64,000 bases of DNA from Bacillota bacterium (lineage in GTDB: Bacteria; Bacillota; Clostridia; DSM-8532). Positions 1 through 64,000 of this stretch are shown here, piece by piece (within the stretch, counting starts at the first letter, position 1; each line of letters opens with the position of its first letter). Under the pieces are notes generated by a model that saw nothing but the letters and a program-made list of their open reading frames with translations, was not told where the DNA came from and searched no databases. The translations under genes were made by a program, and so were the position numbers. The stretch spans positions 1 through 64,000 of the forward strand of contig JAKIML020000077.1 of the NCBI GenBank assembly GCA_022702935.2, in the 5' to 3' direction.

Positions 1-49
1 CGGGGTCGGACTTTCACCGACTAGTGCGGTCCAGCTTCGCTGGACGCGC
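1..49 (-). mobile_element. Probable group IIC intron, 5' end only (runs off the window)
   Basis: Read on the minus strand, the sequence begins GCGCGTCCAGC, closes a small hairpin (GTCCAGC-gaa-GCTGGAC) and continues GCACTAGTCGGTGAAAGTCC before leaving the window. This matches the order at the 5' end of class C group II introns: a GTGYG-like start, then a (C)TA-GxxGGTGAAAGTCC element in domain I. Class C introns are known to insert just downstream of rho-independent terminators, and this one starts about 11 bases after a strong terminator hairpin. The domain V and reverse transcriptase parts would lie outside the window, so identity is an inference from position and a short motif. Confidence 0.45.
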
Positions 50-60
50 GGAAAATTAAA

Positions 61-86
61 AAGGGCTGTTCTTTCGAACAGCCCTT
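61..86 (-). terminator. Rho-independent terminator of the 6S-like RNA
   Basis: Perfect 11-bp stem AAGGGCTGTTC / GAACAGCCCTT with a four-base loop, followed on the minus strand by a run of T. It ends the small RNA transcribed leftwards. Confidence 0.88.
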
Positions 87-241
87 CCCCAAAATGCCGT
101 TAACCCAATCTTGACACCTGGTATGTTCCAGGTGGGTGCCCTGTCGGACATTTCACACTTCCACCGCCGTTGCACAAGACTTGAGCCTTATGTCGGAATT
201 AGCTTGTGGCCTGTGCTACGTGGCCAAACAATCGGACTCCC
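61..241 (-). ncRNA. ssrS: Probable 6S RNA
   Basis: This non-coding stretch has two upstream minus-strand promoters and ends in a strong terminator. Its 3' part holds a hairpin CACCTGG-aacata-CCAGGTG followed by TCAAG, then GGGTTAACGGCAT. That order parallels the 3' arm of E. coli 6S RNA (CACCTTGAACC, TTCAAGGGTTACAG, GGCGGCAT). A hairpin GGCC-N10-GGCC lies near the 5' end. From the second promoter the RNA would be about 180 nt, the usual 6S length. 6S RNA binds the housekeeping RNA polymerase and mimics an open promoter. I could not confirm the long closing stem by eye, so a different structured small RNA remains possible. Confidence 0.6.
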
Positions 242-247
242 TTGTCA

Positions 248-335
248 ATTATAGCAGGTTCAATATAAGGGCATCACGCACATTCCAGGATTGATTTCTT
301 AAGTTCATTATAGCACAGCCTGAAAAACCGCTCAA
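248..335 (-). promoter_or_regulatory. Two tandem promoters for the 6S-like RNA
   Basis: On the minus strand, P1 has TTGAGC (335-330), a 17-base spacer and TATAAT (312-307) with an upstream TG (extended -10). P2 is a second extended -10, TGCTATAAT (256-248), without a clear -35. P2 would start a transcript of 6S size; P1 would start one about 60 nt longer, which could be processed. Confidence 0.65.
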
Positions 336-429
336 TATGAACTAATTGTCAGCAAAAACGAAATTTACATGGTATAAAAACGTACTGATCCGTAGAGTTC
401 CCGCAATACCAGCACCTGACGAAGGGTGC

Positions 430-1164
430 CTAAATTTTGTTTTTCTCGGGTAAGTTTTTCCAATACCTGCGGGGCATAAAGGCCCTCTGAAGCCGGGGAT
501 TAATCCGGCTTTCTATGGCGATGGCCTGGAAATACTTCCGCCATAAAAGCTCAAATTCCTCGTCACGCTCATCATCCCTAATGGGCAGAACTTCATCGGA
601 GAAGACCACCTGCTCTGTGTTATATAAGGCATAGAGATTCCTTTTGGCGTCATGGATGATCCAGGGCTGGTCATTGAGCCGATCGGCAAAATGAGGGGCC
701 AAAAGCATGATGATATTGTTGTCAGGCTCCATCTTAGCATAGTAAATACCGTTCTTAAGCCTTGTAAACCTTAATATGCCCGTGAAGGTATGGGTCTCCA
801 TAGCCACCCGCCGGCTCATATCATGGACGCGCAAAACATCGGGATGCTGTAAATAGGATAATACTCGCCGGCCCACTTTCAGTCCTACCTTAATGTACCG
901 ATAAATAGCCAGCCCCACATCCGGGTCCTCACCGAGATAAGCCCGATAAAGCTCCTCGATGGCCTCCTGGGACATCTTTTCCACAACCGAGCGATAGACC
1001 CGATCCGACTTATCGGGTTGGGTTTCAATGTCCCTGACCTCAGAAAACAGGGTAAGCTGGAAATGGGCCCTGGAGACAATGGCCTCAGGCTCCTCCTTAT
1101 GGGCGTAGGCCTCAAAGACTGCTGAAAGTATGCCTTCAAAGGTTCCATCGGTGACGAAGATCAT
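430..1164 (-). CDS. DNA metabolism protein paired with the radical SAM repair enzyme (TIGR03915/DUF4130 type)
   Basis: A 244-residue protein starting MIFVTDGTFEGILSAVFEAY, the typical opening of the TIGR03915 'probable DNA metabolism protein' family, with the DUF4130 region following. This family is almost always encoded beside the TIGR03916 radical SAM protein, as here: that gene ends only 36 bases upstream on the same strand, so they form an operon. In some species the same domain is fused to a uracil-DNA glycosylase domain; here the protein has the length of the unfused form. The start has a GAGG six bases ahead. The exact reaction is not established; a role in repairing or processing modified DNA is inferred from the family and from the LexA boxes upstream. 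Confidence 0.82.
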   Translation of the reverse strand: MIFVTDGTFEGILSAVFEAYAHKEEPEAIVSRAHFQLTLFSEVRDIETQPDKSDRVYRSVVEKMSQEAIEELYRAYLGEDPDVGLAIYRYIKVGLKVGRRVLSYLQHPDVLRVHDMSRRVAMETHTFTGILRFTRLKNGIYYAKMEPDNNIIMLLAPHFADRLNDQPWIIHDAKRNLYALYNTEQVVFSDEVLPIRDDERDEEFELLWRKYFQAIAIESRINPRLQRAFMPRRYWKNLPEKNKI

Positions 1165-1200
1165 GGTTATCCTCTTTCTTTCAGGCTCCTATGTCAAATA

Positions 1201-2442
1201 TTACCCAAACATGGATATCTGGCCGTAAAGGCATTTGGAATCCTTTTCTTCGGCCAGAATGGGGTAGAGATCGTCCGAGTCCAGATCCACATCCCCATAA
1301 TAGGCGCCTTTACAGGTAATGAAGTACTTGGCTCTTTTAAGCACCACCCGCATCCGTTTAAGATCTTCATAGGAAAGAGGGGCAATGCGTCTGGCCCTAA
1401 CAATGCGCTCCGCCATTTTGTACCCTATGCCGGGCACACGCATGAGCATTTCCAATGGTGCCTTATTAATCTCTACAGGGAATTGATCCAGGTGATTCAA
1501 AGCCCAGAAGCATTTAGGATCCACCCGGGTATCAAAATTGGCCTGACTCTCGCTCAATAGCTCATGGGCCTCAAAGCCATAGAAGCGCAGCAGCCAGTCA
1601 GCCTGGTAAATGCGGTGTTCCCTTAAAAGGGGCGGGCTGGTGGTAACGGCAGGAAGATCCTTGTGCACATTAATGGGCACATAGGCCGAGTAATAGACAC
1701 GTTTAAGTTTATAACGCCGATAGAGCTCCTGGGTTAAGTTCAGGATGGTTCTGTCACTATCCTGGGTGGCCCCCACAATGAGCTGGGTGGTCTGCCCTGC
1801 CGGGACAAATATCTGCTTTTTCCGGTAGATGGTCAGCTCCTGTCCGCCCAAAATCTGCTCTTTCACATAGGACATGGGCTTAATGATCTGGTTATGATCC
1901 TTTTGGGGCGCTAACAGCTTAAGCCCCTGCACTGAGGGCAGTTCAATATTGATGCTCATTCTGTCGGCCAGCAGCCCGGCCTCGTGAATCAGTCTTAAGT
2001 CAGCTCCGGGAATGGATTTGACATGGATGTATCCGTTGAACTGATGCTCATAACGCAGCTTTTTCAGAGTGGCGACAATGAGCTCCATGGTATAATCGGG
2101 GCTCTTAATGACGGCTGAGCTTAAGAATAGGCCTTCAATATAGTTTCTGCGATAGAATTCTATGGTGAGCCTGCAAAGCTCATCGGGTGTGAAGGTGGCC
2201 CGGCGATTATCGTTAGATGCACGGTTAACACAATACTTGCAGTCATAGATGCAGCAATTGGTGAAAAGAACCTTCAAAAGGGAGATACACCGGCCGTCGT
2301 CGGACCAACTGTGGCAAATGCCTGCAGGAGCAGCATTTCCCAACTGGCCTTTTTTGCTTGCCCGATTGCTCCCGCTGGAGGAGCAGGATACATCATATTT
2401 GGCCGAATCAGCCAATATCTGAAGCTTTTCAAGTAATTGCAT
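1201..2442 (-). CDS. Putative DNA modification/repair radical SAM protein (TIGR03916 type)
   Basis: A 413-residue radical SAM protein. The cluster motif CxxxCxxC is C64, C68 and C71 (CIYDCKYC). Near the C-terminus (about residue 335) is a helix-hairpin-helix, VPGIGYKMAERIVRAR, a DNA-binding fold found in repair proteins. The N-terminus has the family motif KYDVSCSSSGS. I chose the ATG at 2442 because GGAGG lies four bases before it. Longer upstream starts would put the operators inside the coding region. It is the first gene of a two-gene operon with the DUF4130 protein. LexA control (next feature) supports a DNA-damage role, which for this family is otherwise only predicted. Confidence 0.85.
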   Translation of the reverse strand: MQLLEKLQILADSAKYDVSCSSSGSNRASKKGQLGNAAPAGICHSWSDDGRCISLLKVLFTNCCIYDCKYCVNRASNDNRRATFTPDELCRLTIEFYRRNYIEGLFLSSAVIKSPDYTMELIVATLKKLRYEHQFNGYIHVKSIPGADLRLIHEAGLLADRMSINIELPSVQGLKLLAPQKDHNQIIKPMSYVKEQILGGQELTIYRKKQIFVPAGQTTQLIVGATQDSDRTILNLTQELYRRYKLKRVYYSAYVPINVHKDLPAVTTSPPLLREHRIYQADWLLRFYGFEAHELLSESQANFDTRVDPKCFWALNHLDQFPVEINKAPLEMLMRVPGIGYKMAERIVRARRIAPLSYEDLKRMRVVLKRAKYFITCKGAYYGDVDLDSDDLYPILAEEKDSKCLYGQISMFG

Positions 2443-2452
2443 GGAATCCTCC

Positions 2453-2508
2453 AAGAACATATGTTCTTTTTTAGTATAGCATATCCCGGCGAAAAAAAAC
2501 ATATGTTT
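2453..2508 (-). promoter_or_regulatory. Promoter with two LexA (SOS) boxes
   Basis: Two perfect palindromes flank an extended -10 (TGCTATACT, 2480-2473). Box 1 is AAGAACATATGTTCTT (2453-2468) around the likely transcription start. Box 2 is AAACATATGTTT (2497-2508) over the -35 region. The Gram-positive LexA consensus is CGAAC-N4-GTTCG; box 1 matches its GAAC-N4-GTTC core exactly and box 2 differs by one base per arm. The recA promoter in this window carries a box of the same type, which supports the reading. Two sites 44 bases apart predict tight repression released by DNA damage. Confidence 0.85.
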
Positions 2509-2562
2509 GCAAAAAGAAAAGCCAAAAAATGATAATCGAATAAAGACGCTATCGAAAGAAAT

Positions 2563-3594
2563 CTAAAGCTGTTTCAGGCACCTTTCCAGGTTCTCAACAG
2601 TCTTATCGACCTGTGTTTTACCGATATAGTAGTGGGTGACTAAACGGAGCATCCCGTCCTGGGGCGGGTTGATTAAGATCCCTTCCCTTTTCATGGCCAG
2701 GGCCAGGGCTTGGCCGTCCACAGGCTTATTCAATCGCAAAAAGACCATATTGATATGGACATCCTCCAAAAAGACCTCCAAATCGGGCAGTCTGGCTAAG
2801 GATCGGGCCAGATACCGGGCCTGTTCATGATCCTCATGGAGCCTTAACGTCATTTTCTCCAGGGCCAAAATTCCCGCCTGGGCCAGTATACCCACCTGGC
2901 GCATGCCCCCGCCCAAAAGCTTGCGCTTTCTGCGCGCCTTTTCAATAAAGTCCCGGGAGCCAACCAGCATGGAGCCAACGGGAGCACAAAGCCCCTTGGA
3001 GAGGCAGAACATGACTGAATCGGCATATTGGGCAATCTCAGCGGCATCCACCTTAAGACAGGCTGCCGCGTTAAACAGCCTGGCCCCATCCAGATGCACG
3101 GGCAGATTATGGTTTTGGGCCAGAGCATAAAGCTCCCGCATATAGGACAGTTCATGAACCACCCCAGTGGAATGGGCATTTTCGGTACAGATAAGCCCGG
3201 TCCTGGGCTCATGGATATCCTCCCCTGACCGGATGGTTTTTTCCACCTTACTTAAATCCATCCGGCCTTTGAAGGACGGCAGGCATCTTAGGCTGGCTCC
3301 GGCAATAATGGCCGCGGCGCCGCCCTCATGGGCCACAATATGGTTATCCTCCGGGATAATGACCTCATCCCCGCGCTCAATATGGGTGAAAACTGCCAAC
3401 TGGTTGCCCAGGGTTCCTGTAGGCACAAAGAGGGCTGCCTCCTTGCCCAGGGTCTTGGCCGCCAATTCCTGCAGGCGATTGACAGTGGGATCATCTCCGT
3501 ACACATCATCCCCCACCTCGGCAGAAAGAATGCTCTTTAGCATTTCCTCGGTGGGCCATGTGACGGTATCGCTTCTTAAGTCAATGTATTTCAT
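2563..3594 (-). CDS. ltaE: Low-specificity L-threonine aldolase
   Basis: A PLP enzyme of fold type I that splits L-threonine or allo-threonine to glycine and acetaldehyde. It starts MKYIDLRSDTVTWPTEEM, the family's usual N-terminus, at 3594; a start seven codons earlier is possible but would overlap the upstream gene. Key stretches are FVPTGTLGNQLA (cofactor phosphate region), HLDGARLFNAA (Asp that binds the PLP ring) and CLSKGLCAPVGS (Schiff-base lysine). Length, 343 residues, is normal. It lies 4 bases after the HAD phosphatase gene on the same strand and is probably co-transcribed with it. The shared operon says little about function. Confidence 0.92.
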   Translation of the reverse strand: MKYIDLRSDTVTWPTEEMLKSILSAEVGDDVYGDDPTVNRLQELAAKTLGKEAALFVPTGTLGNQLAVFTHIERGDEVIIPEDNHIVAHEGGAAAIIAGASLRCLPSFKGRMDLSKVEKTIRSGEDIHEPRTGLICTENAHSTGVVHELSYMRELYALAQNHNLPVHLDGARLFNAAACLKVDAAEIAQYADSVMFCLSKGLCAPVGSMLVGSRDFIEKARRKRKLLGGGMRQVGILAQAGILALEKMTLRLHEDHEQARYLARSLARLPDLEVFLEDVHINMVFLRLNKPVDGQALALAMKREGILINPPQDGMLRLVTHYYIGKTQVDKTVENLERCLKQL

Positions 3595-3598
3595 GGTT

Positions 3599-4249
3599 TT
3601 ATTTCTCCTGGCCAAAAAGAGTTTGGTATAAGACTGTCAGATTATCAAAGACGGGCGCACCCGTGGATTCAAGCCTTGAACGGCTGCAGTGGCCATTGGC
3701 CACCAAACAGCAATCAAAGCCCGCTTCCCCGGCCACCTCATGGTCGTGGAGGGTATCCCCGATGAACAGAACCTCCTCGGGACAGCAATGGGTGATATCT
3801 AAAAACTTCATGGCCAGATGGACCTTACTATCGGCCTGGTTATCCTTTTGACCAAGGATATGGGTAAAGTACTCCATGAGACCATAGTGCTCCACCTGCC
3901 TGCGCAGAAGCCCCAGTTCCGAGGCTGAGACAATATGTTGGCTCAACCCTCTGTCCTTAAGCTTCTTAAGAATGTCTCTGACATCAGTGTGAATGTTAAT
4001 AGAGGGCGCCTGTCTGATGTAATTTTGGATATATTCCTGGCAAATGCTCTCATAATCTTCCTTTTCCATATCAAAACCCGCCTCATAATATAAATTGATG
4101 ACGGGAAATTCAATTATCTCCCGATAGGTTTCCAGGGGCAGCAAACCCATGCCGCGTTTTTCCAGCATTTCGTTCACTGCCCTGGCACAGGCCTCCGCGT
4201 CATTGAGCAGGGTGCCGTTCCAATCCCATACAATATGCTTATATTTCAT
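3599..4249 (-). CDS. HAD-family hydrolase, phosphoglycolate phosphatase-like
   Basis: A 216-residue HAD phosphatase. Motif I is WDWNGTL with the nucleophile Asp near residue 9; motif II is the Ser of HIVSASELG; motif III/IV is FIGDTLHDHEVAG. A helical cap sits between motifs I and II, as in the Gph subfamily. It likely removes phosphate from a small phosphorylated metabolite, but the substrate cannot be read from sequence. It is co-directional with, and immediately upstream of, the threonine aldolase gene. Confidence 0.82.
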   Translation of the reverse strand: MKYKHIVWDWNGTLLNDAEACARAVNEMLEKRGMGLLPLETYREIIEFPVINLYYEAGFDMEKEDYESICQEYIQNYIRQAPSINIHTDVRDILKKLKDRGLSQHIVSASELGLLRRQVEHYGLMEYFTHILGQKDNQADSKVHLAMKFLDITHCCPEEVLFIGDTLHDHEVAGEAGFDCCLVANGHCSRSRLESTGAPVFDNLTVLYQTLFGQEK

Positions 4250-4355
4250 AAGAATCTCCTATAATCCCGATAACTACTATCCTTTGATTATACTCGCCCC
4301 GCGGGGAGAATGTCAAAAAGTGCGCTGATTCCTTACAGACTTTTATCCGGATATC

Positions 4356-4364
4356 TGATATAAT
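4356..4364 (+). promoter_or_regulatory. Extended -10 promoter of the Usp-like gene
   Basis: TGATATAAT, an extended -10 element, 37 bases before the chosen start. No good -35 hexamer at 17 bases; the TG may compensate. Confidence 0.5.
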
Positions 4365-4401
4365 AAGAGAGTAGTTTTATTTTCATTCGGAGATGGTTAT
4401 T

Positions 4402-4809
4402 TTGAATACGTATACTTCTATATTGGTTTGTGTCACCCAGCAAAAAGCCTGCGAGCGGCTGATTCGCACTGCCGCGGAGCTTTTGGCCGATGGCGGAAGC
4501 CTCTATGTTATACATGTTACAAGAGAAGACTGGAATTTTATTGACGATGCAAAAGACGGCGTAGCTCTGGAGTATCTCTTCTCCCTGTCTAAATCCTATG
4601 GCGCCGAGCTGACCATCCTTCATTCAGATAAGATCCCTGAAACCATTGCCCAATATGCCCAGCATTATGGTATTGAACTTATTATTACGGGCGAGGGACC
4701 CCAGGGCAGCAGCGCCTTCAGCGATCGCCTGAGGGAGCTTTTGCAGGATTCTGAAACCAAAATCATGACCCTTTCGGGCAATTGCAATCCACTGCATGCC
4801 AACCTATAA
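4402..4809 (+). CDS. Universal stress protein (UspA)-like, KdpD-type sensor fold
   Basis: A 135-residue single-domain protein of the adenine nucleotide alpha-hydrolase fold: N-terminal strand SILVCVTQQKACERLIRTAA, middle IHVTRED, and GIELIITGEG near residue 95. This resembles the Usp domain in KdpD sensor kinases more than classical UspA. The TTG at 4402 is preferred because GGAG sits nine bases upstream; the ATG at 4393 overlaps that ribosome site. It is monocistronic between two convergently or divergently oriented genes. The role is unknown beyond possible nucleotide binding. Confidence 0.68.
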   Translation: MNTYTSILVCVTQQKACERLIRTAAELLADGGSLYVIHVTREDWNFIDDAKDGVALEYLFSLSKSYGAELTILHSDKIPETIAQYAQHYGIELIITGEGPQGSSAFSDRLRELLQDSETKIMTLSGNCNPLHANL

Positions 4810-4818
4810 GAGGGCTCT

Positions 4819-5676
4819 TTACGCATCATCATTGCGGTTGAGCAGAGCATAAACCTCCCGTTTGGACAGGTTCCTGTCCCGGGCGGTCAGTTTCATGGCC
4901 TCCATGCGCTCATAGCCTTGCTTGAGGTACATATCCACATGCGCTTCGATAGTCAGACTGGAATAATCGGGCTTTTGATTTTCAAAGGCCCTTTCTTGCA
5001 TGCCTTCAACCACAATGACAAACTCACCCCTGGGCTCGGTTTGCTCAAAATGGCTGAGTACCTGGCTTAAGGTTCCCCGGACCCCCTCCTCATGGCGTTT
5101 GGTCAACTCCCGCATGGCTGCGCAGCGCCTGTCGCCCAAAACTGCCAGGGTGTCCTTGAGCATATCCTTGACCCGATGGGGCCCTTCATAAAAGATAAGG
5201 GTCCGTTCCTCAAACTTGAGCCTTTCTAAAAACTTGACCCGTTCCGAGTGCTTTTGGGGCAGAAAGCCTTCAAAGGCAAACCGTCCGGTGGGAAGGCCTG
5301 ACAAAATCAAAGCGGTGACCGAGGCCGAGCAGCCCGGCACAGCGGTTACAGTGATGCCCTCCTGGAGAGCCATGGCCACCAGCTCCTCCCCGGGATCGGA
5401 GATGGCCGGGGTTCCGGCATCGCTGACCAGCGCCAGGTTCTCTCCTGCCTTCAGCCTTTGCAGAAGCTCTTTAGCCCTGGAGATTCTGTTATTATCATGA
5501 TAGCTCACCAGGGGTTTTTTAATTTCATAATGATTAAGCAGCTTCAAGGTATGGCGGGTATCCTCGGCAGCAATAAGATCCACCTCGGAAAGGACCCTGA
5601 CCGCTCTAAAGGTCATGTCCTCCAGATTGCCTATGGGTGTTGCAACAAGGTAAAGGGTTCCGTAATCCTGGCTCAT
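4819..5676 (-). CDS. rsmI: 16S rRNA 2'-O-ribose methyltransferase RsmI
   Basis: A 285-residue SAM-dependent SPOUT-unrelated tetrapyrrole-methylase-fold enzyme that methylates the ribose of C1402 in 16S rRNA. Diagnostic motifs are LYLVATPIGNLEDMTFRA at the start, LIAAEDTRHTLKLL, LVSDAGTPAISDPG (SAM-binding loop) and VPGCSASVTALILSGLPT. It has AGGAGA before the ATG. It is the last gene of a minus-strand group after the fumarase subunit and converges on the Usp-like gene, with only 9 bases between stops. Confidence 0.94.
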   Translation of the reverse strand: MSQDYGTLYLVATPIGNLEDMTFRAVRVLSEVDLIAAEDTRHTLKLLNHYEIKKPLVSYHDNNRISRAKELLQRLKAGENLALVSDAGTPAISDPGEELVAMALQEGITVTAVPGCSASVTALILSGLPTGRFAFEGFLPQKHSERVKFLERLKFEERTLIFYEGPHRVKDMLKDTLAVLGDRRCAAMRELTKRHEEGVRGTLSQVLSHFEQTEPRGEFVIVVEGMQERAFENQKPDYSSLTIEAHVDMYLKQGYERMEAMKLTARDRNLSKREVYALLNRNDDA

Positions 5677-5699
5677 GGCATCTCCTGGTTCTGGTATTC

Positions 5700-6542
5700 T
5701 TAAAGGGTTACTGATTTGTGACGGGTCACATGGCAGCTTATATTAACGGCCACGGGCAGTCCGGCAATATGGGTGGGATAGGTCTCAATATTCACGCCCA
5801 GGGCGGTCATACGGCCTCCCAGCCCCGCAGGACCGATGCCCAGCTTGTTAATGCTCAAAAGAAGCTGCTGTTCCAAATCCCTGTAATAGGCATCGGGATG
5901 GCCTTGATCCAAAGGACGCATCAAGGCCTTCTTGGCCAAAAGGGCGGCCTTCTCCATGCTCCCGCCGATTCCCACACCCACCACAATGGGAGGACAGGGA
6001 TTGGCACCGGCCTGACTGACTGTATCAATAACCACCTTTTTCACGCCTTCCACGCCGTCGGAGGGCTTAAGCATCTTCAATGCGCTCATGTTCTCACTGC
6101 CAAAGCCCTTGGGGGCCACATGGATTGTAAGCTTGTCCCCTTCCACTATCTCATAGTGAATCACGGCCGGAGTATTGTCCTTAGTATTTTCTCTCCGAAG
6201 GGGATCTCTGACCACTGAGTTTCTCAGATAACCCTTCTTATAGCCCCGGCGTACACCCTCGTTGAGGGCCTCCTTCAGGCTTCCCCCGGAGATATGTACA
6301 TCCTGACCCAGTTCTACAAAGAGGATGGCCATTCCCGTATCCTGGCAAATGGCCAGGCCTTCCCTGGCTGCAATCTCGGCGTTCTTAATGAGGCTTTCCA
6401 GAATGGAGCGCCCCGTATCCGACTCCTCTAAGTCCGCCGCTTTTTCCAGGGCATTTTTCACATCCTCATTCAAATAAAGATTGGCGTCTATACACAGCCT
6501 CTCTACGGCATCGATGATGGTTGCTGCTTCAATGGTTCTCAT
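5700..6542 (-). CDS. fumA: Fumarate hydratase class I, alpha subunit
   Basis: A 280-residue protein matching the alpha (N-terminal) part of the two-subunit, [4Fe-4S] class I fumarase/tartrate dehydratase. Visible pieces are ICQDTGMAILFVELGQ (first cluster Cys region), GSENMSALKMLKPSDG, ANPCPPIVVGVGIGGSMEKAALLAKKAL (second Cys) and the terminal SCHVTRHKSVTL (third Cys). It would convert fumarate and malate, but needs the beta subunit for catalysis. In Clostridia beta normally follows directly; here rsmI follows, so beta must be elsewhere or lost. The start at 6542 has GGAG eight bases upstream. Confidence 0.9.
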   Translation of the reverse strand: MRTIEAATIIDAVERLCIDANLYLNEDVKNALEKAADLEESDTGRSILESLIKNAEIAAREGLAICQDTGMAILFVELGQDVHISGGSLKEALNEGVRRGYKKGYLRNSVVRDPLRRENTKDNTPAVIHYEIVEGDKLTIHVAPKGFGSENMSALKMLKPSDGVEGVKKVVIDTVSQAGANPCPPIVVGVGIGGSMEKAALLAKKALMRPLDQGHPDAYYRDLEQQLLLSINKLGIGPAGLGGRMTALGVNIETYPTHIAGLPVAVNISCHVTRHKSVTL

Positions 6543-6609
6543 TATCATCTCTCCTCATATCCACAGGCCATAAGCCCCATGGTCTCTTGCTTTTTTAGTG
6601 TATCACTTT

Positions 6610-7653
6610 TTAGGCTTCAGAGCATCTTTCCACACTAAAATCTTCTTTGGTCAGATCTCCCAGCACCTTGATGGCCTTTAAGCCAAACTGATTTTGCAGG
6701 GCTCTCAGGTTGGAGCGTTTCTGCCCAATGATTTTGGACACAAGATGGGGGCTGGTTCTGATAAGAATATGCTCATGGGCCTTAACTTCCATATCAACAA
6801 GCTTACGGGCGATTTTCTGCCTGAAGATTTCTGAAGCCACCAGCTCTCCGAAGGCCGGGTGATAGGGCCCTGCTGTCACCGAGGCTCCCAGGGTTTCGGA
6901 ATCATGGAGGCCAAGGCGTAATACGGTAATCCCCGCTTCCTCATAGAGGGGAAGAATTTGCGCGCACCAGTGAACCGCTTCCTCAAGACTCAGGGGCGCA
7001 TAATGGCCCTGGTGGTACATGCGTTCCAAGAGGGTTCCCTTAAGCACCAGAACGGGGTAGATTCTGACCATCTGCGGCTTCAGGGAAATAACCCGGCGGG
7101 CTGTTGTAAGGGCGATGTCCAGGCTGTCCCCGGGAAGACCCACCATGGTCTGAATGCCAAGCTTTATACCGCGCTGACCAATCTTTTGACAGGCCATCTC
7201 CACATCCCGGGGGGTATGCCCCCTTCCGCTTTGCTCAAGAACCCCGGCATCCATGCTCTGCACCCCCAGTTCAATGGCGGTGACACCGTAGCGCTCAAGA
7301 ATATCCAGCACATGGTCATTGATGGCGTCGGGCCGGGTGGAAAGACGGATCCCCTGAATCCTTCCCGATTTAAGATAGGGCTTAACAGCCTCAAGATAGG
7401 CGACCATTTCAGACTCGGGGATGGCCGTAAAGCTTCCCCCGAAAAAGGCGATTTCCGTCTCACAATCCCCTCTGAGTGTCGAAAGGCTGTCCTCCACTGT
7501 CTTAGCCGCCTTCAACGGGGTTTGTGGATCGCTTTCACCGCTTATTCGACGCTGATCACAGAACACGCAGGTATGTGGACAGCCCCTGTGGGGAACAAAG
7601 ATGGGAATATTGACATGGCGTAATTCACCCCGAAGGGCCTTATCATTGTGCAT
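6610..7653 (-). CDS. Elp3-like radical SAM protein
   Basis: A 347-residue radical SAM protein with the cluster motif CPHTCVFCDQ near residue 25 and the Elp3-family features FFGGSFTAI, GIRLSTRPDAI and ELGVQSMD. It lacks the acetyltransferase domain of true Elp3 and belongs to the group of uncharacterised proteins commonly found next to rnc and smc in Clostridia. The C-terminus ends with a KH-like segment (LVSKIIGQKRSNLRALQ), suggesting RNA contact. It overlaps the rnc stop by 11 bases, so the two are translationally coupled. tRNA or RNA modification is a reasonable inference but not shown. Confidence 0.82.
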   Translation of the reverse strand: MHNDKALRGELRHVNIPIFVPHRGCPHTCVFCDQRRISGESDPQTPLKAAKTVEDSLSTLRGDCETEIAFFGGSFTAIPESEMVAYLEAVKPYLKSGRIQGIRLSTRPDAINDHVLDILERYGVTAIELGVQSMDAGVLEQSGRGHTPRDVEMACQKIGQRGIKLGIQTMVGLPGDSLDIALTTARRVISLKPQMVRIYPVLVLKGTLLERMYHQGHYAPLSLEEAVHWCAQILPLYEEAGITVLRLGLHDSETLGASVTAGPYHPAFGELVASEIFRQKIARKLVDMEVKAHEHILIRTSPHLVSKIIGQKRSNLRALQNQFGLKAIKVLGDLTKEDFSVERCSEA

Positions 7654-8362
7654 GGTTGATCATTTCCAGAGCGGCCTTTGCAGCCATCTGCTCAGCATCC
7701 TTCTTGGATTTTCCCGTACCGGTACCAATGGCCTTTCCATTGGCGTAAACACCAATTTTAAAGGTTTTGGAGTGATCGGGGCCGGTGGCCTCCATGAGCT
7801 TGTATTGAATCTGTACATCCCCTGACTTCTGGAGCTCTTCCTGCAGGGCTGTCTTATAGTCCATGAACAGCATGCCGTTGACGGCCTTATGATAAATATC
7901 GCCCAAAAGATTGACAATAAAGCCCTCAGCTTCATCAATACCGCCATCCAGGTAGATACTGCCGATGATGGCTTCCAGGGCATCGGACAAAATAGAGGGA
8001 CGGGTCCGCCCGCCATTGGCCTCTTCTCCGCGGCCTAAAAATATCAAATCGCCCAGACCCATCTCCTGTGCACAGGCATACAGGGAGGATTCACAGACAA
8101 TCAGGGACCGCATCTTGCTCATTTCGCCCTCGCTGAAATTGGCCTTGTTATTGTAAAGCATAAGGCTCATGACAAAATCCAGAATGGCATCTCCAAGAAA
8201 CTCCAGCCTTTCGTTATTCCTGGCGGCGAAGTTCTGATGCTCATTGGAATAGGAGCTGTGAATCAAGGCATTTATAGCATATTGCTTATTTCTGTATCGG
8301 TAGCCGATTCGCTCTTCCAGGACAGCGACCGTACTTAAAAGCTGGTCAGGTATCTTACTCAA
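7643..8362 (-). CDS. rnc: Ribonuclease III
   Basis: A 239-residue double-strand-specific endoribonuclease used for rRNA and mRNA processing. The catalytic signature is NNERLEFLGDAILDFV (residues near 50); a C-terminal double-stranded RNA-binding domain ends GTGKSKKDAEQMAAKAALEMI. It starts with TTG preceded by AGGAGG six bases away. In most relatives rnc follows fabF or acpP on the same strand. Here a plus-strand PHP gene and an inserted element separate them. Confidence 0.96.
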   Translation of the reverse strand: MSKIPDQLLSTVAVLEERIGYRYRNKQYAINALIHSSYSNEHQNFAARNNERLEFLGDAILDFVMSLMLYNNKANFSEGEMSKMRSLIVCESSLYACAQEMGLGDLIFLGRGEEANGGRTRPSILSDALEAIIGSIYLDGGIDEAEGFIVNLLGDIYHKAVNGMLFMDYKTALQEELQKSGDVQIQYKLMEATGPDHSKTFKIGVYANGKAIGTGTGKSKKDAEQMAAKAALEMINHAQ

Positions 8363-8541
8363 GGTGACCCTCCTTTTTCCTTTCAGTACCCGTTTTCTAG
8401 TATTTTAACATAAGGGGTCAAGGGCTGTCATTGCCCATGTCTTTTGGCCCTCCTTTATGTTATACTTATGAAATAATCTGAGTATACCAAGCAAAGGGCA
8501 ATGAGCTCTCCTTAAGAAGTGTGCACAGATTCGGAGGATTC

Positions 8542-8565
8542 ATGCCACTAAAACTTATGCGTTAA
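8542..8565 (+). CDS. Possible seven-codon leader ORF (MPLKLMR)
   Basis: ATG CCA CTA AAA CTT ATG CGT TAA with GGAGG six bases upstream, ending 18 bases before the PHP gene start. It has a proper ribosome site, but ORFs this short arise often by chance. Confidence 0.25.
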   Translation: MPLKLMR

Positions 8566-8583
8566 GTTAAGGAGAATTGATAC

Positions 8584-9435
8584 ATGGAGAGAAATGCACT
8601 GGTTGATCTTCATATGCATTCCACCGCCTCGGACGGCACCTGGCGCTCTGAAAGGCTTGTGGAGAATGTTTTAAAGGCCGGCATCAAGCTGTTTGCCCTC
8701 ACCGACCATGACAGCACCGAAAATGTTCCCGCTGTGGCTTTACTGGCCGCACAAAACGGCCTGAGCTTTGTCCCCGGCGTTGAGGTTTCCACCTTGTATG
8801 AAAACAGGACCTATCACATTCTGGGGCTGGGCATTAAGCCCGGACATGAGGCTCTGGAGCCCATGCTGGCTAAAAACCGGCGGCTTATGGATGATAAGGA
8901 TGATGCGGGCATTCAGTATCTGGCCTCTATTTATCCGGAACGTGTTTCCTTTGAAGAATACCTTGCCTATGTGGACGATAAAGAAAGGGGCGGCTGGAAG
9001 AGTCTCAATTATCTCGTGGATAAGGGGTTGTGTACCAGCCATAAGGACTTTTTCAGCCTTTTTATCGACTGGAAGGAGGCCTTCAGTCAGGTGGAGTTCC
9101 CCGCTCCTCAACAAGCCATCGCCGCCATCAAGGCAGCCGGGGGTATCCCCATACTGGCCCATCCCGGCAGCCGTTCCTATGATCCGGATACTCAAAAGAT
9201 TCTGAAGGACTTTAATGACATGGGCGTCATGGGCTTTGAATGCTTCCACCCCGATAACAACGAAGAAGCCACCCGGCTTTGCCTGAGCTTTTGCTGGGAA
9301 CACGGCCTGCGTATAACCGGAGGTTCGGACTGCCATGGCGACTTTGTGCCCAGCCGGGGCCTTGGGCATCCCCTGGTCAGGCTCTCCGACCTTGACCTTG
9401 AGGGCATCACCATTCTGCCCCCGGGCGAAATATAG
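8584..9435 (+). CDS. PHP-domain phosphoesterase
   Basis: A 283-residue PHP-domain protein of the YciV/RNase AM type. Metal-binding motifs are DLHMHSTASDGT (residues 8-19), ALTDHDS, PGVEVST, LAHPGS and GGSDCHGD. Relatives hydrolyse 3',5'-nucleotide bisphosphates or trim short RNA 5' ends. The start has AAGGAG about eight bases upstream. It is a single plus-strand gene between rnc and the fatty acid cluster. Its downstream terminator was split by the inserted element. Confidence 0.88.
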   Translation: MERNALVDLHMHSTASDGTWRSERLVENVLKAGIKLFALTDHDSTENVPAVALLAAQNGLSFVPGVEVSTLYENRTYHILGLGIKPGHEALEPMLAKNRRLMDDKDDAGIQYLASIYPERVSFEEYLAYVDDKERGGWKSLNYLVDKGLCTSHKDFFSLFIDWKEAFSQVEFPAPQQAIAAIKAAGGIPILAHPGSRSYDPDTQKILKDFNDMGVMGFECFHPDNNEEATRLCLSFCWEHGLRITGGSDCHGDFVPSRGLGHPLVRLSDLDLEGITILPPGEI

Positions 9436-9476
9436 CCGAAGCCCACCTTATCTCCCTTTCGCTGAGCGGTCAAATT

Positions 9477-9513
9477 AAAAAGCAGCCCTTTTGAGGGTGC
9501 GTCTTAGGGATTT
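9477..9513. other. Left attachment site (attL) of the inserted element
   Basis: Chromosomal half: AAAAGCAGCC (9478-9487), then TTTTGAGGGT. Element half: CTTAGGGATTT (9503-9513). The proposed core is GC at 9499-9500. The mirror image of both halves is found at 12342-12377, which is the arrangement left by a large serine recombinase acting on dyad-symmetric attB and attP. Confidence 0.6.
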
Positions 9514-9558
9514 TCAATCCCGGAAAAATATCGGCATAGTTTGGTATGTATTTACCGG

Positions 9559-10452
9559 CTATGCCGATTTTTCATTCTTTGTGGTGGATGTAGAAACCGG
9601 TGGCTCAAACTCGCCAATGCAGTTCCATACGATTTTGATACGCTGTACCCGTCGGCCATCAATGCGCTCTGCCTTGTAAACAAAGATTTTTTCAACGAAT
9701 TCCCGTATAACCTCGGCTGTGAGTTCATTTATGTCCGTATACTTTCTTACCAGTGAGAGGAAGTGGTTAACATTGAGAGCGCTTTCTTTTTCCTCTGTCA
9801 TAATGGATTTCAGTTCCGTTACTCGCTTCTCAAGAGTCTGCTGCTCGGCTTCATAGTTTGCGGTCATCTTTGTAAAACGCTCATCGGATATCTTGCCCTC
9901 TATGTTATCTTCATAGAGCCTTTGAATAATCTCGTCCAGCTTGGCGATGCGGGCCTGTGCCTGTTCCAATTCGCGTCTGCTGTCACGCATACTTTTGTCA
10001 AGCTCTGACCTTGTTTTCTTAGTTACCATTTCCACGAATTCGTCCTCACAGTCTCTGGCAAAAGCCGTTACGCGGCGTATACCGTCAAGGAGCAGTTCCT
10101 CAACGACCGCATTGCGTATCTGGTGTGAACTGCATCCGCCTTTTATCTTGCGGTAGGTAGCGCATACAAAATACTCTTTTTCATGTTCCCAACCCCGCCC
10201 ACGCACCTGATACATTTTGTTTCCGCAATCCGCACAGAACATCATGCCGGAGAGAAGCGGCATTTCACCCATCGGTGTGAGCCTGCGTCTGCCATCCCTG
10301 ATTCTTTGTACTACTTCGAATACGGATTCCTCAATAATTGCTTCGTGGGTATTCTTGAAGATCATCCACTCCGACGGGTCATAAAGGTGTCTGAGCAACA
10401 CCTTCCTCGCAACCTTATACTCGTCTGCTCCTGCAGGAAGGATCTGTAAACG
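9559..10452 (-). pseudogene. Large serine recombinase, C-terminal remnant
   Basis: About 298 codons with no proper start: an in-frame stop lies just upstream of 10452 and no resolvase catalytic domain follows. What remains is the part after the catalytic domain: ENTHEAII-like FKNTHEAIIEESVFEVVQ, the zinc beta-ribbon GMMFCADCGNKMYQ with FVCATYRKIKGGCSSH, a long coiled coil (about residues 115-210) and the C-terminal FVEKIFVYKAERIDG. Intact relatives are about 500-550 residues, so roughly 200-250 residues, including the active-site Ser, are gone. A GTG at 10401 could start a fragment, but it would be inactive. It ends 46 bases from the element's left end, the expected place for an integrase. 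Confidence 0.82.
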
Positions 10453-10584
10453 CGCAACTCACTCCTATATGTACAAGAGTGAAATTATATGGCACCTCCA
10501 AACAATCACCAGATTAAGTCCGTGGATACCTATATTATTTATCGATTAAAGGTAAAAAAATATTTCCAATTATTTTTAGATTAA

Positions 10585-10633
10585 CTGTTTACACCATACA
10601 CAAGTTGTGATATGCTGTGTATAACGTAAACAG
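10585..10633. promoter_or_regulatory. 49-bp inverted repeat over the parA promoter (operator or parS candidate)
   Basis: Two 18-base arms: CTGTTTACACCATACACA (10585-10602) and TGTGTATAACGTAAACAG (10616-10633), matching as inverted copies at all but three central positions, with a 13-base spacer. A promoter is embedded: TTTACA (10588-10593), 17 bases, TATGCT (10611-10616). The right arm ends 14 bases before the HTH-ParA start codon, adjoining AGGAGG. The most likely reader is the HTH domain of that protein, giving autorepression, a partition site, or both. Confidence 0.7.
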
Positions 10634-10646
10634 TAGGAGGGGAATT

Positions 10647-11702
10647 ATGGATGATTTAGTCGGCATCGCCGAAATTGCAAAGATGTTTGATGTTAGTTCG
10701 GCTGCTGTTACAAATTGGAGAAGTCGATCAGAAGATTTCCCTAAACCCGTAGCGATACTGAAATCAGGTCCGGTATTTCAAGCTGAGCATGTAAAAAAAT
10801 GGTATAGGAGGAGAAACAAAATGGCGGCAACAGTAATTTCTTCAATTAATCTTAAGGGAGGTGTAGCCAAGACTACGACAACGGTTGGGCTTGCTCAGGC
10901 TCTCTCAGGGGTATTCAATAAGCGTGTACTGGTTATTGACTTAGATCCTCAGACTAATGCCACTACAATGCTTATCGGAGAGGAAAAGTGGTTTGCCCTT
11001 AACCAAGAAGGTTATACACTCGCTACATTGTTTGAGGACGCAATAGACGATAGTAGCAATTTTAATCTCTTAAAAACCCTACAAAAATCTGTGGGAAATG
11101 TCAACGAAGTTAAATCAGTCGATTTATTACCTTCAAGTTTAAATTTAATTGACTTACAGGATCGATTGATAACAATGCCTGCTGGAAAATATCAGACTCG
11201 TAACCCAGTTAATATTCTTCGTAGAGGTATAAAGGATATTGTTGACGATTATGACTATGTTTTGATCGACTGCCCACCAAATCTCGGATACATTACACTT
11301 AATGGTCTTCGCATTTCAGATGGCTACATCATTCCAACGATACCGGATGTCATGTCAACATATGGAATTCCCCAGATTGTTACTCGTGTAGCAGAATTCT
11401 CAGGAGAAATCGAAGATGAGATCATCCCTATAGGCATAGTTGCTACAAAAGTACGTGGGCAAGCTGCTATTCATACAAGAACCATGAATAAAATGCATAA
11501 CGATGCAGGCAAACCAATGGGAGGCTCGAAGTTGCTTTATCCTCTAGTCTTTGATGCATATTTTTCAGAGAGTGCCCAAATAGCAGAAGCAGCTGAATAT
11601 CAAGAATACAGCACGCTTAGACAGAAATGGGGATACCAAGGTCAATACAACTCTCTTGTTGAGTTTACGGAAGAATTTATGAGGTTAACCGAGGGGGTAT
11701 AA
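10647..11702 (+). CDS. ParA-family ATPase with N-terminal helix-turn-helix domain
   Basis: A 351-residue protein. Residues 1-55 are a MerR/AlpA-like HTH (DLVGIAEIAKMFDVSSAAVTNW, then FQAEHVKKWY). The rest is a Walker-type ParA ATPase: deviant P-loop KGGVAKTTTT near residue 70, VLVIDLDPQTNATT, YVLIDCPPNLGYITLNGL and PTIPDVMSTYGIPQI. ParA-type ATPases move plasmids or act as DNA-bound switches; the HTH-ParA fusion is typical of plasmid P1/P7-like and some integrative-element systems, in which the protein also represses its own gene. The ATG at 10647 follows AGGAGGGGAATT. It is separated by 3 bases from the small downstream gene, its likely partner. The codon use is AT-rich, unlike the flanking genes. 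Confidence 0.85.
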   Translation: MDDLVGIAEIAKMFDVSSAAVTNWRSRSEDFPKPVAILKSGPVFQAEHVKKWYRRRNKMAATVISSINLKGGVAKTTTTVGLAQALSGVFNKRVLVIDLDPQTNATTMLIGEEKWFALNQEGYTLATLFEDAIDDSSNFNLLKTLQKSVGNVNEVKSVDLLPSSLNLIDLQDRLITMPAGKYQTRNPVNILRRGIKDIVDDYDYVLIDCPPNLGYITLNGLRISDGYIIPTIPDVMSTYGIPQIVTRVAEFSGEIEDEIIPIGIVATKVRGQAAIHTRTMNKMHNDAGKPMGGSKLLYPLVFDAYFSESAQIAEAAEYQEYSTLRQKWGYQGQYNSLVEFTEEFMRLTEGV

Positions 11703-11705
11703 AAT

Positions 11706-12143
11706 ATGGATAGGAAGACAATTCTTGCGTTATGGAAAAAAGCAAGTGTTTGCATTGCAGATGAAATCACTAATAATGATGAGTTTGCAAACCGCTTAGG
11801 TTTAATATTTGAAGAAAACTTAGTTAAGGTGAAGTCCTCCAAAATGGAATCCGCCAATACTAAATCTAAAAAGGGTAATCGGCGCGAACCCGCTAAAATT
11901 AATCCGTTTATCTTACTTGAGCAAGGAGTCGAAGGATTAAAGACGGCACTTGAAGCTCTGAATATAGAAGAACTAAAAGATGTTATTGCAGAAAACGGCA
12001 TGGATACTGCAAAGTTAGCAATGAAGTGGAAAGATCGAAATAGACTCATAAATCACATCATTGATACTACTCAACGAAGATCCTCACGAGGAGAAGCCTT
12101 TTGGAATACAGGTAAAGAGAAACCTACTGAAGAAGATTTGTAA
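11706..12143 (+). CDS. Unknown protein, candidate partner of the HTH-ParA ATPase
   Basis: A 145-residue basic protein I do not recognise with certainty. The N-terminal half is MDRKTILALWKKASVCIADEI, then a Lys/Arg-rich linker (about residues 45-62). The C-terminal half (about 75-135) is helical: LKTALEALNIEELKDVIAEN, GMDTAKLAMKWKDRNRLINH, ending in RRSSRGEAFW. The helical segment resembles small DNA-binding SAP-like modules that I would expect in an adaptor. Its position directly after parA, where parB normally sits, suggests a centromere-binding or adaptor role, but it shows no ParB motifs. The function is not assigned. Confidence 0.6.
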   Translation: MDRKTILALWKKASVCIADEITNNDEFANRLGLIFEENLVKVKSSKMESANTKSKKGNRREPAKINPFILLEQGVEGLKTALEALNIEELKDVIAENGMDTAKLAMKWKDRNRLINHIIDTTQRRSSRGEAFWNTGKEKPTEEDL

Positions 12144-12249
12144 AGGACCAGTTGGTACACGGATTTTCTTTCAACCACTAAATAGCAGAAAATTTAATTG
12201 TAATATATGGAAATTAAGTATCTATCTAAAAAGTAATCAACATATAGAG

Positions 12250-12289
12250 AAAGACTGCACCGAAGGATAAAACCTTTAGTGCAGTCTTT
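12250..12289. terminator. Bidirectional terminator inside the element
   Basis: Perfect 11-bp outer stem AAAGACTGCAC / GTGCAGTCTTT with a small inner stem AAGG/CCTT. It ends the parA operon on the plus strand. On the minus strand it stops transcripts leaving fabF, replacing the terminator destroyed by the insertion. Confidence 0.82.
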
Positions 12290-12341
12290 ACATTAGAACC
12301 TCCGCTTGAAGAAAGTCGGTCAAAAATTTACTTGTTTTCGT

Positions 12342-12377
12342 AAATCCCTAAGGCCAACTCCCTTTCAGGCTGCTTTT
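12342..12377. other. Right attachment site (attR) of the inserted element
   Basis: Element half AAATCCCTAAG (12342-12352), proposed core GC (12353-12354), then the chromosomal half CAACTCCCTTTCA and GGCTGCTTTT (12368-12377). Both halves are inverted copies of those at attL. Confidence 0.6.
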
Positions 12378-12388
12378 CATTTTATGAG

Positions 12389-13627
12389 TTATTTCTCGTA
12401 TTTCTTGAACAGAAGGGCTCCGTTATGACCGCCAAAGCCGAGGGCATTGGAGAGGGCATAGCGGATATCCTTGCTCCTGCCCACATTGGGCACATAATCC
12501 AGATCGCACTCGGGATCGGGCTCCTTAAGGTTAATGGTGGGCGGCAGGAAGCCTTCCTTCACAGCCATAATGGTGGCAATGGCTTCGATACCACCGGCAG
12601 CCCCCAGAAGGTGTCCCGTCATGGATTTGGTGGAGCTTACGGCCACATTCTTGGCATGGTCGCCAAAGACCTTCTTAAAGCCCTTGGTTTCCAGAGGATC
12701 GTTCAAAGGTGTGCTGGTACCATGCGCATTGACATAGCCCACCTCTTCGGGAGCCACGCCTGCATCCTCTAAGGTCATTTGCAGGCATTTAACCCCCGCT
12801 TCCCCTTCGGGATCGGGAGCGGTAATATGATAAGCGTCGCAGGTGCAGCCATAGCCCACCAGCTCGGCCAGAATATTGGCACCGCGATTCACCGCATGCT
12901 CATATTCCTCAAGCACCAGGATACCAGCGCCTTCACCCATAACAAAACCGTCACGGTTCTTATCAAAGGGGCGGCAGGCGGTTGCAGGATCCTCATTCTC
13001 CGACATGGCCTTCATGGCGCAGAAGCCGGCAAAGGACAGAGGTGTGAGGGATGCTTCAGAACCACCGGTAATCATCACATCGGCATAGCCGTTCTGAATC
13101 ACGCGGAAGGCATCGCCAATGGCGTGATTGGATGTGGCACAGGCGGTGACCACACAGGCATTATAGCCCTTGATGCCGTACTTAATAGCCACCTGACCGG
13201 AGGCCATATTCACAATCATCATGGGCACGAAGAACGGACTGACTCTCTTGGGACCCTTTTCAAACATGGTTCTGCAGTTGTCTTCAAGGGTTTCCATGCC
13301 CCCTATGCCCGAACCGATGAGAACACCGGCGCGATAGGGATCCATGGCGGTAAAGTCAATACCGGACATCTCAACTGCCTGCTGGGATGCAACCAGGGCA
13401 TATTGAGTAAAGAGATCCATTCTCTTGGCTTCTTTTCTGTCAATGTACTGGGTAGGATCAAAATCATCTATCTGTGCGCCAACCTTGGTGGAAAAATTGG
13501 AAGTATCAAAACGGGTCACGGTCTTAATACCGCTTTTCCCTTCCTTCAATGCATTCCAGAAGGTCTCTACATTTAAACCAAGCGCATGCACGACGCCTAA
13601 ACCCGTAACGACGACTCTTTTCTTCAT
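12389..13627 (-). CDS. fabF: 3-oxoacyl-ACP synthase II
   Basis: A 412-residue condensing enzyme that elongates acyl-ACP with malonyl-ACP. It starts [17 protein letters not shown]; the active-site Cys is in [15 protein letters not shown] (near residue 165), with the catalytic His pair in [14 protein letters not shown] and [12 protein letters not shown]. The ATG at 13627 has GGAGG six bases upstream. It is the last gene of the fatty acid cluster. A terminator lies between it and acpP, so its expression may be set separately. Confidence 0.96.
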
Positions 13628-13680
13628 TGTTGACCTCCTTGACAAATAAGTTCATTTGGAATACGCCATGATGAATAAAA

Positions 13681-13711
13681 AAAGCCCCAACGTTTATTTG
13701 CTGGGACTTTT
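13681..13711 (-). terminator. Intercistronic terminator between acpP and fabF
   Basis: On the minus strand, AAAAGTCCCA, a 12-base loop, TGGGGCTTT and then a long T run. It lies after acpP and before fabF in the same operon, so it would stop part of the transcripts and raise ACP mRNA relative to fabF. Confidence 0.78.
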
Positions 13712-13729
13712 CTTATTCACTTGATTCAT

Positions 13730-13957
13730 TTATTGGTGTGCCTTAATGTACTCTACTGCATCACCAACGGTCGTAATCTTTTCAGCTTCCTTGTCTGGTA
13801 TTTCCAAATCAAACTCTTCTTCGAGAGCCATAATGAGCTCAACGATATCGAGGGAATCGGCACCGAGGTCATCGATGAATGAAGCTTCCAAAGTGATCTC
13901 GCTTTCATCAACTCCCAACTGTTCTACGATGATATCCTTAACCTTCTCAAATACCAC
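13730..13957 (-). CDS. acpP: Acyl carrier protein
   Basis: A 75-residue acidic carrier protein. The phosphopantetheine attachment site is the Ser of [15 protein letters not shown] near residue 36. I chose the GTG at 13957 (protein [17 protein letters not shown]), six bases after GGGGGTG; upstream codons in frame are not ACP-like. It sits between fabG and fabF in the standard order. Confidence 0.95.
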
Positions 13958-14027
13958 ACCATTCACCCCCTTCCAGACAGGAATTGCAATATATTTATCC
14001 ATATTATTGCATCCATTAGAAATAATA

Positions 14028-14765
14028 TTACATATACAGCCCACCGTCAATATTTATTACCTGTCCGGTAATATATTGCGCACTGTCGGAAGCAAGGAAT
14101 ACAGCCAACTCAGCGACCTCTTCAGGTGTCCCATACCTGCCGAGGGGTATGCTTTTGAGATAGAGTTCCTTCACGCCTTCAGGCAGTGAGTCTGTCATTT
14201 GGGTTTCAATAAATCCGGGTGCAATTGCATTACAGGTAATGCCACGGCCCCCATATTCCTTGGCGATGGATTTGGTAAATCCAATAAGCCCGGCCTTTGA
14301 AGCCGCGTAGTTTGCCTGTCCTACATTTCCCATTAAGCCAACAACTGATGTCATATTAATGATTCTGCCGCTCCTCTTTTTCATCATAATTTTTAAAGCG
14401 GCCTTTGTACAGAGGAAAGTTCCTTTCAGATTGGTCTCGATGACCTTGTCCCAATCCGCTTCCTCCATACGAACCAAGGGTTTGTCGCATACAACACCGG
14501 CATTGTTAATTAAAACGTCTACGGTGCCAAAGGCCTCGATAGTCTTGTCAATCAGGCCCTGAGCTGCTTCAGGGGAACGCAAATCGCCTACAAAGCCGGC
14601 AACCTTGTATCCCAATCCCTTGAGCTCATCAACCACCGCATGGACACTTTCACCGGTACCCGATACCATCACATTGGCACCCCGGGCAGCAAAGGCCTTG
14701 GCCATGGCATAGCCCAGCCCCCTGGCAGAGCCTGTTACGATAACGGTCTTTCCTTCAAAGTTCAT
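14028..14765 (-). CDS. fabG: 3-oxoacyl-ACP reductase
   Basis: A 245-residue NADPH-dependent short-chain dehydrogenase. Cofactor motif [15 protein letters not shown] at residues 11-25, NNAGV near 87, catalytic Ser in [13 protein letters not shown] and YAASKAG (Tyr and Lys), ending [14 protein letters not shown]. The ATG at 14765 follows AAGGGG. It performs the first reduction in each elongation round. Confidence 0.95.
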
Positions 14766-14811
14766 GTCTATCCCCTTTCTCAGTGAGGACAGTGTCATAG
14801 ACACTGCCTTA

Positions 14812-15750
14812 TTAATTACCCTTCAGGGATTCCAAAGTCTGAGCCAGGGAGGCATTATCCTCCACATTTAATACCTTGGCAGTCTTGTCAATCTTCTTGA
14901 CAAATCCGCTCAAGACTTTACCTGGGCCAATCTCCACAAAGGTGTCCACACCGTTTTGAATCAGGGTGGCAACACAGTCCTCCCAGAGCACCGATGAGCT
15001 TACCTGCTTGACGAGAAGATCCTTGATATCCTTTTCTGACGCCACCAGCTTGCCGGTCACATTGGTGGCTACCGGAACTTGCATGGGGTTCACCGTGATG
15101 GATTCAAGCTCTTTTTGAAGCTTTTCGCCAGCGGGCTTAAGCAAGCTGCAATGGAAGGGTGCACTCACATTGAGCAGAACAGCGCGCTTTGCGCCTTTTT
15201 CGGCGGCCAGCTTAATGGCTTCATTGACGGCCGCGGTATGTCCGGCAATAGAGATTTGTCCGGGGCAGTTGAAGTTTGCAGGTTCCACAACCCCTGCACT
15301 GGATGCCTGGCGGCAGATTTCTTCCACATCCTCACGGGATAGGCCAAGAATGGCGGCCATGGTTCCCTCACCAAGGGGAACAGCCTCCTGCATAAACTTT
15401 CCTCTTTTTCTTACCAGCCTCACGGCATCGGCAAAGGCGATGGAGCCGGAAATAACATGGGCCGCATACTCACCCAGGCTTAAACCTGCCGTAAAGTCGG
15501 GTTTAATGCTCGCATCCAGCAAGGGCTGGGCGCAGGCCACACTGGCAGTCACAATGGCCGGCTGCGTGTTTTCTGTAATCTTAAGGGTCTCTTCATCGCC
15601 TTCGAATATCATCTTCCTGACATCAAAGCCCAGGGCTTCCGAGGCTTCATCCATAATCCGTGCGGCAGATTCGGAGCTTTCAGTGATTTCTCTGGCCATG
15701 CCCACATACTGTGCGCCCTGTCCAGGAAAAATAAAAGCTATTTTTCCCAT
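14812..15750 (-). CDS. fabD: Malonyl-CoA:ACP transacylase
   Basis: A 312-residue acyltransferase. Motifs: FIFPGQGAQYVGM at the N-terminus, GLSLGEYAAHV with the nucleophile Ser near residue 92, and NVSAPFHCSLL with the catalytic His. It loads malonyl units onto ACP. In many Clostridia fabK, the enoyl reductase gene, lies between fabH and fabD; here those genes are directly adjacent. Confidence 0.95.
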   Translation of the reverse strand: MGKIAFIFPGQGAQYVGMAREITESSESAARIMDEASEALGFDVRKMIFEGDEETLKITENTQPAIVTASVACAQPLLDASIKPDFTAGLSLGEYAAHVISGSIAFADAVRLVRKRGKFMQEAVPLGEGTMAAILGLSREDVEEICRQASSAGVVEPANFNCPGQISIAGHTAAVNEAIKLAAEKGAKRAVLLNVSAPFHCSLLKPAGEKLQKELESITVNPMQVPVATNVTGKLVASEKDIKDLLVKQVSSSVLWEDCVATLIQNGVDTFVEIGPGKVLSGFVKKIDKTAKVLNVEDNASLAQTLESLKGN

Positions 15751-15812
15751 GATTTACCTCCCAAGAATGAAATAAGTCTCCAATATGTCATTGCAATCAG
15801 ACAAAACCTTTA

Positions 15813-16811
15813 TTAATTTTTGGACCAGGTGATGGTGACGGCGCCATAGGTCAGGCCTCCGCCAAAAGCGACAAGAACCAGCTTATCTCCTTTTTTCAGA
15901 AGTTTCTTCTGTGCCGCTTCATCCAGGCAAACAGGAATACTGGCACTGGATATGTTTCCGGTATACTCCAGATTGGAGTATATCTTATCCATGGAAAGAC
16001 CAAGTCTCTTGGCGGCATTCTGCAAAATGCGGATATTGGCCTGATGGGGAAATACAAATTGAATATCCTGAGGTGTAAGGCCTGATTTTTCGAGAACCTG
16101 TTCGGTGGACTCCGCCATAATGCGGGAAGCAAAGGTAAAGACTTCGCTGCCATCCATCCAGATGACCTGAACCTTGCCTTCATTCCGCTTCTCCAGATCC
16201 TCGTCATTCCAATAGCAGCATGGAATGGTAAGTACTCCGCCGTCTTCGCCCTTCGCGCCTATTATGGAGGCCTCAATCCCATACTCCTGGGATACGGCGC
16301 TTACAACAACGGCACCTGCGCCATCACCAAAAAGTACACAGGTCTTACGATCCTCGTAATCGGTGACCCGGCTTAAGGCCTCGGCCGAAACAATAAGGAT
16401 ATGCTTATAGGTACCGTTTTTGATGAATTCCTGAGCAACTTGAAGGGCGTAAATAAATCCTGTACATGCGGCATTGAGATCAAAGGCTGCCGCACGGGCG
16501 GCCTGTATTTCTTTTTGAACACAACAGGCCAGAGATGGTGTCAGATAGTCAGGTGTAACTGTTGTTGCAATAATAAGGTCAATATCGGCGGCAGTGATAC
16601 CTGCATCTTCAATGGCTTTGGCGGCGGCATCGGCTGCCAGTTTGGCCAGGGGCACCTCTTTGTCCAAAATACAGCGCTCCCTGATGCCCGTTCGCTTCAT
16701 AATCCATTCATCAGTGGTTTCGACGATGTGTTCTAGCTGAAGGTTGGTGAGCTTTGTTTCAGGGAGGGTACTCCCTGTTCCAATGATACCAGCCTTATAG
16801 GGCTTCGTCAT
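15813..16811 (-). CDS. fabH: 3-oxoacyl-ACP synthase III
   Basis: A 332-residue initiating condensing enzyme (acyl-CoA plus malonyl-ACP). Catalytic Cys in FDLNAACTGFIYALQ, His in VFPHQANIRIL and Asn in EYTGNISSASIPV. The ATG at 16811 follows GGAGG by five bases and lies inside the 3' end of plsX, giving translational coupling. Confidence 0.95.
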   Translation of the reverse strand: MTKPYKAGIIGTGSTLPETKLTNLQLEHIVETTDEWIMKRTGIRERCILDKEVPLAKLAADAAAKAIEDAGITAADIDLIIATTVTPDYLTPSLACCVQKEIQAARAAAFDLNAACTGFIYALQVAQEFIKNGTYKHILIVSAEALSRVTDYEDRKTCVLFGDGAGAVVVSAVSQEYGIEASIIGAKGEDGGVLTIPCCYWNDEDLEKRNEGKVQVIWMDGSEVFTFASRIMAESTEQVLEKSGLTPQDIQFVFPHQANIRILQNAAKRLGLSMDKIYSNLEYTGNISSASIPVCLDEAAQKKLLKKGDKLVLVAFGGGLTYGAVTITWSKN

Positions 16812-17811
16812 AAAGACCTCCGACTTCCATGCACGCAAAGATATTCTTCATTTGCTCAAGCACAGTTGCACAAGCAGAACTGCAGGCTTTGAGAATCGTG
16901 TTCTTTATTGCTTTTGCCTTGGAATTCCCATGGCATTTATAAATAATACCATTCACGCCTAGAATGGGTGTGCCACCCTGCTCTTCAGGATCAAGCTGCT
17001 TTTTAAGCTTTTTAAGTTCATGCTTGACCAACATGTAGCTGAGCTTCCCTGAAAAACTCTTTGAGTACATCTTTTTTAGATAATCCAAGAAATAGTTTCC
17101 TGTTCCCTCCATGACTTTAAGCATGGCGTTCCCAGTAAATCCATCACAGACCACCACGTCAACCTTTCCCTCGGTCAAATCGCGGCCCTCAATATTGCCG
17201 ATAAAATTAAGCTTGGAATTACTGAGTGTTTTAAAAGCAGTCTTAAGGGCTTCATTTCCCTTGCCTTCCTCGGTACCCACATTAACAAGCCCCACACGGG
17301 GATTCTCAATCCCATACATGGACTTCATATACTCGGTACCCATGATGCCAAACTGAAGATAGTTGACGGGTTTGATGGTTGTATTCATCCCTGCGTCAAT
17401 AATCATGGTCTGCCCCTTTTTGGACGGAACTACAGGAGCTAAAGCCGGCCTTACGACTCCCTTCATTCTGCCCGCAATAAGCAATGACCCTGCCAGAAGC
17501 GCACCTGTGCTTCCAGCCGATATGAACGCATGGGCTGATTGCGACTTAATCTTTTTCATGCCTACCACTAAGGATGAATTCTGCTTTTTCTTAATGGCCT
17601 CGGTAGGCTTATCATTATTGGTGATCTCATCCGTGGTCTCGGTGACAATGATTCTGGGATTTGACAGATTACCCAGGCACCTTTCAATCTTTTTCCTGTC
17701 ACCTAACAGCTCTATTTCAAATCCCTGACTTTCATTTATTGCATCAATACACCCTTTGACGATTTCTTCGGGCGCATTGTCTCCTCCCATAGCGTCTACA
17801 ACGATTCTCAA
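16795..17811 (-). CDS. plsX: Phosphate acyltransferase PlsX
   Basis: A 338-residue enzyme that makes acyl-phosphate from acyl-ACP for phospholipid synthesis. Family motifs: LRIVVDAMGGDNAPEEIV at the start, SAGSTGALLAGSLLI, and VCDGFTGNAMLKVMEG. I chose the TTG at 17811, nine bases after AAGGAG, because it places the conserved RIVVDAMGGD at the N-terminus; another TTG lies at 17835. Its end overlaps fabH by 17 bases. Confidence 0.94.
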   Translation of the reverse strand: MRIVVDAMGGDNAPEEIVKGCIDAINESQGFEIELLGDRKKIERCLGNLSNPRIIVTETTDEITNNDKPTEAIKKKQNSSLVVGMKKIKSQSAHAFISAGSTGALLAGSLLIAGRMKGVVRPALAPVVPSKKGQTMIIDAGMNTTIKPVNYLQFGIMGTEYMKSMYGIENPRVGLVNVGTEEGKGNEALKTAFKTLSNSKLNFIGNIEGRDLTEGKVDVVVCDGFTGNAMLKVMEGTGNYFLDYLKKMYSKSFSGKLSYMLVKHELKKLKKQLDPEEQGGTPILGVNGIIYKCHGNSKAKAIKNTILKACSSACATVLEQMKNIFACMEVGGLYDEAL

Positions 17812-17886
17812 AGCCCTCAGCTCCTTATTATGCAATTCCTGTAAGCATGATTGTAACCGTCCTAGTATATTCCCTAATCTATTCTC

Positions 17887-18447
17887 TTATATTTCCACGA
17901 GAAGAAACTTTCCTCTGAATACCTCAACCTGCTTATTATAAATCATAACCCAAACAATATGCTTTCCCTTGGGGCGTTTTTGCTTGATAGTGACCTTGGC
18001 AATGAGCTTGCTTCCTGCATACACAGGATGCTTATACTTAATATTGGCCACACCCACCAGAGCAACATCGGCATCGATAACCGCTATGGCCACCGATTCG
18101 GCCATGGAATAAATATAATGGCCGCGTACAATTTTGGATTGAGCGAAGACCATCTGGTTGGTGGTATCCAGAATGGATATGGCGCTTTCCCCAAGATTGA
18201 GCTCGACAATCTCGCCGATGATTTCATTGGAGCTAAGGGTTCTAACTTTATTATGGTTTTTTGAAGCCATATCCCGAATGCGCTGACGCAGCTCGGGAAC
18301 CCCAAGTTCAAGGCGATCCAGCCTGACAGTGGGTACACTGACCCCAAGTTGTTCCGCCAATTCCTCGTCCGTTAAAAAAGGATCCTCCTTTAACTTTTCA
18401 ACGAGTTTATTCTGTCTTTCTCTCTTTGCTCTAGGATCTCTGCTCAA
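17887..18447 (-). CDS. fapR: Fatty acid and phospholipid synthesis repressor FapR
   Basis: A 186-residue repressor with an N-terminal DeoR-type HTH (LTDEELAEQLGVSVPTVRLDRLELG, residues 24-48) and a C-terminal hotdog domain that binds malonyl-CoA in known FapR proteins. Malonyl-CoA releases FapR from DNA and switches lipid genes on. It begins with TTG after GGGTGA. It heads the operon it should control; a FapR-like site lies in its own leader. Confidence 0.93.
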   Translation of the reverse strand: MSRDPRAKRERQNKLVEKLKEDPFLTDEELAEQLGVSVPTVRLDRLELGVPELRQRIRDMASKNHNKVRTLSSNEIIGEIVELNLGESAISILDTTNQMVFAQSKIVRGHYIYSMAESVAIAVIDADVALVGVANIKYKHPVYAGSKLIAKVTIKQKRPKGKHIVWVMIYNKQVEVFRGKFLLVEI

Positions 18448-18466
18448 ATGTATTCACCCAGTCACT

Positions 18467-18526
18467 TAATTATTACCTGCTAATATGTTCTGTTGATAGT
18501 ATAGTATATTTTTCCGGTGGTTGCAA
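18467..18526 (-). promoter_or_regulatory. fapR operon promoter with FapR-like operator
   Basis: On the minus strand: TTGCAA (18526-18521), 17 bases, TATACT (18503-18498), then TTAGCAGGTAATAATTA (18483-18467), where the FapR consensus TTAGTACCTGNTACTAA would lie. The outer TTAG and TA positions match; several inner ones do not. The site covers the first transcribed bases, a position suited to autorepression. Confidence 0.6.
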
Positions 18527-18540
18527 GACTTAGATTGATG

Positions 18541-18753
18541 ATTGCTTAACAGACTGCCGTAAGATCCCCTGCCAGTACGCTATCTCCCCTTTCACCCCGC
18601 ACATAAAAGTCGGAATATGGGCCTTTGACCATGCCAAAGTATGATATCTTGAATTCCCCTATTCTCCCTTATTTGATAAAATAAATCCAAAGAAGATTCG
18701 GAAGCTAAAATTGCCCACTTGGCAGGAAATAACCGAAAGGCAGGATAAACACT
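18541..18753. other. Intergenic region between divergent fapR and ligase genes
   Basis: Non-coding. A TTTGATAAAATAA stretch near 18672 may hold the plus-strand promoter for the ligase. I see no further gene, repeat or structured RNA. Confidence 0.4.
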
Positions 18754-20112
18754 ATGAAGAGAATAGGTCTGCTCAAAGCCGTCAGTCTTGTTCGGAGGGC
18801 TGATAAAATGCCTCCCCGGGAGCGGTTGGCTCTTCAGCAAAATCGCCTTAGGGAGCTCATCCAATATGTGAAGATGAACAGCCCCTACTTTTCGGAACTC
18901 TATAAGGATGTGGATTCAAACACCCCCCTGGAAGCTCTTCCCACCACTAGCAAAGGGGACCTGATGACCCATTTTGACACCTGGGTAACCGACAGAAGCA
19001 TTACCCGCCAAAAGGTGGAGGCCTTCACGTCTGACCTGTCCAATATCGGCAAAAAGCTGGATGGCAAGTGTTTGGTCTACACCACCTCGGGCTCCACGGG
19101 ATATCCCTGTATTGTCCTCTACGACGATACCACCATAAATGTCTCCTCAGCCATTGGGGTGGCGCGGAGCTTTGCCAGAAAGCAGGATGTACAGCGCTTT
19201 ATGCGGCACGGCGGAAGAACCATGGCCCTGTTTGCCGACAATGGCTTTTATTTAGGCTGCGGATCAGTCAGGTACAACCAGCGTAAAATGCCCTGGAAGC
19301 GCCATAAATTGAAGACCTGTGATGTCCGTATGCCTATTGAGCAGATTGTGGAAAATCTCAATACCTTTCAACCCTCCATGTTGGGTTCCTATCCAACCTT
19401 TCTGGAGATCATTGCCTCTGAACAGGAAAAGGGAAACCTCAATATTCATCCTGCCATCATTATGACCGGCGGCGAGCACCTCTATGCAGATGTGCGGGAA
19501 AGGCTCTCCCGCGTGTTCGGCTGCTATGTACAAACAAACTACTCCTGTACCGAAGGCGGAACCATGGCCTGTGAGTGTATTGAAAAGCATTTTCATATCA
19601 ATGATGATTGGGTCATTCTTGAAGCGGTTGACGAGAATCATCAGCCCGTTCCCTATGGCACCCAGTCCTCCAAGGTGCTTTTAACCAACCTGGCCAATAG
19701 CCTGTGCCCCTTCATTCGTTTTGAAATCACCGATCGGATTGTGATACATAATGAGCCCTGCCCCTGTGGCAGCACCAGACCATGGCTGACTCTGGAAGGC
19801 AGAACCGACGATATCCTGACCTTTGAAAATGGCGTCAGGATTGCCCCCCTGTCATTGTATGCTCTTATGAAGGAGATCCATGGCATCCAGCGTTTCCAAC
19901 TCATTCAGATGGAGGGAAATAACCTGGAACTCCGCCTGGAAACCAAGGATAAGCAGCAGATCTTTGAGGCGGCAAAGCAGAAGCTTACGGATTACTTAAG
20001 GCAGAGCGGGATAGATGCCCAGATATACCTCTCCGATAAGGCCCCACAAGCCCATCCCATCAGCGGCAAGTTCAAGCATATTCAAAGCCTGAATAATGGC
20101 TCCTCCCAATAA
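18754..20112 (+). CDS. Phenylacetate-CoA ligase-like adenylate-forming enzyme (PaaK/CapK type)
   Basis: A 452-residue protein. AMP-binding loop YTTSGSTGYPC (near residue 110), a second motif TGGEHLYADVRERL, NYSCTEGG, and LEGRTDDILTFENGVRI near the C-terminal domain, as in PaaK. A CPCGS cysteine motif precedes the last domain, as is common in this family. These enzymes adenylate an aryl or other carboxylic acid and often pass it to CoA. There are no phenylacetate pathway genes nearby, so the substrate is unknown. It is a single gene, convergent with the pilin gene. Confidence 0.8.
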   Translation: MKRIGLLKAVSLVRRADKMPPRERLALQQNRLRELIQYVKMNSPYFSELYKDVDSNTPLEALPTTSKGDLMTHFDTWVTDRSITRQKVEAFTSDLSNIGKKLDGKCLVYTTSGSTGYPCIVLYDDTTINVSSAIGVARSFARKQDVQRFMRHGGRTMALFADNGFYLGCGSVRYNQRKMPWKRHKLKTCDVRMPIEQIVENLNTFQPSMLGSYPTFLEIIASEQEKGNLNIHPAIIMTGGEHLYADVRERLSRVFGCYVQTNYSCTEGGTMACECIEKHFHINDDWVILEAVDENHQPVPYGTQSSKVLLTNLANSLCPFIRFEITDRIVIHNEPCPCGSTRPWLTLEGRTDDILTFENGVRIAPLSLYALMKEIHGIQRFQLIQMEGNNLELRLETKDKQQIFEAAKQKLTDYLRQSGIDAQIYLSDKAPQAHPISGKFKHIQSLNNGSSQ

Positions 20113-20118
20113 ACGCAT

Positions 20119-20149
20119 AAAAAAAGCAAAGTCCTGGATTGACTTTGCT
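20119..20149 (-). terminator. Terminator of the Flp-like pilin gene
   Basis: Nine-bp stem AGCAAAGTC / GACTTTGCT with a seven-base loop, followed on the minus strand by seven T. It lies just beyond the ligase stop codon. Confidence 0.8.
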
Positions 20150-20164
20150 CAGCACGAAGAGGAC

Positions 20165-20389
20165 TCAGGGACCTCCTCCCGTTATACCCCCGCCGGTGAT
20201 GTTCCTCATTCCTCCAGGCGTGAAATCGTTATCGGTGTTAAAGATTGCACTCATAAGATTATTGGCGAATTTCCCCAGTTCTTCTCTGAAGATGATGGCC
20301 AGCCCGACTACAATCGCAAGAATAATAACCACTTCCACTGTATTAATGCCCTTTTCGCTTTTCAGAAAGGCTTTGACCTTATTCGGCAT
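20165..20389 (-). CDS. Flp-family type IVb pilin-like protein
   Basis: A 74-residue protein: short basic leader, then EKGINTVEVVIILAIVVGLAIIF (about residues 12-34), with the Glu at +5-like position and a hydrophobic helix as in class III pilin precursors of the Flp/Flp1 family. The C-terminus is Gly-rich (RNITGGGITGGGP). Flp pilins are normally cut by a TadV-type prepilin peptidase and assembled by Tad secretion proteins; none of those genes is in this window. It has GGAGG seven bases before the ATG, a strong promoter and its own terminator, so it is probably an abundant single-gene transcript. Confidence 0.75.
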   Translation of the reverse strand: MPNKVKAFLKSEKGINTVEVVIILAIVVGLAIIFREELGKFANNLMSAIFNTDNDFTPGGMRNITGGGITGGGP

Positions 20390-20431
20390 GGTTGACCCTC
20401 CGACTTCATTTAATTACATTTTTATACATTT

Positions 20432-20460
20432 ATTTTATATATTTGAATCTGAGGTGTCAA
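20432..20460 (-). promoter_or_regulatory. Promoter of the Flp-like pilin gene
   Basis: Minus-strand TTGACA (20460-20455), 17 bases, TAAAAT (20437-20432): close to the sigma-A consensus. The rest of 20390-20555 is AT-rich leader without another gene. Confidence 0.75.
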
Positions 20461-20555
20461 CTACTTTATTTGCTATATTTTCCTGTTCCGACAAATCCTT
20501 CTTTCTCCGACAAAAAGAGCGGCTCTGGTACACTTCCCATCACCGCCCCGGCGTT

Positions 20556-21173
20556 TCACTTCTGCTCCTTCAGCCGCTCAAAGACCTTTCTGGCAACCTC
20601 ACCTGAGAAGCCCCTATGGAATAGAAAGCTTAGGACTTTCTTTTCTGTTTTGGGATCTTTTAAGTCATACTTGCCAAACTTCTTTCTGGCTGCTCTTAAG
20701 GCCACCTCTTCATCATCCACCTCAAACTCCCGAAGGGATGCCTCGATAATATCCCGATCCACACCCTTGCGCTCCAGTTCATAGCGCAAAGCTTTCCTGG
20801 AAAGGGACTTCATTCTGCTGCGCTCTGACAGGTACTTTAAAGCATAGCGGGCATCATCGAGATAACCGATGGTCTTAAGCTCCTCAATGGCAGCTTGGGC
20901 AACCTCGTCATCATAGCCTGCTTCAGTAAGCTTTTTTTGAAGCTCCCACTGGGTCCTGTCCTTCATGGTTAAATAGCGAATGGCCTGCTGTCGGGCTGCC
21001 CGGATCAGCACATTACGTTTGATATGCTCAAGCTGTTCCTCAGTAAATTCCATCTCCTCGTAGAGATGCTGGATAATATAATCCTCTTGGGGGATGGTAA
21101 AGGCATAGCGCTCGTCCACAAATACCCTGAGCATGGGTTTGTCCTTTATCTTTTCAACCGCTGTTATCTTCAT
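20556..21173 (-). CDS. recX: RecA regulator RecX
   Basis: A 205-residue, helical, charged protein with the three-repeat RecX layout (AAIEELKTIGYLDDARYALKYL is a typical repeat). RecX binds RecA filaments and limits their activity. I start it at 21173 (MKITAVEKIKDKPMLRVFVDE); longer upstream reading has no RecX character. It follows recA on the same strand, but a terminator lies between them. Confidence 0.9.
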   Translation of the reverse strand: MKITAVEKIKDKPMLRVFVDERYAFTIPQEDYIIQHLYEEMEFTEEQLEHIKRNVLIRAARQQAIRYLTMKDRTQWELQKKLTEAGYDDEVAQAAIEELKTIGYLDDARYALKYLSERSRMKSLSRKALRYELERKGVDRDIIEASLREFEVDDEEVALRAARKKFGKYDLKDPKTEKKVLSFLFHRGFSGEVARKVFERLKEQK

Positions 21174-21289
21174 GGGATTCACCTGTTTTTTTACACCATT
21201 ATAGCATAATGTCCAAGCAAAGAACCCACCCTTTTTCAGAGTGGGCCATTGAAAAAGGGATATCTTCAATTCTTTCTGGATAGAATTAA

Positions 21290-21325
21290 AGGCTGTCCTG
21301 GGAATTGCTTCCCCCAAGACAGCCT
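21290..21325 (-). terminator. Hairpin terminator after recA
   Basis: Outer stem AGGCTGTC / GACAGCCT and an inner GGGAA/TTCCC stem. The minus-strand T tract after it (TTTAATTC) is weak, so some read-through into recX is likely, the usual arrangement for limiting RecX. Confidence 0.7.
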
Positions 21326-21361
21326 CATTTTCAATATTTTCTTACTCCGTTATCCAAAGGC

Positions 21362-22393
21362 CTATTCGCCATCATCGGTGGCTACATGGGCCTGGACACT
21401 GGTCAGGAAAGCCTTCTCATATTCGGCCTTGATCTTGCTCTCGATCTCTTTGGCGATTTCAGGATTTTCCTTGAGGAACTTCTTCACATTCTCACGGCCC
21501 TGGCCAATGCGCTGATTATTATAGGAGAACCATGCTCCACTCTTCTTGACAATATCCAGGTTGGTGCCCACATCAAGAATACAGCCTTCCTTGGAGATAC
21601 CCTGGCCGTAGATAATGTCAAATTCGGCTTCCTTAAACGGCGGTGCCACCTTGTTCTTGACCACCTTGACCTTGGTTCTGCTGCCAATGGCCTCGGCGCC
21701 TTCCTTAATGGTTTCCACTCTTCTGACATCCAGACGCACCGAGGAATAGAACTTCAGGGCCCGGCCACCGGGGGTAACCTCGGGATTGCCAAACATGACG
21801 CCTACCTTTTCACGAAGCTGGTTAATAAAGATAGCTACCGTCTTGGACTTACTGAGAACACCCGACAGCTTTCTCATGGCCTGGGACATGAGCCGGGCCT
21901 GGAGACCTACAAACTGATCCCCCATTTCGCCGTCGATTTCGGCCTTGGGCACCAGGGCGGCCACCGAGTCCACAACAATTATATCAATGGCGCCGCTTCG
22001 TACCAACGCCTCGGCAATTTCAAGGGCCTGCTCACCTGTATCTGGCTGGGCCACAATCAGATTGTCGATATCCACGCCCAGATTCTTGGCATACACAGGG
22101 TCCAAGGCATGCTCCGCATCAATAAATGCAGCTTCTCCACCGGCCTTTTGAGCCTCGGCAACCGCATGGAGCGCAACCGTTGTCTTACCGGAGGATTCAG
22201 GGCCAAAAATCTCAATAATACGTCCACGGGGCAGACCCCCTACTCCCAGAGCAATATCCAATGCCAGCGCCCCTGTGGGAATACTGTCGGTGCTCACATG
22301 GGATACTTCTCCGAGTTTCATAATGGCACCCTTGCCAAACTGCTTCTCAATCTGGCTCATCACCAGTTCTAACGCTTTCTTCTTTTCTTCCAT
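21362..22393 (-). CDS. recA: Recombinase RecA
   Basis: A 343-residue DNA strand-exchange protein and LexA co-protease. Walker [10 protein letters not shown] near residue 65, Walker [11 protein letters not shown], and [15 protein letters not shown] (L2 DNA-binding loop region). I start at [11 protein letters not shown] (22393), where most RecA proteins begin; the consensus ribosome site AGGAGG lies 19 bases upstream and only AAGG is close, so initiation may be weak. Regulated by LexA (next feature). Confidence 0.97.
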
Positions 22394-22422
22394 AACATGC
22401 CTTGCGGCGAACCCTCCTTTAC

Positions 22423-22466
22423 CGAACACTTGTTCTTATTATATGTCATAAAAAGAACTCCGTCAA
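22423..22466 (-). promoter_or_regulatory. recA promoter with LexA box
   Basis: Minus-strand TTGACG (22466-22461), 17 bases, TATAAT (22443-22438), followed at once by GAACAAGTGTTCG (22435-22423), a GAAC-N4-GTTC SOS box over the transcription start. Confidence 0.9.
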
Positions 22467-22508
22467 GTATTTTATTTGTTATTTTTTAGAAACTTTTGTA
22501 TATTTATG

Positions 22509-24101
22509 TTATCGTGTAAAATACCCTTTAATTTGCTTATAGCGGGCTCTGACCAGATCGCGGATATAGGCGGTTTCCGGAATCTTGAACCTCACCAGAA
22601 CCAGCCAGAAAACAGCCCCGCCTACCAGTACCGGCGGGATGATGGCAAGAATCTGGCTAATCTTGGATTCCACATTGGGCTTAATTATACGTTGGAGGGC
22701 AAAGACTACCAGTCCCGAAGGGATGGCGGCAATGACGATTTTCACCATGTGGCTGAAGTTTTCGGCGATAATATCGACACCCGTCTTCCTCTTGAAGATG
22801 CACAGGAGCATGATCATGTTTACAAACGCAGTAATGGTATAGGCCAGCGCCGTGCCGGCAATGTCCATGGAAGTAAAGTTCATAAAGATGGCATTGAACA
22901 GATAGTTGGCCAGGATACCAAAAACACCGCTGAGCAATGGGGTTTTGCTGTCGTGGATGGAATAAAAGGTTCTGGTCATGAGCGTCATGATGGATGAGAA
23001 AATCAGGGCCAGCGAATAGGCCAGAAGAATAACCCCGCTGAAAAAGACCTCCCGCTCCGAGTACTTGCCCCATTTGAAGATGATGCGCATAATGTCCTGA
23101 TTGAGGATCATCATGAAAAGGGAGCAGGGCACACAAAGCAGAAAGACCACCCTTAAGCCCTTGTAGAGAATCTTCTTAAACTCATGAAAATTCTCCGAGG
23201 CAAAATGCTCTGAAAGGGTGGGCAGAAGCGCAATACCAATACTCTGGGCAAAGATCCCCAGCGGAAGCTGCCAGGTACGGTTGGCATTGTTCAAAAGGGT
23301 GAGCATCCCCTCATCGGAATATGTAGCATATCCTCTGGCAATGATGAGATTAATCTCAATAATGGTGGACGACAACAGGGACGGAATGGCCAGGGCAAGC
23401 AGTTTTCTGAAGGCCTGGCTGCCCAAAAACAACCTGGGCTTGTAATTGACAAAATGGCGATAGGCGCCGAGAAACTGAACGGCAAAGAAGACCACAACGC
23501 CCACCACAACGCCCCATGCTGTAAGCTCGGCGCTTTTGCCGCCAAAGAGGGCAATACTGACAATAGTGCAGAGGTTGTAGATGACCGGGCCCATGGCGGC
23601 AATGGCAAATCGTTTGTAGGAGTTGAGAATGCCCATGAACTGTCCGGCCAGCATCATAAAGGGCGCCGATAAGAGCAGAATCCGGGTCAGGCGGATAAGC
23701 AGCTCCTTATCACCCGTGTCCCCGTTGAAGCCGGGAGCCAATATCCCTAACAGGCTTCCTGTAAAAGTGAAAAAGATGGCCTCAAGCACCAGCATGATGA
23801 CAATGGTGCAGTTCATGAAGGTGCTGATGGCTTTCCAGCCTGCTTTTTCATTGCCCTTGGCCAGGTAGGTGGACAGGACGGGAATCAAAGCAGCGGCAAT
23901 GGCTCCTCCCGCCAACAGATCATAGACCAGATCGGGAAGGGTAAAGGCTAAAAGGAATTCATCCGAATAGCCCTTGGGCATCATATTGGTGGATATGAGC
24001 AATGTTCTTAAAAAACCGGTAAGGCGGCTTAAGAGCGTTGACAGCATTACAATGCCGGCCGCGCCGGTGAGCTTTTTAACCGAGTCCTGTTTCTCTCCCA
24101 T
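22509..24101 (-). CDS. murJ: Lipid II flippase MurJ
   Basis: A 530-residue polytopic membrane protein of the MOP superfamily, with about 14 hydrophobic segments. Conserved N-terminal run is AAGIVMLSTLLSRLTGFLRT, then the charged FLLAFTLPDLVYDLLAGGAI. It moves the peptidoglycan precursor lipid II across the membrane. GGGAGA lies five bases before the ATG. It is followed by cinA upstream on the same strand. Confidence 0.92.
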   Translation of the reverse strand: MGEKQDSVKKLTGAAGIVMLSTLLSRLTGFLRTLLISTNMMPKGYSDEFLLAFTLPDLVYDLLAGGAIAAALIPVLSTYLAKGNEKAGWKAISTFMNCTIVIMLVLEAIFFTFTGSLLGILAPGFNGDTGDKELLIRLTRILLLSAPFMMLAGQFMGILNSYKRFAIAAMGPVIYNLCTIVSIALFGGKSAELTAWGVVVGVVVFFAVQFLGAYRHFVNYKPRLFLGSQAFRKLLALAIPSLLSSTIIEINLIIARGYATYSDEGMLTLLNNANRTWQLPLGIFAQSIGIALLPTLSEHFASENFHEFKKILYKGLRVVFLLCVPCSLFMMILNQDIMRIIFKWGKYSEREVFFSGVILLAYSLALIFSSIMTLMTRTFYSIHDSKTPLLSGVFGILANYLFNAIFMNFTSMDIAGTALAYTITAFVNMIMLLCIFKRKTGVDIIAENFSHMVKIVIAAIPSGLVVFALQRIIKPNVESKISQILAIIPPVLVGGAVFWLVLVRFKIPETAYIRDLVRARYKQIKGYFTR

Positions 24102-24140
24102 AGTATTCTCCCATCGTATCTTTAAGGACCAAAAATAGCA

Positions 24141-25376
24141 TTAAAGGCCCAGGATCTTCTTCCTCAGCAGATTTAATGCATTCAGGCAGGCCACATGTCT
24201 GACCCTGTCTCTGTCACCGGCAATGCGGACTTCATGGCTGACAATCTCCCCGTCCAGGCTGACGGCCAGGCAAACCAGACCTACGGGCTTCTCCCTGGTT
24301 CCCCCGTCGGGGCCAGCAATCCCTGTCACGGCGATACCTGCACGGGTCCCGGTTTTCTTAACCAGGCAGGACACCATCTCCTCAGCCGTTTCACGGCTGA
24401 CAGCCCCAAAGCGGGCAATAGTCTCTTCAGAAACTCCCAGTTCCTTGATTTTCGCTTCATTGGAATAGGTGATGAAGCCCCGATCAAAGACCTCGGAAAC
24501 CCCGGGCACGCTGATGAGGGTAGAAGCCACCAATCCTCCGGTGCATGACTCGGCTACCGAAAGGGTTATTCCTTCTTTCTTAAGCAGCCCCACCACCACT
24601 TCTTCCATGGTCTCTCCGTTATCAGAGTATACAAAGCTTCCCAACCGCTCCCGGATTTGACGGATAACGGGCTCCATGAGCTGTTCAGCTCTTTCTTTAT
24701 CCTTTTCATGGGCTGTGACGCGGATAATCACCTCACCCGTTCCCACATAGGGGGCGATGGTGGGATTGGATTGAGCTTCGATAATGTCCAGAATGCGCAG
24801 CTCCATCTCCGACTCGCCGATGCCGAAAACCTTGAGCATTCTGGAGTTGATGGTCTGCCCCGTTCTGCTTTCAAAGTAGAGGCATACCGTCTGCTCGAAC
24901 ATGGGGATCATTTCTTTGGGCGGGCCGGGAAGCATGACCACAATCTTGTTATCCTTTTCAATAATGCAGCCCGGGGCCGTACCATTGGGGTTGGGCACAA
25001 TGATGCTGCCCTCGGGCAAATAGGCCTGTTTACCGTTGCTGTCGGCCATAATCTTATTGATCTTTTCGAAAAAGGCCTTGATGCCCTGATAGGTTTCCTC
25101 GTGGAAGACCAGCTTTCGCCCCAGGGCTTCGGCAATGGTTTCCTTGGTCAAATCATCCTGGGTGGGACCCAGTCCACCGGTGGTGATAATGACATCGGCC
25201 CGGCTCAGGGCCAGATTCAGGCTGTTCTTCAGTCGTCCCGGATTGTCGCCTACAACGCTGTGATAATAAACACCGATGCCCAGCTCGTTGAGTCGTTTGG
25301 AGATGTATTGGGCATTGGTATTGGCAATCTGCCCCATTAACAGTTCGGTTCCTACGGCGAGAATTTCCGCAATCAT
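24141..25376 (-). CDS. cinA: CinA-like protein (MoCF domain plus nicotinamide-nucleotide amidase)
   Basis: A 411-residue protein with an N-terminal molybdopterin-binding-like domain (IAEILAVGTELLMGQI, then TTGGLGPTQDDLTKETIAEA) and a C-terminal PncC-type domain (VAESCTGGLVASTLISVPGVS, about residues 265-285). Known relatives deamidate NMN and hydrolyse ADP-ribose in pyridine nucleotide salvage. It starts 11 bases after the engB stop, in one transcription unit with engB and recN. Confidence 0.93.
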   Translation of the reverse strand: MIAEILAVGTELLMGQIANTNAQYISKRLNELGIGVYYHSVVGDNPGRLKNSLNLALSRADVIITTGGLGPTQDDLTKETIAEALGRKLVFHEETYQGIKAFFEKINKIMADSNGKQAYLPEGSIIVPNPNGTAPGCIIEKDNKIVVMLPGPPKEMIPMFEQTVCLYFESRTGQTINSRMLKVFGIGESEMELRILDIIEAQSNPTIAPYVGTGEVIIRVTAHEKDKERAEQLMEPVIRQIRERLGSFVYSDNGETMEEVVVGLLKKEGITLSVAESCTGGLVASTLISVPGVSEVFDRGFITYSNEAKIKELGVSEETIARFGAVSRETAEEMVSCLVKKTGTRAGIAVTGIAGPDGGTREKPVGLVCLAVSLDGEIVSHEVRIAGDRDRVRHVACLNALNLLRKKILGL

Positions 25377-25386
25377 AGTTTCACTC

Positions 25387-25971
25387 TCATTTCATCATGG
25401 TTTCTACGGCGTTCCATACTTCATCAATGCCCTGGCGTTTCATGGCCGAGAACGGAATAATGGGTATGTCCTCATCCAGATTCAAACAGGTCCTGATATT
25501 CTCTATGTGTTTCTTCTGCTCAGATCGATTGATCTTGTCAGCTTTGGTGGCCACCACAATAAGGCTGCGCCCCGAGCCTAAGATATACTCCCGCATGAGT
25601 ACATCGTCCTCGGTGGGGTCATGGCGTATGTCCACCAAAAGTAAAATCACCTTAAGATGTTTTCGGCTTGTCAGATAGGTCTCGGTAAGCCTTGCCCATG
25701 ACTGCTTCTCCTCCTTGGAGACCTTGGCATAGCCGTAGCCGGGCAGATCCACCAGTAAAAGCGCATCATTCACATTGTAGAAATTAATGACCCGCGTTTT
25801 CCCCGGGGTATTGCCCACCCTGGCCAGGGACTTGCGATTGACCAGAGTATTGATCAACGAGGACTTTCCCACATTGGACCGTCCTGCCAGGGCGATCTCG
25901 GGAAGATCAAGGTTCGGATATTGGGATGACTCCACTGCCGTGGTAATAAACTCTGCTTTTTTGATGATCAT
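25387..25971 (-). CDS. engB: Ribosome biogenesis GTPase YsxC/EngB
   Basis: A 194-residue circular-order-normal Ras-like GTPase: G1 GRSNVGKSS, G3 DLPGYG, G4 ATKADKI. Required for 50S assembly in Bacillus. The ATG at 25971 has GGAG six bases upstream and begins within two bases of the recN stop; an upstream ATG at 25983 would overlap recN. Confidence 0.94.
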   Translation of the reverse strand: MIIKKAEFITTAVESSQYPNLDLPEIALAGRSNVGKSSLINTLVNRKSLARVGNTPGKTRVINFYNVNDALLLVDLPGYGYAKVSKEEKQSWARLTETYLTSRKHLKVILLLVDIRHDPTEDDVLMREYILGSGRSLIVVATKADKINRSEQKKHIENIRTCLNLDEDIPIIPFSAMKRQGIDEVWNAVETMMK

Positions 25972-25972
25972 A

Positions 25973-27664
25973 TTACGCTCCATTCCTGCCTTGTTTCAGA
26001 AGCTCCCGTGCCAGACTGCGCGCCGCATCGGTGGCATGTTCACCGCTTAAGAGGCGGGTAATCTCCTTCTCCCTGTTCCCCTCATCCAGTAGGGTTACCG
26101 AGGTCAGGGTGCGCCCCGACTGTTCGCCCTTTTGGATCAGGAAATGGGCATGGGCCAGGCTGGCAATCTGGGCATGGTGGGTGATACAGAGCACCTGATG
26201 GTTCCGGGCCAGGTTTTTCAGCTTCTCACCCACTTTGGAGGCCGCCTTGCCGCTGACTCCCGTGTCAATCTCGTCAAAGATCAGGGACGGAATGGCGTCG
26301 GTGTGGGCCAATATGGACTTGATGGCCAGCATAACTCTGGACATTTCGCCCCCCGAGGCAATCTTGGAAAGGGGCCGCAAGGGTTCTCCCGGGTTGGGAG
26401 AAAACACAAATTCCACTTTGTCGGTCCCCTCGGGCGTAAAGCCCTCCTGGGGACAGGATTCTATGACCACCGCAAATTGTGTCTTAGGCATTTCCAGGTC
26501 GGCCAGCTCCTTGGCGATTCCCTGTTCCAGAACCTTTGCCGCCTTCTTCCTCAGCGCATTCAATGTGGCACATCTTCTATGTAAATCCTCCTCCAGGGCC
26601 TTGATTTCGGCGTTCAGCGCCTCAATCAGCTCCTCGCTGCGTTCCATCTGGTCCAGCTTCTCTTTGGAGTCCTTCAGAAAATCCAGGATATCGGCAATGG
26701 ATTCACCATACTTTCGCTTTAAACCCTGAATTAAACTTATGCGATCCTCAATGATTTTATGGTGCTTAGGATCATACTCCAGCCCATCCCGGCTGTAACG
26801 GAGTTCCCTGGACAAATCGGTAAGCTTGTCCACTATCTCGGTGAGGGTACTGGCAAAGGAAGCATATTGAGGATCATAGTCCTCGATTTTCTGGAGGGCG
26901 CTTAATGCCGCCCCCAGCTTATCCAGGGCGCTCTCCTCCTCCGAATCCTCACCCTTGACCCGGTCATAGGCCAGGGCAAGGGACTCAATGATCTCCTCGG
27001 CATGGGAGAGCAGGCTGCTCTGCCGCATCAGTTCTTCATCCTCACCCAAATAGAGGTTGGCCCGCTCAATCTCTTCAATCTGGAAGCGCAGCATGTCCAG
27101 GGTGCGCTCCCGCTCCTTGCCCTCTCCCGACAGGGATCTAAGCTTGGCCTTAAGCGTCTGGAGCTCCTGAAGCCTGGCCTGGTAGGCCGTTTTTTCGCGG
27201 ATAAGCTCCTCCCCGGAAAACAGATCCAGAAGCTCAATGTGGGTTTCGGGCCTTAAGAGGGATTGATTGTCATGCTGTCCGTGGATATCCACCAGCCGCT
27301 GACCAATGTCCCTGAGCATGGCCACCGTCACCATGGTGCCATTGACCCTGCAGATGTTCTTGCCCGCATCGGTAAAGGTGCGGGAGATTAAAAGGGTGCC
27401 GTCCTCGCTCGGTTCAATACCCAACTCCTCAAGAAGACCATTGAGCTCGGGACCATGGGAAAAAAGGCCCTGAACTACGGCCTTTTCAGCACCCGAACGG
27501 ATGAGCTCCCGGGAAACCCGGGACCCCAGCAAAGCGTTGAGGGAGTCAATCAGTATGGATTTTCCTGCCCCCGTCTCACCGGTCAATACATTAAAGCCTT
27601 CAAAAAGCGATAATTGAAGTTTATCGATAATCGCCACATTTTCTATCTGAAGCTGGTGCAGCAT
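25973..27664 (-). CDS. recN: DNA repair protein RecN
   Basis: A 563-residue SMC-like ATPase for double-strand break repair. Walker A TGETGAGKSIL near residue 31, long coiled coils (about 155-370), signature LSKIASGGEMSRVMLAIKSIL, Walker B LIFDEIDTGVSGKAA. It follows argR by 6 bases in the argR-recN order typical of Firmicutes. No LexA box was seen directly upstream. Confidence 0.96.
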   Translation of the reverse strand: MLHQLQIENVAIIDKLQLSLFEGFNVLTGETGAGKSILIDSLNALLGSRVSRELIRSGAEKAVVQGLFSHGPELNGLLEELGIEPSEDGTLLISRTFTDAGKNICRVNGTMVTVAMLRDIGQRLVDIHGQHDNQSLLRPETHIELLDLFSGEELIREKTAYQARLQELQTLKAKLRSLSGEGKERERTLDMLRFQIEEIERANLYLGEDEELMRQSSLLSHAEEIIESLALAYDRVKGEDSEEESALDKLGAALSALQKIEDYDPQYASFASTLTEIVDKLTDLSRELRYSRDGLEYDPKHHKIIEDRISLIQGLKRKYGESIADILDFLKDSKEKLDQMERSEELIEALNAEIKALEEDLHRRCATLNALRKKAAKVLEQGIAKELADLEMPKTQFAVVIESCPQEGFTPEGTDKVEFVFSPNPGEPLRPLSKIASGGEMSRVMLAIKSILAHTDAIPSLIFDEIDTGVSGKAASKVGEKLKNLARNHQVLCITHHAQIASLAHAHFLIQKGEQSGRTLTSVTLLDEGNREKEITRLLSGEHATDAARSLARELLKQGRNGA

Positions 27665-27670
27665 CTTGCC

Positions 27671-28129
27671 TTAAGACACTCCTCTCACCATACGCGTGAA
27701 TTTCTCCATAAGATCCTCGGCAATCTTTTCAGCCCTGCAGACAATCATAATGGTGTCGTCCCCTGCGATGGTTCCTACAATATCGCTCCAGCCCAGCCCG
27801 TCAATGGTGGCGGCTACGGCCTGAGCCATACCCGGCCTGGTCTTGATGACCAGGATATTATTGGCGTAGTCACTGGAAACAAAGGCTTCCTTGATGATGA
27901 CCAATAGTCTGTCGTTCATGTTTCCCGTATCGGTATTCATGACCGAATAGCGGTACTTGCCCCCCGGGGTAAGCACCTTGACCAGCCTCAGCTCCTTAAT
28001 ATCCCTTGAGATGGTGGCCTGGGTGACATCCATCCCCATCTCCCTGAGCTTTTCGGCCAGTTCGTCCTGGGTTTCGATTTCATAGTTCTCGATGATTTCC
28101 AGTATTCTGGCATGGCGATTATATTTCAT
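27671..28129 (-). CDS. argR: Arginine repressor ArgR
   Basis: A 152-residue regulator with an N-terminal winged HTH (ELAEKLREMGMDVTQATISRDIKELRLVKV) and the C-terminal arginine-binding hexamer domain (IAGDDTIMIVCRAEKIAEDL). With arginine it represses biosynthesis genes. The ATG at 28129 has GGAGG six bases upstream. No arginine genes are in this window; the linkage with nadK and recN is the common Firmicutes order. Confidence 0.95.
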   Translation of the reverse strand: MKYNRHARILEIIENYEIETQDELAEKLREMGMDVTQATISRDIKELRLVKVLTPGGKYRYSVMNTDTGNMNDRLLVIIKEAFVSSDYANNILVIKTRPGMAQAVAATIDGLGWSDIVGTIAGDDTIMIVCRAEKIAEDLMEKFTRMVRGVS

Positions 28130-28151
28130 AATCATCCTCCGTTATTGAGCT

Positions 28152-29003
28152 TTAGTCTGCCTTGTGGATTTTTGCCCGAAGCACCTCATAAAAGTTGACT
28201 GGTGAAACCGAAGCAAAGAGCACCTCATGATGGGAAGCCCTGGTGAGCACCAAATCCCCCGGCTCCAGCGCAAACCCCTCCTGACCATCCACAGTTACCA
28301 TGGCATTGTTCTCTCCCTGTTCATCAATGGTCACCTCTACGGTTCTGGTGTCCGATGCGATAAAGGAGCGGGAATACAGAATATGCGGACATATGGGTGA
28401 TATGACCATCATACGCATATCGGGCTGGACTATGGGTCCTCCGGCAGAAAGGGAGTATCCGGTAGAACCCGTGGGGGTGGAGATAATAATCCCGTCACCC
28501 GGAAAGGAATCCACATATTTGCCGTCAATGCTGACCCGGAGCCTGAGAATGCGGGACAGGGCCATACGGGAAACCACCGCATCATTGATGGCAATATCCT
28601 CAAAGACCTTTTCGCCCTTTCGGATGACCTCCACATCCAGAACCATTCTGGGCTGAACCTGGAATTCTCCCTGAGCAAGCCGTTGAATGGCCCGCTCAAT
28701 GTCCTTGGGCTCAACCTCGGCCAGGAAGCCCACCGTCCCTCGATTGATGCCCAGGACGGGTTTCTGATGGACATAGGCCTGACGGGCCGTTTTTAAGAAG
28801 GTGCCGTCACCGCCCACACAGATTAAAAAGTCTGCATCCTGAAAAGGGGAGGTTGAAACCACTGCTGAAGGGGGTGCAATCTGGTTAAGCTCAGGGCCCA
28901 CAATGACCGTAAAGCCGTTGTCCAATAGCTTATCCAGCACAACCCTTGTATATTTATAGTCAATGTCCTTATCCCTGTTGGCTACAATTCCTATTTTTTT
29001 CAC
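28152..29003 (-). CDS. nadK: NAD kinase
   Basis: A 283-residue kinase making NADP from NAD. Motifs: GGDGTFLKTAR (catalytic Asp), NRGTVGFLAEVE, and the glycine-rich TPTGSTGYSLSAGGPI. I chose the GTG at 29003 (VKKIGIVANRDKD), seven bases after GAGGAG; longer upstream reading is not NadK-like. Confidence 0.95.
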   Translation of the reverse strand: MKKIGIVANRDKDIDYKYTRVVLDKLLDNGFTVIVGPELNQIAPPSAVVSTSPFQDADFLICVGGDGTFLKTARQAYVHQKPVLGINRGTVGFLAEVEPKDIERAIQRLAQGEFQVQPRMVLDVEVIRKGEKVFEDIAINDAVVSRMALSRILRLRVSIDGKYVDSFPGDGIIISTPTGSTGYSLSAGGPIVQPDMRMMVISPICPHILYSRSFIASDTRTVEVTIDEQGENNAMVTVDGQEGFALEPGDLVLTRASHHEVLFASVSPVNFYEVLRAKIHKAD

Positions 29004-29052
29004 AATACATCTCCTCATTACAGATATTTTTATTATACATTTGATGTGCATA

Positions 29053-30621
29053 TTAATACAAGCCAAACAGGGCATCCACCTTCTTAAAAGCTGAATAAAG
29101 ACCATCGGAGGCCATGACCAGAAAAATGGGGATCATGAAGGTCAGATATCGGGATCGGGTTTCCCAGGCCAGGAGAAACAGCATGATGCCCAGGCAGGAC
29201 AGCACCATGACCATCCGAAATCCATCCATGCTGCGCGCACACCATGCACGAACCGCGCCAAAGAGCATCATGGCAAGGGTCAGGCCATGAACCGCCTGAC
29301 CTATTACCAAATAGGGAATATGCCTGCCCTCCTCATTGGGCAATACCCATTGGTGAAAGATGGAGCTGTAAACCGGCTTTCTGCCTAATTTCTCAGGGGC
29401 ATAGAAGGTGGGATCGGTCCACGTCCATTCCAGCTTCTTGATAAGAAATTGGGCATAACCACCCAAACCGAACTTTTGCAGCCGTTCCTTGATACGGACG
29501 ATATCAGCCACCTTTCGAATCTCCTTGTTAGCGTAAATCTTGGTGTATTTATAATCCGCGCCGCTGAAGCCCCCATACCCGGAGGAGGTTCCCCCCTCAC
29601 TGTAGGGTCGGTTCATGCCCATCATAATCCAATGGACATAGGGAAAGGCCTTGTCCTTGGAAATATTCTTAGTATAGCCCTTGGCATGGGCGCAGGCATA
29701 AAAGGAGCCCAGGATGAAAATGGCGGCTAAAAGCGCTGTCAGCAAAGATAATATAAAGGGTCTTAAAGCACGCTTCACCCCCCTGACCAATACGGTCAGA
29801 CACTGCTCACCCAGGGCTGCAAACAGCATAATGGCTGCCACAGGCTTGACCAAATACCCCACGGCCGATACCAGCGCCAAGAGAAAGAAATGAAGGAGCT
29901 GGTTCTTTATATCCCCCCTTCTCTCGGCCTCATGCCATTTCAGATAAAAATATAGACTGATAATAGGATAGGGCAGCGACAGGGTATCGGTATAGACAAT
30001 GGGCGCGTACAGGTAAAGGGGCGTGGTCAATAGAGCCAGCAACAGGCAGATAGCTGCATTTCTGATGCCCCATAGCTTTTTCACAACAAAATACAACGCC
30101 AGGATTGAAACAGAAATGGACAGCACATTGAGAAAATAATAGCTCCACGAGGCACCTTTAAATAGCTTCATAAAGGTACCGATAAGTATGGCCGGCTTAA
30201 GATTATGGGGGTAGATCTCGAAATACATGGTATAGGAAATGGGCTTGCCCACCGCAATCTGGGAGGCTGCGGTAATAACGTCCCCAAAATCCCAGGAGGG
30301 CGTGACCCTGAAAATCACAATGCTCATCACCTGGGCCAGGACCAGCAATGCAAACAAGAAAAGCACCATCCACCCTATGACTCTGTCGCTGAGGCGACAC
30401 AGCAGCCTGTGGAAGAGCCACAGGGTCAGGAAAAAGAGAAAAACGGCAAACAACGCAACCAGATGCCTGAGCGGCAGATTGTTCTGATTGGTTAACGGAA
30501 AGTATATTCTGAAATTGAGGTAGACAAACGCCAGGGAGAACACGGCATAGCCTACGGCATAAAGCCAATGCCCTCCCTGGCTGCTTATTATTGCGTCAAC
30601 TTCAGTTTTTTTCTCCCTCAT
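29053..30621 (-). CDS. Polytopic membrane protein, GT-C glycosyltransferase-like
   Basis: A 522-residue protein with about ten to twelve membrane segments and a loop containing DFGDVITAA after the third segment, reminiscent of the acidic first-loop motif in GT-C (family 39-like) transferases. The order of helices resembles the uncharacterised TIGR03766 family. It probably transfers a sugar from a lipid carrier outside the membrane; acceptor unknown. It is a single gene, with only a weak ribosome site (AGG) before the ATG. A small dyad TGTAC-ctact-GTACA (30656-30670) lies just upstream. Confidence 0.6.
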   Translation of the reverse strand: MREKKTEVDAIISSQGGHWLYAVGYAVFSLAFVYLNFRIYFPLTNQNNLPLRHLVALFAVFLFFLTLWLFHRLLCRLSDRVIGWMVLFLFALLVLAQVMSIVIFRVTPSWDFGDVITAASQIAVGKPISYTMYFEIYPHNLKPAILIGTFMKLFKGASWSYYFLNVLSISVSILALYFVVKKLWGIRNAAICLLLALLTTPLYLYAPIVYTDTLSLPYPIISLYFYLKWHEAERRGDIKNQLLHFFLLALVSAVGYLVKPVAAIMLFAALGEQCLTVLVRGVKRALRPFILSLLTALLAAIFILGSFYACAHAKGYTKNISKDKAFPYVHWIMMGMNRPYSEGGTSSGYGGFSGADYKYTKIYANKEIRKVADIVRIKERLQKFGLGGYAQFLIKKLEWTWTDPTFYAPEKLGRKPVYSSIFHQWVLPNEEGRHIPYLVIGQAVHGLTLAMMLFGAVRAWCARSMDGFRMVMVLSCLGIMLFLLAWETRSRYLTFMIPIFLVMASDGLYSAFKKVDALFGLY

Positions 30622-30676
30622 GTACCATACCTGCCCAAAGTTTCTTCACAGGTAGTGTACCTACTGTACAGGATTT

Positions 30677-31678
30677 CTATAAGTGTTTCTGGAAGATGTC
30701 CACATTCCTGCCCGATGACTTTAGCCAGCGATTACCAAGGCGCACTGCCTCTGTTGCCGAAGCCAAAGCCGCCATAACGAGAATGCCGCGATAGACCCAA
30801 CCCAAGACTTTTGAAAGGGTCGCCTTAAGTTCCGGAGAGTCAATCAGTGAAACATCCACCATGACTGGCCCTGACAGCATGAATATGGCAAGTATCATGG
30901 CTCCCAGGCTGCCTATGATCTCCAGGGCAAAGGTGAGGCCCCGATAGCGTCCTTCGGCCAGAAGCAGGATGGTTCCTACAAGGCTCAGTCCGAAGAGCAC
31001 ATTGATAAACGGGAGATAATCCTTTAAAACAATCAGATCAATGAGGGTGATAAACCGACCCTTCTCTCCGATAAAGAAGCCGAAAAGCTGCGGAAAGAAA
31101 TTGATAAGGACAAAGAAGGCCACTGTGAAAATCAAGGCCAGAGTCTGTTCCGATGCCTTTACCTTTTCATGGTTGTCCGGAATACCGGGCAGATCCTTGG
31201 GATTCCAGCTCTGTGTCTCATTTGTTAACTCTTCCTGGATGTTGGGATTGAGTCTTTCTGTCAGGGCAAAGGTCACAGTGACCACACCCACGCAACTGAA
31301 CATAGCCAGGAAAATCTGTCCTGCAAGCTTCAAAAAGTCCAGGGGTACAACCCCATTGCCAATGGCCTCAACGGCAAAGGCAACGCACAGACCAAAGGCG
31401 GTGGCTGCCAGCGCAATCTTGATCACCAGCATGTATAGACTGTAGAACCTGGGACCTATGATATACCCCCCGTCCTGCAGATAGTTTCTGGCAATGCGTG
31501 AGGGTTCTCCCAGTTCTTTTAAAACTGCGATGATATCATCTTCCGTCGGAGTCTCGCCCTGTGTTCGTTCATCCAGGGCATCCATGATCAGGGAGCGCAA
31601 CTCATTTTCAATATCCCTCCGATTCTTTCCGGGCAAAAGCCTGCCCACCGAATAAATATACCTTTCTATTAAATCCAT
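30677..31678 (-). CDS. HAAS-domain membrane protein in a PadR operon
   Basis: A 333-residue protein. Residues 1-75 are a HAAS (heptad/DUF1700-type) domain: MDLIERYIYSVGRLLPGKNRRDIENEL, then TEDDIIAVLKELGEPSRIARNYL. About six to seven membrane segments follow. HAAS proteins are usually encoded after a PadR regulator, as here, and are thought to bind or sense the regulator at the membrane. The ATG at 31678 is in frame with earlier codons but has AGGGTGG seven bases upstream. It starts 14 bases after padR. Confidence 0.78.
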   Translation of the reverse strand: MDLIERYIYSVGRLLPGKNRRDIENELRSLIMDALDERTQGETPTEDDIIAVLKELGEPSRIARNYLQDGGYIIGPRFYSLYMLVIKIALAATAFGLCVAFAVEAIGNGVVPLDFLKLAGQIFLAMFSCVGVVTVTFALTERLNPNIQEELTNETQSWNPKDLPGIPDNHEKVKASEQTLALIFTVAFFVLINFFPQLFGFFIGEKGRFITLIDLIVLKDYLPFINVLFGLSLVGTILLLAEGRYRGLTFALEIIGSLGAMILAIFMLSGPVMVDVSLIDSPELKATLSKVLGWVYRGILVMAALASATEAVRLGNRWLKSSGRNVDIFQKHL

Positions 31679-31692
31679 ACTCAAACCACCCT

Positions 31693-32025
31693 TCACGCTA
31701 AAATCCTTTCCATGGTCTCAGCCATGGCGTACCAGTCTTTCTTCATTCTCTCCAGTACCTGATACCCTTCCTGACTTAAAATGTAATATCTGCGGGGGCG
31801 GGACTCCTCCAGCGACCAATCGCTGTCCAAAAGCCCCTGTTTCTCCAGCCTTCGCAATAAGGGATAGAGGGTTCCCTGATCAATGTTCACACCATGTTCC
31901 TTCAAATCCTGAACCAATGCATAGCCGTACTTCTTCTCTCTGAGGCGGCCCAGAACACAGAGGACAAGGGTTCCCCGCCGCAATTCCAGAATCAGGCCTT
32001 CATAAAGCGTATCCTTTTCTGCCAC
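31693..32025 (-). CDS. PadR-family transcriptional regulator
   Basis: A 110-residue PadR protein: winged HTH (LRRGTLVLCVLGRLREKKYGYALVQDLKEHGVNIDQGTLYPLLRRLEKQG) and one short C-terminal helix, i.e. the PadR-s2 short form. GTG start with GGGAG eight bases upstream. It most likely represses its own operon through the dyad at 32059-32079, with the HAAS protein as partner. Confidence 0.92.
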   Translation of the reverse strand: MAEKDTLYEGLILELRRGTLVLCVLGRLREKKYGYALVQDLKEHGVNIDQGTLYPLLRRLEKQGLLDSDWSLEESRPRRYYILSQEGYQVLERMKKDWYAMAETMERILA

Positions 32026-32055
32026 AACACCACTCCCTTACCATCTCTTTCCTTC

Positions 32056-32085
32056 ATTATACTGTGTGTTACACAGTATTGTCAA
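32056..32085 (-). promoter_or_regulatory. padR promoter with a palindromic operator filling the spacer
   Basis: Minus-strand TTGACA (32085-32080), 18 bases, TATAAT (32061-32056), both consensus. A perfect dyad with 9-bp arms ATACTGTGT and ACACAGTAT around a 3-base centre (32059-32079) fills the spacer and touches both hexamers; it contains the ATACT-N-AGTAT pattern reported for PadR-family operators. Confidence 0.85.
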
Positions 32086-32222
32086 TATCATAATATTAAT
32101 TTCTTACTATTATTGTAAATAATCACTCCATCAACTGCTAATTCTTCCACTATTGCTGTAGCATAAAAAAGCTATGCTTGCACAAAATCACAAATGAGAA
32201 GCTGCTAAAGGAGATACAGCCA

Positions 32223-32666
32223 ATGCATGAGCGAACTGTACGGGAACTAAACGAAATCGTAAAAGATGAGCAGAGAATGATTGAAGCCTATGCCTATATG
32301 ATTGAGGACACCCAGGAGCCCGAGCTCAAGGAAGAATTAAGAAGAATTCAGGAACGGCACTTTCAGCAATTGATGGCCTTCTCAGATCGTATTTATGAAC
32401 TGGGCGGCGATGCTAAGTTCAAGGTAGGGGCTTCGGGGTTGGACGAGGACAGACGGCATTACCAGGATAAACGAAGGGATATCACCGATCTGGAAAGGGC
32501 ACGGAAAGCCCTGACCCGTGAACAACAGCAGACCGAAAGGCTCTCCCGGTTTGTTCTCAGCGATGAGGACCCCTCAAGTTTGGAGCTCATCAAGCTGGCC
32601 GCCAATAAGAATCAGCATCATATCAAGGCCCTGGAAGAGTATATTCAGCGCCGTGAGCGCCAGTAA
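32223..32666 (+). CDS. Ferritin-like four-helix-bundle protein (first of a pair)
   Basis: A 147-residue helical protein with two helix-pair units: VRELNEIVKDEQRMIEAYAYMIEDTQ, ELRRIQERHFQQLMAFSDRI, then EQQQTERLSRFVL and LAANKNQHHIKALEEYIQ. The ExxH-like RHFQQ and the NQHHIKALE segments resemble diiron ligands, but one acidic position seems altered, so metal binding is uncertain. I chose the ATG at 32223 (nine bases after GGAG). It lies 29 bases before a second gene of the same length and layout; they look like a duplicated pair. Confidence 0.62.
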   Translation: MHERTVRELNEIVKDEQRMIEAYAYMIEDTQEPELKEELRRIQERHFQQLMAFSDRIYELGGDAKFKVGASGLDEDRRHYQDKRRDITDLERARKALTREQQQTERLSRFVLSDEDPSSLELIKLAANKNQHHIKALEEYIQRRERQ

Positions 32667-32695
32667 GACGTTGAAGCCTTAAGAAAGGAGCAATT

Positions 32696-33139
32696 ATGGA
32701 TAACAAAACGCTGGATACATTAAATGACCTCCTGAAAGGTGAAGAAATGGCCATCACCTCCTATTCCCGGTTTATCCAGGAAGCCCGGGATGAGGAGCTG
32801 AAAAACAAGCTTAAAGAGATTCAAAAGGATCACAACAAGCATTCTCAGCTTATCTCTGAGCGCATTATCGAACTGGGCGGAACCCCCAAATACGGACTGG
32901 GCATGGCCGGGGTCATGGCCGATGTAAAGTATGCGGTAGAAAGCATGGGCGGCCGCAGCGACCGCGAGATTCTGGAAGGTGCAAAGCTGGGTGAGGATCA
33001 GGGTGTGGCCATGGCCGAGAAGGTGGCCAATGATAAGCTGGATGAAAAAAGCCTGAAGCTGGTCCATGACATCATGCAGGTGGATCATCATCATATTCAG
33101 TCCCTGGAAAAGCTCCTGGAGAAATATCCAAAACAATAA
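32696..33139 (+). CDS. Ferritin-like DUF2383-type protein (second of a pair)
   Basis: A 147-residue four-helix protein: LLKGEEMAITSYSRFIQEAR, IQKDHNKHSQLISERIIELGG, GAKLGEDQGVAMAEKVAND, IMQVDHHHIQSLEKLLEKY. Candidate diiron ligands are the Glu of GEE, DHNKH, the Glu of GEDQ and DHHH, in the usual ferritin-like spacing. It has AAGGAG six bases before the ATG. The T-box leader of metG begins about 40 bases later. Role unknown; iron or stress handling is possible. Confidence 0.72.
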   Translation: MDNKTLDTLNDLLKGEEMAITSYSRFIQEARDEELKNKLKEIQKDHNKHSQLISERIIELGGTPKYGLGMAGVMADVKYAVESMGGRSDREILEGAKLGEDQGVAMAEKVANDKLDEKSLKLVHDIMQVDHHHIQSLEKLLEKYPKQ

Positions 33140-33147
33140 ATAATGTC

Positions 33148-33175
33148 TTTACTTTTTGCAATAGGTGAGTATAAT
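33148..33175 (+). promoter_or_regulatory. Probable promoter of the T-box-metG unit
   Basis: TTTACT (33148-33153), 16 bases, TATAAT (33170-33175). Confidence 0.55.
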
Positions 33176-33181
33176 AAACTG

Positions 33182-33490
33182 TAATCCGCAATATTCCATG
33201 AATGCCATGGATAAAGGCGTTGAAGGGAAGAGTAAGCTTGGTTGGAGGCCATAAAGAGAGCCCGGCTGGTGAGAAAGGGCAGGCAAAGACAAGCCGAACA
33301 TGGTCCCGGAGCCGTGAGGGCGAAGTATTTTTAGTCCTCAACGGGTGCACCCGTTAACGTGCTAGGGTATAAGCCATATAAGCCGTACCCGACGAGGATC
33401 CTGCTGCGAAGCTGGGTTGAACAGGGGTGGTACCGCGAAGCTTATTAGCTCTCGCCCCCAAGTCCAAGACTTGGAGGTGAGAGTTTTTTA
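33182..33490 (+). promoter_or_regulatory. T-box riboswitch (methionine) upstream of metG
   Basis: A leader of about 300 nt. The T-box sequence AGGGGTGGTACCGCG is at 33423-33437 and pairs with an uncharged tRNA acceptor end. The specifier loop reads GAAC followed by ATG (33300-33302), the methionine codon. A terminator with 16-base arms (33449-33464 and 33468-33483) and six T follows and competes with the antiterminator. Low charged tRNA-Met would allow transcription of metG. Confidence 0.93.
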
Positions 33491-33549
33491 ATGCCTGAAA
33501 ACACAACCATAACCTACCCTATAACTCAGCTGCAGAAAGGATGATTTTC

Positions 33550-35220
33550 ATGAATATTCTCATTGGCGGGGCCTGGCCCTATGCCAACGGCTCCCTTCAT
33601 ATCGGTCATTTAGCCTCCCTGTTGGGCGGGGACGTTCTGGCCCGCTATTACCGCATTAAGGGGGATCGGGTACTCTATGTTTCAGGAAGCGACTGCCACG
33701 GAACTCCCATTACACTGCGGGCCAGAAAAGAGGGTGTCGCGCCGGGCGATATCGCAGAACGCTATCACAGGGAATTTGAGGACTGCTTTAAGCGGCTTGG
33801 CTTCTCCTACGATGTCTATGGGCATACCTATTCGGAGGAGCACAAGGTCTTTGTCAAAGAATTCCTCTCAGATTTATATCATAAGAATCGCTTATATGAA
33901 AAGCAGATAGACCAGACCTACTGTCCGGTCTGCAGCCAATTTTTGCCCGACCGCTTTGTCTCGGGACTCTGCCCCCACTGCCATAAGCCGGCCCGGGGGG
34001 ATCAATGCGATGCCTGCGGAAGTCTTTTGGACCTCACCCAGCTTATTGACAAGTCCTGCGGCATCTGCGGCAATGCCCCTGAAATCAGGCCCACCCGCCA
34101 TCTCTTTCTCGCCCTGTCAGAGTATGAGAAGGCCCTCCGCCAATGGGTGGAGCAGGCCCAGGGCTGGCGCGCCAACGCTTTGGGCATGACCCTGCGCTAT
34201 CTGGATGAGGGACTTGTGGACAGGGCTGTAACACGGGATATTGACTGGGGGATTGATGTACCCATTGAGGGCTATGAGGATAAGAAAATCTATGTATGGG
34301 TGGAGGCCGTCCTGGGCTATCTGTCGACCTCGGCTCAGGCAGCCCGCAATTATGACTGGGACTTTAAAGACTTCTGGGACAGCAGCAGCCCTTCCCTGCA
34401 TTACTACATCCATGGCAAGGACAATATCCCCTTCCACTCAGTCATCCTCCCCGCCCTCCTGCTGGCCAAAGGCGATTTGAAGCTGCCTGACAGGATTATC
34501 TCCAGCGAGTATGAGAACCTTGAAGGCAGAAAAATCTCCACCAGCGGCAATTGGGCCATATGGGTCCAGGAACTTTTGGATCGCTATGACCCTGACAGCA
34601 TCCGTTATTTCTTCATTGCCAACGGGCCTGAAAAGCGGGACGCAGACTTCTCCTGGCGGGAGTTTATTGGCTGCCATAACACGGATCTGGTCAATCAGTT
34701 GGGCAACCTGGTTCACCGAACCCTGGTCTTTTTAAAGAAGAGCTATGACCTGACTGTGCCCCAGGGCAGCCTGGAACCCGTTATTAAATCGGCCATTGAT
34801 AAAGCCTATGCCCAATCGGGCCAAGCCATTGAGACGGGGAATTTCAGAGAGGCTCTGGAGGCCGTCAATCAACTGGTCAGACTGGGCAACCGCTATTTTG
34901 ACGAGCAAAAGCCCTGGGTGACCATTAAGGAAGACAAAGGGCTCTGTGATCAGTCCCTGTATAACCTGCTGCAGATTATCGCCAATCTCACCCGCCTTTT
35001 GGCGCCCTTCACTCCCTTTGCGGCCCGTAAACTGACCTCCCTGCTGCACCTGAGAAATCAGGACCAGGATTGCGCTTTGCGTTTAAAAACCGGCCCCGGA
35101 TGGATTCCCATAGCCATACCATCAGGTCAAAAACTCAATGAACCCGCCCCCCTGTTCCAGAGGCTGGACATAAAATTGGCTGAGGATGAGCAGAAACGCC
35201 TTCTGGCGGGCATACTCTAA
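33550..35220 (+). CDS. metG: Methionyl-tRNA synthetase
   Basis: A 556-residue class I synthetase. The HIGH motif is HIGH in ANGSLHIGHLASL (about residues 17-20). Two zinc knuckles follow: CPVC...CPHC and CDAC...CGIC (about 122-175). The second signature is KISTSGNW (near residue 325), a variant of KMSKS. An anticodon-binding helical domain follows. It lacks the C-terminal EMAP-II-like tRNA-binding domain present in longer MetRS. The ATG at 33550 fits AAAGG 11 bases upstream better than the one at 33541. Confidence 0.94.
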   Translation: MNILIGGAWPYANGSLHIGHLASLLGGDVLARYYRIKGDRVLYVSGSDCHGTPITLRARKEGVAPGDIAERYHREFEDCFKRLGFSYDVYGHTYSEEHKVFVKEFLSDLYHKNRLYEKQIDQTYCPVCSQFLPDRFVSGLCPHCHKPARGDQCDACGSLLDLTQLIDKSCGICGNAPEIRPTRHLFLALSEYEKALRQWVEQAQGWRANALGMTLRYLDEGLVDRAVTRDIDWGIDVPIEGYEDKKIYVWVEAVLGYLSTSAQAARNYDWDFKDFWDSSSPSLHYYIHGKDNIPFHSVILPALLLAKGDLKLPDRIISSEYENLEGRKISTSGNWAIWVQELLDRYDPDSIRYFFIANGPEKRDADFSWREFIGCHNTDLVNQLGNLVHRTLVFLKKSYDLTVPQGSLEPVIKSAIDKAYAQSGQAIETGNFREALEAVNQLVRLGNRYFDEQKPWVTIKEDKGLCDQSLYNLLQIIANLTRLLAPFTPFAARKLTSLLHLRNQDQDCALRLKTGPGWIPIAIPSGQKLNEPAPLFQRLDIKLAEDEQKRLLAGIL

Positions 35221-35237
35221 TCAGGAGCAAAAGCCCC

Positions 35238-35297
35238 TTGACAGGAAGATCACTCCAGACTATAATCTAGGTGTACTAATATTGTTAGTACACCTAG
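35238..35297 (+). promoter_or_regulatory. Consensus promoter and perfect operator of the YtrA-type operon
   Basis: TTGACA (35238-35243), 17 bases, TATAAT (35261-35266), then a perfect dyad with 13-bp arms CTAGGTGTACTAA (35267-35279) and TTAGTACACCTAG (35285-35297). The arms match the GTGTACTAA type known for YtrA-family GntR repressors. The dyad covers the transcription start, so strong autorepression is expected. Confidence 0.9.
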
Positions 35298-35376
35298 AAC
35301 TCTATTGTGCGGAGGTATATTATTGCTGTGTTGCCAGGATTAGTTGCTTAATCCATAAAACCAAGGCAAGGGAGGG

Positions 35377-35763
35377 ATATTTATCATCGTTGTTGACTTA
35401 AGGAACCCAAAGCCCATTTACGAACAGATCAAGGACAACATCAAGCAGCTTATCATTTCGGGGGCGCTCAAGCCTGATGAAAAGCTTCCCTCGGTGCGGG
35501 AGCTGGCACAAACCACCTCCATTAATCCTAATACCATCCAAAAGGCTTACAAGGACTTGGAGAATGCCGGCTTCATTTATACGGTGACGGGTCGGGGCAA
35601 TTTTGTGGCGCCCACCCCTGAACGGGTCAATCCGCAAAAAACTGAGGCGCTTATGGAAACTCTCAAATCAACGGCCGCAGAATTGGTCTATCTCGGCGTT
35701 CCCCCTCAGGATATCCTTGCGGCGCTTGATGAGATCTTCCCCCAAAAAGGAGGCAAAGTATGA
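35377..35763 (+). CDS. GntR-family regulator, YtrA subfamily
   Basis: About 125 residues: IYEQIKDNIKQLIISGALKPDEKLPSVRELAQTTSINPNTIQKAYKDLENAGFIYTVTGRGNFV is a full GntR winged HTH, followed by a short dimerisation helix (YtrA type). The protein clearly begins near IIVVDLRNPKP, but there is no ATG, GTG or TTG in frame there: the codons after GGGAGGG are ATA TTT ATC ATC GTT GTT GAC. An ATG at 35494 would lose half the HTH. The gene must use a rare start (ATA or ATC) or carries a point change. Its stop overlaps the ABC gene by four bases. Confidence 0.82.
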   Translation: MFIIVVDLRNPKPIYEQIKDNIKQLIISGALKPDEKLPSVRELAQTTSINPNTIQKAYKDLENAGFIYTVTGRGNFVAPTPERVNPQKTEALMETLKSTAAELVYLGVPPQDILAALDEIFPQKGGKV

Positions 35764-36656
35764 TAGAGATCAAAGAACTCAAAAAATCCTTTGATGGCTT
35801 CTATGCTTTAAATGGTGTCAACGCTCATATTAAAAAGGGCTCAGTCTATGGTCTGGTGGGCCCCAATGGCGCGGGGAAAACAACCCTGATCAAGCATATG
35901 GCCGGAATCTTCATCCCCGACTCGGGCTCCCTTACGGTGGACGGGCATCCTGTCTTTGAAAATGTTGATGTTAAGTCCCGTATGATCTATATCCCCGATG
36001 ACTTATACTTCTTCCCCCAGGCCACCATTTTAGACATGAAAAGGTTCTATCAATCCATATACCCCGCTTTTGATGAGGAACGATTTGAAAAACTTAAGGA
36101 GATCTTCCCCATTGACCCCAAAAAACGGTTGAAGCGCCTCTCCCGGGGCATGCAGAAACAGGTGGCCTTCTGGCTGGGCATTTGCTTAAAGCCCGACATC
36201 ATGCTATTGGATGAGCCTGTGGACGGACTGGACCCGGTCATGCGCCGAAAGGTTTGGAGCGTCCTTCTCCAGGATGTGGCCGAACGGGAGACAACAGTGT
36301 TCATATCCTCCCATAACCTAAGGGAGTTGGAGGATGTGTGCGACCATGTGGGCATTATGCATGAGGGCAAAGTCATTCTGGAGCGGAGCCTTTCCGAATT
36401 GCAGAACAATATCTTTAAGCTTCAGATCGCCTTTGAAGGGGATCTTCCCGTTGAAATTGAACAGCTTGATATTCTCAGCCGGCAGGCCAGCGGGCGAGTA
36501 TGGATCCTCATTGTCAGAGGTCAAAAAGATAGCGTGCTGGAAACGGTAAATAAGCTGAATCCTCTTTTAGTGGACGCACTGCCGCTTTCCCTAGAGGAAA
36601 TCTTTATCTATGAGCTTGGAGGGATGGATTATGCCGTCAAGAATATCATACTTTAA
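35760..36656 (+). CDS. ABC transporter ATP-binding protein (YtrB-like)
   Basis: A 298-residue ATPase: Walker A GPNGAGKTT (about residue 35), a signature LSRGMQKQ (variant of LSGGQ), Walker B IMLLDEP and the His-loop ISSHNLRELEDV. The C-terminal 80 residues are an accessory domain. Overlap with the regulator gene (ATGA) and with the permease gene shows tight coupling. YtrA-type systems respond to cell-wall-active antibiotics in Bacillus; here the substrate is unknown. Confidence 0.9.
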   Translation: MIEIKELKKSFDGFYALNGVNAHIKKGSVYGLVGPNGAGKTTLIKHMAGIFIPDSGSLTVDGHPVFENVDVKSRMIYIPDDLYFFPQATILDMKRFYQSIYPAFDEERFEKLKEIFPIDPKKRLKRLSRGMQKQVAFWLGICLKPDIMLLDEPVDGLDPVMRRKVWSVLLQDVAERETTVFISSHNLRELEDVCDHVGIMHEGKVILERSLSELQNNIFKLQIAFEGDLPVEIEQLDILSRQASGRVWILIVRGQKDSVLETVNKLNPLLVDALPLSLEEIFIYELGGMDYAVKNIIL

Positions 36657-38520
36657 TAAAGGACTGTTTCTTAGCAATATCAAGCGCTATTGGCTCATTA
36701 CCTTTGCCTTCACTCTACTGCTGTTTCTTGTTGTCTCATCCTACCTCAGTGCAGTGACATCAACCACTTACAAATATGAAGGGATTTACGACGGGACATA
36801 CGGAGGAGCATTTAGAAGCAGCTATGATATCTTCATTCACGCCAATGAAGTTACCCTTCTGCTCCTGGGCTTTTTCTCGCTGGTTACTGGCCTTGCCATG
36901 TTCTCATATATGCACTTTCAGAAGAACACAGCCATGATCCACGCCCTGCCGTTAAGAAGAGAAACCCTCTTTGTCACCAACTATGTATCGGGTCTCTTCA
37001 TTGTGGGCTTGCCGCTTATCATCAACGGCATCATCCTTCTGGCAGGAGAGGCTCTCAGCAAGGTGTTCATCGATATAAACGGCACCTTCCTCTGGCTTGG
37101 AGTGTGCCTGGTCATCATATTGCTGTTTTACAACTTTACTGTCTTTGCAGGTATGTTTACGGGCCATTTAGCCGCCCAGGCCATCTTCTTTCTCATCTTT
37201 AACTTTCTGGCCATTTTCCTGGAATCCATCGTTCAAACAGTGCAAAGCAGCTTTTTATTTGGCTTTACCACTTCGGACTATATCTTAAGTGCCTGGTCTC
37301 CTCTTTATTATATCCTTACCTTTTTCTCTGGCTTCGCCTGGGGTAATGGCGAGTTTGGCATACTGGCCGGCTATTTGGCAGCAGGTCTCTTCTTCCTGAT
37401 TTCAGCCTTCTTCCTTTACCGGAAGCGGCATATGGAGGTGGCTACCGATGTCATCAGCTTCCCCATCGTCAAACCCATATTCAAGTACAGCGTGGCCTTT
37501 TGCTCGGCAGCGCTCTTGGGAACCCTTTTTGTTGAAAGCCTCAGACTTAATGATAATGTCCCCGGGTATGTCCTTTCCTATCTTCTGGGCGGTTTTATCG
37601 GCTATTTTGTCTCCGAGATGCTGCTTCGCAAAACCTTCCGGGTGTTCAAGGCCTATAAGGGCTTCCTGGTCTTTGCCCTGGTGCTGGTTCTTCTGCTTTT
37701 AAGCGTATGCCTGGACTTCTTTGGCTATGAGAACCGCATTCCCTCTCAGGATGAAGTGGAGATCATGTATCTGGCCCAGTATCCCGATGATATTGCTCGT
37801 CTGGCCTTAAGCCCTGAGGACTATGATCCTCAAAGGCACGGATATTATTTCAGGAGCTACGAGAACAATTTCGAAGCGCCTCCAAAACTCACCCCAGAGC
37901 ATATCAGGGATTTGCGGGCGCAGGCGGGCATCATTGAGGATGCGGAAGGCATTGCCAAGGCTAGACAAATCCATGCTTATATTGTGGAGAACAAGGAGAT
38001 GCTGAAAAGCCAGGAGCAATCATACCGGGACAGCCGCAATTTCGATGATTACCATAGCTTCACACTCACTTTTATCTATAAGCTTAAGGATGGAAGATTT
38101 GTGGAGAGACGATACTTTCTTAAGCTATTTAAAGACAATGACAGCCTGTATCCGCTTTTGAGAGAATACCTGTCCCTTCCCCAGATCCTAGAAAAGTATT
38201 GTCCCATCCTCAAGGACAGCGCCGAGGATATTCAAGTCATTTACTTGCATCTCTCCAGCGGACGCAGTTTTACCGTTAATGATAAGGAGGGATTCCTCAA
38301 GGCCTATAAGCAGGATATTCTGGCCCAGGATCCGGTATCCTTTTTCTATGGATACTCCACTGGTGGCAATTCAGTCAACTTTGGCATCAGCGTCCAGAGA
38401 ATTAAAGACGCTGCCTTAGAGACAAGAATTCAATCCGATCTGCCCATTGACTCAAGCTATAAGAACACTCTGGCGTTCCTGTTTGAAAATGGCGCGCTTT
38501 CCCCGGATAATCCTCCATAG
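36631..38520 (+). CDS. ABC transporter membrane protein with large C-terminal extracytoplasmic domain
   Basis: A 629-residue protein. About ten membrane segments in residues 15-375 (first is YWLITFAFTLLLFLVVSSYL), then a soluble domain of about 250 residues (DUF6449-like) that opens SVCLDFFGYENRIPSQDEVE and probably faces outside. I chose the ATG at 36631, seven bases after GGAGGG, which overlaps the ATPase gene by 26 bases. With the ATPase it forms an exporter-like pair under YtrA-type control. Confidence 0.82.
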   Translation: MPSRISYFNKGLFLSNIKRYWLITFAFTLLLFLVVSSYLSAVTSTTYKYEGIYDGTYGGAFRSSYDIFIHANEVTLLLLGFFSLVTGLAMFSYMHFQKNTAMIHALPLRRETLFVTNYVSGLFIVGLPLIINGIILLAGEALSKVFIDINGTFLWLGVCLVIILLFYNFTVFAGMFTGHLAAQAIFFLIFNFLAIFLESIVQTVQSSFLFGFTTSDYILSAWSPLYYILTFFSGFAWGNGEFGILAGYLAAGLFFLISAFFLYRKRHMEVATDVISFPIVKPIFKYSVAFCSAALLGTLFVESLRLNDNVPGYVLSYLLGGFIGYFVSEMLLRKTFRVFKAYKGFLVFALVLVLLLLSVCLDFFGYENRIPSQDEVEIMYLAQYPDDIARLALSPEDYDPQRHGYYFRSYENNFEAPPKLTPEHIRDLRAQAGIIEDAEGIAKARQIHAYIVENKEMLKSQEQSYRDSRNFDDYHSFTLTFIYKLKDGRFVERRYFLKLFKDNDSLYPLLREYLSLPQILEKYCPILKDSAEDIQVIYLHLSSGRSFTVNDKEGFLKAYKQDILAQDPVSFFYGYSTGGNSVNFGISVQRIKDAALETRIQSDLPIDSSYKNTLAFLFENGALSPDNPP

Positions 38521-38547
38521 GATCTTTCGCTGGCTAATCAGTAGTGC

Positions 38548-39399
38548 TTACAAAACCTTTGAAATCCTTGACTTCACATCATTCTTGAAGGACTCAATAT
38601 AATTGACCACATAGGCAGCCATATCCAGATGGTCATCCAGGGCAAGAGGCGTCAGGTCCATGGCATAGTTAATGGCAGAAGACGTGTCCACCCCATGTGA
38701 TTCTGCATAGGTGGCATTGGCCAGGCGCCTTCCCTGGGCGGCCAGATCATAGCGTTTCCCTCCGCAGATTTGTGAATCATGCACCTCGAGCACAGCCTGT
38801 GCAATATTGGGGTGGGACGACACATCCATAACTACCTTATCCTCGTCATTGAGCCAGTCCAGATTCCGCCAAACCTCACAGCCATAAACCTTTCTCGGCC
38901 GGAGATCCTGGGGAAGCGATCTGATGGCCTTGATAACCTTAACCACCGCACCCACATGGGTATCATGCTTATCGGCCAGGTTATGGGTATAGAGAATCTC
39001 GGGCTGCGCAAGCCTGATAAGCTCAGCAAGCTCATTCACAGCCTCTTCATTGCTGGGGTCCTTTATCTCGCCGCTGGTATAGCTGAGCATGGCAACCCCC
39101 GAGTATTCCCCCACATAGGCTGATTTTTTCTGTTCCTTTTTCCTTATTTCCTTCATTTCTTCGTTGGTATAGTCCTTGTACAGATCATCCCGGGGGCTAC
39201 CTGCGCCATCGGTGGTGACCACGCCAAAGAACCACTGGTCGTCTTTCCCGAAGCATTGAAGAATACCATGACAGGCCATGATCTCAATATCATCCTGATG
39301 GGCGGCAATAGCCATGTGGGTGGTTCTGGCCAAAGCTTTCTCAATGGGCTTCCCATCGGGGATAAAAAACTCGGCTCCTTTTTTATTGAGTTTATGCAT
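38548..39399 (-). CDS. PIG-L (LmbE) family deacetylase
   Basis: A 283-residue zinc-dependent N-acetylglucosaminyl deacetylase-like protein. Metal motif AAHQDDIE near residue 33 (AHxDD), then YTHNLADKHDTHVGAV with the further His ligands. No signal peptide, so it acts inside the cell. ATG at 39399 with GGAG eight bases upstream. It follows the SIS-domain gene by about 48 bases and is presumably co-transcribed, suggesting it deacetylates an amino-sugar conjugate before isomerisation. Confidence 0.85.
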   Translation of the reverse strand: MHKLNKKGAEFFIPDGKPIEKALARTTHMAIAAHQDDIEIMACHGILQCFGKDDQWFFGVVTTDGAGSPRDDLYKDYTNEEMKEIRKKEQKKSAYVGEYSGVAMLSYTSGEIKDPSNEEAVNELAELIRLAQPEILYTHNLADKHDTHVGAVVKVIKAIRSLPQDLRPRKVYGCEVWRNLDWLNDEDKVVMDVSSHPNIAQAVLEVHDSQICGGKRYDLAAQGRRLANATYAESHGVDTSSAINYAMDLTPLALDDHLDMAAYVVNYIESFKNDVKSRISKVL

Positions 39400-39447
39400 C
39401 ACTCTCACTCCTTCTATTGCTCGCTTTGGCGGGCTTTTTCTCTGCGG

Positions 39448-40485
39448 CTATCGTGTAATGGTGACCTTTGATAAGCCTCTGGGTGCGTCGGGGTTGAGCC
39501 CGCGAAGCTTGGCCAGATTGCAGGCAAAGATCTGGGCCGTAACCACATTGACAAAGGGCGAGATAAAATCATTGACTTCAGAAGGAATCTCCAGGGAACA
39601 GTTGCCCATGGCAAGGGTCTCGGCATCGTTGGAAACGATGAGAAGATCAGCGCCTGCGTTCTTAAGCTTTTGAATCATCTCATGAATATCCTTCAGACTG
39701 GGTCCCTGGGGCGCAAAGATAACGACGGGCATGTGGTCATCAACCATGGCAAAGGGACCATGGTGGAAATCCGAGGTGGCATAGGCCTTGGCACGGACAT
39801 AGGTGGTTTCCTGAATCTTTAAAGCCCCTTCCAGTGCAATGGCATAGTTGATGCCCCTGGCCAGTACAAAGCACTCATTCATAAACCGATAGCGCTCCAC
39901 CTTATTCTTTACCTGGTCGGCATTTTCTATGATTTGCGTTATCAGTGCGGGCACACGGGCCAATTCGGCCTTGAAGGCTTCATCGCCGGACCAAAGGGCC
40001 ACAAGCTGAGCCAAAAGATAAATCTGTGAGGTAAAGGTCTTGGTGGCGGCCACACTCTTTTCCACACCTGCTGCGCAATAGAGATGGAATTGGGCCTCCT
40101 GTGCCAGAGGTGATGCCTCATCATTGGTGACTGACAGGGTGGGCATTCCCTGAACCTTGGCAGCCCTAATGACCTCCAGCACATCGGCGGCCTTTCCCGA
40201 CTGGGATATTCCAATAACCAGGCTGTTATTGAACAGCAGGGTTTTGTTGTAAAGGGTAAAGACAGAGGGGGCGGCTAAGGTCACGGGTATTCCCATTTTT
40301 ATTTCAATAAGGTATTTGGCATAAATGGCGGCATGATCAGAGGTACCGCGTGCTGCAATAATGACATGATTAATTTCCCTCTCCTTAAGAACCTGGGCCA
40401 GGCTGATAAGGGTGTTCTGGTTCTTTTCCAGGCAATTCTTAAGGACCTGGGGCTGCTCTTGAATTTCAAACCACATTTGTGACAT
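39448..40485 (-). CDS. SIS-domain sugar isomerase (GlmS isomerase/NagB-II/AgaS-like)
   Basis: A 345-residue protein with two SIS domains and no glutaminase domain: VIIAARGTSDHAAIYAKYL (first SIS, residues 38-56), VIGISQSGKAADVLEVIRAAK, ATKTFTSQIYLLAQLVAL, then GPFAMVDDHMPVVIFAPQG in the second. Such proteins deaminate or isomerise amino-sugar phosphates. GGAGG precedes the ATG by seven bases. The dre-type site just upstream implies control by the adjacent GntR regulator. Confidence 0.85.
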   Translation of the reverse strand: MSQMWFEIQEQPQVLKNCLEKNQNTLISLAQVLKEREINHVIIAARGTSDHAAIYAKYLIEIKMGIPVTLAAPSVFTLYNKTLLFNNSLVIGISQSGKAADVLEVIRAAKVQGMPTLSVTNDEASPLAQEAQFHLYCAAGVEKSVAATKTFTSQIYLLAQLVALWSGDEAFKAELARVPALITQIIENADQVKNKVERYRFMNECFVLARGINYAIALEGALKIQETTYVRAKAYATSDFHHGPFAMVDDHMPVVIFAPQGPSLKDIHEMIQKLKNAGADLLIVSNDAETLAMGNCSLEIPSEVNDFISPFVNVVTAQIFACNLAKLRGLNPDAPRGLSKVTITR

Positions 40486-40527
40486 AGGATCTCCTCCTTA
40501 TTCCCTCATATATTGGATTATATGTAT

Positions 40528-40543
40528 AGTGGTCTATACCACT
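40528..40543. promoter_or_regulatory. NagR/DasR-type operator (dre-like site)
   Basis: AGTGGTCTATACCACT, with perfect 6-bp arms AGTGGT and ACCACT. The known dre consensus is GGTCTANACCA; the match is close. It lies 43 bases before the SIS gene and downstream of the gntR stop. Confidence 0.8.
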
Positions 40544-40598
40544 TTTATTATAGATCAAGATGTATTACTTCGCAATAGGTTCAGAGCATTTTGATTTT

Positions 40599-41327
40599 TT
40601 ACTTGCGATCCAGGTAAATACGGGCATTATAGGCGTATTGATCGGCCCGGTAAACATCCCGTTCATAGGAGAACTTCTGATCATTGGTGGTAAAGCTTAC
40701 CCCTGAGATACGCAGCAGGGGCACATTGGATGAAGCCTTGAGCAGCTTTTTCTCCTCGGCGGTGGGCACCGAGGCTTCAATGACATTGTCCATATAGGCA
40801 ATGCTGATGCCGTAGGATTCATTAATAATACGATAGAGAGACCCGGACAGGTCGTATTGCTCCAGGTTGGGGCACAGCCTCACAGGGATAAAGACCTCCT
40901 CCAGGGCCACGGGGACGTCATCGGCGCTGCGGAGCCTTTTAATGACATAAACCGAGTCCTCCGATGAAAGCCCCAGAATCTCCGCAATATCCTCACTGAC
41001 CCGCTGCTGAGCAAAATTAAGCACCTGGGTGGAAGGCGTCAGGCCCTTTTTCCTGGCCGACTCGGAAAAGCTGTCGATATTTCTTTGCTCAATCTTTTTC
41101 TTGGCCACGAAGGTTCCCCGCCCCTTTTCCCGTATGAGCAGGCCTTCGGCCACCATATGATTCAGAGCCTGGCGCACCGTCATGCGGCTGATGCCAAAGC
41201 TCTCTGAAAACTCACGTTCGGAGGGGATGAGCTCCCCCTCCTTATATTCACCATTCTGTATCTTCTTCTGAATAATATTTCTCAACTGATAGTAAACAGG
41301 TATGGGACTTCTTTTATCCAACATCAT
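40599..41327 (-). CDS. GntR/HutC-type amino-sugar regulator (NagR/YvoA-like)
   Basis: A 242-residue regulator: N-terminal GntR winged HTH (YYQLRNIIQKKIQNGEYKEG, FGISRMTVRQALNHMVAEGL) and a C-terminal UTRA ligand domain. Relatives bind glucosamine-6-phosphate or GlcNAc-6-phosphate and repress amino-sugar genes. Two adjacent ATGs at 41327 and 41324; AAGGA is seven bases before the first. The SIS and PIG-L genes follow downstream. Confidence 0.9.
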   Translation of the reverse strand: MMLDKRSPIPVYYQLRNIIQKKIQNGEYKEGELIPSEREFSESFGISRMTVRQALNHMVAEGLLIREKGRGTFVAKKKIEQRNIDSFSESARKKGLTPSTQVLNFAQQRVSEDIAEILGLSSEDSVYVIKRLRSADDVPVALEEVFIPVRLCPNLEQYDLSGSLYRIINESYGISIAYMDNVIEASVPTAEEKKLLKASSNVPLLRISGVSFTTNDQKFSYERDVYRADQYAYNARIYLDRK

Positions 41328-41386
41328 AGACGATTCCTTCGTACACAGAGCTTTTACAATGAGTGTAATCCAAAGCACTCCAAAAG

Positions 41387-41972
41387 TCAAAGCAACTTCA
41401 CAAAGTTCTTTTTCCCTACCTGGAGCACATCTCCCTCGCTTGTTTGTACTTTAAAGCACTCCACCCTGGTTCCCTTGAGCCTGACGCCACCCTGGCTGAT
41501 AAGCCGTCTGGCCTCGCTTCCGCTTAAGGCAAGACCTGCGGCCACCATCACCCTGGTCAGGTCGGTCATACCATTTTCATCAACAAAGTCCTGAGTTATG
41601 AGGGAGGGAATATCCTCGGGGATCTCCTTCTCTCTGAAAACCTTGTTAAAATAGGCTTCGGCTTCACAGGCCAGGGCCTCGCCATGATAGAGCCTGACAA
41701 TTTCACGGGCCAGCTCCGCCTTGATATGGCGTGGGTTCTCACCCCCGTCCAGTCTGCTCCGGTATTCGTTCACCCGGTCGGGATGAAGGTCAGTACACAG
41801 GTTAAAATAGCGTATAATCAGCCCGTCGGGTATGGCCATCACCTTTTCAAACATCAGGTTTGGCGGCTCATGAATACCAATGCTGTTGCCCAAGCTCTTG
41901 CTCATTTTCTCCACACCATCCATTCCTTCAAGAATGGGCATGAAAAGAGCGATAAATGTCAAGGCATGGGCA
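41387..41972 (-). pseudogene. tyrS: Tyrosyl-tRNA synthetase, N-terminally truncated
   Basis: About 190 codons encode only the C-terminal half of a TyrS of the KMSKS type: FMPILEGMDGVEKMSKSLGN, then the anticodon-binding region and a complete S4 domain (SGSEARRLISQGGVRLKGTRV...KNFVKLL). The HIGH-motif half, tyrosine-binding residues and any start region are missing. Homology stops about 20 bases downstream of the chemoreceptor gene's stop, as if a deletion removed tyrS residues 1 to about 200 plus the spacer. No start codon with a ribosome site is seen. It cannot make active TyrRS. Confidence 0.82.
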
Positions 41973-43661
41973 CTAGAGGGTGAACCTGTTGACATGGCTC
42001 CGCAGTTCTTCAACACTCTTATAAGCCTTTTCAGCCAGGGCCAGCACATCATTGCTCTTGTCGGTCACGCTTGCCGTCATTTCAGCAATATTGGCTGTTC
42101 CCGAAGCCCCCTCGCTGGCCGCCCGGGTCACTTCATGAATGGCCTTCATCAGATTGCTGATGGATGCCAGAAGCTGCTCGGAGGTTACACTGAAGTCCTG
42201 CATCATACCGTCCACATACTGGGCATCCCGGTCGTACTGCTCCCCGGTTTCTACCTGGCCGTCATAGTCCTTAATAACCCGTCTGTCAATAAACTCCAGA
42301 AGGTTTTCAGAGCTCCTGACAAGATTGTCCACAGTACCTACCACCGTTTCGGTCACCCTTTGAATTTCTCCGACGGTCTTCTTGGAATCCTCGGCAAGCT
42401 TTCTAATCTCATCGGCCACAACAGCGAAGCCCCTGCCCGATTCCCCGGCCCTGGAAGCCTCTATGGCTGCATTGAGGGCCAGAAGATTGGTTTGGCTGGT
42501 GATTTGCAGAATAGCATCGGTCAACACCCTAATCTGCTCGATGGCCTGGGACTTTTCAATGGCTTCCTTCAGCTCCTGCTGGCCCTGGTTCAGCAACTCA
42601 AGGGCTGAATGCTTGGATTGGGCCGCTCTCTGTTTAAGCGAGGCTGCCCGATCCTTGATCTCCTCAGCAGCCATGCGCCCTTCCCTGGCCTTTTTAGCCA
42701 TGGAATCCACGGCAAATTCTATCTCGGTTGAGGTTGCATTCATTTCCTCCATGGAGGCTGCAGTTTCCTGCATACCTGCCGACAATTGCTCGGTAGTGGA
42801 GGAGGCCTCCTCCATATTGGATTTCAGCTCACCCATGCTCCTGACTGACTGGTTGAGCACGTCCTCAATGGTCTCGGATTCTTCCATAAGCGTATGTATC
42901 ATGGCCCTTACAGATTCCTGCATGTTTGTTGTGGCCCTGATAATATCCCCAATCTCATCCTTGAGCCTGGTCTCCCCTATCTCGGTATTCAGCTTTCCCT
43001 GGGATATCTGGGTCAGACTGTTGGTAACTCTTTTAAGTGGTCTGGACAATTGGACCCCCATCAGATATATGAGGACCATGGCAATAATCAGGCCAACACC
43101 CTGCAAGAGGCCTATTCTCACCACATAATCCCTTACATAGTTAAGATAGTACCCCTTCTCCTGTCCAACGTAGAACATGCCCACCACCTGGTTTTCGCCA
43201 TCGCGAAGAGGGGTGTAGGATGCAATATAACTGACACCCTCTATTTTTACCTCACCAATATAGGGTGTTCCCTTATGGATGACCTGTTCTACCACCAAAG
43301 GTGCGGCCTTGGTCCCAATAATGCTCTCGCCGTTTTCATTGGTCAGGTTGGTAGCGATTCGGGTATCCATCCTGAAGAGGGTGATGGTCAGCGCCCCATG
43401 GGATCCGAAATCATCAATGATCTCTAGATTCCCCTCCATAAGCGTACTGCCTTTGTAGAGAGAATCGCCATCAATTCTCCAGTTCCCCGGATATTTGTAT
43501 TCCATTGTATTTAAGGCAAGATCGCTGATAGTACTGATTTCATCGATGACCTGATTGATATAGAGGGACTCCATGCCCTCCGAGCTTAAGAAATAGACGA
43601 ATATTGAAAAGATAAGCAGAATGGCGATTGATGCTGCGATGAGTTTTGTTTTTATTTTCAC
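41973..43661 (-). CDS. Methyl-accepting chemotaxis protein
   Basis: A 562-residue receptor: N-terminal membrane helix (about residues 8-27), an extracytoplasmic sCache-type domain ([16 protein letters not shown], later [14 protein letters not shown]), second helix near 178-203, HAMP, and a signalling domain with hairpin tip [25 protein letters not shown] start with GGGAGGGAACATT, normal ending HVNRFTL. It is complete. No che genes nearby. Confidence 0.93.
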
Positions 43662-43733
43662 AATGTTCCCTCCAGATATAGTTATTACAGATGTAGTTAT
43701 CCTGATATATTTACCACTGTTCTTAAGCAGATC

Positions 43734-45212
43734 CTACAGGTAATTTTTTCTGATTGATACGTCATCATAGTCAACACTTGGTGATGCCGCCAGCTTAAGC
43801 TGACAATGATAGGTGGCCATGATTTTCTCCATATTCACCTTTTCCGGACCCTCTAGGATTTTATAGATTTCAGGGTGGACCTGGGCCTCCACAAAGCCCG
43901 AGGGGATATCGGCCATATGGGTGGCAATCCTTTTTTCAATACGGCGGGCAATAGTGATGGGTGAAATACGGTATCCCGCTCCCCCGCAGGCACGGCAGTC
44001 CACCGTCAGGCTTTTATAAAGAGGCTGGCGCACCTTTTTGCGGGTTAATTCCACAAGGCCCAGATTGGTCATGCCCCCCACCACGGTTTGGGTTTTGTCG
44101 GCCTTAACAGCCTCCCTCAGGCACTGAACCACCTGCTCCCGGTGCTCCTTTTCACTCATGTCAATGAAATCAATTACAATAATCCCGCTTATATCCCTGA
44201 GCCGTATCTGGCGGGCAATGGCTTTCGCCGCCTCCAGATTGATTTTAAGGGCGGTTTCCTCCAGATGGGTCTTTCCCACATACTTCCCGCTGTTCACATC
44301 CACCACCGTCAGGGCCTCGGTTCTGTCAAAGACAAGATAAGCGCCGCTCTTCATCCATACCTTTCTTGAAAGAGCTTCCATAAGCGCACTTTCCACATGA
44401 TAATACTCAAAAAGGTCATAGTTTTTGGAGAAGTACTCCACCTTCATTTTCAACCCCGGGGAGACCTCGTCCAAAAGCGCGCAAATCCTGTCGTATTCCT
44501 CCCTGTCATTGATGAGAAAGCGGTTGATGTCAGCGGTCAGGTGTTCACGAACTGCCTGGACCACCATTCCCGGCTCCCCGTGCAGAAGCCTTGGCACTGC
44601 CCCTTTATGTTCCCGCTTCACAAGCAGCTCCCATTCTTTTTTAAGGCTTTGAATATCCTCCAGGATCAGCTCGTCCGGTGTTTCAGCAGCCGCAGTCCGA
44701 ATGATGATGCCGGCATTCTCGGGCTTCTGGCTCTTGGCCAGTTCTCTTAAGTGCCTTCGGGTTTCAGGATCTTCAATTTTCTTGGAAACCCCCGTCACAT
44801 TGATATGTGGGACAAGGACGGCATATCTTCCCGGCAGGGTTATTCGGGTGGTCACCCGAGGGCCCTTGCCCCCGGTAGCATCCTTGATGACCTGAACCGA
44901 GATCTCCTGTCCTTGAGTGATAAGCTCCGAGATATCGGGCAGTCCATCCTTGGGCATGATGATCTCCCCATTCTCATCATAAAAGATGGGAAGCACATCC
45001 TTTACATACAGAAAGGCGTTTTTATCCAGTCCAATATCTACAAAGGCCGACTGCATGCCGGGGAGCACCCGCTCCACCTTGCCCCTGTAGATATTGCCCA
45101 CCAGGCTTTTGCCCTCGTTTTTTTCGATATAAATTTCAACCGGCTCGCCGTTCTCAAGAATGGCCAGCCGGATCTCTCCTATGCCTACATCCACTAAGAT
45201 ATCCTTAACCAT
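43734..45212 (-). CDS. rng: Ribonuclease G (Rne/Rng family)
   Basis: A 492-residue endoribonuclease. S1 domain near the N-terminus (GNIYRGKVERVLPGMQSAFVDIGLDKNAFL), catalytic DVNSGKYVG and VIDFIDM (metal-binding Asp), zinc-link CRACGGAG. It processes rRNA and degrades mRNA. The chosen ATG at 45212 (MVKDILVDVG) overlaps the upstream gene's stop by 8 bases. The unit TIGR03960-DUF2344-rng is common in Clostridia, usually leading into rplU. Confidence 0.94.
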   Translation of the reverse strand: MVKDILVDVGIGEIRLAILENGEPVEIYIEKNEGKSLVGNIYRGKVERVLPGMQSAFVDIGLDKNAFLYVKDVLPIFYDENGEIIMPKDGLPDISELITQGQEISVQVIKDATGGKGPRVTTRITLPGRYAVLVPHINVTGVSKKIEDPETRRHLRELAKSQKPENAGIIIRTAAAETPDELILEDIQSLKKEWELLVKREHKGAVPRLLHGEPGMVVQAVREHLTADINRFLINDREEYDRICALLDEVSPGLKMKVEYFSKNYDLFEYYHVESALMEALSRKVWMKSGAYLVFDRTEALTVVDVNSGKYVGKTHLEETALKINLEAAKAIARQIRLRDISGIIVIDFIDMSEKEHREQVVQCLREAVKADKTQTVVGGMTNLGLVELTRKKVRQPLYKSLTVDCRACGGAGYRISPITIARRIEKRIATHMADIPSGFVEAQVHPEIYKILEGPEKVNMEKIMATYHCQLKLAASPSVDYDDVSIRKNYL

Positions 45213-45906
45213 TGGCCACCTCAAAAGGATTCTTCCATTCGTTATAGGTTGAGGTGTACAAAGCTTTTCGATGCATACGAAGAATACTAACCTTCAGCCC
45301 TGTTTCCTGCTCAAAGGCCTCCATGAGAAGATCCACGCGCAGATTGTTCTCGGCCCCCGCACTTAAAAACGCCTCCAGACAAAAGGCATCAATGTCGGTT
45401 TTCAGCGCCGACAGAGTGTAGATCATGGGCCTGATGTTCACGGGCCTGGGGCCCTTTTTGGTCTTCTTCATCACTGAGATGTCCTCCCTTTCCAGGAGAC
45501 TCTGAATCAAGGTATCCATCTCATACAGGCTCATGGCTTTGGGCGTTTTAAGGTGTATTTCGTAGCGGGCCGCAGTGATCTGATTCATAATATTGCCTTT
45601 GATTTTCTGCTCCACGGCCTCAAGCACACGGATCCCCCGGGGGAGGCCTTCATTCATACGGGAGATAAAGTCCTGGAGCGAGAGTTCCTCCTCCAGCTCA
45701 ATATCGGCATACTCAGCCTCGCTGGTCAGCCCAATGGACATGGGAAGCCCGAAAACCAGCTTCTGCCTTGGGTTAAACCCCTGTGTATAGGCAACAGGCA
45801 GCCTTGCACGCTTGGTGGCCCGTTCAAAGAGCCTGAGAACATCCAAATGGGCTATATATTTAAGGGATTCATCCCGTGAAAACTTAAATCTCAGCATCCT
45901 GGCCAT
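45205..45906 (-). CDS. DUF2344/TIGR03936 radical SAM-linked protein
   Basis: A 233-residue protein opening LRFKFSRDESLKYIAHLDVLRLFERA, the TIGR03936 signature. It is separate here but fused to the adjacent radical SAM protein in some species. Start overlaps that gene by 23 bases. Function not established; the constant partnership with TIGR03960 and RNase G suggests a role in RNA modification or translation. Confidence 0.88.
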   Translation of the reverse strand: MARMLRFKFSRDESLKYIAHLDVLRLFERATKRARLPVAYTQGFNPRQKLVFGLPMSIGLTSEAEYADIELEEELSLQDFISRMNEGLPRGIRVLEAVEQKIKGNIMNQITAARYEIHLKTPKAMSLYEMDTLIQSLLEREDISVMKKTKKGPRPVNIRPMIYTLSALKTDIDAFCLEAFLSAGAENNLRVDLLMEAFEQETGLKVSILRMHRKALYTSTYNEWKNPFEVANG

Positions 45907-47770
45907 AGCCCAACCCCCTTTGCTTGGCCTTTATACATATGCCGGTGCCATAGACCTGAGCACCGCAGTTAGAGCAGCCCACTGCACAGTTTCTGGTGAG
46001 ATCCCCTTCGTGGGCTTTAAGATTCTCTTTTTTCAGGAATTCCTTGGATACACCCATATCGATATGATCCCAGGGCAGAACTTCGGAATACGCCCTTTTT
46101 CTGTTGGCATAGAACTCGGGGCTCAGCCCGCATTCCTGGAAGGCCTCCATCCATTTTTCAAAGGAGAAGAACTCGTCCCAGCCGTCAAACTTGCAGCCCT
46201 TTTTCCAGGCGGCATGGATAACCTGTCCCACCCGTCTGTCGCCCCGGGCCAACACTGCTTCAAGAAGGCTCAGCTTGGCCTCATGGTAGTTATACTCCAC
46301 CTTGCGGGTCCGCTTCTTAATCCGATCCTTCAAGTGATACTGCTTCTGCATCAGGTTTTCCATACTGTCCATGGGTTCCCATTGGAACGGGGTAAAGGGC
46401 TTGGGCACAAAGCAGGAGGTGCTTAAGGTTATCCTTAAGGCCTTGCCCGACTCACCGGGAATGGTGCGGCAGGTTTCAATGAGATTGATAGCCATATCGT
46501 CAATCCCTTCCACATCCTCCATGGTCTCGGTGGGCAGACCCAACATGAAATAGAGCTTGACGGAGGTCCAGCCCCCGGCCACCGCCAGCCTGATCGACGA
46601 TGTAAGGTCCTCATCAGTGATACCTTTATTGATCACATCCCTCAGCCTTTGGGTCCCGGCCTCTGGGGCAAAGGTCAGTCCGCTCTTACGAACCTTGGAT
46701 ATTTTCTCCATAAGCCCTAAGGAGAAATTGTCCACCCGCAGGGACGGAACCGCCAGGCTGACCTTTTCCTTTTCGGTATATTCAATCAGGTTGTTGCAGA
46801 GATCGGGCAGACCCGAATAATCGCTGGTGCTTAAGGAAACCAGGGAGATTTCCTCATAGCCCGTTTTCTCCACCGAGGCCTTGGCCAGCTCAAAAAGCTT
46901 TTCATGGCTCCTTTCCCGGACGGGCCGGTAAATAAAGCCTGCCTGGCAGAAGCGGCAGCCTCTGACGCAGCCGCGGAACAACTCCAGCATGATGCGGTCA
47001 TGAACCGTTCCCACATAGGGCACAATAATAGCATCGGGGAAATCCACCGCATCCAGATTTTTGATAATACGTCTTTTGACAGTATCGGGTACATCGGCGC
47101 TCACAGGGAGCACATCCATGACCGTTCCGTCCTCATAATAGAAGACCTGGTACAGGGAGGGGACATAGACTCCTTCTATCCGGCTCACCCTTTTTAAGAA
47201 TTGCTGCCTGTCCTCACCAGCCTGCTTCCATTGCTTATACGCATCAATGATCTCAAGGGTGACCTCCTCCCCCTCGCCAATGACAAAAAAGTCGATGAAA
47301 TCGGCCAAGGGCTCGGGATTGCAGGCGCAGGGCCCCCCGGCGATAACAAAGGGCATACCCTCGGTCCTGTCCCTGGACCATACGGGAATTCCGCCGAGCT
47401 CCAGCATATTTAGGATATTGGTATAGCTCATCTCATATTGGAGAGTGAACCCCACCATGTCAAATTCACACAAGGGGGTAAAGGTCTCCAGGGTATAAAG
47501 GGGCAGCCCCTTTTCTCTGAGCAGGGCCTCCATATCCACCCAGGGCGCAAAAGCGCGCTCACAGTAGGTGTCCTCACGTTTGTTCAACACATGATAAAGG
47601 ATCTTCATCCCCAGGTGGGACATGCCGATCTCATAATCATCAGGAAAACAAAAGGCAAACCGCACATCCACCTTGCCCGGGTCCTTCCTGACCATGTTCC
47701 ATTCATTACCCGTGTATTTGGCGGGCTTTTCAACACTAAGCAATAAACTGTCGTCCAACTTTATCTGCAT
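45884..47770 (-). CDS. TIGR03960-family radical SAM protein
   Basis: A 628-residue protein: N-terminal B12-binding-like domain (about 30-190), radical SAM core with FRGCVRGCRFCQAG near residue 250 (CxxxCxxC) and FAPEAGTQRLRDVINKG, C-terminal part with EVLPWDHIDMGVSKEFL and a Cys-rich end CAVGCSNCGAQVYG. Likely methylthiotransferase- or methylase-like by fold, but the substrate is unknown. It has no ribosome site of its own; see the leader feature. Confidence 0.9.
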   Translation of the reverse strand: MQIKLDDSLLLSVEKPAKYTGNEWNMVRKDPGKVDVRFAFCFPDDYEIGMSHLGMKILYHVLNKREDTYCERAFAPWVDMEALLREKGLPLYTLETFTPLCEFDMVGFTLQYEMSYTNILNMLELGGIPVWSRDRTEGMPFVIAGGPCACNPEPLADFIDFFVIGEGEEVTLEIIDAYKQWKQAGEDRQQFLKRVSRIEGVYVPSLYQVFYYEDGTVMDVLPVSADVPDTVKRRIIKNLDAVDFPDAIIVPYVGTVHDRIMLELFRGCVRGCRFCQAGFIYRPVRERSHEKLFELAKASVEKTGYEEISLVSLSTSDYSGLPDLCNNLIEYTEKEKVSLAVPSLRVDNFSLGLMEKISKVRKSGLTFAPEAGTQRLRDVINKGITDEDLTSSIRLAVAGGWTSVKLYFMLGLPTETMEDVEGIDDMAINLIETCRTIPGESGKALRITLSTSCFVPKPFTPFQWEPMDSMENLMQKQYHLKDRIKKRTRKVEYNYHEAKLSLLEAVLARGDRRVGQVIHAAWKKGCKFDGWDEFFSFEKWMEAFQECGLSPEFYANRKRAYSEVLPWDHIDMGVSKEFLKKENLKAHEGDLTRNCAVGCSNCGAQVYGTGICIKAKQRGLGYGQDAEI

Positions 47771-47773
47771 GAT

Positions 47774-47831
47774 TTATAAAGGATGCAATGATTGCATCCC
47801 ATCCTCCAAAACTCTAAAATGTAGCATCCTT
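47774..47831 (-). promoter_or_regulatory. Leader with seven-codon uORF and palindrome before the radical SAM operon
   Basis: On the minus strand GGAGG (47807-47803) precedes ATG CAA TCA TTG CAT CCT TTA TAA (47797-47774), and the main ATG follows three bases later. The uORF contains a perfect palindrome GGATGCAAT-c-ATTGCATCC (47799-47781), and a further AGGATGC at 47830-47824 could pair alternatively. The main gene lacks a Shine-Dalgarno, so reinitiation after the uORF is plausible. The remaining 47832-48059 region shows no gene; GGTACAATAG near 47977 may belong to the kinase promoter. Confidence 0.5.
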
Positions 47832-48059
47832 GTATGTTTTTAAGAAAATAAAGCCACTATTTATCATAACAAATGACACGTAAAAAGGCAAGGCAAGGCC
47901 ATTTCACCAATCCTTAAGTATTTCCTGCTATTTCCCGCCGCTGAAAGCGTCTATTGGCGAGCTACAAAAATTTTCGGTACAATAGTTATTTTTTGGATAT
48001 ATATTCAATAACACGCACTTTCGGTAAATCTGTCATGAAACAGAAGGGGGGTATTTTTC

Positions 48060-48962
48060 ATGAACAGTATTTCTGCTGTACTCGATTCCCACAGCCAAGA
48101 AGACAGATTGAAAGCCGGCTCCAGTCAAATGCCTTCCGATTCCCGGAGCTTATCATCCGAAAGAGATTATGAACAACTCAAACGTGAATTCTTCAACAAT
48201 ATCTCCCACGAACTTCGAACCCCTATTAATGTACTTCTCGGCAGCATTCAACTCTTTGAAATGATGGGCGATGAGCTGTTCCTGGAGGCCAATCGGGATA
48301 AGTTCTTTACCTATCAGCGCATTATGAAGCAAAACTGCTATCGTCTCCTTAGACTGGTCAACAATCTGATTGACGTTTCCATCATGGACTCGGGCTATTT
48401 AAGCCTCTTTCCCGAAAACAACAACCTGGTCCTGCTTGCACAGGACATCACCCAAAAGGCCATGGGCTATGCGGAGGCCAAGGGCCTGACTCTTACCTTT
48501 GTAACAGAGGAACAGGAGATCATCACAGCCTGTGACAAAGAAAAAATCCAAAGGGTTTTGCTCAATCTTTTGTCCAATGCTATTAAATTTACACCAAAGG
48601 GTGGAAAGATCACCGTTTCCCTCTATCAGGATGAGAAAAGAGTATATCTGTCCGTAAAGGATACGGGCATCGGTATATCGGAAGAAAAGCTCAATTCCAT
48701 TTTTGAACGGTTTCAGCCCGAAGCCAGCACCCTCACCCGAAACCATGAGGGCAGCGGCATAGGTCTTTCCCTCTGCAGTTCCATTATCCGGCTCCATGGC
48801 GGGCTTATTCGTGTCAAAAGCATACCTCAGCAAGGCTCGGAGTTCATCATTGAGCTTCCCAATCGCATTATTCCGTCGGTTTCTTCCACCAACCAGGGCA
48901 GAACTGAGCTGAGCTTCTCCTCCAATGAGCGGGTGCCCATAGAGCTGTCAGATTTGTTCTAG
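48060..48962 (+). CDS. Soluble sensor histidine kinase without input domain
   Basis: A 300-residue kinase: no membrane segment, about 40 unstructured residues, then phosphoacceptor NNISHELRTPINVLLGSI (His near residue 50), N box RVLLNLLSNAIKFT, G1 KDTGIGIS, G2 HEGSGIGLSLCSSII. No response regulator gene is adjacent, so it is an orphan, as are the sporulation kinases of Clostridia. A link with sporulation is only suggested by that pattern. AAGGGGGG precedes the ATG. Confidence 0.88.
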   Translation: MNSISAVLDSHSQEDRLKAGSSQMPSDSRSLSSERDYEQLKREFFNNISHELRTPINVLLGSIQLFEMMGDELFLEANRDKFFTYQRIMKQNCYRLLRLVNNLIDVSIMDSGYLSLFPENNNLVLLAQDITQKAMGYAEAKGLTLTFVTEEQEIITACDKEKIQRVLLNLLSNAIKFTPKGGKITVSLYQDEKRVYLSVKDTGIGISEEKLNSIFERFQPEASTLTRNHEGSGIGLSLCSSIIRLHGGLIRVKSIPQQGSEFIIELPNRIIPSVSSTNQGRTELSFSSNERVPIELSDLF

Positions 48963-49001
48963 TCGTAAATGCCTTTTTCATTGAGATAAGCCTCTACATG
49001 G

Positions 49002-49043
49002 CAAAGCCCCTTTCGCCAGACCGCTCTGACGGAAGGGGCTTTG
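49002..49043. terminator. Bidirectional terminator between kinase and serC
   Basis: Stem CAAAGCCCCTT / AAGGGGCTTTG with a longer inner pairing (CCAGA/TCTG). Flanked by T-rich sequence on the plus strand; convergent genes share it. Confidence 0.85.
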
Positions 49044-49110
49044 ATTTTGTGGGTGTTTGCTTCACGCTCATCACTGCCGTGATGGCTAAGCAAAAAGCGG
49101 GAGTAAGCTT

Positions 49111-50196
49111 TTAGCCGTTTAATCTTTCAAAGTCTTGCATGAATTCGACAAGGGCTTTGACGCCTTCAATGGGCATGGCGTTGTAGATGCTGGCTCTCAT
49201 GCCGCCCACGGTTCTGTAACCCTTAAGGTTGACCAGGCCTCTGGCCTCGGCTTCCCTGACAAACTTCTTATCCAGTTCCTCGCTGCCGGTGACGAAGTTT
49301 ACATTCATCAGGGAGCGATCATATTTTTCAACGGTTCCTTTAAAGAGGCTGGAGGCGTCTATGCAGTCATATAAAAGCTGTGCCTTCTCCTCATTGATTT
49401 TTTGAATGGCCGCAACGCCGCCCTGCTCCTTGATCCACTCAAAGACCAGACCACACATATAGATGCTGTAGCAGGGAGGTGTATTATACAATGAGCTGTT
49501 ATCAGCATGGATCTTATACTGGAGCATAGTGGGCACCGTGGGATCAATCTCACGAACCAGATCCTCGCGGATAATAACCACCGTCACACCCGCAGGACCC
49601 ATATTCTTCTGTGAACCGGCATAGATGAGTCCGAACTTGGACACATCATAGACCTCGGACAGGATATTGGAAGACATGTCAGCCACCAGAGGAACATTAT
49701 CCAGGCACACAATGTCCTTGTCTCTCAGCCTTGTGCCATAAACGGTGTTGTTGGTGGTGATATGGAAATAGTCTGCATCTTCCTGGAGCTGAGCCTTATC
49801 GATTTTGGGAACATAGGAGAATTTGCTGTCCTCGGAGGAAGCAACCACCCGGGCATTGACATACTTCTTTCCTTCCTGGTAAGCCTTCTTGCCCCAAACA
49901 CCGGTAACCAGATAATCGGCTTTTCCGTTTTTAATGAGGTTAAGCGGTACCATGGAGAATTGCAGGTGGGCGCCACCCTGCAGGAAAAGCACCTTATAAT
50001 TTGAGGGAATGTTCATAATTTCACGAAGGTCACTTTCGGCCTTCTGCTGGATCCTTTCATACCAGGAGGATCTGTGACTCATTTCCATAACCGACATACC
50101 GGACCCCTGATAATCCAGTAATTCCTCGGCTGCCCTTTTTAAAACCGCTTCGGGTAGAGTACCCGGACCTGCAGAAAAATTGAACACTCTAGCCAT
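49111..50196 (-). CDS. serC: Phosphoserine aminotransferase
   Basis: A 361-residue PLP enzyme of serine synthesis. FNFSAGPGTLPEAVL start, QGGAHLQFSMVPLNL, DMSSNIL, and GSQKNMGPAGVTVVII with the Schiff-base lysine (near residue 197), YRTVGGMRASIYNAM at the end. Often next to serA, which is not present here. Confidence 0.96.
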   Translation of the reverse strand: MARVFNFSAGPGTLPEAVLKRAAEELLDYQGSGMSVMEMSHRSSWYERIQQKAESDLREIMNIPSNYKVLFLQGGAHLQFSMVPLNLIKNGKADYLVTGVWGKKAYQEGKKYVNARVVASSEDSKFSYVPKIDKAQLQEDADYFHITTNNTVYGTRLRDKDIVCLDNVPLVADMSSNILSEVYDVSKFGLIYAGSQKNMGPAGVTVVIIREDLVREIDPTVPTMLQYKIHADNSSLYNTPPCYSIYMCGLVFEWIKEQGGVAAIQKINEEKAQLLYDCIDASSLFKGTVEKYDRSLMNVNFVTGSEELDKKFVREAEARGLVNLKGYRTVGGMRASIYNAMPIEGVKALVEFMQDFERLNG

Positions 50197-50392
50197 CTTG
50201 GCTTCACTCCATTCTGAATGATGTATTATTTACCAGACGTAAATTTGTTATTATTTTAACACTTGCGTCATTAAAAGTCTATACAGGAACTATAAGTCTT
50301 GCCAATCCGTAAAGAGGCCTCTATCAGAAGCTTTGAGCCCATTATGATGATGGATTTTTGAAAATTCATGACCATGTCATTGGTTTCTTTCT

Positions 50393-50429
50393 GAATTTGG
50401 GTAAAGGAATTTGGGTAAAGGAGTATAAT
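50393..50429 (+). repeat. 14-bp tandem repeat and -10 element before the macroglobulin-like gene
   Basis: GAATTTGGGTAAAG occurs twice in direct contact (50393-50406, 50407-50420), followed by GAGTATAAT, whose TATAAT (50424-50429) is a likely -10 about 78 bases before the start. The other part of 50197-50506 (about 310 bases between divergent genes) shows no gene. Confidence 0.6.
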
Positions 50430-50506
50430 ATAAGTAAACCATTTCTTAACAGGAAACGTCTAATGGTATAGAGAATTCAGAACATAATCCCAGGGAGGTA
50501 TCGATA

Positions 50507-53500
50507 ATGCGGAAGAAAATAATGGCCCTCATCTTGATTCTTGTTCTGTCAGTGACACTCCTTAGCCCCTTGTCCCCCACGCTGACAGTGTCGGCCGACT
50601 CCTACAGAAGCGGAATCAGCATTGTCCCCGAGAAGGAGAATGAAGCAGGGGTGGATCCGGAAAGCGGATTTATACTGACCTCTGAGCAGGATATTACCTT
50701 GGAGGAAGTAAAGTCCAGGGTTTCCTTCAGAGACGAAGCTGTGAGCTTTACCGTGACACCCTTAGCCAACGGACGGTTTCTGCTTAAACCCACCCAGCCA
50801 CTCGGTCAGAACCGGGTTTATTTTATTGATGTACAAACAAAGGATGGAAGAACCGTCAGTTTTGCCTTTCAAACCAAACGGGACTTTATGGTGCTGGGAA
50901 GCCTGCCGGCCAGCATGACCTCCGAGGTCCCGCTGGATACCGGAATCGAGATCTATTTCTCCTATCCCGATGTCCAGAAAATCGACCAATACTTTGAAAT
51001 CACCCCTAAGGTGGAAGGCCGCTTTGAAAGCAATGGCTATACCACGGTTTTCATTCCCAAAAAACTGGAACCGGCAACCCTTTATACCGTGAGAATCAAG
51101 AAGGGACTGACCACAGCCAATGGTGCCGCAACGCTTGCTGAGGATTATGTTTTTTCCTTTGAAACCTCCTCCAAACCTGGCAGCACCGCCGACCCCTATC
51201 CTGGATCCCTTTATGTGAATAATGCATGGATGGAGTTCGGCACCCAGGAAAAGCCCGCCGTCGGCTTTGACCTCTATTTGCGGCAGGCAGTGTCCCAGGC
51301 CGATGTCACCCTTAAGGCCTATCGTTTTAAGACCCTTGATGATTTTATCAAGGCCATCAGAGATAAGGAGCAGGTTCCCTCCTGGGCCCCTTATGCCACC
51401 ATGAAGGGCATGATACCGACCGGCAATCTTGATAAGGTTATGGAGTTCACACAGCGTTTTGATTTGACGCAATGGCAGGCCAAGTATATGTTCTTCCCCG
51501 AGACCCTGCCCCAGGGTTATTACCTTATCGAGCTTTCCCATGATAAACTTGTCTCCCAGGCCTTCCTCCAGATTTCCGATGTGGCCGCCTACTCGGTGAG
51601 CGACAAAGCCCGGACAGTGTTCTGGCTGAATGATCTGGTCACCGGCTACACCGTGAAGGATGCTGAAATCTATGATTTGAACACCGGCAATAGCCAAAAG
51701 ACTGATGCCGCAGGATTAGCCGCCCTGCCGGCCACCACAAAGACCGGGAATGGGGATTTGATGACCCAGGATCTATACAGGGTCACAACGGTGGATGGCA
51801 AACAGAGCCTTATCAATACCGGCTACTCCTATGATACCGATTATACCCCCACCTACCTGCCCAATTATAATGAGGGCTTGTACTGGCGCTATATGCAAAC
51901 CGACCGGACCCTTTACAAACCCGATGATACCGTCCATTTCTGGGGCTTTATCAAAAGCCGTGTCGATGGAAAGATTCCTGGAGAGGTCACGGTGGAGCTT
52001 TCCAACGGCGGCTATTACTATCCCATGACTAAGGCCATGAGCCGTTTTATGCCCTTCCTCTCCCAGCCCCTGGAGGCCCTTACCCTTAAAACCAGCGGTG
52101 GATTTTATGAGGGCAGTATGGCTCTTCCCGCTCTGGACCCCGGCTATTACACCCTGACGGTTAAGGCTGGCGATGAGGTCCTTTCGAGCACTTACTTTAA
52201 TGTGGAGAACTATATCAAACCCCAATACAAGATTGAAATTACCTCCGACAAAAAAGCTGTCTTTGTGGGAGAGCCCATCACCTTTACCGTTAAGGCCTCC
52301 TTCTTCGATGGAACCCCTGTCTCCAATGTGAGCCTGAATTACAATATCCATGGCTATTCCTCCTCCGAAAGGGGCCTGGGTACTACGGATGCTCAGGGTG
52401 TCTTCAAGGTTCAATACGTCCCCGATTACACCACTGACATGCAGGGTCAGTGCTACTACAGCATTTACGTCAATGCCAACTTCCCTGAGACCGGGGATGT
52501 GACCGAATATTACAGCTTCTATGTATTTGCCAATGATATGACCTATTGGGCTCAAAACTGGATTGAGGATAACAAGGGAATTGTCAATGTATCAGTAAGC
52601 GCCATTACGCTGGATTCCCTCAATGATGACGATCCCAATAACGATAACTATGTGGGTCATCCCATCGCCCAAAAGAATGTCAGGATCAAGCTCATCCATT
52701 CGTATTATGAAAAGATCGAGGTTGGCGATACCTATGATCCCATTAATAAAGTGGTCAGAAAGAACTACGAATACCGTGAAAAGCGCAACACACTGTATGA
52801 AGCCACGGTAACCACCGACAAGGATGGTGCGGCCCGTTATGAATTCCCTGTAGACCCTAAGGCCGAGGGCAACTATATTGCCGAGATCAGTCTGGCCGAC
52901 AGCAAGAACCGTACCATAAAGGGCGAGCAATGGATCTATAAAAGCGGCATGACCTATCAGACAGATTATGAGTACTACACGCTCAATACCGATAAAGAGG
53001 CTTACAGGGCCAATGAACCGGTAAACGCCCAGGTGTTTAAGAATGAGAAACCCATGGGAGATGCCCCCACCCTCTTTGTGGAATCCCGCAATGGAATACA
53101 GAGCTATTGGTTTAATCTCAAGCCCTCTGCCACCAGGAGATTCCCTGAAAGTTATGCGCCCAACTATTATCTGGACGCCATTATCTTTACAGGCAAGAGC
53201 TATGTTCAGGCCCAGACACCGGTACGCTACGACTATGATGAAAAGAAGCTCCTGCTGGAGATAAGGACCGATAAATCCAGCTATAAACCCGGCGACAGCA
53301 TGACCATCTCGGTAAAAGCCACCGATATCAACGGCAAACCGGTTCCCGCCAAAGTGAATCTTTCCCTGGTGGATGAAGCCCTGCTGAAGTTGTCCAATCA
53401 GTACATTGATCCCCTGGGCCAGCTTTATTCCTGGATTGGCAGCGGCATCATCCGGAATTCCACCAGCAGGGATACGAATTATGCCGGCTATGGCATCCGG

Positions 53501-55492
53501 CTGACCAGTGGTGCCATACCATCGGGTTCGGTCACTTTCAGCAAGAATGCCTCCATGCCGGCAGCCCAAGACGAATTCAAAGCCGACCAGGCTGCCATGG
53601 CTGGATTGGGCAGTTCTACACAGGTACGCTCAGACTTTAAGGATACCGCCCTTTTCAAGACCATCACTCTGGATGAAAAGGGTATGGGCACCTATACCTT
53701 CAAGCTGCCCGACAATATTACCTCCTTCAAATTGGCCGCTGCCGCCGTTTCCGAAGATTTGCATGCAGGAAGCGATATGCAGTCCACCCGTGTCACTATG
53801 CCCTTCTTCATCAATGATGCCTTAAGCTATGACTATCTGGTGGGCGATAAGCCCTATGTGGGCCTGTCGGCTTACGGTGAAGAGCTTAAGGAGGGTGAAA
53901 CCGTCAGCTTTGAGCTGACCATCAAGGAGCTTCCTGATTATAAGGCATCCGCCACAGCCAAGGCCTTTGAGCGGGTTAATCTGGCCCTCCCCGCCCTGGA
54001 GGAAGGCACCTATACCCTGGTTCTCAGCGGAAAGTCCGCCTCGGGACTTGAGGATGCCCTCAGCCGCACCATTACGGTCCATTCCTCCTACAGAACCATT
54101 GAGGCTGCAGTTTTGAAGGCACTGACCCCGGGAACTACCCCGGATGCCGGCAAGAGCGGGCTGACTACACTTATCTTCGCTGATGCCGGCAGGGGCAGCC
54201 TGATTCAGGCATTGCACAACCTGTCATGGGCCTCTGGCAAACGCCTGGATCAGAAGCTGGTGGCCAACAGCGCCAGAAAGCTTTTGATGGAAATCATTAA
54301 GGATGAAAGCTATTGGCTTGATACCATTGAGGTCAATCCATCGGATTACAGGAATGAGGACGGCGGTTATGGCATCCTTCCCTATGCCGGAAGCGACGTA
54401 AGCTTTACAGCCCTCATCGCCCCCCTGCTGAAGGAGATTTCAGATACCACCGCCCTTAAGATGTATTTCTATAATGCGCTCTATAACGAAAACAAGGTTT
54501 CTGCCGCCGTCCTTTATGGTCTGGCTGCTCTGGGCGAGCCCGTGCTTCTGGATCTTAACCGGGCTTCTGCCACAGAAAATCTCACCCTTGAGGACTATAC
54601 GCTGTTGGCCCTGGCCTATGATGCCCTGGGGGACAGTACCGCGGCAAAGAGTCTTTATGAAAGGAAGATAAGCCCGAAGCTAGAGCGGAAGGACCCCTAT
54701 ATCCGCGTAAAGATTTCCAACAACGACACCGATGCTTCTTACAAGCAGACTGCCCTGGTGGCTGTTCTGGCCTCAAGGCTTGACAGTGCCGATGCGCCTA
54801 AGCTCTTTAGCTATGTGGAGAACAACACCTCAAAGACCCAGTATGTGGGTGTGGAAAAGATACTCTATTTAAAGGATCAGGCTCAGAAGCTTCCCGACAC
54901 CCAGGCCGCCTTTACCTGGACCTATGCCGGAAGAACTGAAACAGCAGAGCTTAAGAACGGCTCCTGTGAAGTGCTTAAGATACCCTCGGTAAAGATCAAT
55001 GAACTTAAGATCACCAATGTTCAGGGCAATGTCTCGGTGCTGTCCTTGTATACCGCACCCTATACCCAAGACACCAGGAATGACTCGGGGGTAACCATCC
55101 AGCGCAAATACTACAACGCGTATACCGGTGAGGAAACCACCACCTTTAAGCCCAATGACCTGGTGAAGGTTGAAATCACCTATACCATTGACAAGAGCGC
55201 CATTGACAACACTTATGAACTGAGTGATTATTGCCCCGCTGGCTTGAAGCCCATAGATAACCCCTGGAGCTACGGCATCCGTGAGTTGATGGGCTGCTTG
55301 TATCGCCAGTTTGACGGACAAAAGGTCACCTTTGTGATCGGTAAGGATACCACCTATTCTAAGCCCCTGGTCTACTATGCCAGAGTGGCCAGCCCCGGTG
55401 AATACCGGGTTGAGGGTACCGTGGCTCAGGGCTCCATTGTCAAATCCTCCATTGTAACCCTGGAGGATGCCACCCTGACCATCACGCCTTAA
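50507..55492 (+). CDS. Secreted alpha-2-macroglobulin-like protein without thioester motif
   Basis: A 1661-residue protein with a signal peptide (KKIMALILILVLSVTLLSPL, cleavage near ADS at 31). An Ig-like (Big_5/SbsA) region spans about 100-230. An MG2-like domain begins TDRTLYKPDDTVHFWGFI (near 465). Further MG repeats follow: YKPGDSMTISVKATDINGKPV near 925. The A2M domain FKTITLDEKGMGTYTFKLPD lies near 1050. An alpha-helical TED-like region begins FADAGRGSLIQALHNLSWAS (near 1225), where protease-trapping relatives carry the thioester CxEQ. That motif is absent, so covalent trapping is unlikely. No lipobox and no PBP1C gene nearby. GGGAGG precedes the ATG. It may inhibit proteases or act structurally at the cell surface. 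Confidence 0.82.
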   Translation: MRKKIMALILILVLSVTLLSPLSPTLTVSADSYRSGISIVPEKENEAGVDPESGFILTSEQDITLEEVKSRVSFRDEAVSFTVTPLANGRFLLKPTQPLGQNRVYFIDVQTKDGRTVSFAFQTKRDFMVLGSLPASMTSEVPLDTGIEIYFSYPDVQKIDQYFEITPKVEGRFESNGYTTVFIPKKLEPATLYTVRIKKGLTTANGAATLAEDYVFSFETSSKPGSTADPYPGSLYVNNAWMEFGTQEKPAVGFDLYLRQAVSQADVTLKAYRFKTLDDFIKAIRDKEQVPSWAPYATMKGMIPTGNLDKVMEFTQRFDLTQWQAKYMFFPETLPQGYYLIELSHDKLVSQAFLQISDVAAYSVSDKARTVFWLNDLVTGYTVKDAEIYDLNTGNSQKTDAAGLAALPATTKTGNGDLMTQDLYRVTTVDGKQSLINTGYSYDTDYTPTYLPNYNEGLYWRYMQTDRTLYKPDDTVHFWGFIKSRVDGKIPGEVTVELSNGGYYYPMTKAMSRFMPFLSQPLEALTLKTSGGFYEGSMALPALDPGYYTLTVKAGDEVLSSTYFNVENYIKPQYKIEITSDKKAVFVGEPITFTVKASFFDGTPVSNVSLNYNIHGYSSSERGLGTTDAQGVFKVQYVPDYTTDMQGQCYYSIYVNANFPETGDVTEYYSFYVFANDMTYWAQNWIEDNKGIVNVSVSAITLDSLNDDDPNNDNYVGHPIAQKNVRIKLIHSYYEKIEVGDTYDPINKVVRKNYEYREKRNTLYEATVTTDKDGAARYEFPVDPKAEGNYIAEISLADSKNRTIKGEQWIYKSGMTYQTDYEYYTLNTDKEAYRANEPVNAQVFKNEKPMGDAPTLFVESRNGIQSYWFNLKPSATRRFPESYAPNYYLDAIIFTGKSYVQAQTPVRYDYDEKKLLLEIRTDKSSYKPGDSMTISVKATDINGKPVPAKVNLSLVDEALLKLSNQYIDPLGQLYSWIGSGIIRNSTSRDTNYAGYGIRLTSGAIPSGSVTFSKNASMPAAQDEFKADQAAMAGLGSSTQVRSDFKDTALFKTITLDEKGMGTYTFKLPDNITSFKLAAAAVSEDLHAGSDMQSTRVTMPFFINDALSYDYLVGDKPYVGLSAYGEELKEGETVSFELTIKELPDYKASATAKAFERVNLALPALEEGTYTLVLSGKSASGLEDALSRTITVHSSYRTIEAAVLKALTPGTTPDAGKSGLTTLIFADAGRGSLIQALHNLSWASGKRLDQKLVANSARKLLMEIIKDESYWLDTIEVNPSDYRNEDGGYGILPYAGSDVSFTALIAPLLKEISDTTALKMYFYNALYNENKVSAAVLYGLAALGEPVLLDLNRASATENLTLEDYTLLALAYDALGDSTAAKSLYERKISPKLERKDPYIRVKISNNDTDASYKQTALVAVLASRLDSADAPKLFSYVENNTSKTQYVGVEKILYLKDQAQKLPDTQAAFTWTYAGRTETAELKNGSCEVLKIPSVKINELKITNVQGNVSVLSLYTAPYTQDTRNDSGVTIQRKYYNAYTGEETTTFKPNDLVKVEITYTIDKSAIDNTYELSDYCPAGLKPIDNPWSYGIRELMGCLYRQFDGQKVTFVIGKDTTYSKPLVYYARVASPGEYRVEGTVAQGSIVKSSIVTLEDATLTITP

Positions 55493-56184
55493 GCGTCATG
55501 GGCGCTGTTTGCAGAAACACTGAATAGATTCCACGGAAACTGATCGGGAGGAGGGGATGTAAAGCACATCCCCTCTTTTTTTGTGGGATGCTCAATGGAG
55601 AGGCTATGGGACCAAAGGGCCAGTGGCCCCCGATACTTGCCCTGATAGCCGTATTTCACATCCCCTACCAGGGGTGTGCCCTGATGGGACATTTGGACAC
55701 GGATTTGATGGCTGCGTCCAGTAATCAGCCGTATCTTAACAAGGCTTAAGTCCTGAACAGTTTGAAGCACCTCATACTCCAGAATGGCCTCCTTGGCCTG
55801 GGGCGTTCCCGGCTTAACCACCTTGACCGTATTGCTTTGGGTATTCTTTAAAAGATAGTCCGACAAACGCCCAGCCTTTGCCCTGGGACGGCCCTGCACC
55901 ACACAGAGATAGGTTTTCTCCATCTTATGCTCACGAATGAGCGCAGAAAGACGGGACGCCGCTTTTGAGGTTCGGGCAAAAACCATGACACCCCCCACGG
56001 GTCTGTCCAGTCTATGTACCAGGCCTAAAAACACATTGCCCGGCTTTTGATAGCGGTTCTTGATATCCTCCTTAAGAAGGCTCAATAAGTCCAAAGCCCC
56101 GCTGATATCCTCCTGAACAGGGATATCGGGGGGCTTGACCACTGCTAATATATGATTGTCCTCATACAAGATCCGAATATTCAC
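55489..56184 (-). CDS. RluA-family pseudouridine synthase
   Basis: A 231-residue enzyme lacking an S4 domain. Catalytic HRLDRPVGGVMVFARTSKAA (Asp near residue 56), then LITGRSHQIRVQMSHQGTPLVGDVKYG. It probably isomerises uridine in rRNA or tRNA. GTG start. Its stop codon shares the palindromic TTAA with the convergent macroglobulin-like gene. Confidence 0.92.
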   Translation of the reverse strand: MNIRILYEDNHILAVVKPPDIPVQEDISGALDLLSLLKEDIKNRYQKPGNVFLGLVHRLDRPVGGVMVFARTSKAASRLSALIREHKMEKTYLCVVQGRPRAKAGRLSDYLLKNTQSNTVKVVKPGTPQAKEAILEYEVLQTVQDLSLVKIRLITGRSHQIRVQMSHQGTPLVGDVKYGYQGKYRGPLALWSHSLSIEHPTKKEGMCFTSPPPDQFPWNLFSVSANSAHDA

Positions 56185-56236
56185 ACCTAACTTAACCTTC
56201 CATGAATCAGCTTTTTTAAATATATCGTCCCTTCCT

Positions 56237-56941
56237 TTAAAAAAGATGACTGATCATTTCGGCCAGTTTGATTCTTGAGCTTTCCACCCATTCTATAATG
56301 CGAAACTTTACCTTGATGGCTACATTGCTCTTGTCGGTCACATCGGTAATCAGGCTGTAGGCATCTTCACTGAGGCCATCCTTCAGCTCGCTCATGGCAT
56401 CCTCGTCCATTCTCAGGCTATGGGCATCGGCGACACACAGGGGCGGAAACATCACACACCACCAGTTCTGGCCCTGGGCCTCACCCAGTTCCACCCGAAC
56501 AGCCTCATACATTCCGGCAGGCAGGGTCACGCCTTCATAGGCCTTGGTGGGGAAGGAAAAGACGCCGTACCGAACGTTTGCCGTCTCCCTGGAGCCGTTT
56601 TCCTTTAAAACCTCATTGGCAATCTGCTTAATTTCGGGAAGACTATTCTTAAGGTATTGGGCGGCCTCCTCCCGGGTAGCGCCGTCGGGATACTTCTGGT
56701 GCATATGCTCAAGAATGGCGTCCCTGACCTTCAGCTTCAGGGCTTGATCCTGGGCTGAGTCACTGTTGGCCACAATGTGGAGCCTAACCACATGATCGGC
56801 GATCTCCCCTTGTATGCTGCCGCTGTAGATGATGCAAATGATGAGCACAACCAGCAGAAACTTGGCTGCCGCCGAAAGAAAATGCGCTATAGAAGAAGCT
56901 TCCTGCAGTCTCATCAGGATTCTTTTATTGTTAAATACCAT
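56237..56941 (-). CDS. spoIIR: Stage II sporulation protein R
   Basis: A 234-residue protein with an N-terminal membrane helix (FLLVVLIICIIYSGSI, about 27-42) and the SpoIIR core VVRLHIVANSDSAQDQALKLKVRDAI, VRVELGEAQGQNWWCVMFPPLC. Made in the forespore and secreted to trigger SpoIIGA to process pro-sigma-E in the mother cell. It shows the organism belongs to an endospore-forming lineage. ATG 56941 chosen over GTG 56950 because AAGGTG then has proper spacing. Confidence 0.95.
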   Translation of the reverse strand: MVFNNKRILMRLQEASSIAHFLSAAAKFLLVVLIICIIYSGSIQGEIADHVVRLHIVANSDSAQDQALKLKVRDAILEHMHQKYPDGATREEAAQYLKNSLPEIKQIANEVLKENGSRETANVRYGVFSFPTKAYEGVTLPAGMYEAVRVELGEAQGQNWWCVMFPPLCVADAHSLRMDEDAMSELKDGLSEDAYSLITDVTDKSNVAIKVKFRIIEWVESSRIKLAEMISHLF

Positions 56942-57055
56942 CCCAATCACCTTCCATTTAACTGACCTAGTTTAATTATTCTCTAAATCCATTTTTTAAA
57001 TTCAACCGGTCAGATTTCCCATGGAAGGGACGACATAAAGACGTTTAAAATGCGT

Positions 57056-57466
57056 TCATTTGATTCTGGAAATACAGGTGGATACAGAATAGTTCCCGAA
57101 ACAAAGGACCTTATCCAAAAAGGCATCAAATTCCTGCTCGCCCGAGGCATTCACCTTCAAAAGAATACAACCGCCGCCTGAAATCCTGTAGGCCTCCACT
57201 ACAAGGTCACTTTCTCTCAAAAAATCCATAAACTCGGCATGATTATTGGATTTCATATAGACAACCACATAGGCATTCAGGGGTTTGCCCAGTTTCTCAT
57301 GATTGAGTCTGAGGGTGAAACCTTCAATCACGCCCACATCCTGGAGCCTGGCAATTCTTGCTGCCACCGCTTGCCCTGTCATATGTACCATTTTCCCAAT
57401 CTCTTTTAGTTGGGCTCTTGAGTTCTGCTTTAATAGCTCAATGATTTTCAAGTCGGTCTGATCCAT
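57056..57466 (-). CDS. Lrp/AsnC-family regulator
   Basis: A 136-residue regulator: HTH (TDLKIIELLKQNSRAQLKEIGKMVHMTGQAVAARIARLQD) and a RAM ligand-binding domain (AYVVVYMKSNNHAEFMDFL). The ATG at 57466 has AAGGA eight bases upstream; a longer frame upstream is not Lrp-like. Divergent from the MBL-hydrolase gene 170 bases away, which it may control. Confidence 0.9.
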   Translation of the reverse strand: MDQTDLKIIELLKQNSRAQLKEIGKMVHMTGQAVAARIARLQDVGVIEGFTLRLNHEKLGKPLNAYVVVYMKSNNHAEFMDFLRESDLVVEAYRISGGGCILLKVNASGEQEFDAFLDKVLCFGNYSVSTCISRIK

Positions 57467-57639
57467 AATAAAAATCCTTTCACGGTGAAAGTTGAGCGGC
57501 CCATATTCTTTTTCGGCACAATTGAAAAGGACATTCCGCATCTCTAAAATGAACCCTGTAAGAGTAATTTTATCCCAGATAAGGGGTAAGTTCAATGAAA
57601 CCCTTGTCTAACCATGAAGAACATATAAGGAGGCTTATT

Positions 57640-58404
57640 ATGGACTTTTTACACATTCGGCATGCAACCAGTCTCATCACATACCAGGGACTAAAAATAC
57701 TGATTGATCCTGTCTTAGCGCCCAAGGGACATGTACCGCCCATCGCTATGACGCCTTGCCCCAATAGAAACCCCACAGTCGAGCTCCCCTTTGGCGATGA
57801 GGCGCTGGCAAAGCATTTGTCCACATTGGATCTCATCCTGGTCACCCACCGGCACCAGGATCATTATGATAACGTGGCCAAAGAAACCCTTCCCAAGCAC
57901 ATCCCTGTACTATGCCAGCCCCAGGATGAGGCCGCCTTCATCAGCGATGGTTTTGCCACGGTGCTTCCTGTTTCGGATACCTTAAACTTCAAGGGTATAC
58001 AGGTTTCTAAAACAGAAGGCCAGCATGGACTGGGTCGAAAGGATCTGGGCCCTGTTTCGGGTTTTGTCCTTAAGGCGGATTCTGAACCCCTTGCCTATTT
58101 TGCAGGGGACACGGTCTGGTGCCCCGAGGTTGAAAATGCGCTGCTGGAGCATCGGCCCCATGTGGTTGTGGTCAATGCAGGCGGCGCGGGATTTCTCACA
58201 GGCACACCCATAACCATGACCCATGAGGATATTGGCCATATCATGAAAATAGACCCCCATACGAGGGTCATTGCCGTTCATATGGAGGCCATCAATCACT
58301 GTGTCCAAAGCCGTCAGGAGCTTGAGCAAAGAGCCCGTGAACATGAATATCTGCACCGGCTTCTCATTCCCAAGGACGGACAGGAGCTTATCAATATCCA
58401 TTAA
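57640..58404 (+). CDS. MBL-fold metal-dependent hydrolase (UlaG-like)
   Basis: A 254-residue metallo-beta-lactamase-fold protein: DFLHIRHATSLITYQGLKILIDP start, metal motif VTHRHQDHYDN near residue 70 (HxHxDH), YFAGDTVW and HMEAINHC near the end. AGGAGG six bases before the ATG at 57640. Substrate unknown; relatives include lactonases and related hydrolases. Confidence 0.88.
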   Translation: MDFLHIRHATSLITYQGLKILIDPVLAPKGHVPPIAMTPCPNRNPTVELPFGDEALAKHLSTLDLILVTHRHQDHYDNVAKETLPKHIPVLCQPQDEAAFISDGFATVLPVSDTLNFKGIQVSKTEGQHGLGRKDLGPVSGFVLKADSEPLAYFAGDTVWCPEVENALLEHRPHVVVVNAGGAGFLTGTPITMTHEDIGHIMKIDPHTRVIAVHMEAINHCVQSRQELEQRAREHEYLHRLLIPKDGQELINIH

Positions 58405-58591
58405 CCTTAGCAAATGGGAGTTTCCCAAAACTTAAAATGAGCCATGATGGTCTCATCTTCCAGCAGACCTCGTCGCAGGAAGTTGTCTATGCTCAATCTT
58501 TCTTTTACCTCACTCGAGCTGCGATTTTCGCATGACAACATTCAACTGCTCCTGTAAGTCTTATCAGGTGAGAACATCATGGCATTCTATT

Positions 58592-58615
58592 GGCTGTTTT
58601 TAAGGCAGCCTTTTT
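58592..58615 (+). terminator. Possible terminator after the MBL gene
   Basis: GGCTG-nine bases-CAGCC then five T. The stem is only five to six pairs. The region 58405-58591 holds no other gene I can see. Confidence 0.5.
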
Positions 58616-58629
58616 GTCATTCATTCCGT

Positions 58630-60312
<1,683 letters not shown>

Positions 60313-60411
60313 TTATAAAAAACTGTTACAAGCTCGGTAACCCGCTTAAGAAGCCTCTGTTTCAAGGCGCAGCGTCAAAACTCAGTCAGGACAATATGAA
60401 TTCTTTCCCTT

Positions 60412-60466
60412 TTGAAAGGGCCCCCATCTTCCGATATAATAAATAGTAAAGAAGATGGAGGCCCTT
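60412..60466 (+). promoter_or_regulatory. Promoter and ribosome site joined by a 16-bp inverted repeat
   Basis: TTGAAA (60412-60417), 17 bases, TATAAT (60435-60440). Left arm AAGGGCCCCCATCTTC (60416-60431) lies in the promoter spacer; right arm GAAGATGGAGGCCCTT (60451-60466) carries the GGAGG ribosome site and ends at the ATG. Arms match at 15 of 16 positions with a 19-base loop containing the -10. RNA made from this promoter lacks the left arm, but read-through RNA would fold and hide the ribosome site. Confidence 0.75.
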
Positions 60467-61171
60467 ATGTATATTCCCGATGTATCAAGTATTTTGAATC
60501 AAAAGCTTAGCGAGGTTCAAAGCCGCTTGCCCATCAAGCTTAATATAAAGCTCCAAAACGATGTCAGCTTTGGTGAAGTCCTTAATACTTCCTCCAATGT
60601 TTCTGAAACCTCCGAAACCACGCAGAATACCAACACGGAGGAATCGGCGGCTCCCGTTATTGACAACGCGCTTATCCACAAGCTGAACGGCAGCAAGAAA
60701 TCCAAGACCAAGTATCCGCTGGTTTCAGGCTCCTATGAGTCGGTCTATACCCGTTTGTCCCAGGCCGAGATTCAGGAGCTCATGCCCAGAATTGATGCGG
60801 CCATTAATAAGTATTCGGACCAGTTTGGTCTGGACCCTAAGCTGGTGCGTGCCGTTATTAAGCAGGAATCGGGGTTCCAGCCCCTTGCCCTGTCTACCTC
60901 GGGTGCCATGGGGCTTATGCAGCTCATGCCGGGCACAGCCGCAGGCCTGGGGGTCACCGATGCCTACAATATCGAGCAGAATATTAAGGGCGGCACCCAG
61001 TATCTTTACTATCAGCTAAAAGCCTTTGACGGTGACCTGAAACTGGCTCTGGCAGCCTATAATGCGGGACCCAATGCCGTGAGAAAATACAATGGCATCC
61101 CCCCTTATGAGCAGACCCAGGACTATGTGAAAAAGGTTTTAAAGTATTACGAAATGTATAAGGCCATGTAG
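60467..61171 (+). CDS. Lytic transglycosylase (SLT domain)
   Basis: A 234-residue protein. C-terminal SLT domain: IKQESGFQPLALSTSGAMGLMQLMPGTA (catalytic Glu near residue 136), AYNAGPNAVRKYNGIPPY. The first 80 residues are a Ser/Thr-rich low-complexity region and there is no signal peptide, so export is unexplained. It cleaves peptidoglycan. GGAGG five bases before the ATG at 60467. Confidence 0.9.
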   Translation: MYIPDVSSILNQKLSEVQSRLPIKLNIKLQNDVSFGEVLNTSSNVSETSETTQNTNTEESAAPVIDNALIHKLNGSKKSKTKYPLVSGSYESVYTRLSQAEIQELMPRIDAAINKYSDQFGLDPKLVRAVIKQESGFQPLALSTSGAMGLMQLMPGTAAGLGVTDAYNIEQNIKGGTQYLYYQLKAFDGDLKLALAAYNAGPNAVRKYNGIPPYEQTQDYVKKVLKYYEMYKAM

Positions 61172-61184
61172 TTCATACACAGGC

Positions 61185-61257
61185 TTATCCACACAATCCA
61201 CAGAGTTTTCCACAGGTAAAACGGGCAATACAAGCGATTTTTATGCATATTTCCACA
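61185..61257. promoter_or_regulatory. Cluster of DnaA-box-like sites
   Basis: TTATCCACA (61185-61193, exact consensus), CAATCCACA (61194-61202), TTTTCCACA (61206-61214) and ATTTCCACA (61249-61257), all on the plus strand in 73 bases. The sites lie between the transglycosylase and tsaD genes. Confidence 0.6.
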
Positions 61258-61294
61258 ACTTGCACAGTGGAATATCCCAATGAATCGGTGGATA

Positions 61295-62326
61295 TTATGT
61301 GGGCTGATGACCCTGCCCGATGGCCAGGGAGGGCACGGCATTTAAGGTAAAATCCGAAAATTCTCCGGCCTTATAGGAATAATATCCGGCGGCCGCAATC
61401 ATGGCGGCATTGTCGGTACATAGCACAGGTGGTGGATAAAGGGCGATCATGCCCTTCTTTTTTGCTCTTTTTTCCAGAGTCTCGCGAAGAAGGGTATTGG
61501 AGGCCACTCCGCCTGCCAGGCACAGCGTCTTCACGCCAAGCGCACTGGCCGCCGCAACGGCGTGATCCACCAGAACATCAATGACGGCCTGCTGGAAGGA
61601 GGCGCAGATATCGGGGATATTGAGGGCTTCCCCTTTTTGCCGGGCCTGATTGACCTGGTTAATGACAGCGGTCTTCAAGCCCGAGAATGAAAAATCGTAG
61701 GAGCCATCCTGGAACTGAACCCTCGGAAAACGATAGGCTTTAGGATCCCCCTGTCGTGCTTGCTTATCCACAGCAGGCCCACCCGGATAGCCCAGCCCCA
61801 GTACACGGGCAATCTTATCAAAGGCCTCTCCGGCCGCATCATCCCGGGTCCGGCCTAAGATCCTGAAGTCCAGGTAATCCTTCACATGGACAATATGGCT
61901 ATGGCCCCCCGAAACCACCAGGCAGACAAAGGGGGGCTTGAGATCAGGATGTGCAATATAGTTTGCGGCAATATGGCCCTCAATATGGTGCACCTTGATA
62001 AGAGGCTTGTCCAACGCCGCCGCTATGGCCTTGGCGGCTGTCACGCCCACCAGGAGGGCGCCTACAAGCCCCGGCCCGTAGGTTACGGCAATGCCGCTGA
62101 TATCCTCGAGGTTCACTTCCGCCTCTTTCAAAGCCCTGTCAATGACGGGCAGAATCAGCTCCACATGCTTTCTGGATGCAATTTCGGGAACAACACCCCC
62201 ATATTCGGCATGCAGGTCAATCTGGGATGCAATGGTATTGGACAAGACAGTCCGGCCATGGGCCACCACCGACGCCGAGGTCTCATCACAACTTGTCTCA
62301 ATGCCCAGGATGAGGTCTTGGTTCAT
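61295..62326 (-). CDS. tsaD: tRNA N6-threonylcarbamoyladenosine synthase subunit TsaD
   Basis: A 343-residue ASKHA-fold protein. Metal ligands in [11 protein letters not shown] (near residue 110), [14 protein letters not shown] start, VSGGHSHIV, and [13 protein letters not shown] at the end. It performs the last step of t6A37 in ANN-decoding tRNAs. AGGTGA five bases before the ATG. Confidence 0.96.
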
Positions 62327-62394
62327 TTAAATCACCTGTTTAATTCTATAGAGTATTTCTCCGTTTTCTTACTATGTATCTAAAAAGCCATTCC

Positions 62395-63213
62395 TTAGTT
62401 CTTAAGCACCTTCAGGAACACCTGGGCCCCTATAATCATAAGCCCGAGGATAATGACATAGTAGGCAAAATACTTCATCTTCATTTTCTTTACGGCCGCC
62501 AGCATAAGCCTGATGGCCAGGAATCCCGTGATGCCCGCTGCCGCCATTCCCGCCAGAAGATTGGTAAGGCCTATGGCTTCAAAGGAAAGGGTATTGCCTT
62601 TAACCAGGTCCAGCGTATCCAAAAGGACACCGCCCATAATGGGCGGAATGGACATCAAAAACGAGAAGTCTGCTGCAAACTCTCTGCAAAAACCAAGGGC
62701 CAGCGCTGTGGTAATGGTCATGCCCGACCGGGACACCGAGGGCAGCAGGGCGATGCCCTGGGCCGCACCCATCAAAAGTGAATCGGAGGTCTTAAGCTCC
62801 TCAAGGCCTTTTCGGCCATTTCCCAGCTTCTCACCAAGCGCAATGGCCAGGCCTGTAAAAATAAACCCCGGCCCTAAAAGCGCTGAACTCACATAGGTTC
62901 CCTCAATGGCGTCCCCAAGCAACAGGGTAAGAATCACTGCCGGAATGGTGGACACCAGGATTTGCATAGGGAACTTTGAAAAAGGATGTTTAAGGATCTC
63001 CCATACCTTTTTCCAATAGTGGATGATAACAGCGAAGAGTGTTGCCAGATGCAGGGCAACATAATAAGTCATGATCATTGCCCTTGAAGACTCGGAAGAA
63101 AGATCGATCCCTAATAGCTTCTGCACAAGCACCAGATGCCCCGAGCTGCTGATGGGAAGGAATTCGGTCAGGCCCTGAACCATTCCCAGAATAATGGCCT
63201 CAAGCAGGGTCAT
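62395..63213 (-). CDS. uppP: Undecaprenyl-diphosphatase UppP (BacA)
   Basis: A 272-residue membrane enzyme recycling the lipid carrier for wall synthesis. MVQGLTEFLPISSSGHLVLVQ (first active-site motif), SVSRSGMTITTAL (second), about seven to eight membrane helices. Bacitracin target pathway. Minus strand, next to tsaD. Confidence 0.96.
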   Translation of the reverse strand: MTLLEAIILGMVQGLTEFLPISSSGHLVLVQKLLGIDLSSESSRAMIMTYYVALHLATLFAVIIHYWKKVWEILKHPFSKFPMQILVSTIPAVILTLLLGDAIEGTYVSSALLGPGFIFTGLAIALGEKLGNGRKGLEELKTSDSLLMGAAQGIALLPSVSRSGMTITTALALGFCREFAADFSFLMSIPPIMGGVLLDTLDLVKGNTLSFEAIGLTNLLAGMAAAGITGFLAIRLMLAAVKKMKMKYFAYYVIILGLMIIGAQVFLKVLKN

Positions 63214-63306
63214 CCTATCACGTCCTGTTTGGAACTCCTCACAAACCCATTATATTATACCGCCAGGGGTATTATTTCTACAAGAAAAGGGTTTGATTTC
63301 TGGCCG

Positions 63307-64000
63307 TTACTTCTCGGGCTTGAAGGCTGCCTCCACATACTTGTTGGGTGAATTCCAGAAGATCCATTCGGTATAACCCGCATCATATACAGCCTGAATC
63401 TGGGCCCGGTATTCCTCCACCCCGTACTCCTGCCAATAACCATCGGGCAGGTAGGATGCGGTGAAGCCCTGGATATAGGGGCGCATATTGAGATTATAGC
63501 CTTCCTGCTTTTCTATACGGCTCTTGCCCACCAGGAGCGTATTGTACACCACCTCATAGGGCTTTAAGTCGGGATGGGTAAACTTAATGCCGTTGATGGT
63601 CTGTCCCACCTTGTTGCTCATGGAACCCTTGGGTGCGTTATTGGCATAGTGGGAGGGATAGATCATGGGGCAGATATAGTCCAGGCTCTTGCCAATGGTC
63701 TCTAAGGACTGGCCGATTTCCCCATAGTCCTTGGTGGCAATCAGGGGCATGCCAAAGACATCGGCCGAGATAATGGTATCGGCAGGAAGCCTGTTTCTGG
63801 CATAACGAATGAAGCCTTCAATGACATCATGCCGCTCCTGACCGGGCTCCAGATTAATTTTATAATTGTACAGGGAGGTCTCGGGGAAGCGGATATAGTC
63901 AAACTGTATTTCGTCAAAGCCGAATTGGATAGCCTCCTCGGCCACACTGACAACATACTCCCAGGCGTCCTTGTTGGTGGCGTCCAGCCACATGGAATAG
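63307..64000 (-). CDS. Putative glycoside hydrolase (DUF4015-type), C-terminal part
   Basis: At least 230 residues, open at the window's end: YSMWLDATNKDAWEYVVSVAEEAIQF..., GFDEIQFDYIRFPE (strand with the likely acid), ISADVFGM, YICPMIYPSHYANN, TEWIFWNS. This is the C-terminal half of the TIM-barrel DUF4015 family of predicted glycosyl hydrolases in spore-forming Firmicutes. The reading frame continues past base 64000, so the true N-terminus is unseen. Confidence 0.8.
   Translation of the reverse strand, partial: YSMWLDATNKDAWEYVVSVAEEAIQFGFDEIQFDYIRFPETSLYNYKINLEPGQERHDVIEGFIRYARNRLPADTIISADVFGMPLIATKDYGEIGQSLETIGKSLDYICPMIYPSHYANNAPKGSMSNKVGQTINGIKFTHPDLKPYEVVYNTLLVGKSRIEKQEGYNLNMRPYIQGFTASYLPDGYWQEYGVEEYRAQIQAVYDAGYTEWIFWNSPNKYVEAAFKPEK

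Follow-up and report, generated by a model that had tools for sequence, protein, structure and literature searches.

Paired palindromic sites over the promoter of a mobile two-gene ParA module form a predicted double operator

We found that the inverted repeat upstream of parA in the window (the whole 64,000-nucleotide stretch of DNA that was analyzed) is made up of two adjacent palindromic sites, O1 and O2 (Table 1). Judging from a comparison of related loci, these sites are most likely a double operator through which ParA, by way of its N-terminal winged helix-turn-helix (HTH), would cooperatively repress its own two-gene operon. The autoregulation would probably be of type Ia character, but the operator is built differently, the HTH is not the type Ia one, and the partner protein is unrelated to ParB. 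Phages, plasmids and integrated elements carry this two-gene module from one phylum to another. Its operator can be predicted precisely, and the paired sites are a short DNA target that is directly testable.

A repeat search of the window identified two 19-nt arms (10584-10602 and 10616-10634) separated by a gap of 13 nt, with 16 of the 19 positions paired (84% complementary). Trimmed to 10585-10602 and 10616-10633, this repeat is the 49-bp dyad, with 18-nt arms and three mismatches, that had been described in the first-pass annotation. When the whole window was shuffled 20 times under a first-order Markov model, no comparable repeats (19-nt arms, at least 16 paired, gap of at most 20) arose; they were present in 2 of 2000 copies of 200-bp intergenic composition. 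Four other places in the window, near 12250, 13671, 49001 and 56202, had repeats of equal quality (12250-12289, about 13671-13720, 49001-49045 and 56202-56254); these are probably hairpins or terminators. A dyad per se is therefore not unique in the window, and it is the comparative conservation that carries the weight.

Each arm is itself a 17-bp palindrome, a point that was missed in the first reading, so that what had been taken for one cis-site is two adjacent palindromic sites. We dropped the view of the 49 bp as a single large dyad of two half-sites, because the arms are each palindromic and the spacing between them varies by about one helical turn. The large dyad is a real second level of symmetry, since outer halves match outer halves and inner halves match inner halves; in the window they do so exactly, with TGTTTAC in both outer and TGTGTAT in both inner halves.

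The upstream regions of ParA relatives yielded a 17-bp consensus for the sites, TGTKWAC-N3-GTWMACA. We scored the window with a matrix trained without the window and without its two closest relatives (L033 and L034). Among 63,984 window positions, O2 ranked first (21.1 bits) and O1 second (20.3 bits), and the third-ranked position scored 9.7 bits. With the same matrix, one position in 8 Mb of random sequence reached at least 18 bits. The dyad spans the parA promoter as originally proposed: the -35 hexamer is inside the left arm, the -10 hexamer abuts the right arm, and the Shine-Dalgarno sequence is just downstream. A generic sigma-70 promoter scan gave 6 promoter-like sites compared to 6.0 expected from shuffles, a number not above chance, and the promoter call therefore depends on where the hexamers lie and on relatives having the same geometry.

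Table 1. Features of the parA region in the window.
Feature	Position	Strand	Description
Large serine recombinase, C-terminal remnant	9559..10401	-	Recombinase, Zn_ribbon_recom and DUF4368 domains
Unit shared with L033	10581..12109	+	80% DNA identity; similarity ends on both sides
O1	10586..10602	.	17-bp imperfect palindrome TGTTTAC-ACC-ATACACA; includes the -35 hexamer; motif common with 22 relatives
-35 TTTACA	10588..10593	+	5/6, inside O1; same geometry in L033, L034, L130 and L132
-10 TATGCT	10611..10616	+	4/6; spacer 17 nt
O2	10616..10632	.	17-bp imperfect palindrome TGTGTAT-AAC-GTAAACA; first base is the last base of the -10 hexamer
Shine-Dalgarno AGGAGGGG	10636..10643	+	By sequence; ATG of parA at 10647
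HTH-ParA ATPase, 351 aa	10647..11702	+	Pfam AAA_31 4e-39; AlphaFold pLDDT 86.6; Foldseek Soj/ParA E down to 2.7e-17
Winged HTH segment, residues 1-57	10647..10817	+	Strand, helix, helix, two strands, helix in the AlphaFold model
Partner, 145 aa	11706..12143	+	Homologue directly after parA in 23/23 HTH-ParA loci
17-bp inverted repeat after the operon	12250..12289	+	Possible terminator without a T tract; not called by the terminator scan

ParA relatives were gathered from viral contigs, plasmids and genome contigs, and sites were counted in the 23 loci with a full-length HTH-ParA. The operon has relatives with the same sites in the same position in Alphaproteobacteria, Streptomyces, Acidobacteria, Nitrospira and phage-like contigs. 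There were two copies of the site in 20 of the 23 loci and one copy in the other three, in a sample that includes near-identical members (L123 and L125); the single-site branch is at 42-44% identity. The sites were at most 100 bp from the start codon in every locus and scored 12.7-24.7 bits, and no further sites of at least 10 bits were found in any of the 23 loci. Spacing between the centers of the two sites fell into two classes, 22-23 bp (15 loci) and 30-31 bp (five loci: the window, L033, L034, Streptomyces L043 and phage-like L133), and was never 24-29 bp. These classes correspond to about two and about three helical turns. Across the loci, the four half-sites formed a higher-order dyad in which outer halves resembled outer halves and inner halves resembled inner halves above expectation (p about 0.006, with the relatedness of the loci not removed).

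The promoter had two layouts relative to the sites. Of the 15 short-spacing loci, 12 had a TTGAC-type -35 located 12-13 bp upstream of O1, and most had the -10 in the right half of O1, with O2 starting 5-6 bp beyond. The operator sequence itself partly determines this -10 (TAAACA or TACACA, 3/6). The window, L033 and L034 have the -35 within O1 and a -10 that ends at O2. Protein bound in either layout would sit over the promoter, in keeping with autorepression.

The sites occurred together with the HTH of ParA. They were present upstream of all 23 HTH-ParA genes and of none of 24 relatives lacking the HTH, among which the best upstream score was 5.2 bits, not a site. The partner was retained in most of these 24 HTH-less relatives, and on Firmicute chromosomes ParA and partner also exist as a pair standing alone, without HTH or operators. 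L141 belongs to the same class as the window; it has no HTH and no sites and keeps the partner. Its ParA groups with the clade of the window (support 0.98), inside a 20-member clade with support of 0.998. Because this HTH-less, site-less gene is nested inside the HTH clade, its phylogenetic position indicates that the HTH and the operators were lost together and are not primitively absent. L042 (Caballeronia) is similar, with no HTH in frame and no site, and L049 is a weaker case (support 0.72). The absence of sites where the HTH is absent, including the nested loss, indicates that the sites go with the HTH. Because some relatives have the DNA-reading head and its operator and others have neither, they offer a natural experiment by which autoregulation could be separated from partition.

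ParA has the motifs KGGVAKTT (residues 70-77), DLDPQ (98-102) and IDCPP (207-211), including the signature lysine (KGGxxKT) of ParA/Soj-type P-loop ATPases, and its predicted fold matches Soj and P1 ParA. Matches to SopA and RepA models covered the ATPase region only and were below cut-off. Profiles matched by the HTH segment included PHROG DNA-binding and excisionase families (1e-6 to 1e-5), PADLOC mad1 (1.2e-5) and the N-terminus of a type I methyltransferase (MTase_I, 1.1e-8). The PADLOC matches link the segment to small regulators of defense systems and suggest that one kind of small DNA-binding head recurs across defense and mobile modules.

The partner begins with a helical N-terminus, followed by a disordered linker, at the end of which is a conserved R-R-x-P. 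Its C-terminal domain is conserved and contains K-W-K ... G-x-x-F. In relatives it ranges from 120 to 200 aa and is not ParB-like; in L131 it is the ORF at 6044-6472. There was no significant match to the partner in Pfam, NCBIfam or PDB, nor in a fold search, and these family and fold searches revealed no recognizable DNA-binding domain. We found no description of the ParA/partner pair in the open-access literature searched. The two-gene module is widespread and appears to be undescribed, and the partner is a candidate for a new class of ParA adaptor. By eye, the partners of several clostridial HTH-less relatives (L048, L051-L053, L142 and L143) have an HTH-like N-terminal segment that is on the partner and not on ParA, for which Pfam gives no support. 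A transfer of the DNA-reading role between ParA and partner is possible in these relatives.

We propose that two ParA winged-HTH heads would bind each palindrome, the half-sites of which are about one helical turn apart. ParA would occupy O1 and O2 cooperatively and once bound would repress its own two-gene operon; its binding form probably depends on nucleotide, and the partner perhaps assists. ParA and partner together would be a self-contained, horizontally moving ParA/adaptor module, probably one that keeps or positions a mobile element. What the comparison shows directly is the motif with its pairing, spacing and place, the way it is present or lost together with the HTH, the two-gene organization, and the fold of ParA; HTH binding, repression, nucleotide dependence, cooperativity and the partition role are inferred. 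Type Ia ParA proteins autorepress their own promoters (PMC8465637, PMC9178275, PMC4492784); among them, rhizobial RepA acts on palindromic operators, which it binds together with ADP (PMC4492784).

We considered several other readings of the sites. It is extremely improbable that the inverted repeat arose by chance or resembles a terminator and has no protein reader. The other inverted repeats of like quality in the window would allow this, but the same motif is in the same place in 22 relatives of several phyla, with bases that vary between relatives yet stay within the motif, and no terminator was called. We take a chance repeat to be refuted by this conservation. Reading of the sites by a host regulator (SOS, catabolite or other) is very improbable as well. 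Half-sites such as TGTGAAC do resemble parts of known boxes. However, the GAAC-N3-GTTC spacing does not fit SOS boxes of the GAAC-N4-GTTC type, there were zero perfect matches to the motif in the bacterium's own genome, and the same motif is found in unrelated hosts, with its presence or absence tracking the ParA HTH and not the host. An SOS/LexA-like or other host regulator was rejected on the basis of the own-genome motif search and the distribution of sites.

A different question is whether the sites act in partition. If they were a centromere (parS) as well as an operator, the ParA HTH, or ParA with its partner, would nucleate a partition complex there and anchor the ATPase to its cargo. 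Operator and centromere coincide in some known systems, for example pSM19035 omega, and the sites are the only conserved non-coding DNA in the segment shared with L033, which runs from the sites into the partner gene. Since conserved DNA extends only from 10581 to about 12109, a conserved parS would be either the operators or inside the genes; the comparison with L033 revealed no conserved DNA outside the operators and genes that could be a separate parS, although a parS within the coding sequence, or one that is not conserved, is possible. We nevertheless think this combined role improbable. To our knowledge, the centromere in known ParA systems is bound by the partner protein and not by the ATPase, and the partner here has no recognizable DNA-binding domain. 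In addition, lineages without HTH and sites retain ParA plus partner, and this persistence of the pair indicates that the operators are dispensable for the conserved two-protein function. The first-pass annotation had offered operator, parS, or both, read by the HTH on ParA; the operator part is strongly supported by the distribution of sites and their loss in L141, and the pairs that do without them give the parS part no support. A centromere role is neither needed by the data nor supported, and a double role is possible. It is quite improbable that the ATPase is itself the sequence-specific anchor, with HTH-ParA sitting on a combined operator/centromere, the partner stimulating the ATPase or bridging, and the HTH lost or taken over by the partner in relatives. 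Alternatively, HTH and operator could be purely regulatory and the module could position a non-self cargo (a protein, as with McdA/McdB), riding mobile DNA as a cargo gene pair. The lack of a recognizable DNA-binding domain on the partner would suit this reading, one carrier plasmid has partition genes of its own (repABC), and the loci compared had no constant neighbor gene, with contexts that included phage head genes, integrases, a conjugative plasmid and chromosomes. On the other hand, we found no cargo candidate, and the HTH form is mostly on phage-like contigs, on plasmids and beside integrases, which fits element maintenance. We regard a cargo other than the module's own DNA as possible but rather unlikely.

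The predicted autorepression by HTH-ParA is closest to that of type Ia systems (F SopA, P1/P7 ParA and rhizobial RepA). In common with these, ParA is about 350 aa long and has a winged HTH at its N-terminus, a symmetric operator overlaps the parA promoter, a second gene is directly downstream, and the regulatory region is compact. The operator differs: here two copies of a 17-bp palindrome are spaced at 22-23 or 30-31 bp, and in F there are hexamers 28 bp apart that are bound by three dimers (PMC8465637). The HTH here is a short AlpA/excisionase-like winged HTH without the long N-terminal extension of the P1/F type, and the ParB-unrelated partner contrasts with a large ParB-type protein with an HTH. 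Type Ib systems (ParF/ParG and delta/omega) also have a small partner, a compact cassette and an operator beside the start. However, their ParA has no HTH and their small partner binds the operator, as repressor and centromere binder, whereas here the HTH is on ParA and the sites follow it. McdA/McdB likewise combines a ParA-fold ATPase with a small adaptor that has no recognizable DNA-binding domain. McdAB-type adaptors bind protein cargo that is usually encoded nearby; the module analyzed here differs in having the ParA HTH and operators, mobile-element contexts, and no cargo genes among its neighbors, although a cargo encoded elsewhere is possible. The HTH-less ParA and KWK-partner pairs (L047, L141 and L145-L153, from Firmicutes and others) have a homologous ATPase and partner in the same order and differ in having neither ParA HTH nor operator; judged by eye, the HTH-like segment in their Clostridium branch may instead be at the N-terminus of the partner.

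Several observations bear on the mobility of the cassette. The window cassette was acquired horizontally and inserted between fabF and rnc, which are neighbors in two congeners (L166 and L168), and the adjacent recombinase remnant points to a mobile origin for this part of the window. There was no second full-length member in 32 genomes of the same family (the other 31 lacked it), and a DNA search of a phage genome collection gave no match. Among the relatives, L034 is between phage terminase and portal genes, L035 and L036 are beside integrases, and L133, from a phage-like contig, has a DNA polymerase A gene close by. The Methylocystis relative is on an 80-kb plasmid that has its own repABC, and a ubiquitin-like gene set (multiubiquitin, E2, ThiF and DUF6527; L039:3786-6173) is near the cassette on this plasmid. 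In the window, positions 8584-12330 hold a PHP-domain gene, the truncated serine recombinase and the parA cassette between fabF and rnc, and these two flanking genes adjoin each other in congeners G008 and G004. The PHP gene may be older than the cassette, since it adjoins rnc in G013. Positions 9485-9600, at the end of the recombinase remnant, recur in congener G006 with 97% identity, a trace of a shared mobile element.

We also used a loose consensus pair as a DNA probe for new members in viral contigs and abandoned it, as it recovered mostly unrelated repeats in or near phage replication genes. The only HTH-ParA loci among these pattern matches were L187, L193 and L202, all already known, and the helical phasing was not drawn from the pattern counts. 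Phage replication loci unrelated to this system also have the loose pair, so an HTH-ParA system cannot be diagnosed from the consensus by itself. Four of the unrelated phage loci (L180, L184, L191 and L192) have tandem TGTNNAC-N3-GTNNACA palindromes 20-23 bp apart, several of them inside or adjoining replication-type genes, and these look like origin repeats.
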